A stretch of 64,000 nt of DNA, taken from assembly GCA_017427265.1 (NCBI GenBank), contig JAFRTG010000015.1, positions 1 through 64,000 on the forward strand. The letters are read 5' to 3'. The notes beneath the pieces were generated by a model. The model ran no database searches. It saw only the letters and a list, made by a program, of their open reading frames with translations, and was not told the origin of the DNA. Made by a program: the position numbers and the translations under genes. Shown one piece after another: positions 1 through 64,000 of this stretch. Position 1 is the first letter of the stretch, and each line of letters begins with the position of its first letter. The DNA is from Oscillospiraceae bacterium. GTDB lineage: Bacteria > Bacillota > Clostridia > Oscillospirales > Ruminococcaceae.

Positions 1-771
1 GCAGACCCGGTCGTTTCCGAGCATGATATGCTGGTGCAGGTCAATGAGATGAAAACGACGTTTCTCTCAGATGCATCCCATGAACTGAAAACACCGCTTG
101 CCGCCATGTCCGGTTATGCGCAGGACGCAGAACTTGACCTTATGAACAACGGCGAAAAAACAACTGTTCAGAACAAGCTGCAGCGCATTTCCTCGGAAGC
201 AAACCGCATGGCACTGATGGTCACGCAGATTCTCGATGCAACGCGCATTGAGGAAGGCAGAATGGTGCTTGAATTAGCCCCCTGCGATCTGGACAGCCTT
301 GTGCACAAAACGGTCGAAACCTACTTCGCGGTTCTGAACAAGAACAATAACCGCCTGATTCTTCGCATCCCGATTGATCTGCCGCAGGTCAGTGCAGACG
401 CAACCAGATTGCAGCGCGTATTCGTCAATCTGATTTCCAATGCGCTCAAGCATACCAAAAACGGAACGGTGCTCATCAAAGCGGAAGCCGATGCCGAACA
501 GGTTACAGTGACCGTCAAAGATACCGGCAGCGGTATTTCACCGGAGGATCTTCCTCATATCTGGGAACGGTACTATAAGGGCAAACACTCTGAAACCGGA
601 ACGGGTCTCGGATTGTTTATTGTCAAATTCATCGTAGAATCGCACGGCGGCACAATCGGCGTTGAGAGTGAACAGGGCAAGGGCACTGCGTTCACGTTTA
701 CGCTGCCGCTGGCTGCGGAACATGCCGCGGTTTCCGCTGAGAATCCGATTGAACAGATGCTTCGGCAGTAA
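1..771 (+). CDS. Sensor histidine kinase, C-terminal part (5' end outside window)
   Basis: The reading frame is open from base 1, so the gene begins upstream of the window. The visible 256 codons hold a HisKA dimerisation/phosphoacceptor domain (H-box SHELKTPL, about 20 residues in) followed by an HATPase_c domain with N-box (NLISNALKH), G1 box (DTGSGI) and G2 box (GTGLGLFIVK). This is the cytoplasmic transmitter of a membrane two-component kinase that autophosphorylates on the H-box histidine. Input domain and partner regulator are not visible. A terminator follows at 831-863, so it is probably the last gene of its operon. Family assignment is certain; the signal is unknown. Confidence 0.93.
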   Translation, partial: ADPVVSEHDMLVQVNEMKTTFLSDASHELKTPLAAMSGYAQDAELDLMNNGEKTTVQNKLQRISSEANRMALMVTQILDATRIEEGRMVLELAPCDLDSLVHKTVETYFAVLNKNNNRLILRIPIDLPQVSADATRLQRVFVNLISNALKHTKNGTVLIKAEADAEQVTVTVKDTGSGISPEDLPHIWERYYKGKHSETGTGLGLFIVKFIVESHGGTIGVESEQGKGTAFTFTLPLAAEHAAVSAENPIEQMLRQ

Positions 772-830
772 CGGAATACAGATTTGTTCTTCTGCACGAA
801 AGCTGCGATTTCCGGTCATATTCAAAACGA

Positions 831-863
831 ATTGCCTGCGTAAGATTTTCGCAGGCAATTTTA
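831..863 (+). terminator. Rho-independent terminator after histidine kinase
   Basis: A 10 bp stem ATTGCCTGCG / CGCAGGCAAT with a 9 nt loop is followed by TTTTATTAT. It lies 60 bp after the kinase stop codon. Confidence 0.85.
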
Positions 864-1004
864 TTATAGCATATTATCATGCAAAAAGCAAGATGAGAGC
901 AGCGGCTTTTATGCGGCAAATGACCTGCAGGAGAATTTTCGATCATTGCAGGCGGACGCAGATTCTGCCGAAATGGAACCGCCGCGAACATTGTCATCGC
1001 CGCG

Positions 1005-1143
1005 CAGCGGATTTCTTTTCAGGACTGACATTCACGCCGCTCTCAGAATCAAGTGAAACATCTGCAGGCTGTCCGTTCACTTTGATATCCGCATCATCCA
1101 GTACTGAAACTGCGATGTCTTTTGCTGCGGTCATGGTGCCGTC
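1005..1143 (-). pseudogene. Remnant of unknown coding segment, copy 1 (inverted relative to copy 2)
   Basis: Translated on the minus strand, this reads a protein-like segment (DIAVSVLDDADIKVNG..ADVSLDSESG) that matches a plus-strand segment at 1270-1396 (DIAASVLDGTDISVNS..VDVSVDSNGD). No Shine-Dalgarno sequence precedes any start. The repeated asparagine/glycine-rich beta pattern loosely recalls secreted DUF4353-type carbohydrate-binding proteins, but that is a guess. I read it as a gene remnant left by duplication and inversion. Confidence 0.35.
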
Positions 1144-1264
1144 GTTAATATTGATGCTGCACATGGTCAGGCAGACTGAAACGCATTTGTACACAGAATT
1201 GCAGTTTTTTTATTTCAGCCGGTCAGACCGTATCATTCCGGATCGGTTATTATGTATCAGCGTA

Positions 1265-1396
1265 TCAAAAGCTGCAGATATCGCTGCTTCCGTGCTCGAT
1301 GGCACTGATATTTCCGTCAACAGTCAGAAGGTAGATGTTTCCGTTGATTCTAACGGTGACAATAATGTCAACACTATAACACAGGAACAAAAATGA
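1265..1396 (+). pseudogene. Remnant of unknown coding segment, copy 2
   Basis: Plus-strand partner of the minus-strand remnant at about 1005-1143, with roughly half the residues identical across ~35 positions. It ends in a stop at 1394-1396 and has no recognisable start or ribosome binding site. Confidence 0.35.
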
Positions 1397-1755
1397 TTCA
1401 AAGAACAAACGGGCAACTGATGATATATAATAATGACTGAAACGGTCATATGCCTTTTGACTAGGCAATGAAAAGCACGTTTTTATGTGGGAACAACTCG
1501 ACTTTGGGGATGATGTGTCTTTCTCGCTCATTTTACTCGTATTTCCGCAGGTTTCCGCTGGGAATTAAGGGCTAGTGTATGCAACTCGTGGGAACTCGTC
1601 ATGTGAACCTGCGTGGGAACTGCGCCTGCAAAGTGCTTCAAAATACCGAAATTTTCTTCCGGAATCGGAAGTGTTTTGCAGTAAAACCAATGGAAATCTT
1701 TCGTGTCTGCTTAAAATTCACGAATCTAGGTTAATTCTGCGTTTTGAGTAGCAAA

Positions 1756-1794
1756 GGGGCAGCGCCCCATGATCAATCCATCGGAGATACCTCC
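1756..1794 (+). repeat. Dispersed intergenic repeat, copy A
   Basis: A hairpin GGGGC-AGC-GCCCC (1756-1768) is followed by GATCAATCCATCGGAGATACC. The same arrangement, hairpin then GATCAATCCA and GATACCTC, occurs on the minus strand at 53187-53235, and a longer version at 55041-55148. It sits just downstream of the regulator gene that ends at 1838. Confidence 0.5.
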
Positions 1795-1837
1795 ATATGA
1801 TACTCCTGCTGTACTGCGCTGCGGCAGTCTGTTTTGT

Positions 1838-4024
1838 TCAGATTTGTCTGCGGTACTGGCCGGGCGTCATGCCGGTGACCTTCTGAAACTGCCGCAGAAA
1901 ATAGTTGCAGTCCTCATAGCCGCACTGCTCTGCAATGCTGGAAATGCTCAGTACCGTTGTGGAGAGCAGATAGATTGCCTGAGAAATGCGTGCGGTGATG
2001 ACATCCTGATGGAAGCTGATCTGGAAGCAGTCGCGGTAGATCTGCCGGAAGTATCCGGCGCTGAATACGTATTTTTTGCAGACCGCATCCGCAGTGAGTG
2101 CGCCGCTGCGGTAGAGCTGATTGCGCACGGAGAACAGAATTCCCGCATGGGGCAGTTTTTTCTGGGATGCGAGAACCGCAGTCGATTCTGCGAGCTTTGA
2201 GTCCAGTATCTCGATGACCTTTTCCGGTGCGGTGTCCGGTTCCATCCGTGTCCAGCTGAGCAGCATGGATTCCATGCCGATGTTTTCGGTCAGTCCGGCC
2301 TGATGGATCATGACGGCACGCAGCTTTAAGCAGATGCGTTCGCAATGCTCATCGGTTTCGCAGGGGAATCCTGCGCAGACAAAGGTCTGCGTGCCGGTTC
2401 TGCCGCAGATATTATTCTGCGAACCGGTCGTGCGGAGTACCTCTGCTGTTTTCTGCAGCAGATCGCTCATTGTCGCCTGCGTTTCCGGACTGAGATCATT
2501 CTGCAGAACACCGATTTTGATTGCAATCGCATAGACCGGCGTCGGATCGGCGGAAATCTTTGCGGAGAGTGCGGATTCAAATCCGCGCTTGTTATAAAGC
2601 CCTGTCAGGGAGTCATGCTGTTCAGAAAGATTCTGGCATTGCAGCAGTGTCCGGATATCATTTTTCATGCACAGGAAGTTCAGACCGATCGAAATCGACT
2701 TCATCCAGTTCCGGAATACATCGTCATAGGCATCCGGTGCATGATATTCCAGCACATAGTAACCGAAAAAGTGCTTTTCAAAAAACAGCGGCAGATAATA
2801 ATGAACGCTGTTTTCCGGCGAATAGGCGTAAAGCGCGGAAAAATCGTAGCGGTCGCAGGTAATCGGCTTCTGCCAGTCATTCCACGGCATGACGCTGCGG
2901 CAGGTGAGGAGACCGGCCGGCGTATCGGAATCGGTGTCGTACCAGTTCTCAAACAGGCACAGGAACATATTCTGCACCCAGCGCACCCAGTAATTGTGCT
3001 TGCCGAGGACAGCGATGAATTCATCCAGACTGCTGCAAATTGTCAGCTGCTGTTCAAGCGTGCCGAGCACATTCCATTTTTCGTAGAGCTGATTGGTGCG
3101 CAGCGTTTCCAGTTCGGTGTTCAGCTGTTCAGGAGAAGGATGACAGCCGCAGCTCGCACCGGGAATCCAGATGCCGGCAGGCGGATGGAAATCGGGCTCC
3201 TCTCCTGCGATTTTCTTCCGCAGCATAGTGACTGCTGCCCTGCCCATTTCATTGCGTGCCCGCTGATACGTGCTGAGCAGGGGAGAGTGATAGATCCGTT
3301 CGTAGACATATTCATATCCGGTCACGGCGACATCCTCCGGGACGCGGATATTGTTTTTGAGAAAAACATCCAGCAGGCCGAATGCCATGTGGTCGCTTGT
3401 ACAGAAGATTGCCTCCGGAAGCGCAAGCTCGCCGCTGAGATAGCGCTTGGCCAGCCTTTCACCGGATGAGAACCAGAAATCGCCGTAGTGAACCCTTGCA
3501 GGATCAAACGGAACGCCGTGTTCCTCCAGTACCTCGCGGTATCCGGCGACCCGGTTTTCTGCGGCAGGATTGCCTTCAAAGCCCGTGAGAATGTCGATTT
3601 TGCGCATTCCGTGGTCATCCATCAGGTGCCGCATGATGAATTTCATATCCTCACGGTCGTCTGTATTCAGAAAGCTGACATTTCCGAAATCCAGTTCATC
3701 AATATAGATGCCGATTGCAACGACGGGAAGATCCTGCCGCCGGTGCAGCAGATTCCGCAGAATCTGCCGGATATTCTCATTGATAAAGGATTCTTCTATG
3801 AGAATGAGGCCGCGGAGCTGGGGCGAGAAAATCAGCTTGTAAATGTCATTTTCGAGCCGCAGCGCATAGTCATATTCATAGGGGTTATATACGTTTGATA
3901 AAACAACGACGGCCTCGCCGCAGGCCTGTGCCTCTTCGATTACGCCCTTGATGATCTGGCGCTGCTCCATGCTGTTTGCTTCGGCAGCGATGACGCCGAT
4001 GAACTGCTTTTCCTGATTTTGCAT
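1838..4024 (-). CDS. Hybrid regulator: LacI-type ligand-binding domain, degenerate GGDEF, AraC DNA-binding domain
   Basis: 728 aa cytoplasmic transcription regulator. Residues ~7-290 are a periplasmic-binding-protein fold of the LacI/GalR type (FCTSDHMAFGLLDVF, PEDVAVTGYE) but with no LacI helix-turn-helix in front. Residues ~300-465 are unassigned. Residues ~470-560 start with the GGDEF hallmark DSLTGLYNKRGF, yet the signature itself reads GRTGTQTF, so cyclase activity is not expected. Residues ~630-728 are an AraC/XylS two-HTH domain (ISSIAEQCGYEDCNYFLRQFQKVTGMTPGQYR). Its strong promoter is at 4049-4077 and the ribosome binding site is GGGGGGAG. It is the obvious candidate to bind a xylo-oligosaccharide and control the three adjacent xylanolytic genes; a putative operator copy lies at 4093-4120. 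Function is inferred from context. Confidence 0.88.
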   Translation of the reverse strand: MQNQEKQFIGVIAAEANSMEQRQIIKGVIEEAQACGEAVVVLSNVYNPYEYDYALRLENDIYKLIFSPQLRGLILIEESFINENIRQILRNLLHRRQDLPVVAIGIYIDELDFGNVSFLNTDDREDMKFIMRHLMDDHGMRKIDILTGFEGNPAAENRVAGYREVLEEHGVPFDPARVHYGDFWFSSGERLAKRYLSGELALPEAIFCTSDHMAFGLLDVFLKNNIRVPEDVAVTGYEYVYERIYHSPLLSTYQRARNEMGRAAVTMLRKKIAGEEPDFHPPAGIWIPGASCGCHPSPEQLNTELETLRTNQLYEKWNVLGTLEQQLTICSSLDEFIAVLGKHNYWVRWVQNMFLCLFENWYDTDSDTPAGLLTCRSVMPWNDWQKPITCDRYDFSALYAYSPENSVHYYLPLFFEKHFFGYYVLEYHAPDAYDDVFRNWMKSISIGLNFLCMKNDIRTLLQCQNLSEQHDSLTGLYNKRGFESALSAKISADPTPVYAIAIKIGVLQNDLSPETQATMSDLLQKTAEVLRTTGSQNNICGRTGTQTFVCAGFPCETDEHCERICLKLRAVMIHQAGLTENIGMESMLLSWTRMEPDTAPEKVIEILDSKLAESTAVLASQKKLPHAGILFSVRNQLYRSGALTADAVCKKYVFSAGYFRQIYRDCFQISFHQDVITARISQAIYLLSTTVLSISSIAEQCGYEDCNYFLRQFQKVTGMTPGQYRRQI

Positions 4025-4048
4025 ATAACTCCCCCCTTTTTAGATTTT

Positions 4049-4077
4049 ATTATAAACGGGAAGTTGGGATATGTCAA
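4049..4077 (-). promoter_or_regulatory. Promoter of AraC-type regulator
   Basis: On the minus strand: TTGACA (4072-4077), 17 bp spacer, TATAAT (4049-4054). Both boxes match the sigma-A consensus exactly. Confidence 0.85.
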
Positions 4078-4092
4078 GGGGGAATGCTGAAT

Positions 4093-4120
4093 TTTGTCTA
4101 TAATTACTGGATAATATACC
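4093..4120 (+). promoter_or_regulatory. Putative regulator operator, copy at regulator promoter
   Basis: Matches the 28 bp element at the GH43-CE1 promoter (11631-11658) at about 21 of 28 positions, beginning TTTGTCTAT and containing CTG and TAC at the same places. It lies about 15 bp upstream of the regulator's -35 box, in the opposite orientation, which would fit autoregulation. Confidence 0.5.
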
Positions 4121-4129
4121 GATAAAAGT

Positions 4130-4166
4130 AATCTCCGCGTAAAACCAATGGCTTTACACGGAGATT
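4130..4166 (-). terminator. Terminator of GH30-CE1 gene
   Basis: Inverted repeat AATCTCCG...CGGAGATT with inner pairing. On the minus strand it is followed by ACTTTTATC, and on the plus strand by TTTTTA. It separates the GH30 gene from the regulator promoter. Confidence 0.7.
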
Positions 4167-4202
4167 TTTATGGAAGATGTTTAAAATCTTGCGGTGCGTT
4201 TC

Positions 4203-7073
4203 TTATGCCTTAAAGACCGCTCTGACGAAGTTATAGATGTGTGCGCAGATGGAATCGTCGCCGTGGCTGCCGCCGTTGACAACATGCCAGATATGCGGAA
4301 CGCCGTTCTTGTCGAAGTTGTTGTGGTAACCCTGCGGTGTATCGAGACGGACAACATTGTCGTTCGTTCCGCCGGTGATGAACACGAGCGAAGGCGTTTC
4401 TTCCGGACTGTTCCACTTCCATGCACCGGATGCACCCGGAGCCGGGCAGATTGCGCCGACATAGCCGAACTTGTCGCCGTACTTCATGCCGATCTGGAGC
4501 GACTCTCTGCCGCCCATGGAGAAGCCTGTGACAGCGGTGTTCTCTCTGCCGGTTGCAACGCTGAAGTTCTGCTCAACCCACGGCATCAGGCTGTCTACGA
4601 TATCGTCCACGAAGTTGTCATAGCCTTCGTTGGAGCCGGGATCACCGAAATCTGTTGCATTGTTCATGGTCGGGTGTGTAAACACGAACGGAACGACAAC
4701 GATCATGTCTTCTGCCGCGCCGTCGGCCCATGCATTGCAGATGATCTCGCGTGTCGGGATCGGCGGATTGTTGCCTGTGAGGATCATGCGGTCCTCGTCC
4801 TCAAAGAAGCCGTGGAGCACATAAAGAACAGGATACTGCTTGCTCTCATCGTAATTGGGCGGGAGCATGACATTGACGTTCTTGTTCTTATTGGCCTTCT
4901 TGGAGCGGTACTGGTACTTCTTGACCTCGGAGTATGTCACGCCGTTTCTGCGGCTGGTGGAGCCGCTTGCTTCACGCTCGGAGAGCTGTTCCTTGACAAC
5001 CGGCGTATACTCTTCGATCGAACGCATCTGTCCGACCGGCTTCGGAGGCGGTTCCGGGATTGCGGTTTCCTGCTTGGTCAGATACTTGACGAACCATGCA
5101 ATATCAGAAGCATCAACGTCACCTTCCTGTGTGACGTCGGCGCCCTTCTTGGCACCTGCTGCCGCAAAGCCGCCGGTGATGATGCCACGCTTGGCCAGCG
5201 TGAGGTCGATTGCATCGGTGAAGCCGTCGCCGTTGACATCGGCGATCTGGTACTTGACCGGCTTCGGACCGCTGATGACGGTGCCTTCCGGTGCAATGAT
5301 GACTTCATCAATATAGAAGTCGTTCTTGCTGGAATCGGTTTCGACGTAGATTGCCATGTCGGTAGCGCCTGACGGAATCTCAAAGGACGGATTTGCAAGC
5401 TGTACCCAGTCTCCCTTGGTGACTGTCTCGGTGGCAATCTTCTTATAGCTGGTGGTGGAGCCGTCCTTGTACTCCAGCGTGAAGTGGAAGGTATCCGAAG
5501 CGGAGCCGGATGTATACTTGACCACTGTGCTGAAGCTGTAGGCCTTGCCCGGCTCGCAGAGGCTGGAGCTCAGCGCGTGCTTGGGGCCGTTCCATGCATC
5601 TCCTCTGTCGGTGCAGGCGAGCGATTTGCTGCCGGAATATGCTTCGGAAGCAGTCTTGATGGTTTCGCTGCTGCGTCCGGTGAAGTCCTCGTCGCCGTTT
5701 TCAAAGGTATAGTGTGCGAGGTAGCCGTTTTCGTCAACGGTCGGCGGAGCCGGCGGATCGTCGGACGGCGGCGGTGTTGTGCTGCCGTCGGAATTGACCA
5801 CGAATGTCGTGACCGAGTTGCCGGGCAGTGAAGCACTGAACGTACTGCCGGAGGCGTTGATCGCACCGAGTGCTTTGATATTCTCATTGCTGCTGGTACG
5901 GAACGACTTGACGCTGCTGATCGAGCTGTTCTTCAGGCTGAAGTTCTCACTGACGGAGCTGCTGCCCTTGTTGATCGCAACGATCGCAATGCTGTTGTCC
6001 TTGTTCTGATATGCAGAAATGAGCACGTTGCTGTCCGGAGATTCGGTTGCCGCGATGCGGTATGCGCCCGGACGTACCCACTTGGAATACTGCGCCATGC
6101 AGTAGCCGCGCTTGGAAATGGTACCGTCGTCCTTCATCGGACTGTACTTGCGGCGGATGAACCACCAGACATAGGCATTGATATTGCCGACGACCATGCC
6201 GTCATGGATATTCTCGGAAACCTTGAGCGCCTGCGGATAGGTATTTGCATCCGAAGTGGAATCCGGGACATAGACCTCAGTCATCCAGATGTCCTTGCCG
6301 CTGTTTTCGAGTGCCGGGAAGTTCATGTCGTTGCGGGAGGTGCCGTAAAAATGCGTACCGAACAGATCGGTGTTGGCCAGTGCCTTGGAGTTGTTCAGGA
6401 TCGCGTTGTAGAATTCCTTGCGGTACTGGAAGCTCTCCGGCGACATCATTTTGGCGTTGGTGCCTGCTGTGACGTCATCACCGTAATCTGCAAGGAAGCT
6501 GACCAGCTCGTTTGTGGACCATCCTGTCCAGTCCTGTGCGTAGTCGGGCTCATTCTGCACGGAGACAGAATACAGGTTGATGCCTTCGCCTTCCATATAC
6601 TTTATATAATCGTTCAGATGCTTTGCATAGGCGGCGTAGTTCCGGCTCGGCAGATGATACTTTGCGCCGCTTCCGGATTCACGGATGCTTGCGGGCGGAT
6701 ACCACGGAGATGCGAAAACGGTTGCACCCATTTCCTGTGCAGCCTTGGCGGTAGGAACTGCCTGCTTCCATGCGCTGCTGTCATCACTGATGTATGTGCG
6801 CAGGATGGTCAGGCCGAGCTCATCGTCCCCGTTGCCGAACGCCTTCTGGATTTGTGCGGCAGACATATCCGCTGTTGTGCCGGACGGAAGGTTGATGGCC
6901 TGCCATTCCGGGAGGTTGATGCCGCCGAAGCCCTTGATCTCCTGATACTTTGTTCCCGGATCAACTGTACATGTTGCCGCATAGGCAGTTGACGCGGGGA
7001 GCATGGAAGTTACGGAGAAGAGCATACAGCCGCTGAGCAGTGCGGACACGGTACGCCGCAGTTGCTTTTTCAT
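4203..7073 (-). CDS. Cellulosomal xylanase/esterase: GH30 - CBM22 - dockerin - CE1
   Basis: 956 aa secreted bifunctional enzyme. The start at 7073 is chosen because AGAGGG lies 7 bp upstream and a signal peptide follows (about residues 1-31, ending AYA). Residues ~33-430 are a GH30 glucuronoxylanase-type domain with acid/base E175 (QNEPDY) and nucleophile E266 (WMTEVY). After a Pro/Thr linker come CBM22 (~449-600), a type I dockerin (~608-668, Ca-binding DVNGDGFTDAIDL and DVTQEGDVDASDI) and a CE1 feruloyl/acetyl esterase (~690-956) with S852 (GFSMGG), D905 and H937 as probable triad. It should cleave the xylan backbone and release ester side groups while docked on a cellulosome scaffoldin. 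It is divergent from the GH10 gene and shares its regulatory element. Confidence 0.93.
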   Translation of the reverse strand: MKKQLRRTVSALLSGCMLFSVTSMLPASTAYAATCTVDPGTKYQEIKGFGGINLPEWQAINLPSGTTADMSAAQIQKAFGNGDDELGLTILRTYISDDSSAWKQAVPTAKAAQEMGATVFASPWYPPASIRESGSGAKYHLPSRNYAAYAKHLNDYIKYMEGEGINLYSVSVQNEPDYAQDWTGWSTNELVSFLADYGDDVTAGTNAKMMSPESFQYRKEFYNAILNNSKALANTDLFGTHFYGTSRNDMNFPALENSGKDIWMTEVYVPDSTSDANTYPQALKVSENIHDGMVVGNINAYVWWFIRRKYSPMKDDGTISKRGYCMAQYSKWVRPGAYRIAATESPDSNVLISAYQNKDNSIAIVAINKGSSSVSENFSLKNSSISSVKSFRTSSNENIKALGAINASGSTFSASLPGNSVTTFVVNSDGSTTPPPSDDPPAPPTVDENGYLAHYTFENGDEDFTGRSSETIKTASEAYSGSKSLACTDRGDAWNGPKHALSSSLCEPGKAYSFSTVVKYTSGSASDTFHFTLEYKDGSTTSYKKIATETVTKGDWVQLANPSFEIPSGATDMAIYVETDSSKNDFYIDEVIIAPEGTVISGPKPVKYQIADVNGDGFTDAIDLTLAKRGIITGGFAAAGAKKGADVTQEGDVDASDIAWFVKYLTKQETAIPEPPPKPVGQMRSIEEYTPVVKEQLSEREASGSTSRRNGVTYSEVKKYQYRSKKANKNKNVNVMLPPNYDESKQYPVLYVLHGFFEDEDRMILTGNNPPIPTREIICNAWADGAAEDMIVVVPFVFTHPTMNNATDFGDPGSNEGYDNFVDDIVDSLMPWVEQNFSVATGRENTAVTGFSMGGRESLQIGMKYGDKFGYVGAICPAPGASGAWKWNSPEETPSLVFITGGTNDNVVRLDTPQGYHNNFDKNGVPHIWHVVNGGSHGDDSICAHIYNFVRAVFKA

Positions 7074-7172
7074 ACATATCCCTCTTTTCCCTCGTAGAAT
7101 AATAAAATGTGTATACATATTGGACACCGGAATTGCCTGAACCGTAATTCCCCATCGTACATATACAATTAT

Positions 7173-7230
7173 ATTATACAGGATATGTAAACATTTCTCA
7201 ATACACAATATGCAGATTTAACTGGACGAA
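7173..7230 (-). promoter_or_regulatory. GH30-CE1 promoter with putative AraC-type operator
   Basis: Minus strand, reading in: 29 bp element (7202-7230) with half-sites CGTCCAG and TGTGTAT 21 bp apart, then TTGAGA (-35, 7196-7201), 17 bp spacer, TATAAT (-10, 7173-7178). The element matches those in front of the GH10 and GH43-CE1 genes and abuts the -35 box. Confidence 0.7.
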
Positions 7231-7387
7231 ATGAAGGCGAATCCTGAACTAATTTGTAATAAACAGACAAGTTTTTGAGAATCTTGCGGAAGTTGTACCG
7301 CTCAACCTTTGCTTTTGTCCGTATCAAAGTAACCAAAAATTGCTGATTTGTATATGCAATATGGAGAAATTGCGCTGTATTCTTCGC
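7231..7387. other. Divergent intergenic core between GH30 and GH10 promoters
   Basis: Non-coding, AT-rich spacer between the two back-to-back operators. No gene or clear hairpin is seen. The whole intergenic region between the two start codons (7074-7628) holds only regulatory sequence. Confidence 0.6.
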
Positions 7388-7444
7388 TTTGTCCATATAA
7401 TCTGCAAAATGTACATTGAAAATCAGACTGATATCGGATAAGAT
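7388..7444 (+). promoter_or_regulatory. GH10-GH43 promoter with putative AraC-type operator
   Basis: A 28 bp element (7388-7415) with direct half-sites TGTCCAT and TGTACAT 20 bp apart is followed by TTGAAA (7416-7421), 17 bp spacer and TAAGAT (7439-7444). The leader to the ATG is then about 180 nt. A weaker second promoter, TTGACA (7559-7564)/17 bp/TTTATT (7582-7587), lies closer to the gene. Confidence 0.7.
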
Positions 7445-7628
7445 AAAAACAGATATAAATATTGCATTTATATCAGCTTGTGCAGACAAGAACGGACATG
7501 CAGCAGGATCATCCGTCCGCCCCCTTCAGGATGTATGATTCTGCCGCCTGTACCGGACTTGACATGTACAGTATCCGTCATTTTATTTTTCATGTGAGAT
7601 CGTTTGGATCGCTATGGGGGAATTTATT

Positions 7629-10600
7629 ATGAAATGGAAACGCTTTTCAGCGGTCTTGACCGCTGCGGTATGCACAGCTTCCATGATGACTGTCATGCCG
7701 GTTACGCTGGCGGAGGCGGCAACGCTTGTCAGCAATGAATTCGAGGTCAACTACGACGGCTGGTACTCGAACTCCGATTACGCCACGCTCAGCGCTGTGG
7801 CAGGAATCGGTGCCGGCGGCTCCCGCGGTATGCTGCTCTCCGGCAGAACAACACCGCAGGACGGTGCAAGCTCCGCCAAGGGCTTCTATCTTGCGGGCGG
7901 CATCAAATATGACTATTCCGTACAGGTTTACAGTGAGACCGCAGAAACCTTCCGCCTTTCCCTTCTGACGAAGGATATTGACAGCGGTGAGGAAACGCGC
8001 AAGGAGCTCGCTGTGAAAAAAGTACAGCCGGGGCAGTGGACAACCATCACTGCAACGGATACGGCTGCTGAGAACAGCGGCGATTTTACCCTGACAATTA
8101 CAACGGACAGCACCAATGATTTCCGTTTTGATAACGTGAAGGTCACGTCGGAAGGCGAAAATGCCATTATGGCAGAGGCAGCAGGCGGCGGCCTGAAGGA
8201 TGAGTTCGCAAACTACTTCCGTATCGGCAACATTCTCAACGGCACGACCATCAATAACAATTCGGTTAAGAACATTCTGCTCAAGGACTGCAATGCAATC
8301 GAGTGCGAAAATGAAACCAAGCCGTGGGATACGCTCGTCAAGAACGGTTCAACGGACGACAATGTCAATGTTTCGCTCCGCAGCTGCGCAGCAATCTGTG
8401 ATTTCTGTGTTGAGCACAATCTCGCATTCCGCGGTCATACGATGGTCTGGCATTCCCAGACCCGTGAGTGGTTCTTCATCCAGAATTTTTCCGATTCCGG
8501 CAACTATGTCGATAAGAACACGATGACCAAGCGTATGGACAGCTACATCAAGAATATGTTTGCTGCATACGAGCGTGAGTATCCGTCGCTGAACCTGTAT
8601 GCATATGATGTCTGCAACGAGTGCATCAGCGACGATGCAGGTGCCTGCAACAACGGTGACGGCGCCAGAAGTCCGGGCTATGACCACGGCAATTCTCCGT
8701 GGGTCAAGATCTACGGCAACAACAGCTTTATCGAGCTGGCGTTCAAATCTGCAAGAGAGCACGCTCCGGCAAACTGCAAGCTGTTCTATAACGATTATAA
8801 TGAGCACGCTTCCTATAAGCGTGACTGCATCTACAGAACCTGTAAAGACCTTTATGAAAAGGGCTATCTCGACGGTGTCGGAATGCAGTCTCATGTCACC
8901 GCAAACGCCAATGACTGGGCGGGCGGCACCAAGGCGTATCTCGAAGCAATGGATAAGTACCTGAGCATCGGCTGTGACGTACAGATCACAGAGCTCGATG
9001 TCAGTGTGAAGGATTCCAGCGAGAGCGCACAGGTTACCAAGTATAAGGAAATCTTCAAGCACGCAATGGAATGGAACGCATCCCATCCGCGTCCGTCCGG
9101 CCGCGTAACGCTGGTTCAGATCTGGGGACCGGATGACGGCCACTCCTGGCTGGATTCAGGCTCTAACGGTCTGCTTTATAACAGCAGCTATCAGGAAAAG
9201 TCTGCTTACAAGGGACTGAAGGAACTCGTTCCGGAGAATGAGTGGGGCGACGGCGATGCCTATGTCGATGAAGGCAGCACACCGCCGAAGGCTCTGGAAG
9301 TGGACGATGACGGCTACTGGTTCCACTATACGTTTGAAAACGGCTCTGAAAACTTCAGCGGCCGTGCAAGTGAAACAGTTGCACAGACCGGCACCGCTTC
9401 CTATGCCGGCGACAAATCCCTGCTCGTTTCCAGCCGCAACGATTCGTGGAACGGCGCAACGCATTCCCTGAGCACCAACCCGTTCAAGCCGGGCGAGGAG
9501 TTCAGCTTCAGTGTTGCGGTCATGTATGACGACGGTCCGGAGACCAGTAAATTCCACCTCACCCTGTCCTACGGCAGCGGCGATGATACCGTGTATACCA
9601 AGATCGCATCCGAGGATGTTACAAAGGGACAGTGGACACAGCTTTCCAACACCAACTTCAAGATTCCGTCGGGCGCTTCCAACATGCAGATCTATGTTGA
9701 GACAGAAGGCGACGACGAGCAGGATTTCTACATCGACGAAATGATCGGCGCACCGGCCGGCACGGTGATTACCGGCCCGAAGGCGGTTCCGGCAATCCTC
9801 GGCGATGTCACCTGCGACGGTGAGATCAATGCGGCTGACCTTTCCGCATTGAAGGCGGCAGTCCGCAACGACGGCAAATTTGCTTCTAACAAGGCAAAGA
9901 AGAATGCTGACGTCAACCAGAGCAAGAAGGTCAATGAGAAGGACGTTCAGATGCTTCTCGAATATCTGCTCAAGAAGAGAACTGAGTTTGAGCAGGGCGA
10001 AATCGAAGTCGAAGAAATTGACTTCACAAAGATGGCTGGTGCATTCTCCGGCGTGAAGTATGCAACCAGCACCAAGAAGGACAACGAAAACAACCCGTGC
10101 ACAACGCAGCGTTTCGGCGCTGACCCGGGCTGGATGGTTTATGACGGAAGACTGTATCTCTACACCACGAATGATGCGTATGAGTATAACGGTGCCGGCC
10201 AGATGCAGGAGAACTCCTACAACTCCGGTACGATCAACTGCATCTCCTCTGCTGACCTCGTCAACTGGACCGACCACGGTGCAATCCCGGTTGCTGCACA
10301 GAATAACAGAACCCAGAACGGTGCTGCCAAGTGGGCAAACCGTGCATGGGCACCGGATGCACTCCACAAGAAGATCGGCGGCAAGGAAAAGTTCTTCCTG
10401 TACTTCGCAAACAGCGGCTCCGGCGTCGGCGTTCTGACTGCTGACAGCCCGACAGGCCCGTGGACCGATCCGATCGGTACAGAACTCGTTTCCAAGTCCA
10501 ATACGCCGAACATGAGTGACGTTGTCTGGATGTTCGACCCGGGCGTTTACTATGACGAAGAGACCGACGAAGCCTATCTGTTCATGGGCGGCGGCGTTGA

Positions 10601-11492
10601 CGGCAAGCCGAAGGACTATCCGAAGACCGGACGCTGCATGAAGCTGAACGGTGACATGGTGTCCATCGACAAGAACAGTGTTACGGTTCTGGAGAATCCG
10701 TATCTGTTCGAGGATTCCAGCCTCATTAAGATCGACGGCTGGTGGTATTACTCCTACTGCTCGAACTTTGATGTTCCGGGCGGCACCAACATCAACGGCG
10801 TTACCTTCAACAGCGGCGAAATCCTTGCGATGAGATCCAAGAGCCCGCTCGGCCCGTGGACAAAGAGCCAGCTCCTGTGCAGAGTTCTTCCGGGAACCGG
10901 CAACGGCGGCATGAATCTGGACGGCGGCGGAAACAACCACCACTCCATCATCGAGTTCAAGGGTGAGTACTACGTTGCTTACCACGCACGTACCACTGAG
11001 CGCCGTCTGGGCGTCAACAACGGCAACGGCCTCAACTACCGCTCCACGCATATCAACAAGGCATCCTATAATCCTTCCAACGGACAGATCACCTGTAAGG
11101 GCGATATGGCCGGTTGCAGCCAGCTCGAATATCTGAATCCGTACCAGACTGTCCAGGCTGAGACCATGGCAAACCAGGGCGGCATCCAGATCAAGGGCCT
11201 CGGCGATACAGTCGTTACCGATATCCAGAAGGGCGACTGGATCAAGGTCAAGGGCGTTGATTTCAAGAACGGCTGCACAACCTTCGCAGCACGCGCTTCT
11301 TCCAAGAACGGCGCTGTCATCAAGGTGACCAAGGGCTCTCCGGACGGTGAAGCATTTGCTTACATCGAGGTTCCGGCCGGCGGTTCCATGACTGACATTG
11401 CACCGGTGAAGTGCAACAACATCGAAGGCGTGACCGATATCTGCTTCTCCTTCAGTGGCGAGCTTGAGTTCGACAGCTGGTCTTTCACCTGA
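7629..11492 (+). CDS. Cellulosomal xylanase/arabinofuranosidase: CBM22 - GH10 - CBM22 - dockerin - GH43 - CBM6
   Basis: 1287 aa secreted enzyme. GGGGGA lies 7 bp before the ATG at 7629 and a signal peptide follows (residues ~1-31). Modules in order: CBM22 (~33-175); GH10 endo-xylanase (~188-535) with acid/base E331 (DVCNEC; most GH10 have DVVNE) and nucleophile E455 (ITELD); second CBM22 (~560-712); dockerin (~722-785); GH43 (~800-1140) of arabinofuranosidase/arabinoxylan-hydrolase type with base D832 (GADPGWM); CBM6-like domain to the C-terminus. The enzyme should cut the xylan backbone and strip arabinose. A terminator follows at 11564-11610. The dockerin second repeat (DVNQSKKVNEKDV) is less canonical than the first. 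Confidence 0.93.
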   Translation: MKWKRFSAVLTAAVCTASMMTVMPVTLAEAATLVSNEFEVNYDGWYSNSDYATLSAVAGIGAGGSRGMLLSGRTTPQDGASSAKGFYLAGGIKYDYSVQVYSETAETFRLSLLTKDIDSGEETRKELAVKKVQPGQWTTITATDTAAENSGDFTLTITTDSTNDFRFDNVKVTSEGENAIMAEAAGGGLKDEFANYFRIGNILNGTTINNNSVKNILLKDCNAIECENETKPWDTLVKNGSTDDNVNVSLRSCAAICDFCVEHNLAFRGHTMVWHSQTREWFFIQNFSDSGNYVDKNTMTKRMDSYIKNMFAAYEREYPSLNLYAYDVCNECISDDAGACNNGDGARSPGYDHGNSPWVKIYGNNSFIELAFKSAREHAPANCKLFYNDYNEHASYKRDCIYRTCKDLYEKGYLDGVGMQSHVTANANDWAGGTKAYLEAMDKYLSIGCDVQITELDVSVKDSSESAQVTKYKEIFKHAMEWNASHPRPSGRVTLVQIWGPDDGHSWLDSGSNGLLYNSSYQEKSAYKGLKELVPENEWGDGDAYVDEGSTPPKALEVDDDGYWFHYTFENGSENFSGRASETVAQTGTASYAGDKSLLVSSRNDSWNGATHSLSTNPFKPGEEFSFSVAVMYDDGPETSKFHLTLSYGSGDDTVYTKIASEDVTKGQWTQLSNTNFKIPSGASNMQIYVETEGDDEQDFYIDEMIGAPAGTVITGPKAVPAILGDVTCDGEINAADLSALKAAVRNDGKFASNKAKKNADVNQSKKVNEKDVQMLLEYLLKKRTEFEQGEIEVEEIDFTKMAGAFSGVKYATSTKKDNENNPCTTQRFGADPGWMVYDGRLYLYTTNDAYEYNGAGQMQENSYNSGTINCISSADLVNWTDHGAIPVAAQNNRTQNGAAKWANRAWAPDALHKKIGGKEKFFLYFANSGSGVGVLTADSPTGPWTDPIGTELVSKSNTPNMSDVVWMFDPGVYYDEETDEAYLFMGGGVDGKPKDYPKTGRCMKLNGDMVSIDKNSVTVLENPYLFEDSSLIKIDGWWYYSYCSNFDVPGGTNINGVTFNSGEILAMRSKSPLGPWTKSQLLCRVLPGTGNGGMNLDGGGNNHHSIIEFKGEYYVAYHARTTERRLGVNNGNGLNYRSTHINKASYNPSNGQITCKGDMAGCSQLEYLNPYQTVQAETMANQGGIQIKGLGDTVVTDIQKGDWIKVKGVDFKNGCTTFAARASSKNGAVIKVTKGSPDGEAFAYIEVPAGGSMTDIAPVKCNNIEGVTDICFSFSGELEFDSWSFT

Positions 11493-11563
11493 TTGGTTCA
11501 GACAACTTTGGAAAATTAGCGAAAAACAAAACCCTCTCTTAAGCTAAAATTCCTCCCCCAAAT

Positions 11564-11610
11564 GGCTGTGTGATGCCGCATTTACGCGGTGTCACACAGC
11601 CGTTTTATTT
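11564..11610 (+). terminator. Terminator after GH10-GH43 gene
   Basis: Long stem GGCTGTGTGA...TCACACAGCC with inner CCGC/GCGG pairing and a short loop, followed by GTTTTATTT. Confidence 0.85.
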
Positions 11611-11630
11611 GTACGTACAACACCATGCAC

Positions 11631-11687
11631 TTTGTCTATCTATTCTGCAAAATGTACATTGACATTATACGTATTTTCCTATATGAT
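11631..11687 (+). promoter_or_regulatory. GH43-CE1 promoter with putative AraC-type operator
   Basis: A 28 bp element (11631-11658; half-sites TGTCTAT and TGTACAT, 20 bp apart) abuts TTGACA (11659-11664), then a 17 bp spacer and TATGAT (11682-11687). The stretch TCTGCAAAATGTACATTGA is identical to that at the GH10 promoter. Confidence 0.72.
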
Positions 11688-11757
11688 ATATATAAGGCGG
11701 CTTATGCCTTATAGAAAAATCGGAAATAGGAAATTTATGAAACAGGGGGAAAACAGT

Positions 11758-14700
11758 ATGAAATACAAAAAACTGTTCAGCGCTGCGACTGCGCTGCTCT
11801 GCTGTGCCGGGATGATCGGGATGCTCCCGCATGTTCCGGCGACGATGCAGGCTTCGGCGGCAGCAACGATTGCCAATCCGTTCATCTGGTCAGATGTACC
11901 GGATGACGACATCATCCGCGTCGGGGATACCTATTACATGGTGCATACGACGATGTTTTTTGCACCGGGTGCGCCGATCATGAAGTCCAAGGATCTGTTC
12001 TCGTGGGAGATGTGCAACTATGTGTACGATACCTATGCGGACGGTCCGAAGCAGACGCTCTCGAACGGCGAGCATGATTACGCGCACGGTCAGTGGGCAA
12101 CCAGTCTGCGCTATCACGACGGCAAGTATTATGTGTTCTTCGGCAGCTACGGTACCGGCAAATCGTATATCTATCAGACGACGGATATCGAAAACGGACC
12201 GTGGACGCGCTCCGAGATCAACGGCATGTACCACGATGCCTCCATGCTGTTTGACGATGACGGCAGAAAATATCTCGTTTACGGCTCCGGCGAGTTCCAC
12301 ATCAAGGAATTCAACGACGACATGACCGGTTTCAAGTCCGGCGGTCTTGATAAAACGCTGTTCAAGACGAATCTTTCCGGCCTTTCCGGTGAGGGCTCGC
12401 ACATCCACAAAATCGGCGATTACTACTACATTTTCATCATCGCATGGCCGAACGGGCATCCGCGAACCGAATACTGCTACCGCAGCAAGTCGCTGACAGG
12501 AAGCTGGGAAGGAAAGGTCGTGCTCGAATCCGGCCTCGGCACCTACGGCAGCGGCGTCGCACAGGGCGGCATTGTGAATACGCCGGACGGCAAGTGGTAT
12601 GCGCTGCTGTTCCAGGATCACGGCGCGGTCGGCAGAGTGCCTGTGCTCGTGCCGATGACATGGCAGAACGACTGGCCGGTGCTCGGTGAGGGCGGCAAGG
12701 CGCCTGTTCAGCTGACGGTTCCGGACGGCTACAAGGGCACGCAGATGGCCAAGGACGACGACTTCTCCTATGAGGAGAACAAGCTCGACCTGCTCTGGCA
12801 GTGGAACCACAATCCGGATAATACCGCGTGGTCTGTGACCGAACGTCCGGGCTATCTCCGCCTGAAGAACAAATCCACGGCCAGTGAACTGCTGCACGCG
12901 CGCAATACGCTGACAATGCGCACGGAAGGGCCGTCGTGTTCCAGTGTCGTCAAGCTCGACACCTCCGGCATGAAGCCCGGTGACTACGCAGGCCTTTCCG
13001 CATTCCAGTTCAAGTACGGCAATGTCGGCGCATATGTCGCGGATGACGGCAGCCGCAAGGTCTATATGGCAGTCAACGGCGGCGATAAGGTCGAAACCAG
13101 CAGCAACAAGATCGTTGAGCAGGCGAATATGAACGGCGACGAGGTTTATCTCAAGGCGGAATTCAACTTCAATACCGTTGACAGCAGCTTCAATGTTTCC
13201 AACAACATTGACAAGGCGAATTTCTACTATTCCTTCGACGGCAGCAAGTGGACGAAGATCGGTGAGACGCTGAGTATGCCTTACGATCTGACGCTGTTTA
13301 CCGGCTATCGCAGCGGACTTTACAGCTATGCGACGAAAACAACGGGCGGCTGCGCAGACTTCGACTACTTTGATTACGAGCGCGCAGAGTGGAATGTGCC
13401 GCAGGTGATCGAAGTGGATCCGGACGGCTACTGGCTCCACTGCACATTTGAAAGCGGCGTGGACGGCTTCCGTGCACGCGGCGGCGAGACCGTCAGCACC
13501 TCCTCCGACGCGAAGTATGCCGGCAGCAAGGCGCTGTATGTGACCGGCCGTGACGCATCCTGGCAGGCGCCGAGCCATTCGCTGAATGCGGCAGTGTTCG
13601 AGCCGGGCAAGGCTTACAGCTTCAGCGCGAATGCCATGTACAATTCCGGTTCGGATACCGACAAATTCCACTTCACATTCCAGTATACCGGAACCGACAA
13701 TGAGGTGCACTATACCAAAATTGCGACCGAGAATGCCATGAAGGGCGAATGGGTGCAGCTCTCGAACCAATCGTATACGATTCCGGAAGATGCAGCCGGT
13801 GAGATGTATATTTACGTTGAGACGGAAAGCTCCAAGGTCGATTTCTATGTCGATGAGGTGATTGCAGCGCCGGACGGCACGGAGATCAAGGGTGCGGGCA
13901 AATCGAAGTTCGTGCTCGGCGATGTCAACTCCGACGGCGTCATCAATGCAGTGGATCTGTCCCTTGCAAAGCGCGGTGTCATCACAGAAAAATTTGCAGG
14001 CTCGCTTGCACAGAAGGCTGCGGACGTTGACTGCAATGATGTTGTCCGCGCAGCTGATGTCGTCTGGTTTGCAAAGTATGTCACCGGACAGACGAAGGAA
14101 TATCCGCCGAAGGGCGAGCGCGAAACGCCGCCGCCGAGCGAATATCCGTATCCGGAAAACCTGACCTATAAGGAAGCGCCCGGCAATTATTTCACGCAGC
14201 CGGCGAATCACGGCACAGTGAATAAGGAGGTCTATTCGGGCATCAACGGCACCAAGACGATGTATGTCTATACACCCTACGGCTACAACGAGAACACCAA
14301 GTACAATGTGTTCTATCTGATGCACGGCGGCGGTGAGAATGAGAACACCTGCTTCAACAATCCGGATATTGACATTGATATCATGCTCGATAACATGATC
14401 GCAAACGGCGATATTGAGCCGATGATCGTTGTGACCCCGACCTTCAACAACTGCCCGGACGGCGCAGGCGATGTCTGGGACGAGATCCGCCGTACGATTG
14501 TGCCGTATGTCGAGAGCAAGTACTCGACGTATGCGGAATCGACCTCGCTGGAGGATCTGCAAAAATCGCGCTTCCACCGTGCATACGGCGGCTTTTCGAT
14601 GGGCGCAGGCTCCACATGGAACTGCTTCATCAACAACCTCGACATCATCGCGTATTACATGCCGCTGTCGGGTCACTGCTGGGGCGGTGCCGGTGCAGTC

Positions 14701-14958
14701 ACGCAGGCGATTGACAAGTTCGGCTTCCGGAAGAATGAATATTTCGTGCTCGCAGCGACCGGTACGGAAGATCTGGCTTATGACAACATGGTTCCGCTGA
14801 TTAACGAGCTGAAAAACGACGCGCACTTCACCTATACAAGCGATTTCTCCAAGGGCAATTTCTACTTCCTCGCAGCGCAGGGCAATGTCCACTGGTGGCC
14901 GCAGGTTCGCCACTATATCTATGACGGACTCCCGCTGTTCTTCCACGAGGGCACGTAA
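11758..14958 (+). CDS. Cellulosomal beta-xylosidase/esterase: GH43 - beta-sandwich - CBM22 - dockerin - CE1
   Basis: 1066 aa secreted enzyme. The start at 11758 has GGGGGA 8 bp upstream and a signal peptide (residues ~1-35). GH43 spans ~36-320 (base D51 in DDDIIRVG, pKa modulator D160 in YHDAS, acid E212 in GEGSH). It is followed by the concanavalin-like C-terminal sandwich typical of GH43 beta-xylosidases (~333-545), then CBM22 (~549-710), dockerin (~718-780) and a CE1 esterase (~800-1066) with S947 (GFSMGA) and H1045. It probably removes xylose or arabinose from oligosaccharides and hydrolyses ester decorations. Its CBM22-dockerin core closely resembles those of the two neighbouring enzymes. 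A hairpin follows at 14972-14999. Confidence 0.93.
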   Translation: MKYKKLFSAATALLCCAGMIGMLPHVPATMQASAAATIANPFIWSDVPDDDIIRVGDTYYMVHTTMFFAPGAPIMKSKDLFSWEMCNYVYDTYADGPKQTLSNGEHDYAHGQWATSLRYHDGKYYVFFGSYGTGKSYIYQTTDIENGPWTRSEINGMYHDASMLFDDDGRKYLVYGSGEFHIKEFNDDMTGFKSGGLDKTLFKTNLSGLSGEGSHIHKIGDYYYIFIIAWPNGHPRTEYCYRSKSLTGSWEGKVVLESGLGTYGSGVAQGGIVNTPDGKWYALLFQDHGAVGRVPVLVPMTWQNDWPVLGEGGKAPVQLTVPDGYKGTQMAKDDDFSYEENKLDLLWQWNHNPDNTAWSVTERPGYLRLKNKSTASELLHARNTLTMRTEGPSCSSVVKLDTSGMKPGDYAGLSAFQFKYGNVGAYVADDGSRKVYMAVNGGDKVETSSNKIVEQANMNGDEVYLKAEFNFNTVDSSFNVSNNIDKANFYYSFDGSKWTKIGETLSMPYDLTLFTGYRSGLYSYATKTTGGCADFDYFDYERAEWNVPQVIEVDPDGYWLHCTFESGVDGFRARGGETVSTSSDAKYAGSKALYVTGRDASWQAPSHSLNAAVFEPGKAYSFSANAMYNSGSDTDKFHFTFQYTGTDNEVHYTKIATENAMKGEWVQLSNQSYTIPEDAAGEMYIYVETESSKVDFYVDEVIAAPDGTEIKGAGKSKFVLGDVNSDGVINAVDLSLAKRGVITEKFAGSLAQKAADVDCNDVVRAADVVWFAKYVTGQTKEYPPKGERETPPPSEYPYPENLTYKEAPGNYFTQPANHGTVNKEVYSGINGTKTMYVYTPYGYNENTKYNVFYLMHGGGENENTCFNNPDIDIDIMLDNMIANGDIEPMIVVTPTFNNCPDGAGDVWDEIRRTIVPYVESKYSTYAESTSLEDLQKSRFHRAYGGFSMGAGSTWNCFINNLDIIAYYMPLSGHCWGGAGAVTQAIDKFGFRKNEYFVLAATGTEDLAYDNMVPLINELKNDAHFTYTSDFSKGNFYFLAAQGNVHWWPQVRHYIYDGLPLFFHEGT

Positions 14959-14971
14959 TTCTGTATGATGA

Positions 14972-14999
14972 GAGCGGCAGTGCATTTGCGCTGCCGCTC
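14972..14999 (+). terminator. Hairpin after GH43-CE1 gene
   Basis: Stem GAGCGGCAG / CTGCCGCTC with a 10 nt loop, followed by only a short T run (ATTTGC). A plausible terminator 13 bp after the stop. Confidence 0.6.
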
Positions 15000-15007
15000 A
15001 TTTGCAC

Positions 15008-15036
15008 TTGACAAACAGGCCATAATGTGCTATGCT
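15008..15036 (+). promoter_or_regulatory. Promoter of dockerin protease operon
   Basis: TTGACA (15008-15013), 17 bp spacer, TATGCT (15031-15036). Confidence 0.65.
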
Positions 15037-15088
15037 ATTTAATGAAAGGGTGTACCTAATTGGATTTGAGGAAAGGGGCGTGATTCCA

Positions 15089-15142
15089 ATGTACTATCAT
15101 ATTCTCAGTCAGTCCGTTAATTTTATCAATATGAAAGGATGA
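15089..15142 (+). CDS. Possible 17-codon leader ORF upstream of protease gene
   Basis: ATG at 15089 with AGGAAAGGGG about 10 bp upstream opens a 17-residue peptide (MYYHILSQSVNFINMKG) that stops 4 bp before the protease ATG and spans its ribosome binding site. Such placement suits translational coupling or a leader peptide. It may equally be chance. Confidence 0.3.
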   Translation: MYYHILSQSVNFINMKG

Positions 15143-15146
15143 TAGT

Positions 15147-16367
15147 ATGAGAAAGGTTTATAAGTTTGCCGCAGCGTTTTTGACGCTTGTACTGATTTTG
15201 CCGTTCGGAAATATCCCTGTTTTCGCTTACGATGACTGTGACGTCAATCATGACGGATATGTTGATATATCCGATGCAGTTGCAGTGAACAAATATCTTG
15301 CCGGTGTTTATTATATCTCCGCTTACAACAGATTTGACACAAACAAAAGTCTGACTGTCGATTATTCGGATGCTGATAAAATACTGGCTCAGATTGTCAG
15401 TCATTCATACAGTGCGCAATTCTGGGATAAGATGAATAATTGTGCGGTGTCGTTTCCGACAGTTTCGGGCTTTACGCCTGACCCCTATGCATCTTCAACA
15501 GACTCACGTACCTACAGAAGATATTCCTATGTGACCCATCAGGAATTGTCTTCCTATTCATTAACACCGACTGCTGCTTCTTTCAACTCTAATTCAGTGC
15601 CCTCAGAGCCGAGAGAGATTGTCGGAGATGATGACAGACTTCCGTCACTCGGAGCAGAAAATACCGGGATTGTTCGTTTGCAAAACATAGGAACAGGTTT
15701 TATTGTAGGAGATCATGTTATTGCAACGGCTGCGCATAATGTATATACCCGTTATTTTTATGGTGGCTATTTTAATAGTGCTACTCCGACTATTCATCCA
15801 TATAATGCGAACGGAACTATAGACAGTTCAACAACGTTTATTCCGATTGAGGTTCACGTTCCTTATAATTATGGATACTTGGATGATTTTGAACCTTATG
15901 ATTATGCACTGATTACTGTATCGGACGATTTGTCAGATTACATGCATTTTACATTAGGAACAACCTATAATGTTTCTTCTGCGAATTATTCCAATATTCC
16001 GTTATATGTATTAGGACCTGTTTTATCGAGCGAAGAATTCAGTATAAACAATGAAGATGACTTATATTATGGTCAAGGTTATATTGTCAATGAAAACATT
16101 GCTGCATCTGATGAAATTTTATATTATGACTGCGATACACTACATGGAGACAGCGGTGCTCCGGTTTATACTATTACAAAAGTGACGTCCGGCGAACAAA
16201 CGTATTACTACTATACTGTTGTCGCAATCCATATTTGCTGTAATCAAACTCAAAGTGAAATGAATCCTTCGAATACAGGGCCGAATCTATGGAATGGCGG
16301 TTCAAGAATAACCAAATATCAGCTTCAGTTTTTTGATGAAGACTCAAATCCTAATATTTCATACTAA
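15147..16367 (+). CDS. Secreted trypsin-like (S1/glutamyl endopeptidase type) protease with N-terminal dockerin
   Basis: 406 aa. Signal peptide ~1-27, then directly a dockerin-like pair of calcium loops (DVNHDGYVDISDA and FDTNKSLTVDYSDA, ~31-83). Residues ~150-390 form a chymotrypsin-fold protease with H197 (ATAAH), D252 (YDYALI) and S336 (HGDSGAP), all three catalytic residues present. Dockerins usually sit at the C-terminus or between modules; N-terminal placement is less common. The gene is clearly more AT-rich than the xylanase genes, hinting at separate ancestry. The ribosome binding site is GAAAGGA. It is followed after 20 bp by another dockerin gene. The likely role is proteolysis or processing on the cellulosome or cell surface; the substrate is unknown. 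Confidence 0.87.
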   Translation: MRKVYKFAAAFLTLVLILPFGNIPVFAYDDCDVNHDGYVDISDAVAVNKYLAGVYYISAYNRFDTNKSLTVDYSDADKILAQIVSHSYSAQFWDKMNNCAVSFPTVSGFTPDPYASSTDSRTYRRYSYVTHQELSSYSLTPTAASFNSNSVPSEPREIVGDDDRLPSLGAENTGIVRLQNIGTGFIVGDHVIATAAHNVYTRYFYGGYFNSATPTIHPYNANGTIDSSTTFIPIEVHVPYNYGYLDDFEPYDYALITVSDDLSDYMHFTLGTTYNVSSANYSNIPLYVLGPVLSSEEFSINNEDDLYYGQGYIVNENIAASDEILYYDCDTLHGDSGAPVYTITKVTSGEQTYYYYTVVAIHICCNQTQSEMNPSNTGPNLWNGGSRITKYQLQFFDEDSNPNISY

Positions 16368-16387
16368 ATTCATTAGGAGGAATTCTT

Positions 16388-17470
16388 ATGAAAAAGCAAC
16401 TCAAACACATTGCTGTGCTTGCCGCAGCGTTGATTTGCTGTACCTCCTGCCCAACAGCAAATGCGTTTCATCTGAAAGGCATGATTGGATATGACGAAGT
16501 TTATCATCCGCTGCAGGCACTGGATGACAGGGGGTTGCTGCGTAACGTACTTGTTAGCCGCAGTATATTCCACGGCTCAAATCAAAACACACCGTACTAT
16601 ATTCTTACCTATCATGTAGACAGTGATCCTTCTGATCCGGAGTTCTATATCTATGGTGATGTGATGTCAGTGTTTGTCGAGAAGGAAGATGCAATGCGCA
16701 TAAAGCTGCGGGAGCATGTCGATTGGCAGGAAGCAGAGCCGCAGATTCAGGAGATCGTTCAAAAATACTTTCCGGACGCCAGACTGAGTAAAACTACAAA
16801 ATATGCGAATATTTTCGTAAAGGACGAAGCGCAGAGAAGTCAGGAACGTGCGGAAGGTCTCATGCGTGAGCTTGCACAGGCTGAACTGATTTGCGAATTC
16901 AATACATTCGGGGAAGTTGCGTGGAAAGATAATGTTCTGCACGGCTTTCTGACCTTATATACCGCGACCGACCTGCAGGGGCAGCCGCTGGATTATGACT
17001 GGACTGCAATCGAAGCGTGGGTGGCTGAGCATCATCCGGAATGTGAATTGATCAGCTTCACAGACAGGACAAGTGATCTTGCAAGACGGTATGGAACGAT
17101 GAATCCGGGGCTTCGCGGCAGTCTGTTCTATGCAGTTGTTCCGCCGGAGGACATTACATTTTCAGATCATTTTGCACTTGCATTGGAGCTGCAGGAACAG
17201 TTTGGACTGCCTGTTTATGCGTATCTGTCAAATTTGGAATATGAACGCAGCTTGATTGGCGGGCAGAATGCGCTTGAATCTCCCGGAGACCTGAATATCG
17301 ACTGCACAGTTGATGTTTCTGATGCTGTACTTGCCGCAAAATTTGCCAGCGGAGACAGCAGTGCAGCCCTCATTGATCTCGGCAAGCTGAACGGGGACCT
17401 CAACGGCGATGAAAACGTTACGCTGGAAGATGTGACCGCAATCCTCAGAATGATCGCCAAGCTCACATAA
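16388..17470 (+). CDS. Secreted protein of unknown function with C-terminal dockerin
   Basis: 360 aa, with ribosome binding site GGAGG 8 bp upstream. Signal peptide ~1-26 (CCTSCPTANA). The central ~270 residues match no family I recognise. Residues ~300-360 are a dockerin (DLNIDCTVDVSDAV and DLNGDENVTLEDV). It lies 20 bp after the dockerin protease and probably shares its transcript, so it may be a partner or inhibitor of that protease; this is inference only. Bidirectional terminator at 17485-17530. Confidence 0.8.
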   Translation: MKKQLKHIAVLAAALICCTSCPTANAFHLKGMIGYDEVYHPLQALDDRGLLRNVLVSRSIFHGSNQNTPYYILTYHVDSDPSDPEFYIYGDVMSVFVEKEDAMRIKLREHVDWQEAEPQIQEIVQKYFPDARLSKTTKYANIFVKDEAQRSQERAEGLMRELAQAELICEFNTFGEVAWKDNVLHGFLTLYTATDLQGQPLDYDWTAIEAWVAEHHPECELISFTDRTSDLARRYGTMNPGLRGSLFYAVVPPEDITFSDHFALALELQEQFGLPVYAYLSNLEYERSLIGGQNALESPGDLNIDCTVDVSDAVLAAKFASGDSSAALIDLGKLNGDLNGDENVTLEDVTAILRMIAKLT

Positions 17471-17484
17471 ATTGCATCATCCGT

Positions 17485-17530
17485 AAAAAACCCCGCCTGC
17501 GGTGCATTCATACCGCGGGCGGGGCTTTTA
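17485..17530. terminator. Bidirectional terminator between convergent genes
   Basis: GC-rich stem CCCCGCC-GCGGT / ACCGC-GGCGGGG, with CTTTTAT on the plus side and a long T run (from AAAAAA) on the minus side. Confidence 0.85.
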
Positions 17531-17540
17531 TGGCATATTG

Positions 17541-18272
17541 TTATTTCAGCAGGGGGACGCCGCATTTGCTGCATCGGTCGGCCTCAACGGGATTCTGCTT
17601 CTGGCAGACCGCGCAATAAAGACAGGGTGCTGCGGATTTATCAAACCGCTCATACGGAAACGCAAACTGCGGATGAAATTTGAAGCGGTCGCCGACATTG
17701 AGATAATTCCACGCAAGTGCGCGGCTGCGGCTTGTTTCGACAATCGTTTTCTGTTTGCCGTCGGTCGTCTTTACAACGGTGATATATTCGGTATAGCTGT
17801 CGTTTTCGTCGCCGTTGTGCGTGCGGGTTCTGGTGCGCTTATCGGTCACCACAGCTTCATACGGCTTTTTTAAGGCACTGCTGATCTTGCTGATGAGTGT
17901 GAATACAAGGAACACTGCGGACACGATTGCGCCGGTTTTGAAGGCCTGTGCAGCCGGCATATTGCCGGTGACCTTGCTGTAAATGAGGAAGCCGATCAGC
18001 GGGAGCGGGATCAGAATGACCCCGAAGATGCCCGCGGCCTTTTTGTTCTTTTGGAGCGCATTCAGGATTTCGGGATCGTCGGCACGGTCAGAGAATCCCG
18101 GCGCAGGGATACCGTTCCGCACGGCTCCGTTTCCGGCATAGAACGCCGCAGGATCCGGCTGCGGGACGGAAGCAGCCTCTGCTGCCGGGGGCGTGAGTGC
18201 AGCGCCGCAGTTCTGGCAGAATTTCGGCTGCCCCTGAATCTGCGTACCGCAATTCGGACAATAGTTCATCAT
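17541..18272 (-). CDS. Zinc-ribbon membrane protein, DUF2500-like middle
   Basis: 243 aa. The N-terminal zinc ribbon (CPNCG..CQNCG, residues ~5-24) is followed by a proline-rich linker, two membrane segments (~83-103 and ~115-135), and a soluble part with an AVVTDKRTRT...GDRFKFHP pattern that resembles DUF2500. A second zinc ribbon (CLYCAVC..CSKCG) closes the protein. AAGAAGG lies 5 bp before the first of two tandem ATG codons (8 bp before the second). Last gene of a probable three-gene minus operon with the metallo-hydrolase and the DUF6055 protein. Function unknown. Confidence 0.75.
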   Translation of the reverse strand: MMNYCPNCGTQIQGQPKFCQNCGAALTPPAAEAASVPQPDPAAFYAGNGAVRNGIPAPGFSDRADDPEILNALQKNKKAAGIFGVILIPLPLIGFLIYSKVTGNMPAAQAFKTGAIVSAVFLVFTLISKISSALKKPYEAVVTDKRTRTRTHNGDENDSYTEYITVVKTTDGKQKTIVETSRSRALAWNYLNVGDRFKFHPQFAFPYERFDKSAAPCLYCAVCQKQNPVEADRCSKCGVPLLK

Positions 18273-18314
18273 TTACGCCTTCTTTCTTTTTTGAATGCGG
18301 CCTTCTGTGTGTGT

Positions 18315-19295
18315 TCAGAGGCCAAAATCCCAGTTCGGAACCGCCTGTAGGGTTTCGCCGTCGGTCGCAAGCATGATGCTCCCGTCGAGATCGGTGCGGT
18401 AAACGGTGCAGCCCGCCTGATGCAGCAGCTGCAGGCATTTGTCGGACGGATGACCGTAGTCGTTCATGGCGCCGACGGAAATCACAGCGTACCGCGGTGC
18501 GAGCGTCTGCAGGAATTCCGCAGAGGTTGATGCGCTGCTGCCGTGATGCGGCATCTTGAGCACCGTGACAGGGGAGAGCAGACCGGCAGTACGGAGTGCC
18601 GCTTCGCCGGCCTTTTCAAGATCGCCGGTGAACAGAAAGCTGACCTTGCCGCATGTGATTTTGCAGCAGAGCGAGCAGTCGTTCAGGTTATCAAACGCGG
18701 CATTGTCTGTGCTGAGAAATTCCAGTTCAGCATCTCCGAGCATGAGCTTTTCATGGCAGGCGGGGATTCGCAGGGGAATCTGCAGCGCTTCTGCTGCATC
18801 CAGCATGGATACGGCGGAGCCTGCCGTCGGCATCAGCTGCTGCGGGATATCCGGCCAGTAAACCGCATCTGCCGGGATGCATTGCAGCACCGTGGCCATG
18901 CCGCCGAGATGGTCGGCGTGCGGGTGCGAGCTGATGACCGCGTCCAGCTTTGTGACGCCGAGGGCTTTCAGCATGTGCACGACCTGATAGCCCTGTTCAT
19001 AATCCCCGGCGTCGATCAAAACTGCATGACTTGCCGTGCGGATCAGTGCCGCGTCACCCTGTCCGACATCGAGAAAGCAGACGCGCAGACGATCCGGCAG
19101 CCCCGGAACGGGCTTCGGCCGCGTGCAGACCCAGACGGCGATGACGGCGGCTGCTGTCAGAAGCAGGAACCCGATGCGAAGCGCCAGCGAACCAAGACGG
19201 TCACGCAGCCGTGTTTTCCGTTTCTGCCGCCGGTATTTTTTGCTCACCTGACGGAATTCGCGGCTGTTTTTGTGCGGATTGCTGTCTCGCTGCAC
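18315..19295 (-). CDS. ComEC/Rec2-like metallo-beta-lactamase-fold hydrolase, membrane-anchored
   Basis: 326 aa from a GTG at 19295, chosen because GGAGG sits 8 bp upstream; the in-frame GTG at 19304 directly abuts that sequence. A basic N-terminus is followed by one membrane segment (~36-57), then an extracellular metallo-beta-lactamase domain starting LRVCFLDVGQGDAALI with the metal motif SSHPHADHLGG and later HHGSS. This is the stand-alone version of the ComEC nuclease-like domain; there is no ComEC channel. Substrates of stand-alone copies are mostly unknown (nucleic acid or phosphoester is likely). It lies 37 bp after the DUF6055-dockerin gene. Confidence 0.85.
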   Translation of the reverse strand: MQRDSNPHKNSREFRQVSKKYRRQKRKTRLRDRLGSLALRIGFLLLTAAAVIAVWVCTRPKPVPGLPDRLRVCFLDVGQGDAALIRTASHAVLIDAGDYEQGYQVVHMLKALGVTKLDAVISSHPHADHLGGMATVLQCIPADAVYWPDIPQQLMPTAGSAVSMLDAAEALQIPLRIPACHEKLMLGDAELEFLSTDNAAFDNLNDCSLCCKITCGKVSFLFTGDLEKAGEAALRTAGLLSPVTVLKMPHHGSSASTSAEFLQTLAPRYAVISVGAMNDYGHPSDKCLQLLHQAGCTVYRTDLDGSIMLATDGETLQAVPNWDFGL

Positions 19296-19332
19296 CGGAT
19301 GCACCTCCTCTCATTTTGCCGGAGCCGCGGCC

Positions 19333-22032
19333 TTACGTTTTTGCGGGTCTCGTCTGCTGCCCGTAGATGACAACACGTTTGAGGATCGAAAAGTCAGCGG
19401 AATTGATGACGCCGTCGCCGTTGAGGTCAGCGCGTTCGACGAAATCGCTTTCAAAATTAAAATCGGGGAGCCCCCGCAGAAAGTCAATCATCCACATAAT
19501 ATCTTCATAACCGACGATGCGATCCTGTGTGAGGTCGCCGAAAACCGGCCGTTCATCGGCCGTGTATTGAATATCCGGCTCGTCTGCAGTGCCCTGATAC
19601 AGGCAGATATAATCGACTGCTCCCTTGAAAGACTCTGCAATGACGCCCTTTCCGAGATAAGCACGGTCGGTTTCAGCGGCACTGAGAATCTGCAGCGGCG
19701 ACAGCGCCGTGCTGTCCTCTGCAATCGTTTTTCCGTTGAGCAGAAGTGATGCAGTGCCGTTGATGAGGCGAATTGTGATTTTGCTCCACTCGTCAATCGG
19801 GAGCGCCGCATCGGCCGTCAGACGTTCGGTGGTTTGGCCGTTGCTGAGGCGCAGCTCTGCTTTGCCTTCTTCATTGGACGGCAGCAGCGCCATATACGCC
19901 GTTTCGTCGCCGAGATGCAGCAGCTCCTGCGGCACGTCTCCGGCCTTGCAGAGCGCCGCAAGACTGATCTGCAGATCGGTTGTCCGGAAGAGCGCATCAT
20001 CCAGCTCGGCGTATGAACCGGTGCCGTTGAATGTCAGAACACCCTTGGCCGATGCGCGAACTCTCTGCCATGCGGTGCTGCTGAGCCGCATGGCCGTGCC
20101 GGAGTAGACATCCGGCATACATGTGCTGTGCTCATCTTTGAACGTGTACTCTGCGAGCGTACTGCCGCGCTGAGCCGGCGTATAGGATTGATCCTGCCAG
20201 CCGAAGCGCACGCCGTCGGTGCAGGTTTCCTCGTTCGCGTAATCGCCGTCCAGCATGACAGAGCCGCTGTAGTTTCCTCTGCCGGTGAGATAGGCCATGC
20301 CCTTGACAACCGCATTGCCGGAAACGGAAACGCTGTCTGCCAGATAGGCCTTCTGCTGAATCTGTGCGTTCTCCGAAATGCTGCAGCCGCCGGTTACGAC
20401 AGCGCTGTCTGAAATAACAGCATTGCCGGAGACCGTCACAGCGCCGATTTCCCATGCATTGTTGACATAGATCCAGCCGCCGCCGTCCACGACAGCATGG
20501 CCGGAGATCACAGCGTTGTCTTTGACGGTGACGTCATTTGCGACAACGGCATAATCCTCAACGCGGACATGACCGGAGAGCTTAGCCCGGCCGAGCACCA
20601 TGGCATCCGGCGCGACATAAACGGAATCCGCAACGGATGCGGTATCCGCGACCCACCCGCCGCCGTTTGTATGCCGGTGCCCCTGTGTTTTCGTATAGCC
20701 GCCGCTTTGTATGACAGATGCACCTTCCAGTGTAAAGGTATACGGATATCTGCGGCGCTCCGTGCCGTTCAGATAAGAGGAATCGGCCTGCTTGTGGAAG
20801 GCATTGACATTTTTGAACGGCCGCGGCACTGCGACGACGCTCAGATACGCTTCCTTGGCATTGTCGGTACGGATTGCACAGGTTTTACCGGTTCCGGCGA
20901 CATCCTCTATATCAGAATAAGATGAATTGCCGTTGGCGTCAACTGTGACCAGACTGGCATTCCAGTAGCTGTGCGAATCCTCTGAGCAGCCTTTCAGCGT
21001 GACAGAAATAGTCGGTCCGGTAATCTGCAGCGGGATGATGTTGATGCCGCACTGCATCGGTGCTTCCTCCTGCGGGATGCAATAGGTGTTTTCTGCAATC
21101 TGATCCGGCACCGAATAAAACAGGTTCCAGAAATACGGGTTATCGCGGAGCTTCTTCTGAAACTCGCCGCGGTATGCGTCCTTGGCACCAAAATCAAAGG
21201 TTGCCATGCGCCTTGCGTACAGATCAAACAGATCAGACGGGTTGATGCCTGTCAGGCGTGTGAGTGTATCCAGCGGGAATTCTGCCGGTTCTGCTTCGGA
21301 GATCAGCCGTTTGACAGTCTGCACGCCGAGCGTTGGCAGATTGTCGGGATTGTCGCACAGATAGACGAGAAACGGCCAGACTTCGTAGTAATCGCGGCCG
21401 TGGGGGAGCGTGAGGCTCAGATTCCGCAGATACGGCTCGAACCAGCAGGTTTTCGTGTCGCCCTTGTAGTAATCGCTCATCAGGTACATCTCGCGGAACC
21501 AGTTGGCCAGCGATTCCCACCATGCGCCGGTGATATCCTGATCGACCCATGCTTTCTGATGGTATGTTGCGACATGGCCGAATTCATGTGCGAGCGTCAG
21601 GTCATCGAGCAGCGCCTTCGGACTGATGAATTCCATGCCGTAGCCGTCCTCGGAGCTCATGAATGCCCAGCCCTCTTCAAATTTCGGCAGCCCGGTATAG
21701 GTCAGATAGATGTTGGTTTTATATTTTTGGCCGCTTCGGCCGTAGATATCCGTGTTCAGATCGGTCATGCCAAGATATTCGGTATAACAGTGCCAGAGCG
21801 TCTCACAATTTTCCAGATTTCGTTTCAGAAACGCATCGTTGACTTCGCCGGTTGTATCATTGTCACCGTAAAAAATGACAAAGTGTTCGGATTCGGCATA
21901 ATGTGCAGTTTCGCAGAATCCCCATTTGTCCCGGATCAGCAAGGTTTCAGATGCCGCTGCCGGCATCTGCGGCAGCAGTTCCGAAAGCATGACAAAAGCC
22001 GTGCAGAGTGCCGGAATACATCCCTTTTTCAT
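19333..22032 (-). CDS. Secreted zinc metallopeptidase-like (DUF6055) - beta-helix - LamG - dockerin protein
   Basis: 899 aa. Signal peptide ~1-28. Residues ~40-330 are a DUF6055-type gluzincin domain with HEFGH (149-153) and a downstream E173 (WWESLANWF) as third zinc ligand, so it looks catalytically complete. Residues ~470-620 carry hexapeptide-like repeats (ADSVYVAPDAMVLG, VSGNAVIS, ISENAQI) suggesting a left-handed beta-helix. Residues ~640-815 resemble a LamG/concanavalin fold, and ~835-890 are a dockerin (DLTQDRIVGYEDI and DLNGDGVINSADF). The protein is a candidate cellulosome-bound peptidase or glycoprotein-processing enzyme. A consensus promoter lies at 22088-22116. Confidence 0.83.
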   Translation of the reverse strand: MKKGCIPALCTAFVMLSELLPQMPAAASETLLIRDKWGFCETAHYAESEHFVIFYGDNDTTGEVNDAFLKRNLENCETLWHCYTEYLGMTDLNTDIYGRSGQKYKTNIYLTYTGLPKFEEGWAFMSSEDGYGMEFISPKALLDDLTLAHEFGHVATYHQKAWVDQDITGAWWESLANWFREMYLMSDYYKGDTKTCWFEPYLRNLSLTLPHGRDYYEVWPFLVYLCDNPDNLPTLGVQTVKRLISEAEPAEFPLDTLTRLTGINPSDLFDLYARRMATFDFGAKDAYRGEFQKKLRDNPYFWNLFYSVPDQIAENTYCIPQEEAPMQCGINIIPLQITGPTISVTLKGCSEDSHSYWNASLVTVDANGNSSYSDIEDVAGTGKTCAIRTDNAKEAYLSVVAVPRPFKNVNAFHKQADSSYLNGTERRRYPYTFTLEGASVIQSGGYTKTQGHRHTNGGGWVADTASVADSVYVAPDAMVLGRAKLSGHVRVEDYAVVANDVTVKDNAVISGHAVVDGGGWIYVNNAWEIGAVTVSGNAVISDSAVVTGGCSISENAQIQQKAYLADSVSVSGNAVVKGMAYLTGRGNYSGSVMLDGDYANEETCTDGVRFGWQDQSYTPAQRGSTLAEYTFKDEHSTCMPDVYSGTAMRLSSTAWQRVRASAKGVLTFNGTGSYAELDDALFRTTDLQISLAALCKAGDVPQELLHLGDETAYMALLPSNEEGKAELRLSNGQTTERLTADAALPIDEWSKITIRLINGTASLLLNGKTIAEDSTALSPLQILSAAETDRAYLGKGVIAESFKGAVDYICLYQGTADEPDIQYTADERPVFGDLTQDRIVGYEDIMWMIDFLRGLPDFNFESDFVERADLNGDGVINSADFSILKRVVIYGQQTRPAKT

Positions 22033-22087
22033 GGCATTCTCTCCTGTTCAGTCGGTTTGCGGGAGACCGGAACGGTTCCCTGTTCTG

Positions 22088-22116
22088 ATTATAGCATATG
22101 CAGTCGGCAAAGTCAA
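22088..22116 (-). promoter_or_regulatory. Promoter of DUF6055-dockerin operon
   Basis: Minus strand: TTGACT (22111-22116), 17 bp spacer, TATAAT (22088-22093). Confidence 0.8.
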
Positions 22117-22163
22117 TTCTCCGGGTCTGTTTGCAGTATTTTTTCGCAGATTATGCGGATAAA

Positions 22164-22213
22164 AAAACAACTGCATTCCTGTGCCCGCGGGCAGTCGGGA
22201 ATGCAGTTGTTTT
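22164..22213 (-). terminator. Terminator of dCache sensor gene
   Basis: Stem ACAACTGCATTCC / GGAATGCAGTTGT around a GC-rich loop. On the minus strand it ends in seven or more T. Confidence 0.85.
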
Positions 22214-22227
22214 GTGTATCACATCAA

Positions 22228-23784
22228 TCAGCCGATATGCTGGTCGAGGTCAATGTACTGAACCTGACCGAAGACGGCATCACCGTTGCGGTCTGTCAGT
22301 TCCTTCAGTGCGGAAATGATGGACGAATTGATTTCATCAGACTTCTTTGCGACAGCGATCTTGTATTCAGCAGTGACCTTGCCGGCAGGTGTTTCGTGCG
22401 GGGTCAGCAGAATCGCGTGTGCAGTGTTAACGGCATTGATAATGGAGTTATAAGAAGCGGTTGTGTCCTCAGACTGGATGACGATTACGAATTCGTCAGA
22501 GCCGGTACGGTAGACAGTGCCGTTCTGGAAGACCTTGCGCAGCGCATCGACTGTCGAGAGCAGCACCTGGTCTCCGGCGTCGTTGCCGTAGTTCGTGTTG
22601 ATGAGGCTGAATGCTGTAATGTTGACGTAAATGAAGTAATAGCAGCCGTTCGGAATCGGCTTGAGGTTCGCGGTATCCATTGAGAAGGAAACACGGTTGT
22701 TTGCTTCGGTCAGGATATCCTTGAACATTGCTGTTGTCAGAGACTGCTTGGTCTTTTCTGTCTTGACGATCTGCGAAGACAGCTTTTTGTTGATGGATTC
22801 CTGCCGCTTGTTGATGAACGCAAAGATAAACATCAGACCGAGCAGCAGCACGCCGAACAGCGTCAGGAACGCACGCATACTGTAGGTCAGCTTATAGACC
22901 TCGGATTTCGGATCATCGAGCATCAGGATCCAGTTGTGCTCCTTCATATAGGAGTAGCAGGAAACATATTTTTTGCCGTTGAATTTGTACTCGAAGTTGC
23001 CGGATACGACGGCCTCGCCCTCACCGTTCTTGTTGTAATTGCGGATGCGCTCACAGAGATTGAGAATCTCAGGCTGTGTTGTCTCATTCTGTACCAGATA
23101 GGAATTGGAATGGAAGATATACTTGTTGGTATCGACATCGACCATGCTGTAGAAGGACTGTTCAATGCCGTGAATCGAAAGGGTGTCAAGGTTCTTGATC
23201 AGGCCGTCGGTGAAAATGCCGATGCCGACGAGACCGATAGGATTGTTGTCGTCGTCATAAACGGCCTTGTACATAGAGACGATCTGTTTTTTGCTGGCCG
23301 GTGAAATGATGATGCCTGTGTCGTAAACGCCGTTGCCGGCAGCAAGCATCGCTTTCTGCAGCTGTTCCAGCGGTTCGGGATCCTTACGGGTAATCATGCC
23401 GACCGTCTTGATGTTGGTATGCGCCAGAACGTGCGTATTCCACTCGGAGCAGTAGATACCCTCAAGATACTGAATATCCTTCGAGAAGATTTCGGTATAT
23501 TTCTGCGCGGTCGCCTGCGCAGTTTTGCTCTCCGGATTTTTGAGCAGATCCGTAATCTGGCTTGCACGGCTGTAGGCCGTCAGCGTTTTCTTCGCATCCT
23601 GTACGAAGCTGTCGATGATTTTTGCACGTTCGTCTGTGATGGTTGCCATGTGGTCAATGGAATTCTTGCGAGTCTGGGAACTGACGGTTTTCGTGACAAA
23701 AATCATCAGGAGAATCATTACGATAAGCTCGATGATAAGAATTCGGTTTACGGCAGAGTTTTGCTGTTTCTTCGGCGTGATCAT
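22228..23784 (-). CDS. Membrane sensor: dCache domain plus degenerate GGDEF
   Basis: 518 aa. Membrane segment ~14-33, extracellular double-Cache ligand-binding domain (~36-300, GIYCSEWNTHVLAHTNI, VGLVGIGIFTDGLI), second membrane segment ~306-328, then a cytoplasmic GGDEF-fold domain (~345-510). The signature is GSDEF and the usual first metal-binding aspartates (FDxDxFKxxND) read YVNITAFSLINTNYG, so diguanylate cyclase activity is unlikely. Only 43 bp separate it from the deaminase-fold gene upstream, and both probably use the promoter at 24559-24587. It could act as a ligand sensor that signals by protein contact. Confidence 0.85.
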   Translation of the reverse strand: MITPKKQQNSAVNRILIIELIVMILLMIFVTKTVSSQTRKNSIDHMATITDERAKIIDSFVQDAKKTLTAYSRASQITDLLKNPESKTAQATAQKYTEIFSKDIQYLEGIYCSEWNTHVLAHTNIKTVGMITRKDPEPLEQLQKAMLAAGNGVYDTGIIISPASKKQIVSMYKAVYDDDNNPIGLVGIGIFTDGLIKNLDTLSIHGIEQSFYSMVDVDTNKYIFHSNSYLVQNETTQPEILNLCERIRNYNKNGEGEAVVSGNFEYKFNGKKYVSCYSYMKEHNWILMLDDPKSEVYKLTYSMRAFLTLFGVLLLGLMFIFAFINKRQESINKKLSSQIVKTEKTKQSLTTAMFKDILTEANNRVSFSMDTANLKPIPNGCYYFIYVNITAFSLINTNYGNDAGDQVLLSTVDALRKVFQNGTVYRTGSDEFVIVIQSEDTTASYNSIINAVNTAHAILLTPHETPAGKVTAEYKIAVAKKSDEINSSIISALKELTDRNGDAVFGQVQYIDLDQHIG

Positions 23785-23827
23785 ATTGGAGATACTTCCT
23801 TTCTATATTATGCGAAGTGCGGCAGAT

Positions 23828-24472
23828 TTATTTTTTTCTGAATAATCCGCCGAACAATCCCTTCTTTCCGGCAGCCTTTTCCTCTGCTTCCTCCTCGTCG
23901 ATCTCATCGGCTGCAGCAAGCAGACTGTTGACGCGGTTCCGGAGCAGGTTGGCTTCATTGGCACCGTCCTGCGGCGCAGAAACGGACGTCAGCCTGAATT
24001 CCTTGACCTCCGCCTTCGGAATCCCCTGTACAGACTGCTGTACAGACTGCTGCGGCGGATACTGTGCGGAATGCGCTGTCTGCGGATGACGGAGCTTTTC
24101 GATAAACTCCGTAATCGGCACAGCACGGTCATGCATCATGATCTCACACCGAATGTTATCCGGATGGATCGAAAGGAAGCTCCGCAGGCACTGATCGCAG
24201 GGGAGCAGCGGCATACCGTTTGCGACGGAAATCAGCAGCACCTGCCGGACAGCGGCTTCGCCTGCCTTCTGCATATTGCGGATTGCTTCGGTTTCCGCAT
24301 GGGTATTGCGAAGCATGCCGTTGATGGTTGCCCGTCTGTTGCATCCGGAATAGAGTGTATCGGAGCCGGAGCAGATCACACAGACGGTGTCGTCCGGCAT
24401 CAGTTGTTCTCCGCTCTGCATTCGCTTTGCAGCAATTTCTCTTGCATGCTGAAATATCGCATCATAATTCAC
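23828..24472 (-). CDS. Cytidine-deaminase-fold protein with disordered acidic tail
   Basis: 214 aa from a GTG at 24472, which has AAAGGTGG 8 bp upstream (an in-frame GTG at 24484 overlaps that sequence). Residues ~1-125 show the zinc deaminase pattern: HAETEAI (zinc His, catalytic Glu) and PCDQC (two zinc Cys). A glutamine-rich linker follows, then a tail with LRNRVNSLLAAADE and a run of acidic residues, ending in GLFGGLFRKK. The R-x-R-x-N-S-x-L motif recurs near the C-terminus of the GGYPQQ-repeat protein (26212-26247). First gene of a two-gene operon with the dCache sensor. Substrate (nucleoside, nucleotide or other) cannot be told. Confidence 0.75.
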   Translation of the reverse strand: MNYDAIFQHAREIAAKRMQSGEQLMPDDTVCVICSGSDTLYSGCNRRATINGMLRNTHAETEAIRNMQKAGEAAVRQVLLISVANGMPLLPCDQCLRSFLSIHPDNIRCEIMMHDRAVPITEFIEKLRHPQTAHSAQYPPQQSVQQSVQGIPKAEVKEFRLTSVSAPQDGANEANLLRNRVNSLLAAADEIDEEEAEEKAAGKKGLFGGLFRKK

Positions 24473-24558
24473 ACTTTTAACCACCTTTCTGCGGTATTGG
24501 TATGCTAAATTTTATAATATTCACTTCAAAAAGCCATTTTACATATCCCTGTTTTATG

Positions 24559-24587
24559 ATTATACCACAACTTTATACAACTGTCAA
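24559..24587 (-). promoter_or_regulatory. Promoter of deaminase/dCache operon
   Basis: Minus strand: TTGACA (24582-24587), 17 bp spacer, TATAAT (24559-24564). Consensus match. Confidence 0.85.
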
Positions 24588-25301
24588 CCACTTTACAATA
24601 AAAAGTGAGCAGCTATGTAAATAAAAAATGAAATGGCCCGGAATATTTGTAAAGAATTTACAGCGCGGATAGTCAGAAAAATCAGGTGAACAGTAATTAA
24701 ATGCGCTAAATAAATGCGTTTTCGGCAGTGCAGCAGCAGAAAACGACGCAGCTGCGACCGAAATTCCAAATTAAAATATTGCAAAATAAAGTCCGGATCA
24801 AAAAACAAAGTAAACAGTATACAAAATGTAATGAGAACGCTGCATTTTACATATATGCGATTTGATAAAAAAGCGCTGATTATGAGCTTTTCGGGGCGCT
24901 GTATGCAGCTGAAACGGAAAGCCGTGCAGAATGCAGCCGGAAGGAAAATCTTTTACCGATCTGACGGGTGATTTATTCTCTCTTTGCAGTATTGTGCACA
25001 ATCTCAGCTGTGTGCAGGACTCTTTGCGGAAGGGAACACGCGGTGCTGTCAGTCATGGAAATTTATATGCAATTTTTCACAAATTGAAAGCGGAATGAAT
25101 CAGATTATGTGCAGGATGCAATTTATCATTGTGAAATAAAGCAGAGAGCAGACAGATTGAGAATGGGTATTTCTTGTGATGAGACAGCCAAAATATGAAA
25201 AAATTGCGGACGAAAAATCATAACTGACTTTTTGTGCACTCCGACTGACAAAAAAATTCAAAACAGGATACGATTTATCACGAAAAAATGTTATTTACCT
25301 C
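24588..25301. other. AT-rich non-coding stretch
   Basis: About 700 bp between two outward-facing promoters. Short open frames on both strands lack ribosome binding sites and protein-like composition. I see no tRNA, no clear terminator and no family RNA; it is long for this otherwise compact region. Confidence 0.55.
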
Positions 25302-25330
25302 TTGCTTTTTTTTTGGTTTTATGGTATAAT
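25302..25330 (+). promoter_or_regulatory. Promoter of 176-aa membrane protein gene
   Basis: TTGCTT (25302-25307), T-rich 17 bp spacer, TATAAT (25325-25330). An 8 bp inverted repeat ATAACGAT / ATCGTTAT (25349-25376) lies in the leader just after the start site. Confidence 0.75.
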
Positions 25331-25425
25331 ATACGATATACGGAGTGTATAACGATTTTTAGGGATGTATCGTTATCGGGGCGGGACTGTTCCGACGTCA
25401 AAGTATGTAAAAGGGGTGCTGTTTT

Positions 25426-25956
25426 ATGACCTATATGCTGAATGATATCGACGAAGCAATAGATCGAAAATTTCTTGTGACCAAGACGCTGACCAATCAG
25501 GTGCAGGCGGGTACCATTGTGCACATTATGGATGCGCACAGCAACAAGGACGGTACAGTGACTGTTTATTACCGTATTACCTATACCAAACAGGACTACA
25601 CTGTGAAGTTTGACAATGTCCGGCAATTCTGTAAGTGGGCACGCCCGGATAACTTCATTGCCCGGCATTATGAGAGCTTCAGCATCAAGGAGATTCAGCG
25701 CTATCTGAAGGTGAAGGACAGAACCTTTACATCCTTCTGCCTGCCGATTATTCTGGGCGCTTGGCTCGTGATCTGGGCACTTTGCCTGCTTCTGTTCGGC
25801 ACCGGTTCGTCTTTGACGATGGTGTTCGGCGTTCTGCTGTCTGTACTCGCAGCTGTTGCAATCACGATTGTGTATCGCTCGAACCGCCAGAAGGCGCTTG
25901 TCAAGCTGTACAGCAAGGTCAGTGCAAACTCGAACTGGCGTGTCAATTTCAAGTAA
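25426..25956 (+). CDS. Membrane protein of unknown function
   Basis: 176 aa. About 105 soluble residues with a beta-rich pattern (VYYRITYTKQDYTVKFDNVRQFCKWARP) are followed by two closely spaced membrane segments (~108-128 and ~131-150) and a short basic tail. AAAAGGGG lies 8 bp upstream of the ATG. It stands alone between its own promoter and terminator, convergent with the kinase/phosphatase operon. Not recognised. Confidence 0.75.
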   Translation: MTYMLNDIDEAIDRKFLVTKTLTNQVQAGTIVHIMDAHSNKDGTVTVYYRITYTKQDYTVKFDNVRQFCKWARPDNFIARHYESFSIKEIQRYLKVKDRTFTSFCLPIILGAWLVIWALCLLLFGTGSSLTMVFGVLLSVLAAVAITIVYRSNRQKALVKLYSKVSANSNWRVNFK

Positions 25957-25977
25957 GGGGATTATTGTATCCATACG

Positions 25978-26011
25978 AAAGCCGTACTGTGTCTTGCAGT
26001 ACGGCTTTTTT
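25978..26011 (+). terminator. Terminator of 176-aa membrane protein gene
   Basis: Stem AAGCCGTACTG / CAGTACGGCTT followed by TTTTTTC. The stem is identical to that of the opposing terminator at 26052-26082. Confidence 0.85.
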
Positions 26012-26051
26012 CATCTGAAAGTGTACTCAGGGAGAACCCGTTTTGATACAG

Positions 26052-26082
26052 AAAAGCCGTACTGTTTTCCAGTACGGCTTTT
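26052..26082 (-). terminator. Terminator of kinase/phosphatase operon
   Basis: Stem AAAAGCCGTACTG / CAGTACGGCTTTT with a 5 nt loop. It lies directly after the GGYPQQ protein gene on the minus strand and repeats the stem of the plus-strand terminator 74 bp away. Confidence 0.8.
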
Positions 26083-26085
26083 GCA

Positions 26086-27366
26086 TTATACACCCTTTTT
26101 ATAGTTGAAGTTGTTCTTGGCAACCTTCTTGCGCTCCTTAGCGTTCTTGAGCATTTCTTCTTTGGAAAGGCCAGTCTCAACCTCTTCTGCAGCATCTGCT
26201 GCAGCTGCCTGCTCATCATCCAGGAAGCTGTTCAGGCGCTTTCTGAATGCGCCGCCGCTCGGACCGCCGATTCCCTGCGAAACCACGGAATTCTGTGCGG
26301 TTCCCTGCGCATGAATGGATTGCGAAGCAATGGGCTGAACGGGCACCGGTGCGGCAGCAATCGGCGACTGCTGATTCATATAGGTGCTCTGCTGCTGCTG
26401 ACCCATATATGCGCCCTGCTGCTGCGGATAGCCGCCCTGCTGCGGATAACCGCCCTGCTGCGGATAGCCGCCCTGCTGCGGGTAGCCGCCCTGCTGCGGG
26501 TAGCCGCCCTGCTGCGGATAACCGCCCTGCTGCGGATAGCCGCCCTGCTGCGGATAACCGCCCTGCTGCGGATAGCCGCCCTGCTGCGGATAGCCGCCTT
26601 GCTGCGGGTAACCGCCCTGCTGCGGATAGCCGCCCTGCTGCGGATAACCGCCCTGCTGGGGATAACCGCCCTGCTGTGGATAGCCGCCCATCTGCGGGGG
26701 ATAACCGCCCTGCGGCATTCCGTTGAACACCGGGAACTGGAAGCCGGAGACATCGGTTCCGCCCTGCGGGTACGGTGCGTTCGGATACTGTGCAGGCTGT
26801 GCGCCCTCAATGGTCTTGACATTGTCTGCTGCCGGCGATGCAGCATCGAAGAACGGATTGCTCTCGTCGATCTGCAGGCCTTCTACGAATTCGCCTGCGT
26901 TGCCGAGCTTCTTCTTGGCGGGCGCCGGAGCCGATACAGCCTCGTCAAATCCGCTCAGGAAGTCGCTGACCGCCTCAGCCGGAATTGTAATCAGCTGAGA
27001 GATTTCCTTTGCCTCATCGTCTGAAACAGCGATGACACAACCTGCGTTGGCCGCATTTGCGCTGACCAGCTTTTTCAGGTTGTCCTCTGACGGCACAATT
27101 ACACTGCCGTCCTCGATTTTAACTGTTGCCATACATGCAGCGATCTGTGTTGTTTTCAGGGTATCAATCGACATCAGATCAGCACCGGCCAGCTCAGGCT
27201 GACCGCCTTCTGTATAACGTACAGATGTGACGCCGCTCAGAATAACATCACGGTCTGTTGCGATCAGCGAGACGGCGGAATCCTGCAGAGCTGCAACCAA
27301 AGGAAATACTTCCTTTACCTTATCTGCAAACTCCTTGGCTGTTGTGAGCAGTGCTTTGATATCCAT
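26086..27366 (-). CDS. GGYPQQ-repeat protein of unknown function
   Basis: 426 aa. Residues ~1-130 are a folded domain I do not recognise. Residues ~205-345 are low complexity, with about 15 perfect GGYPQQ hexapeptides encoded by an 18 bp tandem repeat (26419-26688). The C-terminal ~55 residues include [12 protein letters not shown] followed by an alanine/glutamate stretch and a basic end. The tract resembles prion-like or phase-separating low-complexity regions. Fifth and last gene of the LRR-kinase-vWA-PP2C operon, so it may be a scaffold or phosphorylation target; this is inference. No signal peptide or membrane segment is seen. Confidence 0.8.
26419..26688 (-). repeat. 18 bp tandem repeat, about 15 units, in frame
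   Basis: Fifteen consecutive 18 bp units encoding GGYPQQ, with mostly silent changes (ggatagcc, ggataacc, gggtagcc variants on the plus strand). A degenerate sixteenth unit follows on the 3' plus-strand side. Copy number is likely variable between strains. Confidence 0.9.
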
Positions 27367-27404
27367 CCTTTCACCATACCTTTCTCTGTATTATCTGAGC
27401 CGGC

Positions 27405-28316
27405 TCACTCATTTTTCAGGGCAGCCAGCCGTTTGGCTTTACGTTCAGCCGCAGTCGCCTTCAGATCGGCGACCTTCTGCTTGAGCATCGGCGCCGTTTC
27501 ACTGAGCAGTGTCCGGTCACAGATGCAGGCGAGGGAAATATCGTCCTCGGTTCCAAAATGCGATCGTTTTTCCAGATTTTTCCGGATTGATTTTTCAAAT
27601 GCTTCAAGATTATCCAGCTGACTGGTAATAATCAGGTGATAATCGAGAAAATCGTCTTCATTGCTGAAGGAAGTATAAAGGCCGTCTGTCGATGCAAACA
27701 TCGCAATGACTTTTTCATGCTGTGTAAAAAAGCTGTTGAACATGGAAGCGGCATTGCTGTTGCACATAGAAGCTGTCATATTGGCAGGGGCAGATTCGTC
27801 ATAATTCATTGGCATGACCGGCGTTCCGTCCTCAAAGATTGCGACGAGACTGCCGTCACCGATCTGCACACCGAACTGAAATCCCTTTCCGCTTATGGCA
27901 GCAACGAGCGTTGTGCCGTAATAGGATTCCGGCGGAATCTGCTGGAACTCCTCCTTGGAAAACTGTTTCATTTCGTTCAGCTTGACCGGATTCTGTTCCA
28001 GATCCCGCTGAACGCGCGCGTTCCAGTTGGCGATAATCTGCTTTTCAATATTCTTGAGAATCAGCTTATGGTTTGCGGGGAAATTTTCCTCAAACCGTTC
28101 CGGTTCCATATAGAACCGGCGGACAGTTTCGAGTGCAGCCTCTACTGCAAACTGTGAGCCGATATGGCTTCTGAAATACTTTTTGCTTCCGTGTCCGTCC
28201 GCGATGACCGCGATGGAATAATGCTCATTGACTTCAAAGGCAGAATGATCCTGACAGACAAGTCCGCTTGTTTCGTGGCTCGCACCGATAACTGAATGGC
28301 TGAAACCGCCGAACAT
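27405..28316 (-). CDS. PP2C-family protein phosphatase
   Basis: 303 aa cytoplasmic Ser/Thr phosphatase. The metal motif DGHGSKKYFRS (~39-49), an N-terminal GxSHET-like segment with CQDHSAF, and a later STDGLYTSF (metal Asp) identify PPM/PP2C. A charged C-terminus (AERKAKRLAALKNE) extends past the domain. Ribosome binding site GGGGGA. Third enzyme of the kinase-vWA-PP2C set; it should reverse phosphorylation by the kinase encoded two genes upstream. Confidence 0.9.
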   Translation of the reverse strand: MFGGFSHSVIGASHETSGLVCQDHSAFEVNEHYSIAVIADGHGSKKYFRSHIGSQFAVEAALETVRRFYMEPERFEENFPANHKLILKNIEKQIIANWNARVQRDLEQNPVKLNEMKQFSKEEFQQIPPESYYGTTLVAAISGKGFQFGVQIGDGSLVAIFEDGTPVMPMNYDESAPANMTASMCNSNAASMFNSFFTQHEKVIAMFASTDGLYTSFSNEDDFLDYHLIITSQLDNLEAFEKSIRKNLEKRSHFGTEDDISLACICDRTLLSETAPMLKQKVADLKATAAERKAKRLAALKNE

Positions 28317-28366
28317 CGCAAAGTCCCCCTTGTGATAATGATAAGATGCTGATCGGAAGCTGCGGA

Positions 28367-29257
28367 TTACCAGCCGGTATCAAGCGAGATTGCGTCCGCA
28401 TCACCGAGGTTCGTCATGGAATCCTGGATCTGCTGACCGAGGAGCTTCTGCTTGGCGGAACGGACATCTTCCGAATTCAGTTCATGATTGACGTCATCGG
28501 AAAGTGTCATACTCTTGCTTCCGATCTGTGCGGAGGTCACGGCGATGATTTTGATCATCTGGGCGAGCTGGCCGCCGGAATACGCATGAACAACCGTATC
28601 CTTGGAGCCGGTGAACTCTTCCAGCATTTCGTCGTTGGCCTCGCTGCCGATACCGAGTGCAGCCTTGAGGCCGAACTTGTACCAGCTGTTCTGCTTCAGC
28701 TCTTCCAGTGCTTCCTTATAGTCATCGGAAGGATAGCCGTCTGTCATCAGGAAGATGACCGGCGCAAAGGAGAGAGAAGGCGAGTTGAGGAAGCTGTTGC
28801 GCGACATTCTCGAAGAAAGCTCGCGGAACGCTTCGCCCATATTGGTGACGCCGTCTGCACGCAGACGCGCCCATTCAAAGTCTTCGATCAGGATCGGCTC
28901 GGAGTACATCCAGCGCACCTGTGTGCCGAATGTCAGTACGGCGATCTTCACGTCGGTATCCGCTTCGCCGACTCTGCGGATCTCCGGAATCAGCTCTTCC
29001 ATGACGGTGTTGAGCTCGCCGATCTTTTTGCCGACCATGCTGCGCGAGGTGTCGATCAGGAAAAAGATAACAAGGCTTTTCTTGGAGACGCCGGTTGCGC
29101 TCAGCGGGTCGTCGTCATCGAAATCGAAGAGATCGTCCGCATCACCTGCGGTATCGACGGGCTGTTCTGCAGCATCAGAGAGCTTTTTCTTAGCATCTTC
29201 CTGTGCGGCTTCTGCCGGAACGGCGTTCACCGGATCTTTTTTCTGCTCGTTACTCAT
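28367..29257 (-). CDS. TerY-like von Willebrand factor A domain protein
   Basis: 296 aa. After a ~50-residue acidic, alanine-rich head (DDLFDFDDDDP), residues ~55-245 form a vWA domain with intact MIDAS: DTSRS, the TNMG threonine, and MTDGYPSDD. The C-terminal ~50 residues are helical and polar. vWA proteins of this type (TerY) occur with a PP2C phosphatase and a kinase in the TerY-P triad known from tellurite/stress-response loci. It likely mediates metal-dependent protein contact within that module. No TerD/TerC gene is visible here. Confidence 0.87.
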   Translation of the reverse strand: MSNEQKKDPVNAVPAEAAQEDAKKKLSDAAEQPVDTAGDADDLFDFDDDDPLSATGVSKKSLVIFFLIDTSRSMVGKKIGELNTVMEELIPEIRRVGEADTDVKIAVLTFGTQVRWMYSEPILIEDFEWARLRADGVTNMGEAFRELSSRMSRNSFLNSPSLSFAPVIFLMTDGYPSDDYKEALEELKQNSWYKFGLKAALGIGSEANDEMLEEFTGSKDTVVHAYSGGQLAQMIKIIAVTSAQIGSKSMTLSDDVNHELNSEDVRSAKQKLLGQQIQDSMTNLGDADAISLDTGW

Positions 29258-29303
29258 AATTCAGATACTTCCTTTCCTACTAAAAGCGATTGCATCACAG
29301 GCA

Positions 29304-30647
29304 TCAGAGTGATGCCGTCACTTCACCGAAATCAATAATCAGACCCTGCCAGATCGGGAAGCCCTTTCCGGGCGGGATATCGTAGAAATCTCCGTCCGGC
29401 ATTTTTGCACGCCAGACCTGATCGGACATATTCTTAAAGCCGAGTACGCCGGGCTTCAGCTTGTTCTCAACGAGTTCACCGGCGATGGTCTGGAAATCCT
29501 CGGATTCCGGATTGATCTCGCATTCATAGAACACACTGCCGAGATAGAGCGGCATACGGTTTTTGCGGTTGCTGAATTTGAGCGTGTCAAAGATGGTGCC
29601 GCACTGCGGACACTTGAAGGTCTTGTAGTCAGGCTGCTTGAACATGGAAGAGAAGTTGGTTCTTCCGCAGGTGCACTGGATGATCTCGGAACGGAGGCGG
29701 ATGAAAATCTTCTGCCATTCGTTCTCAATGATCCGCTTGTTCGGATCGGAGATGCCCAGCGTAAAGGAACGGATAAATGCATCTTTGACGTAGTCCGGAT
29801 AGATGCGCCAGAACTTGATGACATTGTCGTGAATGCCGCGGACCGGACGGTTGCTTGCGTCATCCGGGTCGTAGATAAAGACGGCATTCTGTCCGTAATG
29901 CTTCAACTCTGAGGATTCTGTCAGACATACATCCTTGACAACCTTTTCGCCTTCCATCGGGTCACCGCGGAACAGCAGCTTGAACAGGACGACTGCCAGC
30001 GAATACTTATCCGTCTGGACATTCGGCTTTGCGACACCGCGGACGACTTCCGGCGCCATATAGCCGGGCTTGCCGCCGATGCCGAAGTTGCTGCCGTCCG
30101 GTGCGATGTTATCGCAGTCGCAGACGAGCACGGCGCCGGTATCCATATTGATAAAGAAGCCGCCGTCGTTCAGATCCTGATAGCTCTTGCCGGCGCGGTG
30201 GAGCTGCCGGAACGCATTGACGATATTGATGACCGCCGTTACCATTGCAAACAGGCTGGTGAAGCGGACAGGCGTTTTTGTGGAACGGCCGGTCAGCGGA
30301 TCGACTGACAGCTTGTAGGTGTTCAGGATATCCACGAAGGAATCGAAGCTCTCAGGCTTCAGCTCCATGAGGTAGCCGAACGTGCCGTCAGGTTTTTCCT
30401 TTGTCAGATATTTCGGCCAGAGAAATTTATTGCTGGGCGGTCCGTCACTGATATTATTCTGGATATTCTTGCGGAAAGCCTTCGGATTCTTCATCTTGTC
30501 GATGTCATACCATTTTAATGCCCATTTCATTCCGTTGTAGCGGACGAGGTAAACAATACCCTGACCGCCGCTGCCGATGACGCCGAGCACCTGGGCTTTT
30601 CCGCCGTATTCCATCTCGACTTCCTGACCGATTGAAAGCTCAACCAT
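29304..30647 (-). CDS. Ser/Thr protein kinase with C-terminal zinc ribbon (TerY-P type)
   Basis: 447 aa from the ATG at 30647 (GGGAGGA upstream). Kinase domain ~20-310: glycine loop IGSGGQGIVY, lysine K45 (WALKW), catalytic D158 (YQDLNDGGFF in place of HRDxxxxN), metal Asp D177 (DCD in place of DFG), and GKPGYMAPE. Then a zinc ribbon (CTCG...CPQCG, ~325-350) and a C-terminal beta domain ending FGEVTASL. No membrane segment, so it is cytoplasmic, unlike PASTA kinases. It probably phosphorylates a protein of the same operon; the PP2C enzyme is its counterpart. Confidence 0.9.
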   Translation of the reverse strand: MVELSIGQEVEMEYGGKAQVLGVIGSGGQGIVYLVRYNGMKWALKWYDIDKMKNPKAFRKNIQNNISDGPPSNKFLWPKYLTKEKPDGTFGYLMELKPESFDSFVDILNTYKLSVDPLTGRSTKTPVRFTSLFAMVTAVINIVNAFRQLHRAGKSYQDLNDGGFFINMDTGAVLVCDCDNIAPDGSNFGIGGKPGYMAPEVVRGVAKPNVQTDKYSLAVVLFKLLFRGDPMEGEKVVKDVCLTESSELKHYGQNAVFIYDPDDASNRPVRGIHDNVIKFWRIYPDYVKDAFIRSFTLGISDPNKRIIENEWQKIFIRLRSEIIQCTCGRTNFSSMFKQPDYKTFKCPQCGTIFDTLKFSNRKNRMPLYLGSVFYECEINPESEDFQTIAGELVENKLKPGVLGFKNMSDQVWRAKMPDGDFYDIPPGKGFPIWQGLIIDFGEVTASL

Positions 30648-30706
30648 GCGAATCTGTCCTCCCACGATAGTATTCTAAAAAATCGCCGAATCTGTGAAGC
30701 TGCATG

Positions 30707-31762
30707 TCAGCGGCCGGCCGCCGGAATATAGGTTTCCGCAGGAATGGCGTTGCTGAGGCAGTATTTGTAAACATAGGAATTCTCCACGCAGACGATCGTG
30801 AGCCGCGGGCAGTATGCAAATGCATTCTTGTCAATGAACTTGACGCTGTTGGGCAGTGTCAGCTTGCGGAGCTTTTCACATCCTGCAAATGCCTGTTCAC
30901 CGATGCTGCTGACAGTATCGGGAATCTCGACGATTTCAAGGCTCTTGCAGAAGGAGAATGTGCTGTCCGCGATTTCAAAGACGCCCTTCGGCAGATTGAT
31001 GCTGACCAGCTTTTCGCACTGGCTGAAGGCAGCCTGCCCGATCATACGGAGTGAAGCAGGCAGCTCGATCATGCGCAGATGTCTGCAGTTGGAGAATGCA
31101 TATTCTCCGATGGCAAGCAGAGAATCCGGCAGCTGCACGGAGCGCAGATTGCTGAAGCCGTCAAAGCTGAATTCCTCGATTTTGGTGCAGCCGTCCGGGA
31201 TGACAACATTCCGTGCAAAGACGCGGTACTTTGCGGCAGCTGCACGGCTGAATACATTGTCATTGACGGTGACCGGCCGGCCCTTTTCGGGTTCGGCTTT
31301 TTCCTCCTCGGTGAGTTCCTTGATGCGCAGCGGCGAATCGTAGGGCCATCCGAGCATGTAGGTCAGACAGGCGAGCACGAATTCGGCTGCGTTCTCAGAG
31401 AGGAACTTTTCACCGAGCATGATGCTTCTGGCCTTGGTCACGGCCATTTCATGATTGCCCTGTTCAGAGAGCAGCACGCCGAGCAGATTATCCTCGATCA
31501 TGCTGCGGAGGAGCTTGCGTTCCTTGTCGTATTCTGCTGTATAGTCATTCAGCAGGGCGGTGAACCGCTTTTCGTCAAAGAGCAGGCTGCCGTTATGCTT
31601 GATGAACAGATCCTCGGCATGTTCTTTCAGCATGGTTTTCAACTGAAGCTGAATATGCTGGGTATTTTCAAATCCTTCAATATTCTGAAGGGCCGGTGCT
31701 CCGCACGCGGGACATGATACACTGTTCGGAGGGAGCTCGGCATGGCATTTCTCACACTGCAT
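30707..31762 (-). CDS. Zinc-ribbon and leucine-rich-repeat (LRR_5/BspA-type) protein
   Basis: 351 aa from the ATG at 31762 (AGGAG 8 bp upstream). N-terminal zinc ribbon CEKCH..CPACG (~3-20), helical middle (~30-180), and about six BspA-like repeats (~205-330; I-P-x-x-x-x-x-I-x-x-x-A-F spacing, for example FEIADSTFSFCKSLEIVEIPDTV). No signal peptide, so it is a cytoplasmic LRR protein despite the repeat type usually found on cell surfaces. First gene of the five-gene operon; an interaction or sensing platform is plausible. Confidence 0.8.
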   Translation of the reverse strand: MQCEKCHAELPPNSVSCPACGAPALQNIEGFENTQHIQLQLKTMLKEHAEDLFIKHNGSLLFDEKRFTALLNDYTAEYDKERKLLRSMIEDNLLGVLLSEQGNHEMAVTKARSIMLGEKFLSENAAEFVLACLTYMLGWPYDSPLRIKELTEEEKAEPEKGRPVTVNDNVFSRAAAAKYRVFARNVVIPDGCTKIEEFSFDGFSNLRSVQLPDSLLAIGEYAFSNCRHLRMIELPASLRMIGQAAFSQCEKLVSINLPKGVFEIADSTFSFCKSLEIVEIPDTVSSIGEQAFAGCEKLRKLTLPNSVKFIDKNAFAYCPRLTIVCVENSYVYKYCLSNAIPAETYIPAAGR

Positions 31763-31862
31763 AGTCAATTCTCCTGATTTCAGTCTGGATATACCGATTG
31801 TATGCATAATTTATAGTACGGCGGGCATACAGATGCAGCCGCACAAAGATACTACTTTAGAC

Positions 31863-31891
31863 ATTATAACACGTTTTCTTCTGAATGTCAA
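31863..31891 (-). promoter_or_regulatory. Promoter of LRR-kinase-vWA-PP2C-repeat operon
   Basis: Minus strand: TTGACA (31886-31891), 17 bp spacer, TATAAT (31863-31868). Consensus match about 100 bp from the first start codon. Confidence 0.85.
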
Positions 31892-32103
31892 GTAATCAGT
31901 GCGCTTTTATTCTCGTATCCGCTTGAAAAAGCATCCGCGGAAACACGCGCCCCGCAGCGTGCAAAAAATGCTTAAATTATGTGGAAAATCGTATGTTTTC
32001 CATCGTATAAAGCAAACAGTCTTTTGGGTGGTTTCACTTTATGTTTGTGTATAATTCACAAAATTTATGAATAAATATTGGCGGCTGCATATTGCCATAA
32101 GTC
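31892..32103. other. Non-coding spacer between divergent promoters
   Basis: AT-rich, with no gene-like frame. The divergent intergenic region between the LRR and binding-protein genes totals about 490 bp and holds one promoter in each direction. Confidence 0.5.
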
Positions 32104-32132
32104 TTGAATTTTTTTGCTTTTTGTGATATTAT
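32104..32132 (+). promoter_or_regulatory. Promoter of binding protein/GGDEF operon
   Basis: TTGAAT (32104-32109), T-rich 17 bp spacer, TATTAT (32127-32132). Confidence 0.6.
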
Positions 32133-32248
32133 AAATATGTAATGGGCGAGAGGGCGGACTGCCGACTGAAAAGCCGGCTGTCAATCGTTCATTCAAGAAA
32201 GTATGGAAGTATGTCAATTCAGAAAATCAAAAGCAGGAGGAAGAATTT

Positions 32249-33454
32249 ATGAAGAAGAGAGTAGGATTCCGCGCTTCAAGAGTATATCTCGGCGGAATTG
32301 CTGCGCTGGCAGCCTTCGCGCTGACGGCATGCTCGTTCCCGGGCGGCGGTTCAGCGGGCGGAAAGCAGAAAAAGATTTATGTCATCGGACAGTCGCAGGG
32401 CATTCAGTTCTGGGACAATGTCGGTGTCGGTGCGCAGGACGCGGCGGAAGAATTCAATCTTGACGTTCACTATTCCTGTGCAAAATCCCTTTCGGATGTC
32501 CAGGGGCAGATCACGCTGATCAATGAAGCAATCGCACAGAATGCCGATGCGATTGTCATTGCGCCGAACAATGAAGCGGAACTGACCGAATCCCTGACCA
32601 AGGTGCGGGATGCAGGTGTTCCGATTGTTTCTTTCGTTGCTGACTTTCAGGATATGTCGCTGCGCGGCTCCTATGTCGGCACCAGCAACCTGACGGGCGG
32701 AAAGATCGCCGGCCGTCATGCGACTGCGGCGATCCAGGATCCGCTGAATGACAAAATCCTGATTATTTCGCACTCTGATACGGCGAATTCCGCGACACAG
32801 CGTGTCGGCGGTTTCCAGAGCGTGGTCGGTCCGTATATCGGACAGGCTGCACAGAAGGCTGCCGCAGAAGCCAGAGCCGCTGCAATGGCAGCTGCCGAGG
32901 AACGGCAGGGCGATGACGAGGAAGGCAATGCAGGCGGTCCTCCGGCAGGCGTGCAGCAGGGCGAAGCAGGCGGTCCTCCGGCAGGCGCACAGCAGGGTGA
33001 AGCGGGCGGCCCGCCGGCAGGTGCACAGCAGACCGGCGATACCTTTATTGTGGAATGCTGCAAAGGTGATGCGAATGTCGCAAAAACGCAGACTGAGGAG
33101 GCTCTGAAGAAGAATCCGGATATCAAGCTGATTTTTGCGACAAACGAATCCTCGACGCTCGGCGTCTGCCAGGCAATTCAGGAGCTGAACTATGCGCCCG
33201 GCGATGTCACGGTCATCGGCTTCAACGCCAATGATACCGAGGTTCAGTATCTCCGCAGCGGCGTCCTTGATGCACTTGTTGTTCAGAATCCGTATAACAT
33301 CGGCTACCTCAGCGTATATTATGCAAGCCAGCTTGCATCGGGCAGCTCTGTTTCCGGCATGGAGAATACCGGTGTTACCTATGTGACGGCTGAGAATATT
33401 GACGATGACGATATTCAGCTGATTCTGGATCCGAAGAAATATATTGAGAAGTAA
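32249..33454 (+). CDS. Sugar-binding lipoprotein (Peripla_BP_4 type) with repeat insertion
   Basis: 401 aa. Lipobox LTAC places the lipidated cysteine at C28. The mature protein is a ribose/galactose-type binding protein (QSQGIQFWDNVGVGAQDAAEEF, NADAIVIAPNN, VGTSNLTGGKIAGRHA, NPDIKLIFATNESSTLGV). Between the two lobes (~195-270) an extra segment holds an alanine-rich helix and three GGPPAGxQQGEA repeats. No ABC permease or ATPase gene is nearby; instead a membrane GGDEF-like protein follows after 18 bp. It may therefore present a ligand to that sensor rather than feed a transporter. Ribosome binding site GGAGG. Confidence 0.87.
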   Translation: MKKRVGFRASRVYLGGIAALAAFALTACSFPGGGSAGGKQKKIYVIGQSQGIQFWDNVGVGAQDAAEEFNLDVHYSCAKSLSDVQGQITLINEAIAQNADAIVIAPNNEAELTESLTKVRDAGVPIVSFVADFQDMSLRGSYVGTSNLTGGKIAGRHATAAIQDPLNDKILIISHSDTANSATQRVGGFQSVVGPYIGQAAQKAAAEARAAAMAAAEERQGDDEEGNAGGPPAGVQQGEAGGPPAGAQQGEAGGPPAGAQQTGDTFIVECCKGDANVAKTQTEEALKKNPDIKLIFATNESSTLGVCQAIQELNYAPGDVTVIGFNANDTEVQYLRSGVLDALVVQNPYNIGYLSVYYASQLASGSSVSGMENTGVTYVTAENIDDDDIQLILDPKKYIEK

Positions 33455-33472
33455 GAGAAGGAGGATACAGAA

Positions 33473-34708
33473 ATGGCATTTACGGATAAAGATAAAAAAG
33501 GAAAAGGCTTGGGATATATCTTCCTTGCAATCGCATTTGCACTGGTCATGCTGCTGAACATGTTCCTTGTCAGCTGGATTTACAAAAAATCCGATGAAAC
33601 CAGTCAGATTATGTCGCAGGACAGCAGAACGATTAACTCGGCAAACGGTCAGCTTCAGTCCGTGAACGAGCAGTTCATGGAGCTGATTGCCCGCGTCGGC
33701 GTTCCGCTTCAGCATGTCGGCACAATCAATGCGCTTCTGCCGGCCATCCAGAATGCACTGAATACATATGAGCAGATGGAAGGTCATGATGCGCTTGCAA
33801 CGCGCCGCTTCCACCACGCGCGTGCGTATATCAATGCATATCAGGAAAAGGTTACGGCCTGCTGTGAGAAGATCTCCGCATTGGAGAACGGAGATGATTC
33901 TGAGGCCAAGGAAGCATACTACGCAGAGCTTCCGGAAATTTACGAGCAGGAAATCGCACCGCTCCAGTCCTCTGCTTCCCAGATGTTCATTGCTTCGATC
34001 GGTATTGCAAACGCTGCGTCTGCAAAAAGAAATGCTGCTCTGAGCGGTAATATGAATCTCGTTCGTCTGCTCATGCTCGGCATTCTGCTCCTCGGTGAGA
34101 TTGCAATCATCCTGGCCGGACGGTTCAGAAAGCGTGCAAATGAGGAAATTATGCGTAAGACCGCACAGTTTGCGGATGCTTCTTCCAAGCTGATGCGTTC
34201 CCGTGAGAAGATGGAGGATATCGCGGTATCCAACATTCTGACCGGCCTGAAGAACCGTTATGCACTGGAACAGGATATCGGAGACCGCCTTGTCAACGAG
34301 CAGTTTTACATCGCCGTGTTCGATATGGATAATTTCCGCAGCATCAACGATACCTACGGCTACGACTTCGGTGACGAGTATCTTGCACAGGTCTCTGAGC
34401 GCCTGAAGAACGAGTTTGAGCAGTTCGCTGATATCTACAATATCACAGGCAACGAATTCTGCTTCGTTTTCAAGAGAACGGTTTCCGATACGCAGGCACT
34501 CCGCCTTGTGGACAATATTGCTGCCGTGATGAGCAGCCCCTACACGATCTTCAACCTCACTGTTCAGCTTTCCTGCTCTGCAAGCACTTACCACTATATG
34601 GCAGGTGACTGCCTGAATGTCAACTCGCTGCTGGTCAAGATGGACAATGTGCTCCGCAACGCAAAGCGTGCCGGCGGCGGTCAGATCCTGCAGGTTGTGA
34701 ATATCTGA
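33473..34708 (+). CDS. Membrane protein with extracellular helical domain and degenerate GGDEF
   Basis: 411 aa. Membrane segment ~17-36, an extracellular mostly helical region (~37-195), second membrane segment ~198-218, then a coiled linker and a GGDEF-fold domain (~250-405). The metal-binding aspartates are present (FDMDNFRSINDTYGYDFGD) but the signature is TGNEF, with Asp replaced by Asn, so cyclase activity is doubtful. Perfect ribosome binding site GGAGG, 18 bp after the lipoprotein gene. Probable receptor for the ligand-loaded binding protein. Confidence 0.85.
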   Translation: MAFTDKDKKGKGLGYIFLAIAFALVMLLNMFLVSWIYKKSDETSQIMSQDSRTINSANGQLQSVNEQFMELIARVGVPLQHVGTINALLPAIQNALNTYEQMEGHDALATRRFHHARAYINAYQEKVTACCEKISALENGDDSEAKEAYYAELPEIYEQEIAPLQSSASQMFIASIGIANAASAKRNAALSGNMNLVRLLMLGILLLGEIAIILAGRFRKRANEEIMRKTAQFADASSKLMRSREKMEDIAVSNILTGLKNRYALEQDIGDRLVNEQFYIAVFDMDNFRSINDTYGYDFGDEYLAQVSERLKNEFEQFADIYNITGNEFCFVFKRTVSDTQALRLVDNIAAVMSSPYTIFNLTVQLSCSASTYHYMAGDCLNVNSLLVKMDNVLRNAKRAGGGQILQVVNI

Positions 34709-34756
34709 ACTCCGGCTGTGAACCGTCAGAGTATTACGTTTTTGCAAGCAAGCAGC

Positions 34757-34797
34757 GCAGCTGCCGCGGCTCGGATCGCGGCAGCTGCCTTGTTTTT
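34757..34797 (+). terminator. Terminator of binding protein/GGDEF operon
   Basis: 12 bp perfect stem GCAGCTGCCGCG / CGCGGCAGCTGC followed by CTTGTTTTT. Confidence 0.88.
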
Positions 34798-35057
34798 GCC
34801 GGCTTTTTTCCGGTGCGGCACAAGATGTCTGCCCGGATTTGGCGTGTCCATATGAATAATGTAATAAATTATATAATCGACATTGCGGCGTGACAAAAAT
34901 CTATTGACTTTCCATGAATTTTGTAGTATAATATAAAAAGTAGAATCAGAATTGTATTTCGCAGCTGACAGCGGATTACGGTTGCATTTTTTTCCGGCAG
35001 TATCCGCGTTTGCTGTATCCTTGGCGTCACTATCTTGTATAACAGGAGGAAACCAGT
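34798..35057. other. Intergenic leader with promoter
   Basis: Non-coding. It contains the promoter at 34904-34932 and a ~120 nt leader ahead of the coiled-coil gene; no hairpin stands out. Confidence 0.5.
34904..34932 (+). promoter_or_regulatory. Promoter of coiled-coil/HydS operon
   Basis: TTGACT (34904-34909), 17 bp spacer, TATAAT (34927-34932). Confidence 0.82.
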
Positions 35058-36263
35058 ATGTCTGAAACCAGATTTATGCAAACCGTTCTGTTCGGCGGAT
35101 ATGAACGGTCTGGTGTTGAAAAACGGTTCGAGTTTCTCACTACACAGCTGTTCAGTATGAAGAATGAACTGCGTGAGACAAAGCTGCTGCTTGCAGATCT
35201 GAAAAAGGGTACAGACGAGACGGAAGCAGTGGAAAAGGTTCTGGAGGGTGAAAGAACCAAGCTGACGCAGGTGCAGGTGCAGTATGAAACTGCTTCCAAG
35301 AAGATCCGTGCTGCAGAGGAGGATATTGCTGCGCGGGATGCAGACATCGAAAAGCTGAAGGAAGAGCTTGCCGCTTTGCGGGATGAACTGCGCGAGAAGA
35401 ATGACCGGCTGATTGCACTCGGCTCGGCAACCGATGCGGAAGCACTGAGTGCTGTGTTTATCGAAGCGCAGAAATCTGCAAATCTCCTTGTGGAAATGGC
35501 CAAGCGCGATGCTTCTGCTCTGGAGGAGAATTCCAAGCGGCTCGCTGACAACGTGATTACCGATGCGAACAATACTGCGCAGAAAATCATCTTCGATGCG
35601 GAAACGCGCTGCGCCGAAATGCTGACGGATGCGGAAAACAGAAGTACGCAGATGGAAGCTGCAACCGGAAATCTCCGTGCGACGGTGCTTTCTGATGTCG
35701 GCCGGCTGTTCCGTGAGGTTGATGCGCTCAAGCTCGTGTTTGACAAATTCCAGCACGACGGCATTGATGCGCTGGCAGAAGCCGAAAAGATGCTGACCGA
35801 TACCGAACAAAGCCTCAAGGCAGGCGGCGTTCCCGTGTTCCGGAATCCGGAGCTCAAGGAGCCGGTTCTGCCGGAGGAGCCGACGTATGCACCGGTTGAC
35901 CATACTTATTATGAGGAAACCGCTCCGGAGCAGATTTCACCGGAGACCAAGCAGCAGATGAACGAAGAACTCAAGCGTTTGCAGGAGATGGCGGATTCCA
36001 TCCGGAAGCCTTCCGGTGATGACGATTCCGACAGTGCAGATGCTGAGGAGGCCGATCAAGCTGACACATCCGTGTCAGAAAATGAGAATGCAGGCGCAGA
36101 CGATGCTTCCGAAGAAGCGCAGTCAGATGGGCGCCCGGATCCGGTCAAGACAATCGTTCCCGATCTTGCAGCACTGGCTGCGCAGGCCGATGCACTTTCG
36201 CAGGGCCGGAAAAAGTATGAATATCCGTCCCGCAAAAAACGGCTCGGTTCTGAATCCAAGTAA
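35058..36263 (+). CDS. DivIVA-like coiled-coil protein
   Basis: 401 aa. Residues ~1-25 (MQTVLFGGYERSGVEKRFEFL) resemble the start of the DivIVA-like family. About 200 residues of coiled coil follow (LEGERTKLTQVQVQYETASKKIRAAEEDI and onwards, ending near FDKFQHDGIDALAEAEKML), then an acidic disordered tail and a basic C-terminus (SRKKRLGSESK). No signal peptide. Perfect GGAGG ribosome binding site. It precedes the hydrogenase-like gene by 38 bp in one operon, suggesting a scaffold for it. Confidence 0.75.
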   Translation: MSETRFMQTVLFGGYERSGVEKRFEFLTTQLFSMKNELRETKLLLADLKKGTDETEAVEKVLEGERTKLTQVQVQYETASKKIRAAEEDIAARDADIEKLKEELAALRDELREKNDRLIALGSATDAEALSAVFIEAQKSANLLVEMAKRDASALEENSKRLADNVITDANNTAQKIIFDAETRCAEMLTDAENRSTQMEAATGNLRATVLSDVGRLFREVDALKLVFDKFQHDGIDALAEAEKMLTDTEQSLKAGGVPVFRNPELKEPVLPEEPTYAPVDHTYYEETAPEQISPETKQQMNEELKRLQEMADSIRKPSGDDDSDSADAEEADQADTSVSENENAGADDASEEAQSDGRPDPVKTIVPDLAALAAQADALSQGRKKYEYPSRKKRLGSESK

Positions 36264-36301
36264 CAAGTCAGCATGGAATGCAATGAGGAGAGATTAAAAA
36301 G

Positions 36302-37990
36302 ATGAACGAAGTAATTATTGTCAAACCGGAAAAGTGTGTCGGCTGTACTGCATGTATCCGTGCATGTCCTGCGCCGGAAGCCAATGTCACCCGGAAGCTG
36401 AGTGACGGCCGTTTCATTACGTCGGTGGACCCGGATCGCTGCATTGCCTGCGGCGAATGCATCAGCGCATGTACACACGGTGCCCGCGATTATATCGACG
36501 ATACCGAGGATGCAATGGCTGCCATTGCGCGTGATGAAAAGCCGATCATCATGGTCATGCCGGAAATCAAGGCGGCTTACCCGACCAAGTGGAAGGGGAT
36601 TCTGGACTGGTTCCGCAGCAAGGGATGTGATATCTATGACGTATCCTTCGGCGCAGATATCTGCACATGGGCGCATCTGCGTGCAATGGAGAGCGGCCAG
36701 ATCAACCATGTCATTACACAGCCGTGCTCTGCGATTGTGCGGTACATTGAGCTTTATCAGCCGAAGCTGCTGACAAATCTCTCGCCGATTCACAGCCCGA
36801 TTGCCTGCAGTGTGATCTATATCAAGGAGTATCAGCGCCGGGATAATCCCATTGCAGTGCTCTCTGCATGTGTGGCAAAGAAGAATGAATTTTCGGAAAC
36901 GGGACTCGTTGATTTCAGCATCACCTTCCGCAAGATGATGGAGTATTTTGACCGCAGCGACATCCGGATTGCGACGAATCCGGTTGAGGACTACGAATAT
37001 AAGTTTGATGACGTACAGGGCTCGCTGGGTTCGATTTATTCGAGACCGGGCGGCCTGAAGGACAATCTGCTGGCACATGAGCCGGATCTGGATGTCGTCA
37101 GCTCCGAGGGCGTCCAGAAGGTTTACCGCGAGCTGGAAATGTACGCAAAGCTGCCGGAGCAGAAGCTGCCGCAGGTCTTTGATGTGATGTCCTGCGAGTT
37201 CGGCTGCAACATCGGTCCGGGCTCCGAATCCGATCAGACCGGATTTGATGTCATGAACGTGATGCGTGCCGTTGAGCGGGAAGCATCCGGCCGCCGCAAG
37301 ATCAGCAACAATGTGTTCCGCGGCTCTGAGGATAAGCTGTTCCGCCGCTTTGACGAGGAACTGCGTCTGAGCGATTTCATCCGCAGCTACAAACCCTGCA
37401 AGCCCTCTGCCATGCCTGCTGACGCACAGCTGGATAAGGTCTTTGAGTCCATGGGGATGCAGACGGATGAGCAGCGATGCTTCGACTGCAACGCCTGCGG
37501 CTACCGTTCCTGCCGTGAGATGGCTACCGCGATCTTCCGCGGCCTGAATACGCCGGAAAACTGCATTTTCCATACCAAGAAGGCGCTTGCCAACGGCGGT
37601 GCAGGCGGGGAAGGCGGTTCTGCAAAGATGGCAGAGTTTGCCGGTGACTGCCGCGGCATCTCCGAGAAGATGCAGAATACAGTCAGTGCGATTGCAGAAA
37701 ACATTGAGCGGATCAGCAATGCTTCGGGCGCAACCGGTGAGCGGGCCGATATGGTCAATGAGCTGCTTCGCAATGTGGTTGCATTCTGCAACAGCAATCC
37801 GGTCATGGATGAGGGCAGCGTCAAGCAGCTGGTCAGCATCCTTGAGACGACAAGCGATGCACTCGGTGCGCTCGGCGAGAATGTCGCGGAGACCGACCAG
37901 TGCTCGGAGAGCATCTCCGGTTCTGTCGAAGAGCTGAAGGAACTGCTGGAATCGCTGAATCTTTCGGCAGAGCAACTTGCTGCAGAATAA
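36302..37990 (+). CDS. Sensory-type [FeFe]-hydrogenase homologue (HydS-like) with coiled-coil tail
   Basis: 562 aa. Two [4Fe-4S] sites (C12/C15/C18/C22; C47/C50/C53/C57), an H-cluster domain (~75-370) with cysteines C142 (TQPCSAI), C190 (LSACVAK), C298 and C302 (MSCEFGC), then an Fe-S motif C393/C396/C399/C404 (PF04060-like). Loop sequences match group C/D putative sensory enzymes rather than catalytic HydA (TSCCPGW). Such HydS proteins usually end in a PAS domain; here residues ~440-562 are helical heptads resembling a chemoreceptor signalling coil. A H2- or redox-sensing role is inferred. GAGGAG lies 12-13 bp upstream. Confidence 0.85.
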   Translation: MNEVIIVKPEKCVGCTACIRACPAPEANVTRKLSDGRFITSVDPDRCIACGECISACTHGARDYIDDTEDAMAAIARDEKPIIMVMPEIKAAYPTKWKGILDWFRSKGCDIYDVSFGADICTWAHLRAMESGQINHVITQPCSAIVRYIELYQPKLLTNLSPIHSPIACSVIYIKEYQRRDNPIAVLSACVAKKNEFSETGLVDFSITFRKMMEYFDRSDIRIATNPVEDYEYKFDDVQGSLGSIYSRPGGLKDNLLAHEPDLDVVSSEGVQKVYRELEMYAKLPEQKLPQVFDVMSCEFGCNIGPGSESDQTGFDVMNVMRAVEREASGRRKISNNVFRGSEDKLFRRFDEELRLSDFIRSYKPCKPSAMPADAQLDKVFESMGMQTDEQRCFDCNACGYRSCREMATAIFRGLNTPENCIFHTKKALANGGAGGEGGSAKMAEFAGDCRGISEKMQNTVSAIAENIERISNASGATGERADMVNELLRNVVAFCNSNPVMDEGSVKQLVSILETTSDALGALGENVAETDQCSESISGSVEELKELLESLNLSAEQLAAE

Positions 37991-38047
37991 CTGGTGCTTG
38001 AAAGAGAACTTCGGGTGATAACCGCGTTCTGCATATAGAATGATGAT

Positions 38048-38091
38048 GCCATAGTATTTCTGATTGAAAGTCAGAGGTACTATGGCTTTTC
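38048..38091 (+). terminator. Terminator of coiled-coil/HydS operon
   Basis: Stem GCCATAGTA...TACTATGGC with inner TCTGA/TCAGA pairing, followed by TTTTCT. Confidence 0.8.
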
Positions 38092-38093
38092 TA

Positions 38094-38122
38094 TTGACAA
38101 TGCAGCGGAATTGTGCTAAAAT
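38094..38122 (+). promoter_or_regulatory. Promoter of GNAT gene
   Basis: TTGACA (38094-38099), 17 bp spacer, TAAAAT (38117-38122). A GC-rich hairpin GCGGGC-AGC-GCCCGC follows in the ~150 nt leader. Confidence 0.75.
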
Positions 38123-38269
38123 CGTAACAAACATAAATCGCAATCCAGCGGGGCGGGCAGCGCCCGCGGGTATTGATCGAAAGGTTTCCGGAAGCGCTGT
38201 GCGAATTTTATAGTTGAGATATTTCCGCAGGCGTACTGCGATAAAACGAGATACAAAGAGGTATTTACT

Positions 38270-38689
38270 ATGGAATATTCAATAAAGTACAACGAATTAA
38301 GTGCAGAGGAATTCATATTATTATGGGAAACAGTATGGGGACAAGCGCCTTCATTGGAACAAACAAGGCTTGCAATGGAACATACATTGTTCAGAGTTTC
38401 TGTATATGACGGTGATACAATTATAGCTATGGCAAGAATGATTGGTGACATGGGATTGGATTATTATATCAAAGATGTGATTGTCAGACCGGAATATCAG
38501 GGCAAAGGTGTGGGCAGAATGTTAATCAACGAATTGTTAAAATTTATCAATGATAATGGAGTCTCAGGTACTCAGATTTTTGTTGAATTATGTGCAATGC
38601 CGGATAAAATTCCATTTTATGAAAAATTTGGATTTCATGCGAATGAAGCACAGCGTCTGAAAATGATGCTTCAGGTCAATCGTAACTGA
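38270..38689 (+). CDS. GNAT-family N-acetyltransferase
   Basis: 139 aa. Acetyl-CoA-binding motif A is clear: IKDVIVRPEYQGKGVGRMLINELL (R/Q-x-x-G-x-G/A form QGKGVG), with C-terminal PFYEKFGF typical of the fold. The acceptor substrate is unknown. The gene is much more AT-rich than its neighbours and has its own promoter and AGAGG ribosome binding site, so recent acquisition is possible. Confidence 0.88.
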   Translation: MEYSIKYNELSAEEFILLWETVWGQAPSLEQTRLAMEHTLFRVSVYDGDTIIAMARMIGDMGLDYYIKDVIVRPEYQGKGVGRMLINELLKFINDNGVSGTQIFVELCAMPDKIPFYEKFGFHANEAQRLKMMLQVNRN

Positions 38690-38700
38690 ATCAAAAACAA

Positions 38701-38734
38701 TGCCCCGAAGCGATCAGATGTCACTTGGGGGCAA
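38701..38734 (+). terminator. Possible weak terminator after GNAT gene
   Basis: Inverted repeat TGCCCC / GGGGGCA with a 20 nt loop, followed only by AAACTGC. It lacks a T run, so it is weak at best. Confidence 0.3.
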
Positions 38735-38870
38735 AACTGCTGTATGGGATTCTGTCTGAAATCGCGTGTATGTGTTTGTTCGTGAACCGTATCGGAAAAT
38801 GCGTTTTATCTACAATCAAGTGTCGGTTTCGTATGAATTCTGGTCTGTCTGCCCGAAAACGGAAAAAGTC

Positions 38871-38899
38871 TTGACAATTATGCAGGAATCGTGTATAAT
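38871..38899 (+). promoter_or_regulatory. Promoter of C39-like lipoprotein gene
   Basis: TTGACA (38871-38876), 17 bp spacer, TATAAT (38894-38899). Exact consensus; the start codon is only 33 bp downstream. Confidence 0.85.
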
Positions 38900-38932
38900 A
38901 AATTGTTGTCTTTTGTCGGAGGAGGTGTGCAG

Positions 38933-39832
38933 ATGGGGTTTGGAAACAGGATATGGTTTATCGTGTCAGGCGGGATAATTCTGACATGCTTCAGCGGCTG
39001 CAGCAATGCAAATGCGACAGAAGAAAGCTCTGTTTCTGAGACAACACAGCCTGTGACATCTCTGACAACCGGTACCGCGGTGCCGGAAACGACTGTCACC
39101 ACAACAACGGTGACAATCAGTCCGAAATGGGCTGAACAGCTGAAAGAACAGGAAAAAGACGGGGTTATCATTGAGAATGTTCCGCATTATACGCAGTTCA
39201 GCGAGTATCTGACGGCGTGTGAGTCGCTTGCAGCGGTTTCGCTGATGCGGTATTACGGCATCGACATGACGCCGGAGCTGTTTCTGGACGGCTACCTTCC
39301 TGTGGCAGACTATCCGGATAAGGACAGTGACGGCGAGCTGCACGGTGAGAGCCCGTGGGATTATTTTATCGGCGATCCGATGCGCGGCGATGCATTCGGC
39401 TGCTATAACAGCGCGCTGGCTGCCGGCATCAATAAGATCCGGGACGGTCTTGCGGTTGCGATGGACAATGTGCCGCTCTGGAAGCTCTGCAAAAACTATA
39501 TCGACAAGGGACAGCCGGTTGTGATCTGGGGCACCATGTATATGGCGCCGCCGAATGACAGCTATTCGATTCGGTGGTATCTGCCGGACGGCGAGCTGTT
39601 TACATTTGTCGGCCCTGAACATGCGCTTGTTCTGATCGGCTATGACCGTGACAATTATTATTTCAGTGATTCCCTGCAGTACGGTGATGTGACTGCATAC
39701 AATAAAAAAATGGTGGAAAAGGCGTATTACGGGCTGTCGGCACAGTCGCTTGTGCTGGATCCGCGGGTGGTCGAGACGGTTCCGGATTTCTGGGAGATCC
39801 GCGAGGAGCCGGAAGAAGATGATGGCAATTAA
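38933..39832 (+). CDS. Lipoprotein with C39-like (papain-fold) peptidase domain
   Basis: 299 aa from the ATG at 38933 (GGAGGAGGT upstream). Lipobox-like FSGC near residue 22, then a Thr-rich linker (VTTTTVTIS). Residues ~75-290 match Peptidase_C39_2: YTQFSEYLTACESLAAVSLMRYYG (Q and Cys of the active site), HALVLIGYD (catalytic His) and FSDSL (Asp). A surface-anchored cysteine peptidase or peptidase-like protein; its target is unknown. An adjacent terminator follows. Confidence 0.85.
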   Translation: MGFGNRIWFIVSGGIILTCFSGCSNANATEESSVSETTQPVTSLTTGTAVPETTVTTTTVTISPKWAEQLKEQEKDGVIIENVPHYTQFSEYLTACESLAAVSLMRYYGIDMTPELFLDGYLPVADYPDKDSDGELHGESPWDYFIGDPMRGDAFGCYNSALAAGINKIRDGLAVAMDNVPLWKLCKNYIDKGQPVVIWGTMYMAPPNDSYSIRWYLPDGELFTFVGPEHALVLIGYDRDNYYFSDSLQYGDVTAYNKKMVEKAYYGLSAQSLVLDPRVVETVPDFWEIREEPEEDDGN

Positions 39833-39864
39833 AAGCGGAGCTGCAGCAGTGCAGTTCCGCTTTT
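39831..39864 (+). terminator. Terminator overlapping lipoprotein stop codon
   Basis: Stem AAAAGCGGAGCTGCA / TGCAGTTCCGCTTTT (one G-T pair) with a 4 nt loop. It begins within the stop codon and leaves a TTTT end. Confidence 0.75.
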
Positions 39865-39885
39865 GAACCGAATGGAGGTATTGCA

Positions 39886-40062
39886 ATGAAAATTCCGCGT
39901 GATCCGTTTATTCTGTTCAGCTTTCTCAATACGCAGCTGCGGGATACCGGTCTTTCGCTGGCCGATTTCTGTGCAGAGCATGAACTGGACGCGGAGCAGC
40001 TGAAAATGCAGCTTGCAGAGGCGGGGTTCCGGTATGACCCGGAGCAGAACCGCTTCCGTTAA
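39886..40062 (+). CDS. DUF4250 family protein
   Basis: 58 aa. The sequence begins MKIPRDPFILFSFLNTQLRD and ends FRYDPEQNRFR, matching the DUF4250 pattern (IPKDP..LLS..NTKLRD ... G..YD...N.F). TGGAGGT lies 8 bp upstream. Function unknown. Its stop codon overlaps that of the convergent NUDIX gene (shared TTAA at 40059-40062). Confidence 0.85.
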   Translation: MKIPRDPFILFSFLNTQLRDTGLSLADFCAEHELDAEQLKMQLAEAGFRYDPEQNRFR

Positions 40063-40469
40063 TCGCCGTAGACGGCTTCGATTTTTTCGAGAACCGGCTG
40101 ATCGGCCGGGCAGAAGGGGAGCGTTTTCAGCGTTTCCAGATCAGCACGGCACATTGCACGGTGTTCAAGCAGCCGCAGCTCCGGCGAATCCGGTGCGATT
40201 GCTGCGTGAAAGACAGTCAGGTGCACAGTCAGATCAGGATAGCGGTGCGTGACATCCATGAATACTTCGCCGACTGTGATGCGGATGCCGAGTTCTTCAC
40301 GGCATTCGCGTATGAGTGCCTGCTCCGGCGTTTCGCCCGGTTCAGTCTTGCCGCCGACGAATTCCCAGAGCAGTCCGCGTGCTTTTTCTGCCGGACGCTG
40401 AAAGACCAGAAAGCGGCCGCGCTCCTGCAGCAGCGCTGCGACGACCTCTGTGACCTTGTATTCCATCAT
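40059..40469 (-). CDS. NUDIX hydrolase (MutT-like)
   Basis: 136 aa. The NUDIX box is complete (GGKTEPGETPEQALIRECREELGI, residues ~39-62). The sequence V-A-A-L-L-Q-E-R-G-R-F-L-V-F-Q-R-P with LWEFVGGK is typical of 8-oxo-dGTP diphosphatase/MutT-type pyrophosphohydrolases, which clean oxidised nucleotides. Two tandem ATG codons; GAGGGA is upstream. Length fits the family. Confidence 0.9.
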   Translation of the reverse strand: MMEYKVTEVVAALLQERGRFLVFQRPAEKARGLLWEFVGGKTEPGETPEQALIRECREELGIRITVGEVFMDVTHRYPDLTVHLTVFHAAIAPDSPELRLLEHRAMCRADLETLKTLPFCPADQPVLEKIEAVYGD

Positions 40470-40490
40470 TTCATTCCCTCATATAAAACA

Positions 40491-40530
40491 CCGCCTGTGT
40501 ACTGCGATCTGCATGCACAGGCGGATTTTT
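40491..40530. terminator. Terminator between NUDIX and GH25 genes
   Basis: Stem CCGCCTGTG / CACAGGCGG. On the minus strand it is followed by TGTTTTAT, serving the GH25 gene; the plus-strand side has ATTTTTGTTATT. Confidence 0.75.
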
Positions 40531-40531
40531 G

Positions 40532-41941
40532 TTATTGCGCGGGCTGTGCTTTTTCTACAAGCCGTGCCCGGATTGATGCGGCAAGATAGGCGCTCTCAAG
40601 CCGGAAGAACCAGCCGGAAACAATGCGGTAGAGCGGCGTGCGTTCCAGCGAGCATTTGCAGCCGATCGCTGTGGCTCTTGTCAGGCTGCGGCGCAGCGAC
40701 CAGTGCCGGAAGCACCATTCTGTGAACCGCAGGCTGCGCGGATTGTTCGCGTGGCGAAGGCTGTCATCCTGTGCGCTGTGCAGATGTCCTTCCTCTGCAA
40801 AGTGGTAGTCCAGTCCGGAAAGCTCCTCTCCGATGCCGTTCGGGATGCCCTGATCGGGCGGGAGGATTTCCGTCGGACCGACATTGAACGGCGCTGTCAC
40901 CACATTGATATTGGCGCCCGAAGAATCAACCGCTGAAATGCGGAGCTCGTAGCTGCCCTCCGGAATTGTGGAGAAAATCAGCTTTTTCGTGAAGAAGCCG
41001 GTCAGCTTATATTCTCTTGCGTGGGGATAGACCGTTACGGTCTGCAGCGGCTCCATATCGCTTCCGGCCGCGTAGATTGCGCCGGTGATCGTCCGCAGCA
41101 CAGCGTCGGAACTGACGGTTCCGCCGAGCTGAAAATTGGAGCCGGCTTTCAGGGTTCCGGCAGGAAGTGCTGAATTTGTGATGACAGCCTGCCGGTTGAA
41201 AAATGTATAGGAATAGCAGATATTCCGGTCAACCGTTGTGCGGATTCCGGGACATCTGCCGCATCCGGAATACTGCCAGATGGTTGCTTCGTCGGAAAGG
41301 TCATAGCCGGAAGGCCCCGGCAGACCGTTTGTCGTATTGAAGTAATTGGCCTCCCAGATCGGATAGCCGGCCTCAATCAGCTGATCGCGGTCAATGCATT
41401 CGCTGAAAAATGCCGAGCTGGAATAGACACCCGCCGTATGTCCGGCATCCTCAATTTTTTCGAGTCCGGTCAGCAGTGCCGGCATGAAGGTTTCTGCAGG
41501 CAGATGCTCCTGCGTGACCGGCGATTCCACATCGAGAAAAACAGGAAACTCAAAGGATTTGTCCTTCAGAAAACCGAGCATATAGGTGACGTCGTCCTCA
41601 AACTCCTCTATGGTCGCAGCATCCGTGAAAAGATAGCAGCCGACAGCAAGCCCGGCGGCTTTTGCGTCCGTATAGTTTTTCTCGAAGGACGAGTCAAACT
41701 CCCAGTCGTCGTAGGTGCGGATTACCTTGCAGCAGCGCAGAATCGCAAATTTGATGCCGCTGTCCGCAACTTCCTTCCAGTCGATTTCCTCCTGATATTT
41801 GGAGATATCAATGCCGGGAATTTCAACGCCCGCCGCATGGGACTGCAGGACCGGACAGCCGGAGCGGTCTGCCGGTGCAGTCAGAAAGCCGGCGGCCAGC
41901 AGACCGGCCGTCAGAAACGCCGTCAGGCGCCGCAGATGCAT
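40532..41941 (-). CDS. Secreted GH25 muramidase (lysozyme)
   Basis: 469 aa from ATG 41941; the SD AAAGGAG is 13 bp away, whereas a TTG two codons earlier (41947) has ideal 7 bp spacing and may be the real start. Signal peptide to about residue 37. Residues ~40-240 are GH25: GIDISKYQEEIDWK (catalytic Asp), FLDVESP (catalytic Asp/Glu), IWQYSGCG. A ~230-residue C-terminal beta region has no recognised fold. Hydrolyses peptidoglycan; probably cell-wall turnover. Confidence 0.9.
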   Translation of the reverse strand: MHLRRLTAFLTAGLLAAGFLTAPADRSGCPVLQSHAAGVEIPGIDISKYQEEIDWKEVADSGIKFAILRCCKVIRTYDDWEFDSSFEKNYTDAKAAGLAVGCYLFTDAATIEEFEDDVTYMLGFLKDKSFEFPVFLDVESPVTQEHLPAETFMPALLTGLEKIEDAGHTAGVYSSSAFFSECIDRDQLIEAGYPIWEANYFNTTNGLPGPSGYDLSDEATIWQYSGCGRCPGIRTTVDRNICYSYTFFNRQAVITNSALPAGTLKAGSNFQLGGTVSSDAVLRTITGAIYAAGSDMEPLQTVTVYPHAREYKLTGFFTKKLIFSTIPEGSYELRISAVDSSGANINVVTAPFNVGPTEILPPDQGIPNGIGEELSGLDYHFAEEGHLHSAQDDSLRHANNPRSLRFTEWCFRHWSLRRSLTRATAIGCKCSLERTPLYRIVSGWFFRLESAYLAASIRARLVEKAQPAQ

Positions 41942-41984
41942 GTTCAACAGATCACTCCTTTCCCGCGAATAAACATATCGTCCT

Positions 41985-42013
41985 ATTATACCACATTTTT
42001 CCCGAAAAAGCAA
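41985..42013 (-). promoter_or_regulatory. Promoter of GH25 gene
   Basis: Minus strand: TTGCTT (42008-42013), 17 bp spacer, TATAAT (41985-41990). Confidence 0.8.
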
Positions 42014-42086
42014 GACGAAAAACATATTTTCTGCTTGGAATGCGTCCGGAGGAGGCGATGCGGTGCAGAAGATACTGCTGAAAACA

Positions 42087-42129
42087 AAAGCACCGCATCT
42101 ACATAAAAACAACGTAGATGCGGTGCTTT
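42087..42129 (-). terminator. Terminator of tRNA-Pro
   Basis: 16 bp perfect stem AAAGCACCGCATCTAC / GTAGATGCGGTGCTTT with an 11 nt loop. On the minus strand TTGTTTTC follows. Confidence 0.85.
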
Positions 42130-42134
42130 GTGCA

Positions 42135-42210
42135 TGGTCGGAGTGACAGGATTCGAACCTGCGGCATCCTGCTCCCAAAGCAGGCGCGCTACCAACTGCG
42201 CTACACCCCG
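42135..42210 (-). tRNA. tRNA-Pro (anticodon TGG)
   Basis: 76 nt including encoded CCA. The acceptor stem CGGGGTG / CACTCCG pairs with one G-T. The D-loop is AGCGCAGTTGGTAGCGC, the anticodon loop TTTGGGA gives TGG, and the T-arm contains GGTTCGAATCC. Confidence 0.97.
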
Positions 42211-42220
42211 TGCGCTCTAT

Positions 42221-42249
42221 ATTTTATCATATTTCGTGCGGTTTGTCAA
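42221..42249 (-). promoter_or_regulatory. Promoter of tRNA-Pro
   Basis: Minus strand: TTGACA (42244-42249), 17 bp spacer, TAAAAT (42221-42226), about 11 bp before the tRNA. Confidence 0.82.
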
Positions 42250-42340
42250 GTATTTGTTGTACTTGTCCGGGCGGTGCGGGAGCCTGCTGCGGCTCTGCAT
42301 AAGATTCATTGATTTTATATATAAAGTCACAAGAAATCCA

Positions 42341-42369
42341 TTGACTTTTTAACGGATCTGTGATACAAT
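42341..42369 (+). promoter_or_regulatory. Promoter of hpt
   Basis: TTGACT (42341-42346), 17 bp spacer, TACAAT (42364-42369). Confidence 0.8.
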
Positions 42370-42435
42370 AGAGACAGTTATGTTGATATATTTAAAAAGC
42401 ATAACTGCAGTATATCAGGAAAGGAATTCTGTCAA

Positions 42436-42999
42436 ATGAACAATGGCCGTTTTACACTGCTGAAAACCAATGAAGAAGTCAAAAAGCGCATCACGGAGCT
42501 TGCTGCGGAGATTTCCCGCGATTATGCAGGAACGCCTGAGGATAATCCGCTGCTTGTGCTCTGCACGCTGCGCGGCGCCATATTCTTTTCTGCCGACCTG
42601 ATCCGCGGGCTGACTGTGCCGTGCGAGATCAATTTTCTCAAGGTGCAGTCCTATCAGGGCACGCGCCCGGCCGGTTCTCCGATTTTTGAGCTCGGCGAGC
42701 GGATTGATGTCCGCGGCCGTGATGTGCTGATTGTGGAGGATATTGTCGATACCGGACAGACCATGGATACTGTGATGCAAAATTTTTCCGACAAGGGTGC
42801 AAACAGCATCCGCATTGCGACGATGCTGGATAAGCCGTCGCGCAGGTATGAGCATCTGAAGGAGACGGTTGTCCCGGATTATATCGGCTTCGAGATTCCC
42901 GACCTGTTTGTTGTCGGCTGGGGTCTTGACTATAACGAGGATTACCGGATGCTGCCGGATATCATGGTGTATCATCCGGAAGAAGATACGGAATCCTGA
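42436..42999 (+). CDS. hpt: Hypoxanthine phosphoribosyltransferase
   Basis: 187 aa cytoplasmic enzyme that converts hypoxanthine or guanine and PRPP to IMP or GMP (purine salvage). The PRPP-binding motif VLIVEDIVDTGQTM (~97-110) is diagnostic. CTLRGAIFFSADL and the flexible-loop region KVQSYQGT follow the family, and the C-terminal FVVGWGLDYNEDYR is the base-binding end. Length is normal. AAAGGA lies upstream. It is monocistronic behind its own promoter. Confidence 0.95.
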   Translation: MNNGRFTLLKTNEEVKKRITELAAEISRDYAGTPEDNPLLVLCTLRGAIFFSADLIRGLTVPCEINFLKVQSYQGTRPAGSPIFELGERIDVRGRDVLIVEDIVDTGQTMDTVMQNFSDKGANSIRIATMLDKPSRRYEHLKETVVPDYIGFEIPDLFVVGWGLDYNEDYRMLPDIMVYHPEEDTES

Positions 43000-43112
43000 C
43001 GCGGTTTCCGGCACGGCGCAGACCGTCGCGGATGCCACTGCTTGTTTGAATGGTCGGATTGTGAGGTGTATGCCTATGTCCTGCGAAACTGAACACTTAT
43101 TGCTGCCCGGCA

Positions 43113-43139
43113 GTTGCGCACGGGCAGCGTCTCAGGCTG
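43113..43139 (+). terminator. GC-rich hairpin downstream of hpt
   Basis: Stem GCTGCCCG / CGGGCAGC with an 11 nt loop but without a T run. Could be a processing or weak termination site; the role is uncertain. Confidence 0.3.
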
Positions 43140-43193
43140 AAAGAAAAAGGAAGTAACCGGAAGATTCAAACATGTACGTGTGAGGGATTTTCT

Positions 43194-44393
43194 ATGAAAG
43201 GGAAGTGTGCATCAAAGGAAGAAAAAACACGATTATGCCTGCCGTTTTCGATAGCTGCGGCAGCAGTTGTATGTATTCTGGCAGCACTGCGGGCGCAGGG
43301 ATTCCTGCAGTACCCGGGCGATATCAATCTTGACCGGCAGATCGACGTTTCTGACGGCGTGATGATCGCACGGTTCTGTTCGGGTGATTCTTCTGCCTAT
43401 GTGACAGAGGAAGGCCTTGCCAATGCAGACGCCGATCTGAACGGCGAAATCTCAACGGATGACATTACCTGTGTGCTCCGGATGATCGTCGGATATGTGC
43501 CGAAACCGCGGAATCCGTATGAAACGGCAGCCGTCCCGCGGCCGGACACAACCGCGCCGGAGGAATCCAAAAAGACCGGTGACCTGTCAACCGTGACAGC
43601 CGCGCAGCAGACAGAAGCTGAACAGACAGATTCCGTGACAGAAAACAGCATGACAGAAATCATTGCGGACGGAAAAGCGTACCCGCTGGGCGTGTCGATC
43701 TCCGTGCTGACCGGCAGCGTGAAGCCCGCAGAAACGCTGACAGTGCCATACCGAAAGGGAAATGTGATCTTTTCCGTTTTTTCAGATGTGCCTGAGCAAA
43801 CCGTTGCGGCATTTGCGTTTGATGACATCATATTCGGATATTATCTGCTGTGCAGGACGTATACGGCGCCGGCGGGATATACCGTGAAGGAGTTCTGTGA
43901 CAAAATGCAGGATGACAGGCTCTATGCAGTTCTGGTGCAGCGGGAAGGAATGGATATCCGGTTCACGGCGCTTGCGGACTGTGATGATCTGCAGGTGCTC
44001 TCCAAGCTGGCATTTTATGCGGCCAACGGCATCCGTGCACAGCACGGGCTGCCGGGCTACCGGTGGGATCCGGAGCTTGCAAAGGCGGCACGGCTCCACA
44101 GCGCGGACATGGCCGTAAACAATTTCTGCGAGCATGAAAGCTCGGACGGCACTGCCTTCGGCGACCGGCTCGACCGCTGCGGCATCGGCTGGCAGTCCTG
44201 TGCGGAAAATATAGATTACGGATATCTCGATCCGTTTTCTGCGGTCAACGGCTGGTACAATTCCGCGGCAGGTCACAGGGACAATCTGCTCAGTCAGAAA
44301 TATGTGCGCACAGGGATCGCCTTTGCCTATCACCCGGATGCGGACTACCTGTTTTACGGAACGCAGGACTTCTGCAGGCTCTGGAATGACTGA
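43194..44393 (+). CDS. Dockerin - CAP (SCP-like) domain protein with N-terminal anchor
   Basis: 399 aa. Membrane segment/signal ~15-35, immediately followed by a dockerin (DINLDRQIDVSDGV and DLNGEISTDDI, ~43-102), a Thr/Glu-rich linker, an unassigned domain (~155-255), and a CAP/SCP domain (~265-399; ANGIRAQHGLPGYRWDPELAKAARLHSADMA, CEHESSDG, AENIDYG, GWYNSAAGHRDNLL). CAP proteins bind lipids or glycans or act as proteases; the bacterial role is mostly unknown. The signal may be uncleaved. GAGGG lies upstream. Confidence 0.83.
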   Translation: MKGKCASKEEKTRLCLPFSIAAAAVVCILAALRAQGFLQYPGDINLDRQIDVSDGVMIARFCSGDSSAYVTEEGLANADADLNGEISTDDITCVLRMIVGYVPKPRNPYETAAVPRPDTTAPEESKKTGDLSTVTAAQQTEAEQTDSVTENSMTEIIADGKAYPLGVSISVLTGSVKPAETLTVPYRKGNVIFSVFSDVPEQTVAAFAFDDIIFGYYLLCRTYTAPAGYTVKEFCDKMQDDRLYAVLVQREGMDIRFTALADCDDLQVLSKLAFYAANGIRAQHGLPGYRWDPELAKAARLHSADMAVNNFCEHESSDGTAFGDRLDRCGIGWQSCAENIDYGYLDPFSAVNGWYNSAAGHRDNLLSQKYVRTGIAFAYHPDADYLFYGTQDFCRLWND

Positions 44394-44465
44394 ATGTATA
44401 TTATTCAGGCGAATATGCTAATATATGTATAATATACATGAATATTCTGGGAATATGCATATTTC
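44391..44465 (+). promoter_or_regulatory. AT-rich palindromes upstream of argG, candidate ArgR boxes
   Basis: Three palindromes lie in tandem before the arg promoter: ATGTATAATATACAT (44425-44439, perfect around a central A), GAATATTC (44440-44447) and AATATGCATATT (44452-44463), plus TGAAT...ATTCA (44391-44407). Size and composition recall ArgR/AhrC ARG boxes. Site identity is inferred. Confidence 0.5.
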
Positions 44466-44477
44466 GTTCCAAAACAC

Positions 44478-44505
44478 TTGACAAATTTCCAAATCTGTGT
44501 ATAAT
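44478..44505 (+). promoter_or_regulatory. Promoter of arginine biosynthesis cluster
   Basis: TTGACA (44478-44483), 16 bp spacer, TATAAT (44500-44505), directly downstream of the candidate ARG boxes. Confidence 0.8.
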
Positions 44506-44561
44506 GAAAATGGATTTTACAGGCAGGCTATATTTCCTGCCGGAAAGGAAGATATATCATC

Positions 44562-45794
44562 ATGGCTGAAACAAAAACTCCGAAGAAGATTGTGCTGGCT
44601 TATTCCGGCGGTCTCGATACTTCCATCATCATTCCGTGGCTCAAGGAGACCTATCCGGGCTGCGAGGTCATTGCTGTTTCCGGCGATGTCGGACAGGGCA
44701 CTGAGCTGGACGGTCTGGAGGAAAAGGCAATCAAGACCGGCGCTTCCAAGCTCTATATTGAAGATCTGACTGACGAATTCATCGACGATTATGTCTTCCC
44801 GACCGTTAAGGCGGGTGCTGTGTACGAGGGCAAGTACCTGCTCGGTACTTCCTTTGCACGTCCGATCATTGCAAAGCGCATTGCGGAGATCGCAGTGAAG
44901 GAAGGCGCTGACGCAATCTGCCACGGCTGCACCGGCAAGGGCAACGATCAGGTTCGCTTCGAGCTGACCATCAAGGCATTCTGCCCGGATATGCAGATCA
45001 TTGCACCGTGGAGAATCTGGGACATCAAGTCCCGCGACGAGGAGATCGACTACGCAGAGGCACACAACATTCCGCTGAAGATTTCCCGCGAAACCAACTA
45101 TTCCAAGGACAAGAACCTGTGGCATATTTCTCATGAGGGTCTGGATCTTGAGAATCCGGCAAACGAGCCGCAGTACAACAAGCCCGGCTTCCTGGAGCTC
45201 GGCGTTTCGCCGGAGCAGGCACCGGATACCCCGACCTATGTGACCATCGACTTTGAAAAGGGCGTTCCGGTTGCTGTGGACGGCGTCAAGATGAAGGGCA
45301 GCGATATCGTCCGCAAGCTGAATGCACTCGGCGGCGCAAACGGCATCGGCATCACCGATATCGTTGAGAACCGTCTGGTCGGCATGAAGAGCCGCGGCGT
45401 TTATGAGACACCCGGCGGCACGATCCTCTACTACGCACACGCTGCACTGGAGACGATCACGCTGGACAAGCAGACCGCAAGAGTCAAGGAGCAGCTCTCT
45501 CATCAGTATGCGGATCTCGTTTACAACGGCCAGTGGTTCACCCCGCTGCGCGAGGCACTCGATGCATTTGTGGACAGCACACAGCAGACGGTCAACGGTA
45601 CGGTCAAGCTGAAGCTCTACAAGGGCAACATCATCACCGCAGGCATCACTTCGCCGGATACGCTCTATGATGAAGAGGTCGCAACCTTCGATGAGGATGA
45701 CGTTTATAATCAGGCAGACAGCGCAGGCTTCATCAACCTCTACGGCCTGCCAATCAAGGTGCGCGCGAAGCTGAATCAGAAGCGCGGCAAGTAA
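44562..45794 (+). CDS. argG: Argininosuccinate synthase
   Basis: 410 aa. Catalyses citrulline + aspartate + ATP to argininosuccinate. The N-type ATP pyrophosphatase P-loop [10 protein letters not shown] (~12-21) and the conserved [15 protein letters not shown] (~125-139) are intact; length is standard. First gene of the arg cluster; AAAGGA is the ribosome binding site. A strong hairpin at 45808-45851 separates it from the next gene, so downstream genes may need readthrough or a further promoter. Confidence 0.96.
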
Positions 45795-45807
45795 TTCTGA
45801 GCAATAC

Positions 45808-45851
45808 GGACAGAGTAGGGCGGCTTTCGCGGGTCGCCCTGTCTGTTTTTT
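45808..45851 (+). terminator. Terminator or attenuator after argG
   Basis: GACAG...AGGGCG / CGCCCT...CTGTC stem followed by TGTTTTTTC. It lies inside the arg gene series, so partial readthrough is likely. Confidence 0.75.
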
Positions 45852-45874
45852 CATCTGACCGGAGGGATGATGAA

Positions 45875-46153
45875 ATGAAAGAATATATGGTGCGCAAAAA
45901 GCACAGCCCGAAACGTTCTGATCTGATTGCAGGCTGGTCGCCCGGGCTGCAGATCTATGTGGTCTCCGTGCTGCAGAATTACAGCTTTGCGTATTACTGC
46001 GATTTTTTCGAGATCACCAAAGAGACCTATGACCGCTTTGAGGATCCGGATTTTGATCCGCCGCTGGGCAGGCTGCTCTTTTCGGAGGCGCCGGTCGGCG
46101 GCCGGCGGACTGCGGAAGAGGATGCAATCCACGAAAGATTTTACGGGAGATAA
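45875..46153 (+). CDS. Small protein of unknown function between argG and argH
   Basis: 92 aa, basic N-terminus then aromatic-rich (LQIYVVSVLQNYSFAYYCDFFEITKETYDRFEDPDFDPP). No membrane segment or known motif. GGAGG lies 9 bp before the ATG, and the gene ends 17 bp before argH. The strong ribosome binding site and tight packing argue that it is a real gene. Not recognised; a role in arginine metabolism is only suggested by position. Confidence 0.65.
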   Translation: MKEYMVRKKHSPKRSDLIAGWSPGLQIYVVSVLQNYSFAYYCDFFEITKETYDRFEDPDFDPPLGRLLFSEAPVGGRRTAEEDAIHERFYGR

Positions 46154-46170
46154 CGGAAAGGATTTATATT

Positions 46171-47556
46171 ATGGCAAAAATGTGGGCAGGCAGATTTTCA
46201 AAAGAGGTCGATGAAACTGTCAATGCGTTCAATTCCTCGATCTCCTTTGACGGCAGAATGTATGCACAGGATATCCGCGGCAGCATCGCACATGCAACGA
46301 TGCTCGGCGACTGCGGCATCATCCCGCAGGACGATGCAAAGAAGATCATTGCCGGTCTGAAGGGCATCCTTTCTGATCTGGAATCCGGTGCGCTGCTGAT
46401 GGATCCGACCGCTGAGGATATTCACATGTTTGTGGAGGCAGAGCTGACCAAGCGCATCGGCGATGCGGGCAAGCGTCTGCATACGGCACGTTCCCGGAAC
46501 GATCAGGTCGCGCTCGATGTCCGCCTGATTCTCCGCGATGAGATCGCGGAGATCCGCAAGCTGCTGCACGCACTGCTCAGAACGCTTGTGAAGATTGCTG
46601 AGCAGCATACGGAAACCATTATGCCGGGCTATACACATCTGCAGCGTGCGCAGCCCGTGACGCTGGCGCATCACATCCTTGCTTATGTCTGGATGCTGCT
46701 GCGCGATGACGGCAGACTCGTCGATACGGCCAAGCGCATGAATTACTGCCCGCTGGGTGCAGGCGCACTCGCCGGCACGACCTATCCGATCAACCGGAAG
46801 CAGACGGCACAGCTGCTGGAATTCACAGCGCCGGTTCCGAACTCGCTGGATGCGGTTTCCGACCGCGATTTCTGCGTGGAGCTTGCAAATGCGCTCTCGC
46901 TGCTGATGGTGCATCTTTCACGCTTCTCGGAGGAGATCATTCTGTGGTGCTCGTGGGAATTCAAGTTTATTGAGCTCGATGACGCCTATGCAACCGGCTC
47001 CTCCATCATGCCGCAGAAAAAGAACCCGGATGTCACCGAGCTGATCCGTGGCAAGACCGGCAGAGTCATCGGTGATCTGACGACGCTGCTTTCGATGCTG
47101 AAAGGGCTTCCGCTTGCATATAATAAGGATATGCAGGAGGACAAGGAAGCAATTTTCGATGCGATTGACCAGGCCAAGCTGTGCCTGAAAACCTTCGACC
47201 CGATGCTTGCAACGATGCGCGTCAATAAGGAAAAAATGCGCGCGGCTGCTGCACAGGGCTTTATCAACGCGACTGACTGCGCCGATTATCTGGTCAAAAA
47301 GGGTCTGCCGTTCCGCGATGCCTACAAGATCACCGGTACGCTGGTTGCAAAGTGCATCGCAGACGGCCTGACGCTTGAAACGCTTCCGCTTGCCGACTAT
47401 CAGGCAGCATGCGAAGCATTCGGTGCGGATGTCTATGAGGCCATCGCACTGGAAACCTGCCTGAACGGCAGAATCTCCGAGGGCGGACCTTCTGCCGAGG
47501 CTGTCCGCGTCCAGCTGGATGCAGCCAAGCAGGCGATTGGAGCGCTTTCTGTATGA
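46171..47556 (+). CDS. argH: Argininosuccinate lyase
   Basis: 461 aa. Splits argininosuccinate into arginine and fumarate. Family signature GSSIMPQKKNPD (~277-288) with the catalytic serine, plus HTARSRNDQVALD and TIMPGYTHLQRAQP. Standard length. AAAGGA is the ribosome binding site. Its stop overlaps the next ATG (ATGA). Confidence 0.96.
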   Translation: MAKMWAGRFSKEVDETVNAFNSSISFDGRMYAQDIRGSIAHATMLGDCGIIPQDDAKKIIAGLKGILSDLESGALLMDPTAEDIHMFVEAELTKRIGDAGKRLHTARSRNDQVALDVRLILRDEIAEIRKLLHALLRTLVKIAEQHTETIMPGYTHLQRAQPVTLAHHILAYVWMLLRDDGRLVDTAKRMNYCPLGAGALAGTTYPINRKQTAQLLEFTAPVPNSLDAVSDRDFCVELANALSLLMVHLSRFSEEIILWCSWEFKFIELDDAYATGSSIMPQKKNPDVTELIRGKTGRVIGDLTTLLSMLKGLPLAYNKDMQEDKEAIFDAIDQAKLCLKTFDPMLATMRVNKEKMRAAAAQGFINATDCADYLVKKGLPFRDAYKITGTLVAKCIADGLTLETLPLADYQAACEAFGADVYEAIALETCLNGRISEGGPSAEAVRVQLDAAKQAIGALSV

Positions 47557-47786
47557 AAAAGCGGATTTTACATGCTTTTTTGATATCGCTGGTCGTATTC
47601 ATCGTCTGGCTGGTCGGACAGATCATTCTGATGCACGATTTTCCGGAGTCAACGCTGCGGACGTCGCGTATCTGGGCGATCATGATGGCGGCTGCTGCGT
47701 GCATCTGGAATCTGCTGCACTACCGCCGCACCGAAAAGAAAAAACGTGAGGATGAGGAAAATGAAAACTACAAAGGTGTATATTGA
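47553..47786 (+). CDS. Small two-helix membrane protein in arg operon
   Basis: 77 aa. Two membrane segments (~8-27 and ~42-58) separated by HDFPESTLRTSR, then a charged tail RRTEKKKREDEENEN. It starts in the argH stop codon (ATGA) and runs 26 bp into argC, so it is translationally coupled on both sides. Not recognised; it could regulate or localise an arg enzyme, but nothing shows this directly. Confidence 0.6.
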   Translation: MKKRILHAFLISLVVFIVWLVGQIILMHDFPESTLRTSRIWAIMMAAAACIWNLLHYRRTEKKKREDEENENYKGVY

Positions 47787-48711
47787 CGGGCAGGCCGGCA
47801 CCACCGGACTCAAGCTCTATGACCGGATCCGGAACCGCCCGGACGTGGAACTGCTGACGATCGACCCGGCACTGCACCGGGATAATGCAGAGCGTGCCCG
47901 TCTCATCAATCTTTCGGATGTGACCTTCCTCTGCCTGCCGGATGCGGCTTCGATTGAGGCGGTTTCGTTTGTGGAAAACCCGGATACACGGATCATTGAC
48001 GCCTCGACGGCGCACCGCACAAATCCGGACTGGGCATACGGTTTTCCGGAGCTTTCGCCCGCACACCGCGAAAAGATTCTCTCATCCAAGCGCGTTGCAG
48101 TTCCGGGCTGCTATGCTTCCGGCTTTGCATCTCTGGTGTATCCGATGGTGCAGAGCGGCATGATGCAGCCGGATTATCCCGTGACCTGCCATGCGGTTTC
48201 CGGCTACAGCGGCGCCGGAAAGAATGCGATTGCGGTTTATGAATCGGACGACCGTCCGGCAGAATTCGGCAGCCCGCGGCAGTACGCACTCGGCCAGAAG
48301 CATAAGCATCTGCCGGAAATGCAGAAGGTCTCCGGCCTTGCATATCCGCCGATGTTCAATCCGCTGGTCTGTGATTATTATGCGGGCATGGTCGTATCCG
48401 TCCCGCTGCACCGCCGTCTGCTGAACGGCAAGCCCTCTCTTGAGGAAGTACATGCGATGTTTGAACAGCATTATGCCGGACAGCAGTTCGTCAAGGTGCG
48501 TGCGCTGCAGGGTACAGATGTGCTGGAAAACGGCTTCCTGCCTGCCAATACGCTTGCAGGCACCAATCTGCTGGAGGTTTTCGTCTGCGGCAATGACGAG
48601 CAGATTCTGCTCGCAGCGCGGCTCGACAATCTCGGCAAGGGCGCATCCGGTGCGGCGCTGCAGTGCTTCAACATCATGACCGGTGCACCGGAAGAGACCG
48701 GACTCGTATAA
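47761..48711 (+). CDS. argC: N-acetyl-gamma-glutamyl-phosphate reductase (ArgC type 2)
   Basis: 316 aa. NADPH-dependent reduction of N-acetylglutamyl phosphate. The N-terminus KVYIDGQAGTTGLKLYDRI, the active-site cysteine in VPGCYASGF and its ~310-residue length mark the shorter type 2 form. Start at 47761 chosen for AGGATGAGG just upstream; an in-frame GTG lies at 47746. Confidence 0.93.
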   Translation: MKTTKVYIDGQAGTTGLKLYDRIRNRPDVELLTIDPALHRDNAERARLINLSDVTFLCLPDAASIEAVSFVENPDTRIIDASTAHRTNPDWAYGFPELSPAHREKILSSKRVAVPGCYASGFASLVYPMVQSGMMQPDYPVTCHAVSGYSGAGKNAIAVYESDDRPAEFGSPRQYALGQKHKHLPEMQKVSGLAYPPMFNPLVCDYYAGMVVSVPLHRRLLNGKPSLEEVHAMFEQHYAGQQFVKVRALQGTDVLENGFLPANTLAGTNLLEVFVCGNDEQILLAARLDNLGKGASGAALQCFNIMTGAPEETGLV

Positions 48712-48724
48712 AGGAGAAGAAAAG

Positions 48725-50017
48725 ATGAAACTGCAAAGCTTTGCTGATTATACATTTGTGGACGGCGGTGTCTGTGCGGCAGCCGGATTCAAGGCGAACG
48801 GCGTTTGCTGCGGACTGCGGCATCAGGAGCTTTCGTCCGTGACGGAGCAGGCACAGGCGGCAAATGAACCCGATGACAAGCCGAAGAAGAACGATCTTGC
48901 CATGATCGTTTCGGACTGCGACTGCGCTGCAGCTGCGGTCTATACATCCAACCAGTTCAAGGGCGCACCGATTCTTGTGACGAAAAAGCATCTGGCGGAC
49001 GGCCGCGCGCGTGCGGTGATTGTCAATTCCGTCAACGCCAATACCTGCAACGCGGACGGCGTTGAAAAGGCAGAGGCTATGTGCCGTCTGGCCGCCGATG
49101 CCCTGCACATTCCGGCAGAGGACGTTGTGGTCGCATCGACCGGCGTCATCGGTCAGGTGCTCCCGATCGAGCCGATCGCAGCAGCCGTTCCGGCGCTGGC
49201 AGAGGGTCTCTCCTATGAGGGCAATGAAGAAGCGGTTCACGCCATTATGACCACGGATACCCGTGAAAAAGAGGTTGCGGTTTCGTTCAGAATCGGCAAA
49301 ACGACCTGCACGCTCGGCGGTATGCTCAAGGGCAGCGGCATGATTCATCCGAACATGGCGACAACGCTGACCTTCCTGACCACAGACTGCGCAATCTCTC
49401 CGGCGATGCTGCAGCAGGCGCTCTCCGATGTGGTGCGCGTGACGCTGAACCGTGTTTCCGTTGACGGCGACCAGTCCACGAACGACATGGTCTGCGTGAT
49501 GGCAAACGGCATGGCCGAAAACAAGGAAATCTCCGATGAATCCAAGGATTATGCGGTGTTCCGCGGCGCGCTGTATACCGTAATGTTGAACCTCGCAAGA
49601 ATGTGCGCGGCAGACGGCGAGGGCGCAACCAAGCTGATCGAATGCGTGGTATCGGAAGCGGCCTCGGAGGAAACGGCGGAAAAGCTCGCAAAGAGCGTCA
49701 TCTGTTCCAGCCTCTTCAAGGCGGCGATGTTCGGCGCAGATGCAAACTGGGGCAGAATTGCCTGTGCAATGGGCTATGCAGACTGCGATTTTGACATCAG
49801 CAAGGTCGATGTCGATCTGGCATCTGCCAAGGGCAGAATCTCCGTTGCGAAGGACGGATTCGGTGTTCCGTTCTCGGAGGAGGATGCCAAGACCATCCTG
49901 CTTGAGGATGAGATTCAGGTACTGATTTCGCTCAAGGCCGGCGCTGCATCAGCCGTTGCCTGGGGCTGCGATCTGACTTATGATTATGTAAAAATCAACG
50001 GCGACTACAGAAGCTGA
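48725..50017 (+). CDS. argJ: Bifunctional glutamate N-acetyltransferase / amino-acid N-acetyltransferase
   Basis: 430 aa from ATG 48725 (AAGGAG upstream). Transfers acetyl from N-acetylornithine to glutamate, recycling the acetyl group. Self-cleavage occurs before the nucleophilic threonine in KGSGMIHPNMATTLTF (residues around 200-215). STGVIGQVLP and NSVNANTCNA are typical. Presence of argJ means the cyclic pathway, so no argE is needed. Confidence 0.95.
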   Translation: MKLQSFADYTFVDGGVCAAAGFKANGVCCGLRHQELSSVTEQAQAANEPDDKPKKNDLAMIVSDCDCAAAAVYTSNQFKGAPILVTKKHLADGRARAVIVNSVNANTCNADGVEKAEAMCRLAADALHIPAEDVVVASTGVIGQVLPIEPIAAAVPALAEGLSYEGNEEAVHAIMTTDTREKEVAVSFRIGKTTCTLGGMLKGSGMIHPNMATTLTFLTTDCAISPAMLQQALSDVVRVTLNRVSVDGDQSTNDMVCVMANGMAENKEISDESKDYAVFRGALYTVMLNLARMCAADGEGATKLIECVVSEAASEETAEKLAKSVICSSLFKAAMFGADANWGRIACAMGYADCDFDISKVDVDLASAKGRISVAKDGFGVPFSEEDAKTILLEDEIQVLISLKAGAASAVAWGCDLTYDYVKINGDYRS

Positions 50018-50037
50018 AGGAGAAGGAGTAACGCATC

Positions 50038-50925
50038 ATGGAAAAAATGGAGATCCCGGAAAGCATTTCCACACAGATTCGCTCGCAGGTTCTGATCGAC
50101 GCGCTGCCGTATATCCAGCGCTATAACAACAAGATCATTGTCGTGAAGTACGGCGGAAATGCCATGACGAACGAAGCGCTGAAGGAAGCGGTCATGAGTG
50201 ATATCGTGCTGCTTTCGCTGGTCGGAATCCGTGTGGTTCTGGTACACGGCGGCGGCCCGGAAATCAGCGATATGCTGCACCGCCTGAACATTGAGAGCAA
50301 GTTCATCGGCGGCCTGCGCTATACCGACGCGGAGACAGCAGATGTTGTCCGCATGGTGCTGGCAGGCAAGGTCAACAAGGAGCTTGTTTCGCATCTGACA
50401 CGGCATTCCGGGCAGGCGATCGGTCTTTCCGGCATCGACGGTGCGCTGCTGCAGGCGAAGAAAAAGGAATCGAAGCCCGATCTCGGCCTTGTCGGTGAGA
50501 TCACCGATGTCAATACCAAACCGATCCTGACTGCACTGGATAACGGCTATGTGCCGGTCATTGCAACAGTTGCATGCGGGCCGGACGGTCAGGTCTACAA
50601 TGTCAATGCGGATACGGCGGCTGCCTCGATTGCGGCGGCACTCGGCGCAGAGAATCTGATTCTCATGACCGATATCGCCGGCCTGCTCCGCGACAAGGAC
50701 GACCCGTCCACGCTGATTCCTTCTGTCAATATCAGCGAGGTGCAGAACCTCAAGCGGCAGGGCATCATCTCCGGCGGCATGATTCCGAAGATCGACTGCT
50801 GTGTGGAGGCAATCCGCCGCGGCGTCAAGAAGGCCGTCATCATTGACGGCAGAGTGCCGCATTCCATTCTCGTGGAGATCTGCTCCAATGAGGGCGTCGG
50901 TACGCAGTTCCTGAGCGTTTACTGA
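50038..50925 (+). CDS. argB: Acetylglutamate kinase
   Basis: 295 aa. Phosphorylates N-acetylglutamate. The amino-acid kinase fold is evident from VVKYGGNAM (~35-43), VHGGGPEIS and the C-terminal SGGMIPKIDCCVEAIRRGV. GGAGAAGGAG ribosome binding site. Arginine-sensitive forms have an extra N-terminal helix, and the ~20 residues before the core (IPESISTQIRSQVLIDALPYI) fit that, suggesting feedback inhibition. Confidence 0.95.
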   Translation: MEKMEIPESISTQIRSQVLIDALPYIQRYNNKIIVVKYGGNAMTNEALKEAVMSDIVLLSLVGIRVVLVHGGGPEISDMLHRLNIESKFIGGLRYTDAETADVVRMVLAGKVNKELVSHLTRHSGQAIGLSGIDGALLQAKKKESKPDLGLVGEITDVNTKPILTALDNGYVPVIATVACGPDGQVYNVNADTAAASIAAALGAENLILMTDIAGLLRDKDDPSTLIPSVNISEVQNLKRQGIISGGMIPKIDCCVEAIRRGVKKAVIIDGRVPHSILVEICSNEGVGTQFLSVY

Positions 50926-50929
50926 GCAG

Positions 50930-50949
50930 GAAAGCGGCCGGCCGCTTTC
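50930..50949. promoter_or_regulatory. Perfect 20 bp palindrome between argB and argD
   Basis: GAAAGCGGCC followed by its exact reverse complement, starting 5 bp after the argB stop. No T run, so more a processing or stability element, or a binding site, than a terminator. Confidence 0.4.
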
Positions 50950-51030
50950 AGCGTGATGTTATGAGAAACTGAATGCCGTGCGGTTCTGTCGCGGCATATA
51001 CGGATGATGATTCAGATAAAGGAGAATCCA

Positions 51031-52194
51031 ATGAATACGATTCAGGCAACCGATCAGTATACGATGAAGGCCTTCGGCCGGATTCCGCTGGTCGAGGCGC
51101 AGGGCAAGAACTGTACCTGCACCGATGAAAACGGCAAAACCTATATTGATTTCGGCAGCGGCATCGGCTGCAATGTTCTGGGCTGGAGCAATGATGCATG
51201 GGTAAACGCAGTGTGTTCGCAGGTGCAGAAGCTGCAGCACGCCTGCAATTATTACTACACCCAGCCGCAGGCAGAGCTCGCCGAGAAGCTCGCAAAGGCA
51301 ACCGGTTTCTCGCGGATGTTCTTCGGAAACTCCGGTGCCGAGGCCAATGAATGCGCGATCAAGGTCGCAAGAAAATACAGCTCTGACAAATACGGCAAGG
51401 AGCGCGGAACGGTGATCTCGCTGGTCAACAGCTTCCACGGCAGAACGATTGCGACGCTCGCTGCAACCGGTCAGGATGTGTTCCACCAGTATTTTTATCC
51501 GTTCCCGACGGGTCATGTGTTTGCAAAGGCCAATGACCTCGATGACCTGAAATCCAAGCTGGACGGCACCGTCTGCGGCATCATGATCGAGGTCATCCAG
51601 GGTGAGGGCGGTGTCTGCGCACTCGATCAGGATTATGTGCAGGCGATCCGCAAAATCTGCGATGAGCAGGATATCATCCTCATCATTGACGAGGTGCAGA
51701 CCGGCTGCGGACGTACCGGTACATTCCTCGCGCAGGAGCAGTTCGGTGTGCAGGCCGATGTGACGACAATGGCAAAGGCCATCGGCGGCGGTTTGCCGAT
51801 CGGCATCTGCCTGGTCAATGAAAAGTGCGCAGATGTCATTACGCCGGGTACGCACGGTTCGACATTCGGCGGAAATCCGGTTGTCTGTGCCGGTGCAGTT
51901 GCGGTGCTTGATACTGTGACAGCGCCCGGCTTCCTCGATTCTGTCAAGGAAAAGGCTGCATATCTTCGCGGTGAGCTGGAAAAGATTCCGGAGATCGAAA
52001 GCCTTTCCGGCATCGGCATGATGATCGGCATGACGCTGAAAACCAAGGATGCACACGATGTCATGGTTGCAGCAAATGACGCCGGCCTGCTTGTGCTGAC
52101 CGCCAAGGAAAAGCTGCGTCTGCTGCCGCCGCTCACAATTACGAAAGAAGAAATGGATGCAGGACTTGCGATTTTGCGCAAGGTGCTTGCTTAA
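51031..52194 (+). CDS. argD: Acetylornithine aminotransferase
   Basis: 387 aa from ATG 51031 (AAAGGAG 7 bp upstream). PLP-dependent class III aminotransferase that makes N-acetylornithine from the semialdehyde. GNSGAEANECAIKVARKY, IIDEVQTGCGRTG (PLP Asp) and TMAKAIGGGLPIG (Schiff-base Lys) are present. Standard length. Confidence 0.95.
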   Translation: MNTIQATDQYTMKAFGRIPLVEAQGKNCTCTDENGKTYIDFGSGIGCNVLGWSNDAWVNAVCSQVQKLQHACNYYYTQPQAELAEKLAKATGFSRMFFGNSGAEANECAIKVARKYSSDKYGKERGTVISLVNSFHGRTIATLAATGQDVFHQYFYPFPTGHVFAKANDLDDLKSKLDGTVCGIMIEVIQGEGGVCALDQDYVQAIRKICDEQDIILIIDEVQTGCGRTGTFLAQEQFGVQADVTTMAKAIGGGLPIGICLVNEKCADVITPGTHGSTFGGNPVVCAGAVAVLDTVTAPGFLDSVKEKAAYLRGELEKIPEIESLSGIGMMIGMTLKTKDAHDVMVAANDAGLLVLTAKEKLRLLPPLTITKEEMDAGLAILRKVLA

Positions 52195-52221
52195 CTGATT
52201 TAGGGGAAAGGACGATCTATT

Positions 52222-53133
52222 ATGAAGCATCTGCTGAAAATGCTTGATCTTTCAAGCGAAGAAATCATTGATCTGCTCAACCTTGCAGATCAGCTGAAAT
52301 ACGAGCGGAATCACGGTATTCCGCATCCGCATCTCGCAGGCAAGACCCTCGGAATGATCTTCCAGAAGGCTTCCACCCGTACCCGCGTCTCCTTTGAAAC
52401 CGGTATGACGCAGCTCGGCGGTTATCCGCTGTTCCTCTCCTCGAACGATCTGCAGATCGGACGCGGCGAGCCGGTACAGGATACTGCGCGCGTGCTGTCC
52501 CGCTATCTGGACGGTATCATGATCCGGACCTTTGCACAGCAGGAGGTCGAGGATCTGGCAAAGTACGGCACCATTCCGATCATCAACGGTCTGACAGACT
52601 TCTGCCATCCGTGTCAGGTGCTGGCTGATCTCATGACAATCCGTGAGTATAAGGGCAGCTTCCAGGGACTGAAAATGTGCTACATCGGCGACGGCAACAA
52701 CATGGCAAATTCCCTGATTGTCGGCGGTCTGAAGGTCGGCATGGAGGTTTCCGTGGCCTGCCCGAACGACTATCAGCCGGATCCGGTCGTGCTTGATTTT
52801 GCGAAGAAAAACGGCGGTTTCTCCATGACGGACAGCCCGGTCGAGGCGGCTGTCAATGCAGACGTCATCTTCACGGATGTCTGGGCGTCGATGGGTCAGG
52901 AGGGCGAAGCCGAAAAGCGCCGCATCGCCTTCAATGGCTATCAGGTCAATGACGAGGTGCTCGGCGCTGCGCATGAGGAGTGCATGGTACAGCACTGCCT
53001 GCCTGCACACCGCGGCGAGGAGATCACGGAAAAGGTCTTTGAGGCACACGCAAACGAGATCTTCGATGAAGCAGAGAACCGTCTGCACGCACAGAAGGCT
53101 GTGCTTGTCAAGGTGCTCGGCAATCACGAGTAA
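52222..53133 (+). CDS. argF: Ornithine carbamoyltransferase
   Basis: 303 aa. Forms citrulline from ornithine and carbamoyl phosphate. Carbamoyl-phosphate loop FQKASTRTRVSFE (~53-65), HPCQVLADL and the ornithine-binding HCLPAHRGEE are intact. Last gene of the arg series; a terminator follows at 53145-53180. Confidence 0.96.
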   Translation: MKHLLKMLDLSSEEIIDLLNLADQLKYERNHGIPHPHLAGKTLGMIFQKASTRTRVSFETGMTQLGGYPLFLSSNDLQIGRGEPVQDTARVLSRYLDGIMIRTFAQQEVEDLAKYGTIPIINGLTDFCHPCQVLADLMTIREYKGSFQGLKMCYIGDGNNMANSLIVGGLKVGMEVSVACPNDYQPDPVVLDFAKKNGGFSMTDSPVEAAVNADVIFTDVWASMGQEGEAEKRRIAFNGYQVNDEVLGAAHEECMVQHCLPAHRGEEITEKVFEAHANEIFDEAENRLHAQKAVLVKVLGNHE

Positions 53134-53144
53134 GAACATGAAAA

Positions 53145-53180
53145 CCGCCGGTATGTTCCATGCATACCGGCGGAAATTTT
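53145..53180 (+). terminator. Terminator of arg cluster
   Basis: 11 bp perfect stem CCGCCGGTATG / CATACCGGCGG, 7 nt loop, then AAATTTTAT, 11 bp after the argF stop. Confidence 0.85.
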
Positions 53181-53186
53181 ATCTGA

Positions 53187-53235
53187 TAAAGAGGTATCTT
53201 CGTTGGATTGATCATCGCGCAGCGATACCTTTTTC
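53187..53235 (-). repeat. Dispersed intergenic repeat, copy B
   Basis: Minus strand reads GAAAAAGGTATCGCTGCGCG, then ATGATCAATCCA and GATACCTCTTTATCA. Its first 25 bp (53211-53235) are an exact inverted match to 55041-55065, on the other side of prfC. The GATCAATCCA part matches copy A at 1756-1794. Confidence 0.6.
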
Positions 53236-53245
53236 TGCAAGCTGA

Positions 53246-53274
53246 AATGCCTCCCTTTCCGGGAGGCATTTTCA
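53246..53274. terminator. Terminator of prfC (bidirectional hairpin)
   Basis: 10 bp perfect stem AATGCCTCCC / GGGAGGCATT with a 5 nt loop and short T runs on both sides. Confidence 0.75.
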
Positions 53275-53288
53275 ATGGATATTCTGCT

Positions 53289-54878
53289 TTAATTCTTGCT
53301 GAAATCGCGGAGCTCCAGCCCCTCATTGCGCTCTGTTGCCCAGCGGATATTCCACTCGCTTGTGAAGAGCAGCAGATACTGGTCGCGGAAATCCTGCACC
53401 AGTTTGGTATCCTCTGTGATAATCAGCTGCGGCTTTTTGTCGGTCGGAATGCCGCCGATCCAGCGGATATACTGATAGCTGAGCGGTTCGCGGATGATCT
53501 CGACATTGTATTCGGTGCGCATCCGGTGCTCAAAGACCTCGAACTGCAGCACGCCGACCACGCCGACGATGACTTCTTCCATACCGGTTTCCGGTTCGTG
53601 GAAAATTTGAATGGCGCCCTCCTGCGCGATCTGCATGACGCCCTTGACGAACTGCTTGCGCTTCATGGTGTCCTTGTGGCGGACACGGGCGAAGTGTTCC
53701 GGCGCAAAGGTCGGAATGCCCTCGAAGCGGATTTTGCGGTTCGGAGCACAGATCGTATCACCGATGGAGAACAGACCCGGATCAAACACGCCGATGATAT
53801 CGCCGGCAAAGGCCTCGTCGATAATCTCGCGGTTTTCAGCCATCATCATCTGCGGCTGGGAAAGGCGCATTTTCTTGTCGCCCTGTACGTGATAGACTTC
53901 CATATCGCGCGTGAATTTGCCTGAGCAGATGCGCAGGAACGTCACGCGGTCGCGGTGCGCCTTATTCATGTTCGCCTGAATCTTGAACACAAATGCGGAG
54001 AAGCTCTCGTCGAACGGAGAGACTGTTTCGCCGTCCGCAACACGGGCGAGCGGAGGCGGCGTCAGCTCCAGAAAACGCTTGAGGAACGGTTCAACGCCGA
54101 AGTTCGTCAGCGCGGAGCCGAAGAAAACAGGGGAGAGCGTACCGTTCTGAATGGCCTCGCGGTCGAAATCCTCGGAGGCGCCGTCAAGCAGCTCGATATC
54201 CTCAATCAGCTGTGCGTGGTTATCCTTGCCGATCAGTGCTGCAAGCGACGGATCGTCCGGTGTAACTTCTGTTTTGGAGACGGTATGCATACCGCCGGTG
54301 CCCTCAAAGGAGAGAATATGCCGGCTTTCCAGATCAAAGACGCCGCGGAAATCCTTGCCGCAGCCGATCGGCCAGTTGACGGCATAGGTTTTGATGCCGA
54401 GCTCGCGCTCAATCTCCTCAAGCAGATCAAAGGGATTCTGCGCTTCGCGGTCCATCTTGTTGATAAAGGTAAAGATCGGGATATGCCGCATGACGCAGAC
54501 ATGGAACAGCTTTCTTGTCTGCGGCTCGACGCCCTTTGCAGCGTCAATGACCATGATCGCGGCGTCGGCGGCCATGAGTGTGCGGTAGGTATCCTCGGAA
54601 AAGTCCTGATGTCCGGGGGTATCGAGGATGTTGATGCAGCATCCGTCATATTCAAACTGCATGACGGACGAGGTGACGGAAATTCCGCGCTGCTTCTCAA
54701 TTTCCATCCAGTCGGAGACCGCATGGCGGGCGTTCTTTTTGCCCTTGACCGCGCCTGCCATCGAGATTGCGCCGCCGTAGAGCAGCAGCTTTTCGGTCAG
54801 TGTTGTTTTACCGGCGTCCGGGTGCGAGATAATCGCAAAGGTTCTGCGCCGCCGGATTTCTTCTTCCATCGTTCGCAA
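53289..54878 (-). CDS. prfC: Peptide chain release factor 3
   Basis: 529 aa from a TTG at 54878, chosen because GGAGG lies 9 bp upstream; the ATG three codons later is 18 bp away. Translational GTPase that recycles RF1/RF2 from the ribosome. G1 SHPDAGKTT, G2 region QRGISVTSSVMQF, G3 DTPGHQDFSEDT and G4 NKMD are present, with the RF3-specific C-terminal domain. Flanked by inverted copies of a dispersed repeat. Confidence 0.94.
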   Translation of the reverse strand: MRTMEEEIRRRRTFAIISHPDAGKTTLTEKLLLYGGAISMAGAVKGKKNARHAVSDWMEIEKQRGISVTSSVMQFEYDGCCINILDTPGHQDFSEDTYRTLMAADAAIMVIDAAKGVEPQTRKLFHVCVMRHIPIFTFINKMDREAQNPFDLLEEIERELGIKTYAVNWPIGCGKDFRGVFDLESRHILSFEGTGGMHTVSKTEVTPDDPSLAALIGKDNHAQLIEDIELLDGASEDFDREAIQNGTLSPVFFGSALTNFGVEPFLKRFLELTPPPLARVADGETVSPFDESFSAFVFKIQANMNKAHRDRVTFLRICSGKFTRDMEVYHVQGDKKMRLSQPQMMMAENREIIDEAFAGDIIGVFDPGLFSIGDTICAPNRKIRFEGIPTFAPEHFARVRHKDTMKRKQFVKGVMQIAQEGAIQIFHEPETGMEEVIVGVVGVLQFEVFEHRMRTEYNVEIIREPLSYQYIRWIGGIPTDKKPQLIITEDTKLVQDFRDQYLLLFTSEWNIRWATERNEGLELRDFSKN

Positions 54879-54932
54879 GGTCTGATTCCTCCGTTTTCCT
54901 TTCACTCAGTTTTCATTTGCCATAACCATATT

Positions 54933-54961
54933 ATTATACCATATTTTAGAGCGGGATGCAA
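54933..54961 (-). promoter_or_regulatory. Promoter of prfC
   Basis: Minus strand: TTGCAT (54956-54961), 17 bp spacer, TATAAT (54933-54938). Confidence 0.75.
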
Positions 54962-54992
54962 CTGTTTTTTCAAAAAAGTCCCGCATACAGCC

Positions 54993-55030
54993 AGAAAAAA
55001 GCCTGAGAGCAGATACAGCTGCTTTCAGGC
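54993..55030 (-). terminator. Terminator of 204-aa secreted protein gene
   Basis: Stem GCCTGAAAGCAG / CTGCTCTCAGGC on the minus strand followed by TTTTTTCTGG. About 110 bp after the stop, beyond repeat copy C. Confidence 0.75.
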
Positions 55031-55040
55031 TCAGTTTTTA

Positions 55041-55148
55041 GAAAAAGGTATCGCTGCGCGATGATTTATGATGAGGGTTTTGCCCGTAAACTCCCACTGA
55101 GGACGTATCCCCATTCTCACTCCATCGGAAATACCGCTTTATCAAGAA
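55041..55148 (+). repeat. Dispersed intergenic repeat, copy C (extended)
   Basis: Begins with the same 25 bp as copy B (inverted), then ~54 bp of extra sequence, then CTCCATCGGAAATACCGC and TTTATCA matching the far end of copies A and B. It overlaps the last codons of the minus-strand gene at 55142. Confidence 0.5.
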
Positions 55149-55756
55149 ACTGCGTCTGTGAGATTATAATGTGCCAGAACATCTGCCCACGCGGAAAAGC
55201 CCCAGTCCTCCGGCGTATCATGTTCCCCGCGGCAGGCCATCGTGACAGGTTCGGTATCCGGCTGACAGAGAAAAACATTCAGCACTTTGTGATCGCGGTT
55301 CAGTTCAATCAGATATTCCATGCCCTCTGAAACGGCGTGGCGGCTGAGCATATCAGTACCGAAGCCGCCGTCATCCCGGATCGTACCGTGAATGACCTGC
55401 CGGTCGGTCGGGTGCTCTGCAAAATAGATTTCGGCCTCCATTTTGAATGTGAGTGCAGCGGTCGGCGTGGCATCCGCTTTGTACGGTACCGTTTCTGCGC
55501 TGATATCATTCGTAAATGTCGATTTGACGGGTTTTCCGAAAATGTACAGGGCGTATTCCAGCTTGCCCGTGACCGGATGCGTGCAGACATCGTAGGCATA
55601 GCCGAGCCCGGTGAAATGTGTATTCTCATTCCGGTTCCGGATACAGCATACGGGCGTATGACTGAGCGCGTCAACGGCGAACCGGTCTGCGGCAGCCATG
55701 CCGCCCCAGATCAGCAGCAGCATGAGCACAATGATGGCTGCGCGTTTTCGTTTCAA
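55142..55756 (-). CDS. Secreted or membrane-anchored protein of unknown function
   Basis: 204 aa from a TTG at 55756, which has GGGAGG 7 bp upstream and no ATG alternative nearby. Hydrophobic segment ~8-24 acts as signal or anchor. The exported part is beta-rich with two adjacent cysteines (HTPVCCIRN) and no family I recognise. Own promoter at 55791-55819 and terminator at 54993-55030. Confidence 0.72.
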   Translation of the reverse strand: MKRKRAAIIVLMLLLIWGGMAAADRFAVDALSHTPVCCIRNRNENTHFTGLGYAYDVCTHPVTGKLEYALYIFGKPVKSTFTNDISAETVPYKADATPTAALTFKMEAEIYFAEHPTDRQVIHGTIRDDGGFGTDMLSRHAVSEGMEYLIELNRDHKVLNVFLCQPDTEPVTMACRGEHDTPEDWGFSAWADVLAHYNLTDAVS

Positions 55757-55790
55757 GCGAATCCCTCCCTGTGCCTGTTAAGATATTGTT

Positions 55791-55819
55791 ATTATACAGC
55801 AGGATTCTGATTCTGTCAA
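55791..55819 (-). promoter_or_regulatory. Promoter of 204-aa protein gene
   Basis: Minus strand: TTGACA (55814-55819), 17 bp spacer, TATAAT (55791-55796). Consensus match. Confidence 0.85.
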
Positions 55820-56031
55820 CACAGAAGCATTCAGACGGAGCGTCGCTTCGGGGATATTTCAAAAAAGGAATCTGCTTCGCGGATGCGGCTATAGAGCGGG
55901 CGCGTATTTTGACATCGCCGGATGACAGAAAGACCGCACATTGTCTGCCCCTGCTTTTTGCGTGACAAATCCGCAAAATGCTGCATAGGATAGACCAAAC
56001 GGCAGAAGCCGTCACAAAACGGGAGGTCTTT

Positions 56032-57084
56032 ATGCAGAATATGTATTTTCTGGGCGGGGCATCGCCCGCAGGCTTTGAAACGTCTTTCTGGTCGGAGCAT
56101 ACCGCCTTTTATGGCTTTTATCTCAAGGGCGGGCCGGGGACGGGCAAATCGACACTTCTGAAAAAGATTGCAGCGGCTTTTCCGGAAGAACCGGTTTCGG
56201 TGTATCACTGCGCTTCCGATCCGCAGTCGCTGGACGCCGTCGTTCTGGAGTCACGCGGCGTTTATATTGCAGATGCGACCGCACCGCACGAGGCCGGTAC
56301 GCCGCTGCCCTGCGTGACCGGCGAACTCGTCGATCTTGCTGCAGGACTGCATTCCGAGCTGCTGCAGGAATCAGCCGGGGAGATTCGCAGTTCTTATCGG
56401 GAGAACTGTTCGCTGCATCAGCAGGCGCGGAAGGGCTTTGCGGGCATCGCCGCAATGGAAGCGCAGGTTGATGCAGTCGGCACGGCGGCACTGGATGCAG
56501 AGAAGCTCTGCGGGTTTGCGGAGCGTCTTGCGGGCAGACTGCTCCCGAAGCGGCAGGCGCAGCAGGGAAAGCTGCTGTTCCGGCAGCGGATTGCGGTGAC
56601 GCCGAAGGGCAGACTTGCATTTCTGCCGCCGGAGCACGATCTGATTCTGCTGCGCGACAGCGTCGGGACGGCCTCTGCGGCTCTGCTCCGTCAGCTTGCG
56701 GACGCGGCTGCGGTGCGCGGTCTGCGCTGCGAGGTCACACGGTCGCTGACCTTGCCGGAGCGTCCGCCGGTGCTGGTCTGTCTGCCGGAGCAAAAGCTGA
56801 CAGTTGCTGCGGAACATGCGCTTCCTGCGGATCCGGCCGTATCGCCGGTTTCCGTAATCCGGATGCAGCGCTTTTATCACAGCGAGATGCTTCGCCGTCA
56901 CCGGACGCTGCTGCGGTTCTGCAAAAAGACAGCAGAATCTGCTGAAATGAGAACAGCAGAGCTGCTTGCCGAAGCACTGCGGGTACATGATGCATTGGAG
57001 GCATATTATATCCGTGCACTGCATCAGCCGTTCCTCGACCGTACAGCTGCGGAGCTGATTGACCGTATCCGCGCCCGCAGCTGA
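56032..57084 (+). CDS. P-loop ATPase of the PRK06851 type
   Basis: 350 aa from ATG 56032 (GGGAGG upstream). Walker A GGPGTGKST at residues ~33-41 near the N-terminus, followed by HCASDPQSLDAVVLESRGVYIADATAPHE. The second half looks like a weaker repeat of the fold without a clear P-loop. The pattern recalls the PRK06851 family of predicted ATPases found in spore-forming and other Firmicutes; the role is unknown. A shared terminator hairpin lies at 57103-57130. Confidence 0.78.
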   Translation: MQNMYFLGGASPAGFETSFWSEHTAFYGFYLKGGPGTGKSTLLKKIAAAFPEEPVSVYHCASDPQSLDAVVLESRGVYIADATAPHEAGTPLPCVTGELVDLAAGLHSELLQESAGEIRSSYRENCSLHQQARKGFAGIAAMEAQVDAVGTAALDAEKLCGFAERLAGRLLPKRQAQQGKLLFRQRIAVTPKGRLAFLPPEHDLILLRDSVGTASAALLRQLADAAAVRGLRCEVTRSLTLPERPPVLVCLPEQKLTVAAEHALPADPAVSPVSVIRMQRFYHSEMLRRHRTLLRFCKKTAESAEMRTAELLAEALRVHDALEAYYIRALHQPFLDRTAAELIDRIRARS

Positions 57085-57102
57085 ACACTGTCCGTATGAA
57101 AA

Positions 57103-57130
57103 AAGGCGCTGATGCGAAAATCAGCGCCTT
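57103..57130. terminator. Bidirectional terminator between ATPase and DUF6472 genes
   Basis: 11 bp perfect stem AAGGCGCTGAT / ATCAGCGCCTT. The minus side is followed by TTTTTTCAT, the plus side by AGCTTTTG. Confidence 0.85.
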
Positions 57131-57143
57131 AGCTTTTGATTTC

Positions 57144-57314
57144 TTACTGTTTCCGCGCAATCCGGTACTCATCGCCGTCGCGGTAATACGGACAGTGCGC
57201 ACGGTGATCCTGCATGAAGCGTGCGTATTCGTCCTCATCCAGATTCATCTCGCAGACATAGCAGTCCCAGTCCTCGTCGTATGCATTATAAGCACAGGTA
57301 TCACAATCATTCAT
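57144..57314 (-). CDS. DUF6472 family protein (small cysteine-containing protein)
   Basis: 56 aa. Begins MNDCDTCAYNAYDEDWDCYVCEMNLDEDE and ends near CPYYRDGDEY, with paired cysteines (CDTC, C..C, C) suited to a small zinc site. The pattern matches DUF6472 as I recall it. Its ATG lies inside the end of the preceding membrane-protein gene (8 bp overlap, ATGAATGA), showing translational coupling. Confidence 0.8.
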   Translation of the reverse strand: MNDCDTCAYNAYDEDWDCYVCEMNLDEDEYARFMQDHRAHCPYYRDGDEYRIARKQ

Positions 57315-57615
57315 TGCGGTGACTCCGTTTCTTTAAGACTGCCAAAACGATGCTTGCGGCAGCAGTTGCGCCCATGCCGATCAGGCAGAGGATATTTCCC
57401 TTCCACAGTCCGAGCAGTCCGCCGATCAGCGGCGAAAGCGCGACGACAGCGGTAATCGCTGCAATCCGTTTGGTTTGTCCTTTTTTATCCTTCCGCCGCA
57501 GTGTCGGCTCGACACGGCCGGGCAGGAGCTTATGATTTCCGCCGGAGAGTGCCGCCGCATAGAGCAGCAGCGCAGCACCGAAAATCAGCATCAGAACCGA
57601 AAAACCGTTATCCAT
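57307..57615 (-). CDS. Small membrane protein, three helices
   Basis: 102 aa. Membrane segments ~6-24, ~50-70 and ~74-93 with a basic loop between the first two (RVEPTLRRKDKKGQTKR). Not recognised. It lies 23 bp downstream of the asparagine synthetase-like gene and overlaps the DUF6472 gene, forming a three-gene operon. Confidence 0.72.
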   Translation of the reverse strand: MDNGFSVLMLIFGAALLLYAAALSGGNHKLLPGRVEPTLRRKDKKGQTKRIAAITAVVALSPLIGGLLGLWKGNILCLIGMGATAAASIVLAVLKKRSHRNE

Positions 57616-57638
57616 AATACGCTCCTTTCCCTTTCAGG

Positions 57639-59177
57639 TCAGCGTTTTACGAAATACTCCTCATACCATACAAGGAAGGTGTAAATTGTCCAGATCTTGC
57701 GCCAGAGATCAGAGTTGCCGCCGACATATTCGTCATAGATCGCCTGCACCTGCTCCGGCTTGAAGAATTTTGCGCAGATATCGCTTGCGAGCAGTCGGCG
57801 GACATCGCCGTTATACTGCTCATCGGCAAGCCAGAGGCGGATCGGCACAATGAAGCCGAGCTTCTTGCGGAATGCGATTTCTTCCGGCAGTACCTTGGCA
57901 GCAGCCGTCCGGAACGCGACCTTGTTCTGCTCCTCCGTGACCTTATATTCTGCCGGCATCCGCGACGCAATGTCAAAAATGCGGCGGTCTGTCAGCGGCA
58001 TCCGGATTTCAAGGCCGGCGGCGGTGCTCATTTTGTCCACATTGAGATAGATATCGCCCTCCAGCCAGATCCGGATATCAATATCGGCCATTCTGGTCAG
58101 CGGGTCAAGGCCTTCCGTTTCGTCATAAATATGCTCCACAAGTCTGATCGGCAGAACCTCCGGGTTATAGTGCTGCAGAATCCGCTCCTTCTCGTCCTCC
58201 TTCATGATGTTCGTATTGCCGACATAGAAGGTTCTGAGATTGTCGCCGTAACGCTCTGCATTGCGGTACATATTGTAGCCGCCGAAGAATTCGTCCGCAC
58301 CCTCACCGGAATAGCACAGCTTGGTATGCTCTGCCGTTGCAAGGCAGCCGAGCGTGAATACGATTGCGGATGCATCACCGAGCGGCTGCTCCATGTTGTA
58401 CATTACATAGGGTACAATGTCAAAATACTGCTGCGGCGTAATTTTTGCAACGGAATGCTCCACGCCGAGCAGCTTGGCCGTTTGAGCCGCAATCCGGGAT
58501 TCGTCAAAGCGCTCCTCGTCGTAGCCGCAGGAATCCGCGCGCTTTGCATCGGACATCGCCAGCACGTAGGAGGAATCCACACCGCCCGAAAGAAACGATT
58601 CTGCCGTTTCGTCCGGTGTTTTGACCTCGCGCATCATCTGCGCAAGCGTTTCGTGAATCTCGTCGGCATATTCCGCTACGGATTTGCTGCGGTCCGTGTG
58701 ATAGGAAGGCGCCCAGTAACGGGTAATCTGCAGCTGACCGTTCTGCCATTCGAGCAGACAGCCCGGCATCAGCTTTTTCAGACCCTTGAAGAAGGTGTCC
58801 TCTCCCGCGACATAGGTCAGCGAAAGATAAATCTGCAGCATTTCCTCATTCAGCTCGCGGACAAAGCCTTCCTGCCCGATGATGTCGCGGATCATGGTGC
58901 CGTAAAGCAGGCGGCCGTCCGCAGTCTGATAATAGTAAAACGGCTTGGTGCCGAAGTGATCGCGGAAGCAGACGGTCTTGTCCGATTCTGTATCCCGGAG
59001 CGCGAACGCAAACATGCCGTAAAGATGATCCGGCAGCGCATTGCCCCATTTTTCATAGCCCTTTGTCAGGATCTGCTGTTCCCGTTCCGCACGGGAGAGC
59101 GTTTTGTCAAGGGAGAGTGCATCGCAGAGCGCTTCCCAGTTGCGGATATGACCGCGGTAGGTTTTCAGTTCAATCAT
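57639..59177 (-). CDS. Asparagine synthetase-like protein without glutaminase cysteine
   Basis: 512 aa. The synthetase half is complete: PPi loop SFLSGGVDSSYV, YSGEGADEFFGGYN and the C-terminal helices. The N-terminal glutaminase half lacks its first ~70 residues, including the Cys2 nucleophile and the NGE motif: the protein starts MIELKTYRGHIRNWEAL, which aligns with the NGEIYNWREL region of AsnB. GAGGTG with good spacing before this ATG and no upstream coding sequence argue against a missed start. It probably uses ammonia or a separate amidotransferase, or modifies a different carboxylate. Promoter at 59284-59312. Confidence 0.85.
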   Translation of the reverse strand: MIELKTYRGHIRNWEALCDALSLDKTLSRAEREQQILTKGYEKWGNALPDHLYGMFAFALRDTESDKTVCFRDHFGTKPFYYYQTADGRLLYGTMIRDIIGQEGFVRELNEEMLQIYLSLTYVAGEDTFFKGLKKLMPGCLLEWQNGQLQITRYWAPSYHTDRSKSVAEYADEIHETLAQMMREVKTPDETAESFLSGGVDSSYVLAMSDAKRADSCGYDEERFDESRIAAQTAKLLGVEHSVAKITPQQYFDIVPYVMYNMEQPLGDASAIVFTLGCLATAEHTKLCYSGEGADEFFGGYNMYRNAERYGDNLRTFYVGNTNIMKEDEKERILQHYNPEVLPIRLVEHIYDETEGLDPLTRMADIDIRIWLEGDIYLNVDKMSTAAGLEIRMPLTDRRIFDIASRMPAEYKVTEEQNKVAFRTAAAKVLPEEIAFRKKLGFIVPIRLWLADEQYNGDVRRLLASDICAKFFKPEQVQAIYDEYVGGNSDLWRKIWTIYTFLVWYEEYFVKR

Positions 59178-59283
59178 GTTCTTTCACCTCAGAACGCCCC
59201 CGCAGCCGGCAGGGGCAGAATCGGAAAGCACTGCTGCTTTTGCGGGTGCCTTCGCTGTTTTTCCTTATGCATAAACCATTGCA

Positions 59284-59312
59284 AGTATACCATATCTGCC
59301 GCGGATTGTCAA
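59284..59312 (-). promoter_or_regulatory. Promoter of asparagine synthetase-like operon
   Basis: Minus strand: TTGACA (59307-59312), 17 bp spacer, TATACT (59284-59289). Confidence 0.8.
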
Positions 59313-59338
59313 GCAAAAATGAATGTCCGGCTGTGATG

Positions 59339-60277
59339 TTATCCTTCCATTTTTGCTTCCTGCGGGCCGTCCTGCACATTGCCGTAAACCGTGACAGCAT
59401 GGCCGAAAAAGATGCCGCCGTCGTCATACCACATTTCAAAGCTGCCGTCTGTATCCATGATGATACTTTCATTTTTGAGCTTTTTCGCAAAGGACTCTTC
59501 CGTATAAACAATGCCGGGATGCTCGTCATCGCTTTCCGCCCAGTCATTTGCAAGCGAGAGCAGCTGCTTTGCCGCAAAGGCACGCAGCTTTTTATCCCAT
59601 GCAGCTTTCTTTTTCCAGAACTGCTCCAGCAGCGCAATGCCGGCGGAAGCATCCTCGTTTTCATCCTTTACGCGCAGCCGGATCGGAACCGGTTTTCTGC
59701 GCCATTCCTTTTCGGCGGAATACCACTTCAGCTCCTTGTCCAGCACAAGATCGCCGAATTCTTCGGAATGCACGGTCACCGGATTGAACCAGATGTCCAG
59801 CAGGTTCTGCAAATAATCGTCATGCTCGTTATCCGAGAGGATTTCGGTCACGTACATGCCCTGCAGGTGCTTTTCGTTGTTGAACATCGGACGTTCCGGG
59901 CACGAGACCGGCGGCAGGGCGCGGATGCGGTAGATTTTGTTTGCAGCAAAGAGGAGGCGGTCGCGGTCGCGCTTTTCTGCGAGTGCTTTCTGTTCATCCT
60001 CTTTTTTGAACAAAAAGACCGGCCAGTCGGTCGTGAAGGAAAGCCAGCCGCTGCTGCGTGCACGGATGCCTGCCGTCAGGTCAATGTATCCTGCAATATA
60101 AACATGATTGATGATGATCTTCGCACTTGCAAAGCCGGATTCGTCTGTTTCGGTCGTATAGATGATTCCGGTCGGCACGTCGCTGCGGCACGCCACAAGA
60201 TATTCATGCGTTTCGGTCTCAAAGGTATCCCGGATCTGTTCCGGCATGGATATGCCGATTTTACACGGAAACTGCAT
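59339..60277 (-). CDS. DUF2262 domain protein
   Basis: 312 aa from ATG 60277 (AAAGGAG 9 bp upstream). The C-terminal ~150 residues follow the DUF2262 pattern: FGDLVLDKELKWYSAEKEW, LLSLANDWAESDDEHPG, and WYDDGGIFFGHAVTVYGN. The N-terminal ~150 residues are an extra domain rich in beta strands. No signal peptide. Function unknown. Confidence 0.75.
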   Translation of the reverse strand: MQFPCKIGISMPEQIRDTFETETHEYLVACRSDVPTGIIYTTETDESGFASAKIIINHVYIAGYIDLTAGIRARSSGWLSFTTDWPVFLFKKEDEQKALAEKRDRDRLLFAANKIYRIRALPPVSCPERPMFNNEKHLQGMYVTEILSDNEHDDYLQNLLDIWFNPVTVHSEEFGDLVLDKELKWYSAEKEWRRKPVPIRLRVKDENEDASAGIALLEQFWKKKAAWDKKLRAFAAKQLLSLANDWAESDDEHPGIVYTEESFAKKLKNESIIMDTDGSFEMWYDDGGIFFGHAVTVYGNVQDGPQEAKMEG

Positions 60278-60331
60278 TAACAGCACTCCTTTCGTTTCGG
60301 TGTCCGGCGCGGTGACAGCGCCGTTATCCAT

Positions 60332-60361
60332 AGTATACCATAATTTTGCGGCATTTGTAAA
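60332..60361 (-). promoter_or_regulatory. Promoter of DUF2262 gene
   Basis: Minus strand: TTTACA (60356-60361), 18 bp spacer, TATACT (60332-60337). A small inverted repeat GGCGC...GCGCC follows in the leader. Confidence 0.65.
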
Positions 60362-60454
60362 GGGGGATGCCTGAGAACAGACCTTTCTGCGCATCAGCCC
60401 GAAATATGCAGAAAACGGCCGGCTGCAAATATCACTTCCTGCATCACACCGGAC

Positions 60455-60483
60455 TTGCTTTTTCCTTTTTTCTGCTGTATAAT
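60455..60483 (+). promoter_or_regulatory. Promoter of paired sensor kinase operon
   Basis: TTGCTT (60455-60460), T-rich 17 bp spacer, TATAAT (60478-60483). Confidence 0.75.
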
Positions 60484-60635
60484 AGTGATAAGTCCGTTCG
60501 CAGACTCTGCCAAAGCCTGCGGAACAATGCGGGATTGAATCGGCATACATGCAACAGGCGTTATGGAGCGGATGAATCATCCTGCATCACTTCAACCGTC
60601 AGCGATGCGGGCGCTTATGAGAGGGGGAACGTGCT

Positions 60636-62294
60636 GTGATGCGGCGTATGAAAAAACAGAACAGGCGGCCTCTTATTTTTGTTTTCTTTCTGTTGCTGGG
60701 CGGCGCCTGCCATACTGCGGATAAGATTACACACAGCGCCGGACGCTTTACGCCGAGTGCAGTGATGTTCTGTGCTGTCCTGCTGATTTATTCCGGTCTG
60801 ATTATGTTCTGGATGCAGTCTGTCCGCCGAAGGCTGCTGCCGTCCCGTGCAAGATCCTGCATGATGCATGCCGGAAGGCTGATGCTGCTGTTTCTGACGG
60901 TCCGGGCATTCAAATACAGAATGGTGCCGGTCTCGGTTGCGTGGCTGAGCCGCCTGTGCTGGTACATCTACTATATTCCGATCATACTGATTCCGACGCT
61001 GTTCATGATGACCTGTCTTTCTTTTGCGGAAAGCAGCGGACAGAAAAGCTGCGTCAAGCGCTATCCGCTGGTGATCGGCTGGATTCTGGCGGCCGGCATC
61101 CTGACAAACGATCTGCATCATCTGGCATTTGTTCCCAATATCGCAGATTCGCTGTTTACCGGCGGTGATACAACTTATACACACGGGCCGCTGTTCTATG
61201 CGGCATATATCTGGGCGGGCGGCATGATTTTTGCCGGTGTTCTGAATCAGATCGTGGTTTCCCGCAAAACAGGAAATCTGAAAAAGGCAGCGAGTCCCTT
61301 TCTCTGTGTGCTGCTGATTCCGCTCCTGACAGCGGTCAACAATTCGATGCGGATAATCCGTCTGCCGGAGCCCTATAAAATGCCGGAGATTCTGATTTTC
61401 TGCATGATCGGTGTTTTTGAGGCGTGTATCCGGAACCGGCTGTTTCCGCACAATGAACAATATGACGTGTTCTTCTCACAGCTTGCCATTCCGGTCAGCA
61501 TCACAGACAGGTCGCTGACAACGCTGTATCAGTCTGCGATTCCTGTTTCCGCGGACAAATCGCAGCTGTCGCAGGCGATCGGCTCTTTTCTCTACCCGCA
61601 GCCGGATATGCGGCTTTCCGGCATGACGCTGGAGGCAGGCTATGTGTTCTATGCCGAGGATGAAAGCAGTCTGCACCGGCTGAATGAGGAGCTGGAAGAT
61701 GCCAATGATATGCTGTCTATGGAAAATGAGCTTCTCATTCATGAACAGGAGCTCGTCGAGGAACGTGCTGCGATTGAAGCGCGGAACCGTCTTTACGACA
61801 AGGCGGCTGCGGCTGTCTATCCGGCACAGAAGCGCATTGCCGAAATCCTGAAGCAGATGCAGCCGAATGCAGCATCATTCCGCGCGGATCTGGCAAGGGT
61901 GCTTTTCATGACGGCATTTGTCAAGCGCAAGGCGAATTTTGTGATGCTGAATGCAGAGCATGGAAGCATCACGCCGGAGGAGCTTGCCGTCGCGCTGAAA
62001 GAATCCGTGCATTATCTGCGTTATTGCGGCATTGAAGCAGATGTCAGCATGAGCGCGGCAAACGATTTTTCCTGCAGCACCGCAATGGCGGTCTATGACT
62101 GCTTTGAAACGGTGACGGAATTGCTCTGCGGCACCATATCCGAAATGCTGGTGCGCGTGACGGATCAGGAGCTGCTGATTCTTTCGGATACGGAACAGGA
62201 GCTGTCGCTTCCGGAACTTCCGCTGCCGTTTTGCTGCTCCGCCGAGGACGGCCGGACTGCGGTTCGTGTTCAGACCGGAGGTGCTGCATCATGA
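60636..62294 (+). CDS. Seven-helix membrane sensor, probable pseudo-histidine kinase
   Basis: 552 aa from GTG 60636 (AGGGGG 8 bp upstream; an ATG follows directly). About seven membrane helices occupy residues ~13-270, a 7TMR-HisK-like sensor. After a PAS-like stretch and a coiled coil (LHRLNEELEDANDMLSMENELLIHEQELVEERAAIEARNR) comes a dimerisation helix where the expected histidine position reads AAAAVYPAQKRI, and an ATPase-like fold without visible N or G boxes. It therefore looks unable to autophosphorylate. Its stop overlaps the next start (ATGA), so the two proteins are probably made together and may form a heterodimer. Confidence 0.75.
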   Translation: MMRRMKKQNRRPLIFVFFLLLGGACHTADKITHSAGRFTPSAVMFCAVLLIYSGLIMFWMQSVRRRLLPSRARSCMMHAGRLMLLFLTVRAFKYRMVPVSVAWLSRLCWYIYYIPIILIPTLFMMTCLSFAESSGQKSCVKRYPLVIGWILAAGILTNDLHHLAFVPNIADSLFTGGDTTYTHGPLFYAAYIWAGGMIFAGVLNQIVVSRKTGNLKKAASPFLCVLLIPLLTAVNNSMRIIRLPEPYKMPEILIFCMIGVFEACIRNRLFPHNEQYDVFFSQLAIPVSITDRSLTTLYQSAIPVSADKSQLSQAIGSFLYPQPDMRLSGMTLEAGYVFYAEDESSLHRLNEELEDANDMLSMENELLIHEQELVEERAAIEARNRLYDKAAAAVYPAQKRIAEILKQMQPNAASFRADLARVLFMTAFVKRKANFVMLNAEHGSITPEELAVALKESVHYLRYCGIEADVSMSAANDFSCSTAMAVYDCFETVTELLCGTISEMLVRVTDQELLILSDTEQELSLPELPLPFCCSAEDGRTAVRVQTGGAAS

Positions 62295-63595
62295 AAGCAT
62301 TTTCGGAAATTTATCAGACGATTCCGGGAATTCTGCTGCTGCTTGCCGCCGTGCTGCTGGTTCTCGGTCAGTTCGGGAACGTGCTGCGTGCTGTACAGAA
62401 GCCGCGGCAGCTGCATCAGATTCTGCTGGCGGCGCTGCATCTGGCAGCAGGATTCACACTGCTGTTTCTGCTGCTTTACGGGATTGATGAAGAAGATCAT
62501 TCGCTGTTTGATCCGGCACCGGAGCGGCAGGATTTCAGTCGCGTACTGATGGCTGTGCCGGCTGTCATTTATGCAGGTGCGGAATGCATTTCAGCTGGAT
62601 TGCTGTATCTGCAGAGCCGGATCATCCGCCGGTATCGCATCCGGCATCTGACACCGGATGCGGTCAAGGAGGCGCTCGATCATCTGCCGGTTGCAGTCTG
62701 TATCAGTGATTTGCAGGGGAATGTGTTTCTTTCCAACCTCAGGATGAACGAGCTGACAGAAGAACTGACGACTGAGCATTTGCTGGATGCACACAGCCTG
62801 TGGCTCAGAATCACGGAACTCGGTACGCCGTGGAAGGACGGCTATCTTCTGCACGGCGATGCCGGCCGCGTGTATTTGTTCACAAAAAAACCAATGACGG
62901 TTCAGGAAACCGGAACGCAGAGACCGTTCACCTGCATCACGGCATCCGATATGACGGAGGTCTACCGCATTACGGAAGACCTTGCTGCGAAAAATAAGCA
63001 TCTGAAAGAGGTGCAGTTTCATATGAGAGCGGTTGCGGCCTATGAGCGAAGCCTGATTGCGGCGCGGGAGAGCATCAAGGCACGGACTGCGGTTCACAAT
63101 CAGCTTGGCAGCGTACTGCTCTGCGGCAAGCATTATCTGGATCATCCGGAGCGCGTGAAGGCGGATGAATTGCTGCATCTGCTCAATTACAGCAGCTTCT
63201 TTCAGCTGGTTGAAGCGGAGCAGAAAAAAACGGAGGATGCGGTATATCAGGCCATCCGCTTTGCAAAGCGGATCGGTGTGACTGTCAAAATCACAGATGC
63301 GATTCCGGAGCATCCACGCTTCCGCGATCTGCTGGCGCAGGCGATCGAGCAATGTGCTGCAAACACCGTGCGTCATGCAGGCGGCGACTGTCTCAGAGTG
63401 ACGCTCCATGAAACGGATACACACTGCACCGCGCAGTTCCGCAATAACGGGAATCCGCCCGTCCAGCCGGTCACTGAAACCGGCGGGCTGCTGTATCTGC
63501 GGCAGGCGGCGGAGACGGACGGCGGAACCATGACAATCATGAGCGAGCCGGTCTTTCTGCTGACCGTTTCCCTCCCCAAAACTGAAAATTCGTAA
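62291..63595 (+). CDS. Sensor histidine kinase (PAS, HATPase)
   Basis: 454 aa, ATG 62291 overlapping the previous stop. Three membrane helices in the first ~125 residues, a PAS-like domain (~135-235; LPVAVCISDLQGNVFLSNLRMNELTEEL), a phosphoacceptor helix with TAVHNQLGS, and an HATPase domain with N-box EQCAANTVRHAGG and a G-box region GNPPVQPVTETGGLLYLRQAAETDGG. The histidine H-N-Q arrangement resembles LytS/NarX-type DHp helices. Terminator at 63596-63634; the response regulator follows under its own promoter. Confidence 0.82.
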   Translation: MKAFSEIYQTIPGILLLLAAVLLVLGQFGNVLRAVQKPRQLHQILLAALHLAAGFTLLFLLLYGIDEEDHSLFDPAPERQDFSRVLMAVPAVIYAGAECISAGLLYLQSRIIRRYRIRHLTPDAVKEALDHLPVAVCISDLQGNVFLSNLRMNELTEELTTEHLLDAHSLWLRITELGTPWKDGYLLHGDAGRVYLFTKKPMTVQETGTQRPFTCITASDMTEVYRITEDLAAKNKHLKEVQFHMRAVAAYERSLIAARESIKARTAVHNQLGSVLLCGKHYLDHPERVKADELLHLLNYSSFFQLVEAEQKKTEDAVYQAIRFAKRIGVTVKITDAIPEHPRFRDLLAQAIEQCAANTVRHAGGDCLRVTLHETDTHCTAQFRNNGNPPVQPVTETGGLLYLRQAAETDGGTMTIMSEPVFLLTVSLPKTENS

Positions 63596-63634
63596 GGCGT
63601 ACCGGTACAAATATGCTCCGGTACGCCTTTTTTT
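63596..63634 (+). terminator. Terminator of sensor kinase operon
   Basis: 10 bp perfect stem GGCGTACCGG / CCGGTACGCC followed by seven T. It starts directly after the stop codon. Confidence 0.92.
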
Positions 63635-63643
63635 CAAAAAATA

Positions 63644-63687
63644 TACCCGATTGGGTAGGTGACAAGCCGGATGTCCTATGCTATAAT
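63644..63687 (+). promoter_or_regulatory. Response regulator promoter with adjacent inverted repeat
   Basis: GTGACA (63659-63664), 17 bp spacer, TATAAT (63682-63687). A perfect inverted repeat TACCC-GATT-GGGTA (63644-63657) ends 1 bp before the -35 box, a likely operator. Confidence 0.75.
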
Positions 63688-63738
63688 GAAAATGGCGGCA
63701 CAGAAATCTGTGCAATTCGCAGAAAGGAGCGGAGAATT

Positions 63739-63768
63739 ATGGAACAACGGCAGGTGATGCAATGGTGA
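63739..63768 (+). CDS. Nine-codon mini-ORF overlapping response regulator start
   Basis: GGAGCGGAG precedes an ATG that opens MEQRQVMQW and stops within the regulator's second and third codons (ATGGTGA overlap). The regulator itself has only a weak AGGTG, so its translation may depend on ribosomes ending this mini-ORF. Confidence 0.45.
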   Translation: MEQRQVMQW

Positions 63769-64000
63769 ATACGCCGTACACAGTTATTATTGTAGACGAT
63801 GAGCTGATCTCGCGCGGCTTTATGGAAATGCTGATAAAGCCGCTTGAGGACTACCGGATTGCAGCAGTGCTCTCCTATGCAAAGGATGCGATGCAGTGGT
63901 GCAGCCGGAACAAACCGCCCGATCTGATTCTGATGGATGTGATGATGGAAAAGGGCATGGACGGACTGACTGCGGCAGAGATGCTCAAGCAGATGTATCC
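63762..64000 (+). CDS. Response regulator, N-terminal receiver domain (3' end outside window)
   Basis: At least 79 codons: YTVIIVDDELISRGFMEMLIKPLEDYRI with acidic pocket DD, then PPDLILMDVMMEKGMDGLTAAEML with the phosphoacceptor Asp in LMDVMM. The output domain lies beyond the window. It probably pairs with the upstream sensor kinases. Confidence 0.9.
   Translation, partial: MVNTPYTVIIVDDELISRGFMEMLIKPLEDYRIAAVLSYAKDAMQWCSRNKPPDLILMDVMMEKGMDGLTAAEMLKQMY

Follow-up and report, generated by a model that had tools for sequence, protein, structure and literature searches.

A conserved direct-repeat operator of a small xylan regulon and its predicted LacI/AraC-type regulator in an Oscillospiraceae bacterium

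Gene and promoter organization of the locus

The stretch of 64,000 nucleotides that was analyzed, termed here the window, lies within contig C12 (72 kb) of an Oscillospiraceae genome of 3.82 Mb (G000). Three genes for dockerin-bearing enzymes were assigned by Pfam matches. Gene A (4203..7073, minus strand) specifies a secreted protein of 956 amino acids with a GH30-type domain, a CBM4_9 module, a dockerin and an esterase. Gene B (7614..11492, plus strand) encodes a 1292-residue protein with the order GH10, CBM4_9, dockerin, GH43 and CBM6, and gene C (11758..14958, plus strand; 1066 residues) combines GH43, GH43_C2, CBM4_9 and dockerin modules with an esterase-like segment for which the Pfam match is weak. 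Genes A and B are divergent and have one intergenic region in common. Terminator-like hairpins, of a kind no commoner than in shuffles in the same sequence scan, are located between genes B and C (11560..11605, plus strand) and between gene A and the regulator promoter (4130..4166, minus strand). A TTGACA-17-TATGCT promoter with a TG extension also was noted at 14960-15147, ahead of a dockerin/trypsin-like gene at 15147; as the latter is preceded by its own promoter, it is probably a unit separate from gene C.

The adjacent regulator gene (1838..4024, minus strand) encodes P0001, a protein of 728 amino acids that was examined with Pfam and by sequence searches of solved structures and whose database relatives derive from metagenome assemblies labeled Ruminococcus, Oscillospiraceae or Clostridia. 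The N-terminus comprises a LacI-type ligand-binding domain at residues ~10-291 (Peripla_BP_3, 3.4e-23). The C-terminus is an AraC-type domain with two helix-turn-helices, as in the AraC/XylS family (HTH_18, 5.3e-16 over residues 650-727, above the curated cut-off), and the second helix-turn-helix region shows no variation among P0001 and six relatives. The middle part includes a GGDEF-like stretch (469-574) that scores below the Pfam cut-off and in which no GGDEF signature was present in these seven sequences. The predicted structure of P0001, built with seven sequences, was too poor for use (mean pLDDT 52.7). No XylR model was found for P0001 among 25 of 43 NCBIfam matches listed, and no relevant description of a LacI/AraC/GGDEF hybrid was recovered from the open-licence PMC literature.

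Each enzyme gene is preceded by a promoter with a 17-bp spacer: TTGAGA and TATAAT for gene A (7173..7201, minus strand), TTGAAA and TAAGAT for gene B (7416..7444, plus strand), and TTGACA and TATGAT for gene C (11659..11687, plus strand). The preliminary description had placed a shared element directly against the -35 box of all three, with the -10 box 17 bp further in every case, and the elements were located where it put them. It had assigned the three promoters to xylanase genes; the promoters hold, but gene C, with its GH43 and esterase-like modules, is not strictly a xylanase gene.

Structure and occurrence of the operator and the genes behind it

The element is a 36-bp direct repeat of a 16-bp unit, TCTGCA-N3-TGTCCAT. 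The pattern TCTGCA, three A/T bases, TGT, C or A, and CAT occurs twice, with unit starts 20 bp apart. In operator B (7381..7416, plus strand; R1 E 2.2e-9, and the alignment) units 1 and 2 occupy 7381-7396 and 7401-7416, and in operator C (11624..11659, plus strand; R1 E 1.5e-7, and the alignment) they occupy 11624-11639 and 11644-11659. Operator A (7201..7237, minus strand; units 7237-7222 and 7216-7201; R1 E 2.2e-6, and alignment A2) has a linker of five bases, with one extra base between the units that sets their starts 21 bp apart. Alignment A2 comprises 46 chosen sites from 20 genomes and omits the near-duplicates G002 and G029, the site G020_4 and some model sites. It yielded the consensus TCTGCATTTTGTCCAT-NTAA-TCTGCAAAATGTACAT, also written TCTGCATTTTGTCCAT-NTAA-TCTGCAAAATGTACATTG, in which the two units have the same base at 12 of 16 positions. 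Unit 2 and the -35 box overlap by one base, the final base of the unit being the leading T of the box. Information is concentrated in the repeat, -35 and -10 columns, with little in the flanks and spacer, and a TG ahead of the -10 box also is visible. As the alignment shows conservation of the upstream CTKCA box, which model R1 does not include, the earlier three-box reading (TTTGTCCAT / TCTGCA / TGTACA) was dropped in favor of two 16-bp units. With a repeat unit of this length there are four boxes instead of three, the first having been missed; the 20-21 bp period of the half-sites proposed previously is correct, but their definition took in only half of each unit. The 46 aligned sites share with AraC/XylS operators a direct repeat whose two units are spaced by about two turns. 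Between operators A and B (7307-7322, plus strand) there is a further sequence resembling a unit, CTTTGCTTTTGTCCGT, which is possibly an auxiliary half-site. In G006, a second, weaker operator-like repeat was observed 62 bp upstream of the main site of the GH10 gene (L057 at about 8838-8876, plus strand).

Profile R1 was constructed by sequence only from 15 sites, operators A, B and C included, with the -10 box excluded. Profile R2 is longer, includes the -10 box and was derived from sites that R1 had detected. As only the best first-look candidates were scored in each genome (150, or 47 under the stricter filters of the family-wide search), weak sites may be missed. A profile search of the whole genome, which the preliminary description had proposed, revealed four strong R1 sites in G000, namely operators A, B and C and a further operator, D, at C34:148016 (E 2.5e-5), whereas the next match had an E value of 0.497. 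Operator D is situated 87 bp ahead of the gene for a 1666-residue GH2-type enzyme; the surrounding region (L105, C34 144-156 kb) contains several dockerin matches. R2 detected the same four sites at E<1e-9 and no further place in G000 among the matches listed, down to 7.8e-4. Four promoters in the genome agree with the small regulon that had been predicted. Across 30 congeneric genomes, R1 produced 51 places at E<1e-3, 36 of which were outside the model, while a reversed control profile yielded none at this threshold in the same genomes (one at 0.008 and one at 0.66). Chance similarity is rejected by this control: the operator sites are more than chance and the observation is confirmed. In the family-wide search of 148 genomes, 146 of them outside the genus, a single place outside the genus reached E<1e-3; it is positioned ~80 bp ahead of a P0001 homolog and is inverted.

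The position of the -10 box was assessed among the 60 R1 matches at E≤0.006 in the 30 genomes, which comprised the 15 model sites and 45 others. Three of the latter (G005:C22:88269, G016:C9:140373 and G020:C13:28403) were not entered in the count, and 12 of the 15 model sites were shown in the examination. Outside the model, TANNNT was present at exactly a 17-bp spacer in 37 of 42 sites, whereas any other offset accounted for at most 6 of 42. Since the -10 box is absent from R1, this positional constancy constitutes independent support. Among the exceptions, G014_1 and G028_1 result from an anchoring error of the script and likewise possess a 17-bp spacer, G012_2 and G020_2 have a spacer of 18 bp, and G020_4 lies inside a reading frame. 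The -35 boxes of the targets matched the consensus at a mean of 4.1 of 6 positions, with TTGACA in only 4 of 46, gene C being one. The operator adjoins the TTG of the -35 box at fixed spacing, which is the arrangement of class II activation. The sequence evidence supports both the tandem AraC-type operator and the class II-like position at the targets.

The proteins encoded downstream of the sites numbered 69, of which 63 are carbohydrate-active. After 17 near-identical entries were dropped, 46 of 52 were carbohydrate-active and 41 of 52 contained dockerins, with 28 of the 52 classed by BLAST likeness to members that were scanned singly. Four of the 69 stem from R2 matches weaker than 1e-6 (G013_3, G028_4, G001_3 and G017_1; 2.8e-6 to 3.4e-5). 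Outside the 69 are model sites of other genomes, the match at G016:C9:140365, R2 matches below 1e-6 at G028:C496, G026:C20 and G004:C150:20639, matches lacking a fitting frame (L132 and the forward match of L219) and one with a 101-residue frame only (L208). The 46 carbohydrate-active proteins consist of GH43 (12), GH30 (10), GH10-GH43 (7), GH2 (6), GH141-like (4), CBM4_9 with esterase (3), GH97 (2), GH11 (1) and GH5 (1) types. The six misfits are two MATE transporters, a deaminase-like protein, a P0001 homolog and two proteins with no Pfam family, one of which is behind a match inside a reading frame. Equal occurrence at unrelated promoters, which had been named as an outcome that would count against the regulon, was looked for in this set and was not observed. 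The set looks like one for arabinoxylan and glucuronoxylan, and the presence of GH2 and GH97 suggests side-chain or other hemicellulose functions. The MATE transporter genes of the related species G020 and G012 (L212 and L223) each have a site-like element with a 17-bp promoter, and the deaminase-like gene of G004 (L109) has an R1 match of E 6.6e-5; a frame of the window (23828-24484) matches the same Pfam family as this deaminase-like gene.

Enzymes of the same family share sequence and neighbors, and the likeness of the sites might in principle reflect recently duplicated promoters with no shared regulator. This explanation is extremely improbable: the sites occur ahead of the unrelated families GH10, GH30, GH2, GH97, GH11 and GH5, and conservation is confined largely to the repeat, -35 and -10 columns, in contrast to the flanks and spacer. 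A site was detected at one of four GH10 genes in G000; none was detected at the other three in the R1 and R2 profile searches. Three genes with a site were found among at least 129 dockerin matches (the best 150 of 242 candidates having been scored). With at least 129 dockerin matches, four GH10 genes and only four strong sites, a regulon of all xylan or all dockerin genes is rejected.

The regulator promoter and the association of sites with P0001

The regulator promoter (4049..4077, minus strand) has TTGACA and TATAAT boxes separated by 17 bp and matches the consensus at 12 of 12 positions. A further copy of the operator (4086..4121, plus strand), revealed by comparison with shuffles and orthologs, is inverted relative to the regulator and lies 8 bp upstream of its -35 TTGACA. 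This copy was not reported by the R1 search of G000. Its score of 18.9 exceeded 300 of 300 shuffles, and the regulator strand of the window gave 11.1, also above its shuffles; such shuffle tests are liberal, as the promoter of a distant paralog in G001 passes with a score of only -0.6. On the strand opposite the regulator, the 36-bp operator exceeded 300 of 300 shuffles in all 21 orthologs and outscored the same strand in each. The inverted operator ends 7-9 bp before the -35 box in 17 of 21 orthologs (exactly 8 bp in 15), whereas in G009, G010, G014 and G028 the best inverted match overlaps the -35 box. TTGACA is present in 20 of the 21 regulator promoters. In the window and in its three nearest relatives (G002, G006 and G015) the regulator strand scores lower, although likewise above its shuffles, and so two units facing each other are a possible alternative reading there.

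The preliminary description had included a weaker fourth copy at the regulator promoter. The copy is real and the site conserved, as the sequence evidence attests, but it is inverted relative to the promoter; its orientation rules it out as a target-like site for the regulator. The single class II-like scheme that was meant to embrace the regulator promoter does not stand, given the inverted site, the lack of -35 overlap in the window and the 12/12 promoter. Five relatives (G003, G012, G020, G021 and G029) have a divergent GH10-type gene for which the inverted site serves as operator, and so conservation alone is not proof of self-regulation. The window has no such divergent gene, yet the site is kept; the same applies to G008, whose neighboring gene also is of GH30 type. 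Self-regulation by P0001 is plausible on this sequence pattern, although it is not the only reason for an inverted site. The inverted site, with a match that extends over the -35 box in four genomes, slightly favors self-repression over activation.

Among more distant homologs of 31-40% identity, 13 of 14 of which are in other genera, eight have an operator that is significant against 500 base shuffles: six inverted (that of G048 with a weaker same-strand match too), one forward (G160) and one in both orientations (G069). No operator was found at the promoters of the other six in this test. Of seven non-ortholog homologs assessed with 300 shuffles, a clear operator was evident only in G024 (inverted) and G005 (forward), and the G011 homolog, at 47% identity, had none.

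With orthologs taken as proteins of 52% identity or more, a line that was drawn after the list was seen, sites were present in 21 of 21 genomes with an ortholog (R2, E<1e-8) and in two of nine lacking one (Fisher 1.8e-5, with ancestry ignored). With R1, the more strictly tested of the two profiles, at E<1e-3, sites were detected in 20 of 21 (G009 missing) and three of nine, respectively. Sites persist in G002 and G015 although in these genomes the enzyme cluster is separated from the regulator (by about 80 kb or by location on another contig). The genomes G018 and G025 have strong sites with no detected P0001 ortholog; as these assemblies are 77% and 75% complete, the gene possibly was lost to incompleteness. 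G001 has R2 sites (best 5.1e-7) but no ortholog, and G005 has an R1 site (9.7e-4) ahead of a homolog with 35% identity to P0001. The sites in G018, G025 and G001 may reflect either missing sequence or another regulator.

These latter cases bear on the alternative that the operator is real but that its main regulator is a paralog of P0001: 18 places in G000 match P0001, and a distant paralog (26-28% identity) recurs across the genus and shares a contig with some site-bearing genes in G001, G002 and G006. Nevertheless, the operator is conserved at the promoters of P0001 orthologs and of the eight further homologs, and the sites co-occur with P0001 orthologs. At the one distant paralog promoter examined, that of G001, the full-operator score of -0.6, although above its own shuffles, contrasts with a target median of 35.6, and the best unit score did not surpass shuffles (p 0.61). 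A paralog as the main regulator is improbable.

Proposed mechanism and relation to known systems

The element most probably is the operator of the adjacent P0001, which would activate the targets in class II-like fashion in response to a xylan-derived inducer and adjust its own level. In this scheme, which we infer from sequence patterns, two P0001 subunits would occupy one 16-bp direct repeat each, with the two helix-turn-helices of each AraC domain placed on the two boxes of one unit. The boxes of a unit would be about one helical turn apart, and all four would therefore face one side of the DNA. At the targets, where the downstream unit merges with a -35 box that is weak in most cases, the subunit on that unit would be placed to touch RNA polymerase. 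The LacI-type domain would bind the inducer, probably a xylan-derived oligosaccharide. The inverted operator beside the strong promoter of the regulator gene probably adjusts the regulator level, slightly more likely by repression. The weak -35 boxes of the targets, compared with TTGACA at the regulator, fit targets that depend on an activator and a regulator promoter that is active without one.

LacI-type sensors usually are parts of repressors, and an operator that touches the -35 box might occlude it; P0001 could instead repress the enzyme promoters until released by sugar. Furthermore, the regulators predicted in one computational study were overwhelmingly repressive according to a passage in a review, but the same passage states that the few activators were AraC-family proteins (PMC10766802). 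Moreover, the operator is upstream and shares only the first base of the -35 box, and the target -35 boxes mostly are weak, although that of gene C is the consensus. The AraC-type tandem sites upstream of promoters in Caldicellulosiruptor also were read as activator sites in the part of that study considered here (PMC8579813). Repression of the enzyme genes by P0001 is quite unlikely.

A more tentative extension of the activation scheme, and one that is rather doubtful, is that operator orientation sets the sign of regulation: a forward operator at a weak -35 box would activate the dockerin arabinoxylan enzymes, and an inverted operator at a consensus promoter would repress the gene of the regulator itself. 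If so, a single operator would serve one regulator of three parts, namely a sugar sensor, a degenerate GGDEF-like middle and an AraC domain, and regulators in other genera would have retained the arrangement even in the absence of a divergent target.

Among the matches listed from titles and abstract openings of open-licence PMC articles, none defined an operator or a regulator by which these dockerin-bearing bacteria control their xylan enzymes, and a text search of the review cited above returned no mention of Ruminococcus. With operator, regulator and regulon stated across 30 genomes, the control of fiber digestion becomes testable, and the operator/regulator pair is a candidate for an inducible promoter.

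The XylR protein of E. coli, an activator of xylose genes that binds to direct repeats, pairs a LacI-type ligand-binding domain with an AraC-type DNA-binding domain at the C-terminus. P0001 possesses the same pair of domains, and its residues 654-725 match E. coli XylR chains (PDB 4fe4 and 4fe7) with E about 1e-7. However, XylR-type proteins have two adjoining domains in about 390 residues (392 and 412 in these chains), whereas P0001, at 728 residues, has a long middle part with about 350 extra residues between the domains; strict XylR-type membership fails on architecture. The likely targets of P0001 also differ, being secreted dockerin enzymes. AraC at araBAD/araC in E. coli and XylS at Pm in Pseudomonas use two direct repeats of which the downstream one touches the -35 box, and the divergent regulator promoter of AraC adjoins the operator. 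The operators described here similarly comprise two direct repeats that meet the -35 box, with a divergent regulator promoter as for AraC in five relatives, but the sensor domain and operator sequence are unrelated.

In the available portions of the published accounts, the nearest functional analog found is XydR of the XydS/XydR pair in Clostridium (Ruminiclostridium) cellulolyticum, whose effector domain binds DNA upstream of dockerin hemicellulase genes and which controls a 14-gene cluster and one further gene (PMC3572039). Its targets have shared repeats near the -35 box for which a consensus site is not given in that portion. XydR resembles P0001 as an AraC-type regulator of dockerin hemicellulase genes and differs in being a two-component response regulator (PMC3572039). 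The AraC-family regulons of Caldicellulosiruptor bescii, as far as the corresponding text extends, likewise have tandem-repeat sites upstream of mapped promoters, which were taken as activator sites; the regulators and targets are different, and the likeness is one of arrangement (PMC8579813). Overall, by analogy with these systems, P0001 and its operator would work like an AraC/XylS class II system equipped with an XylR-like hybrid sensor. The xylan regulon is genuine, conserved and small, with details that are new and of a kind that is known.
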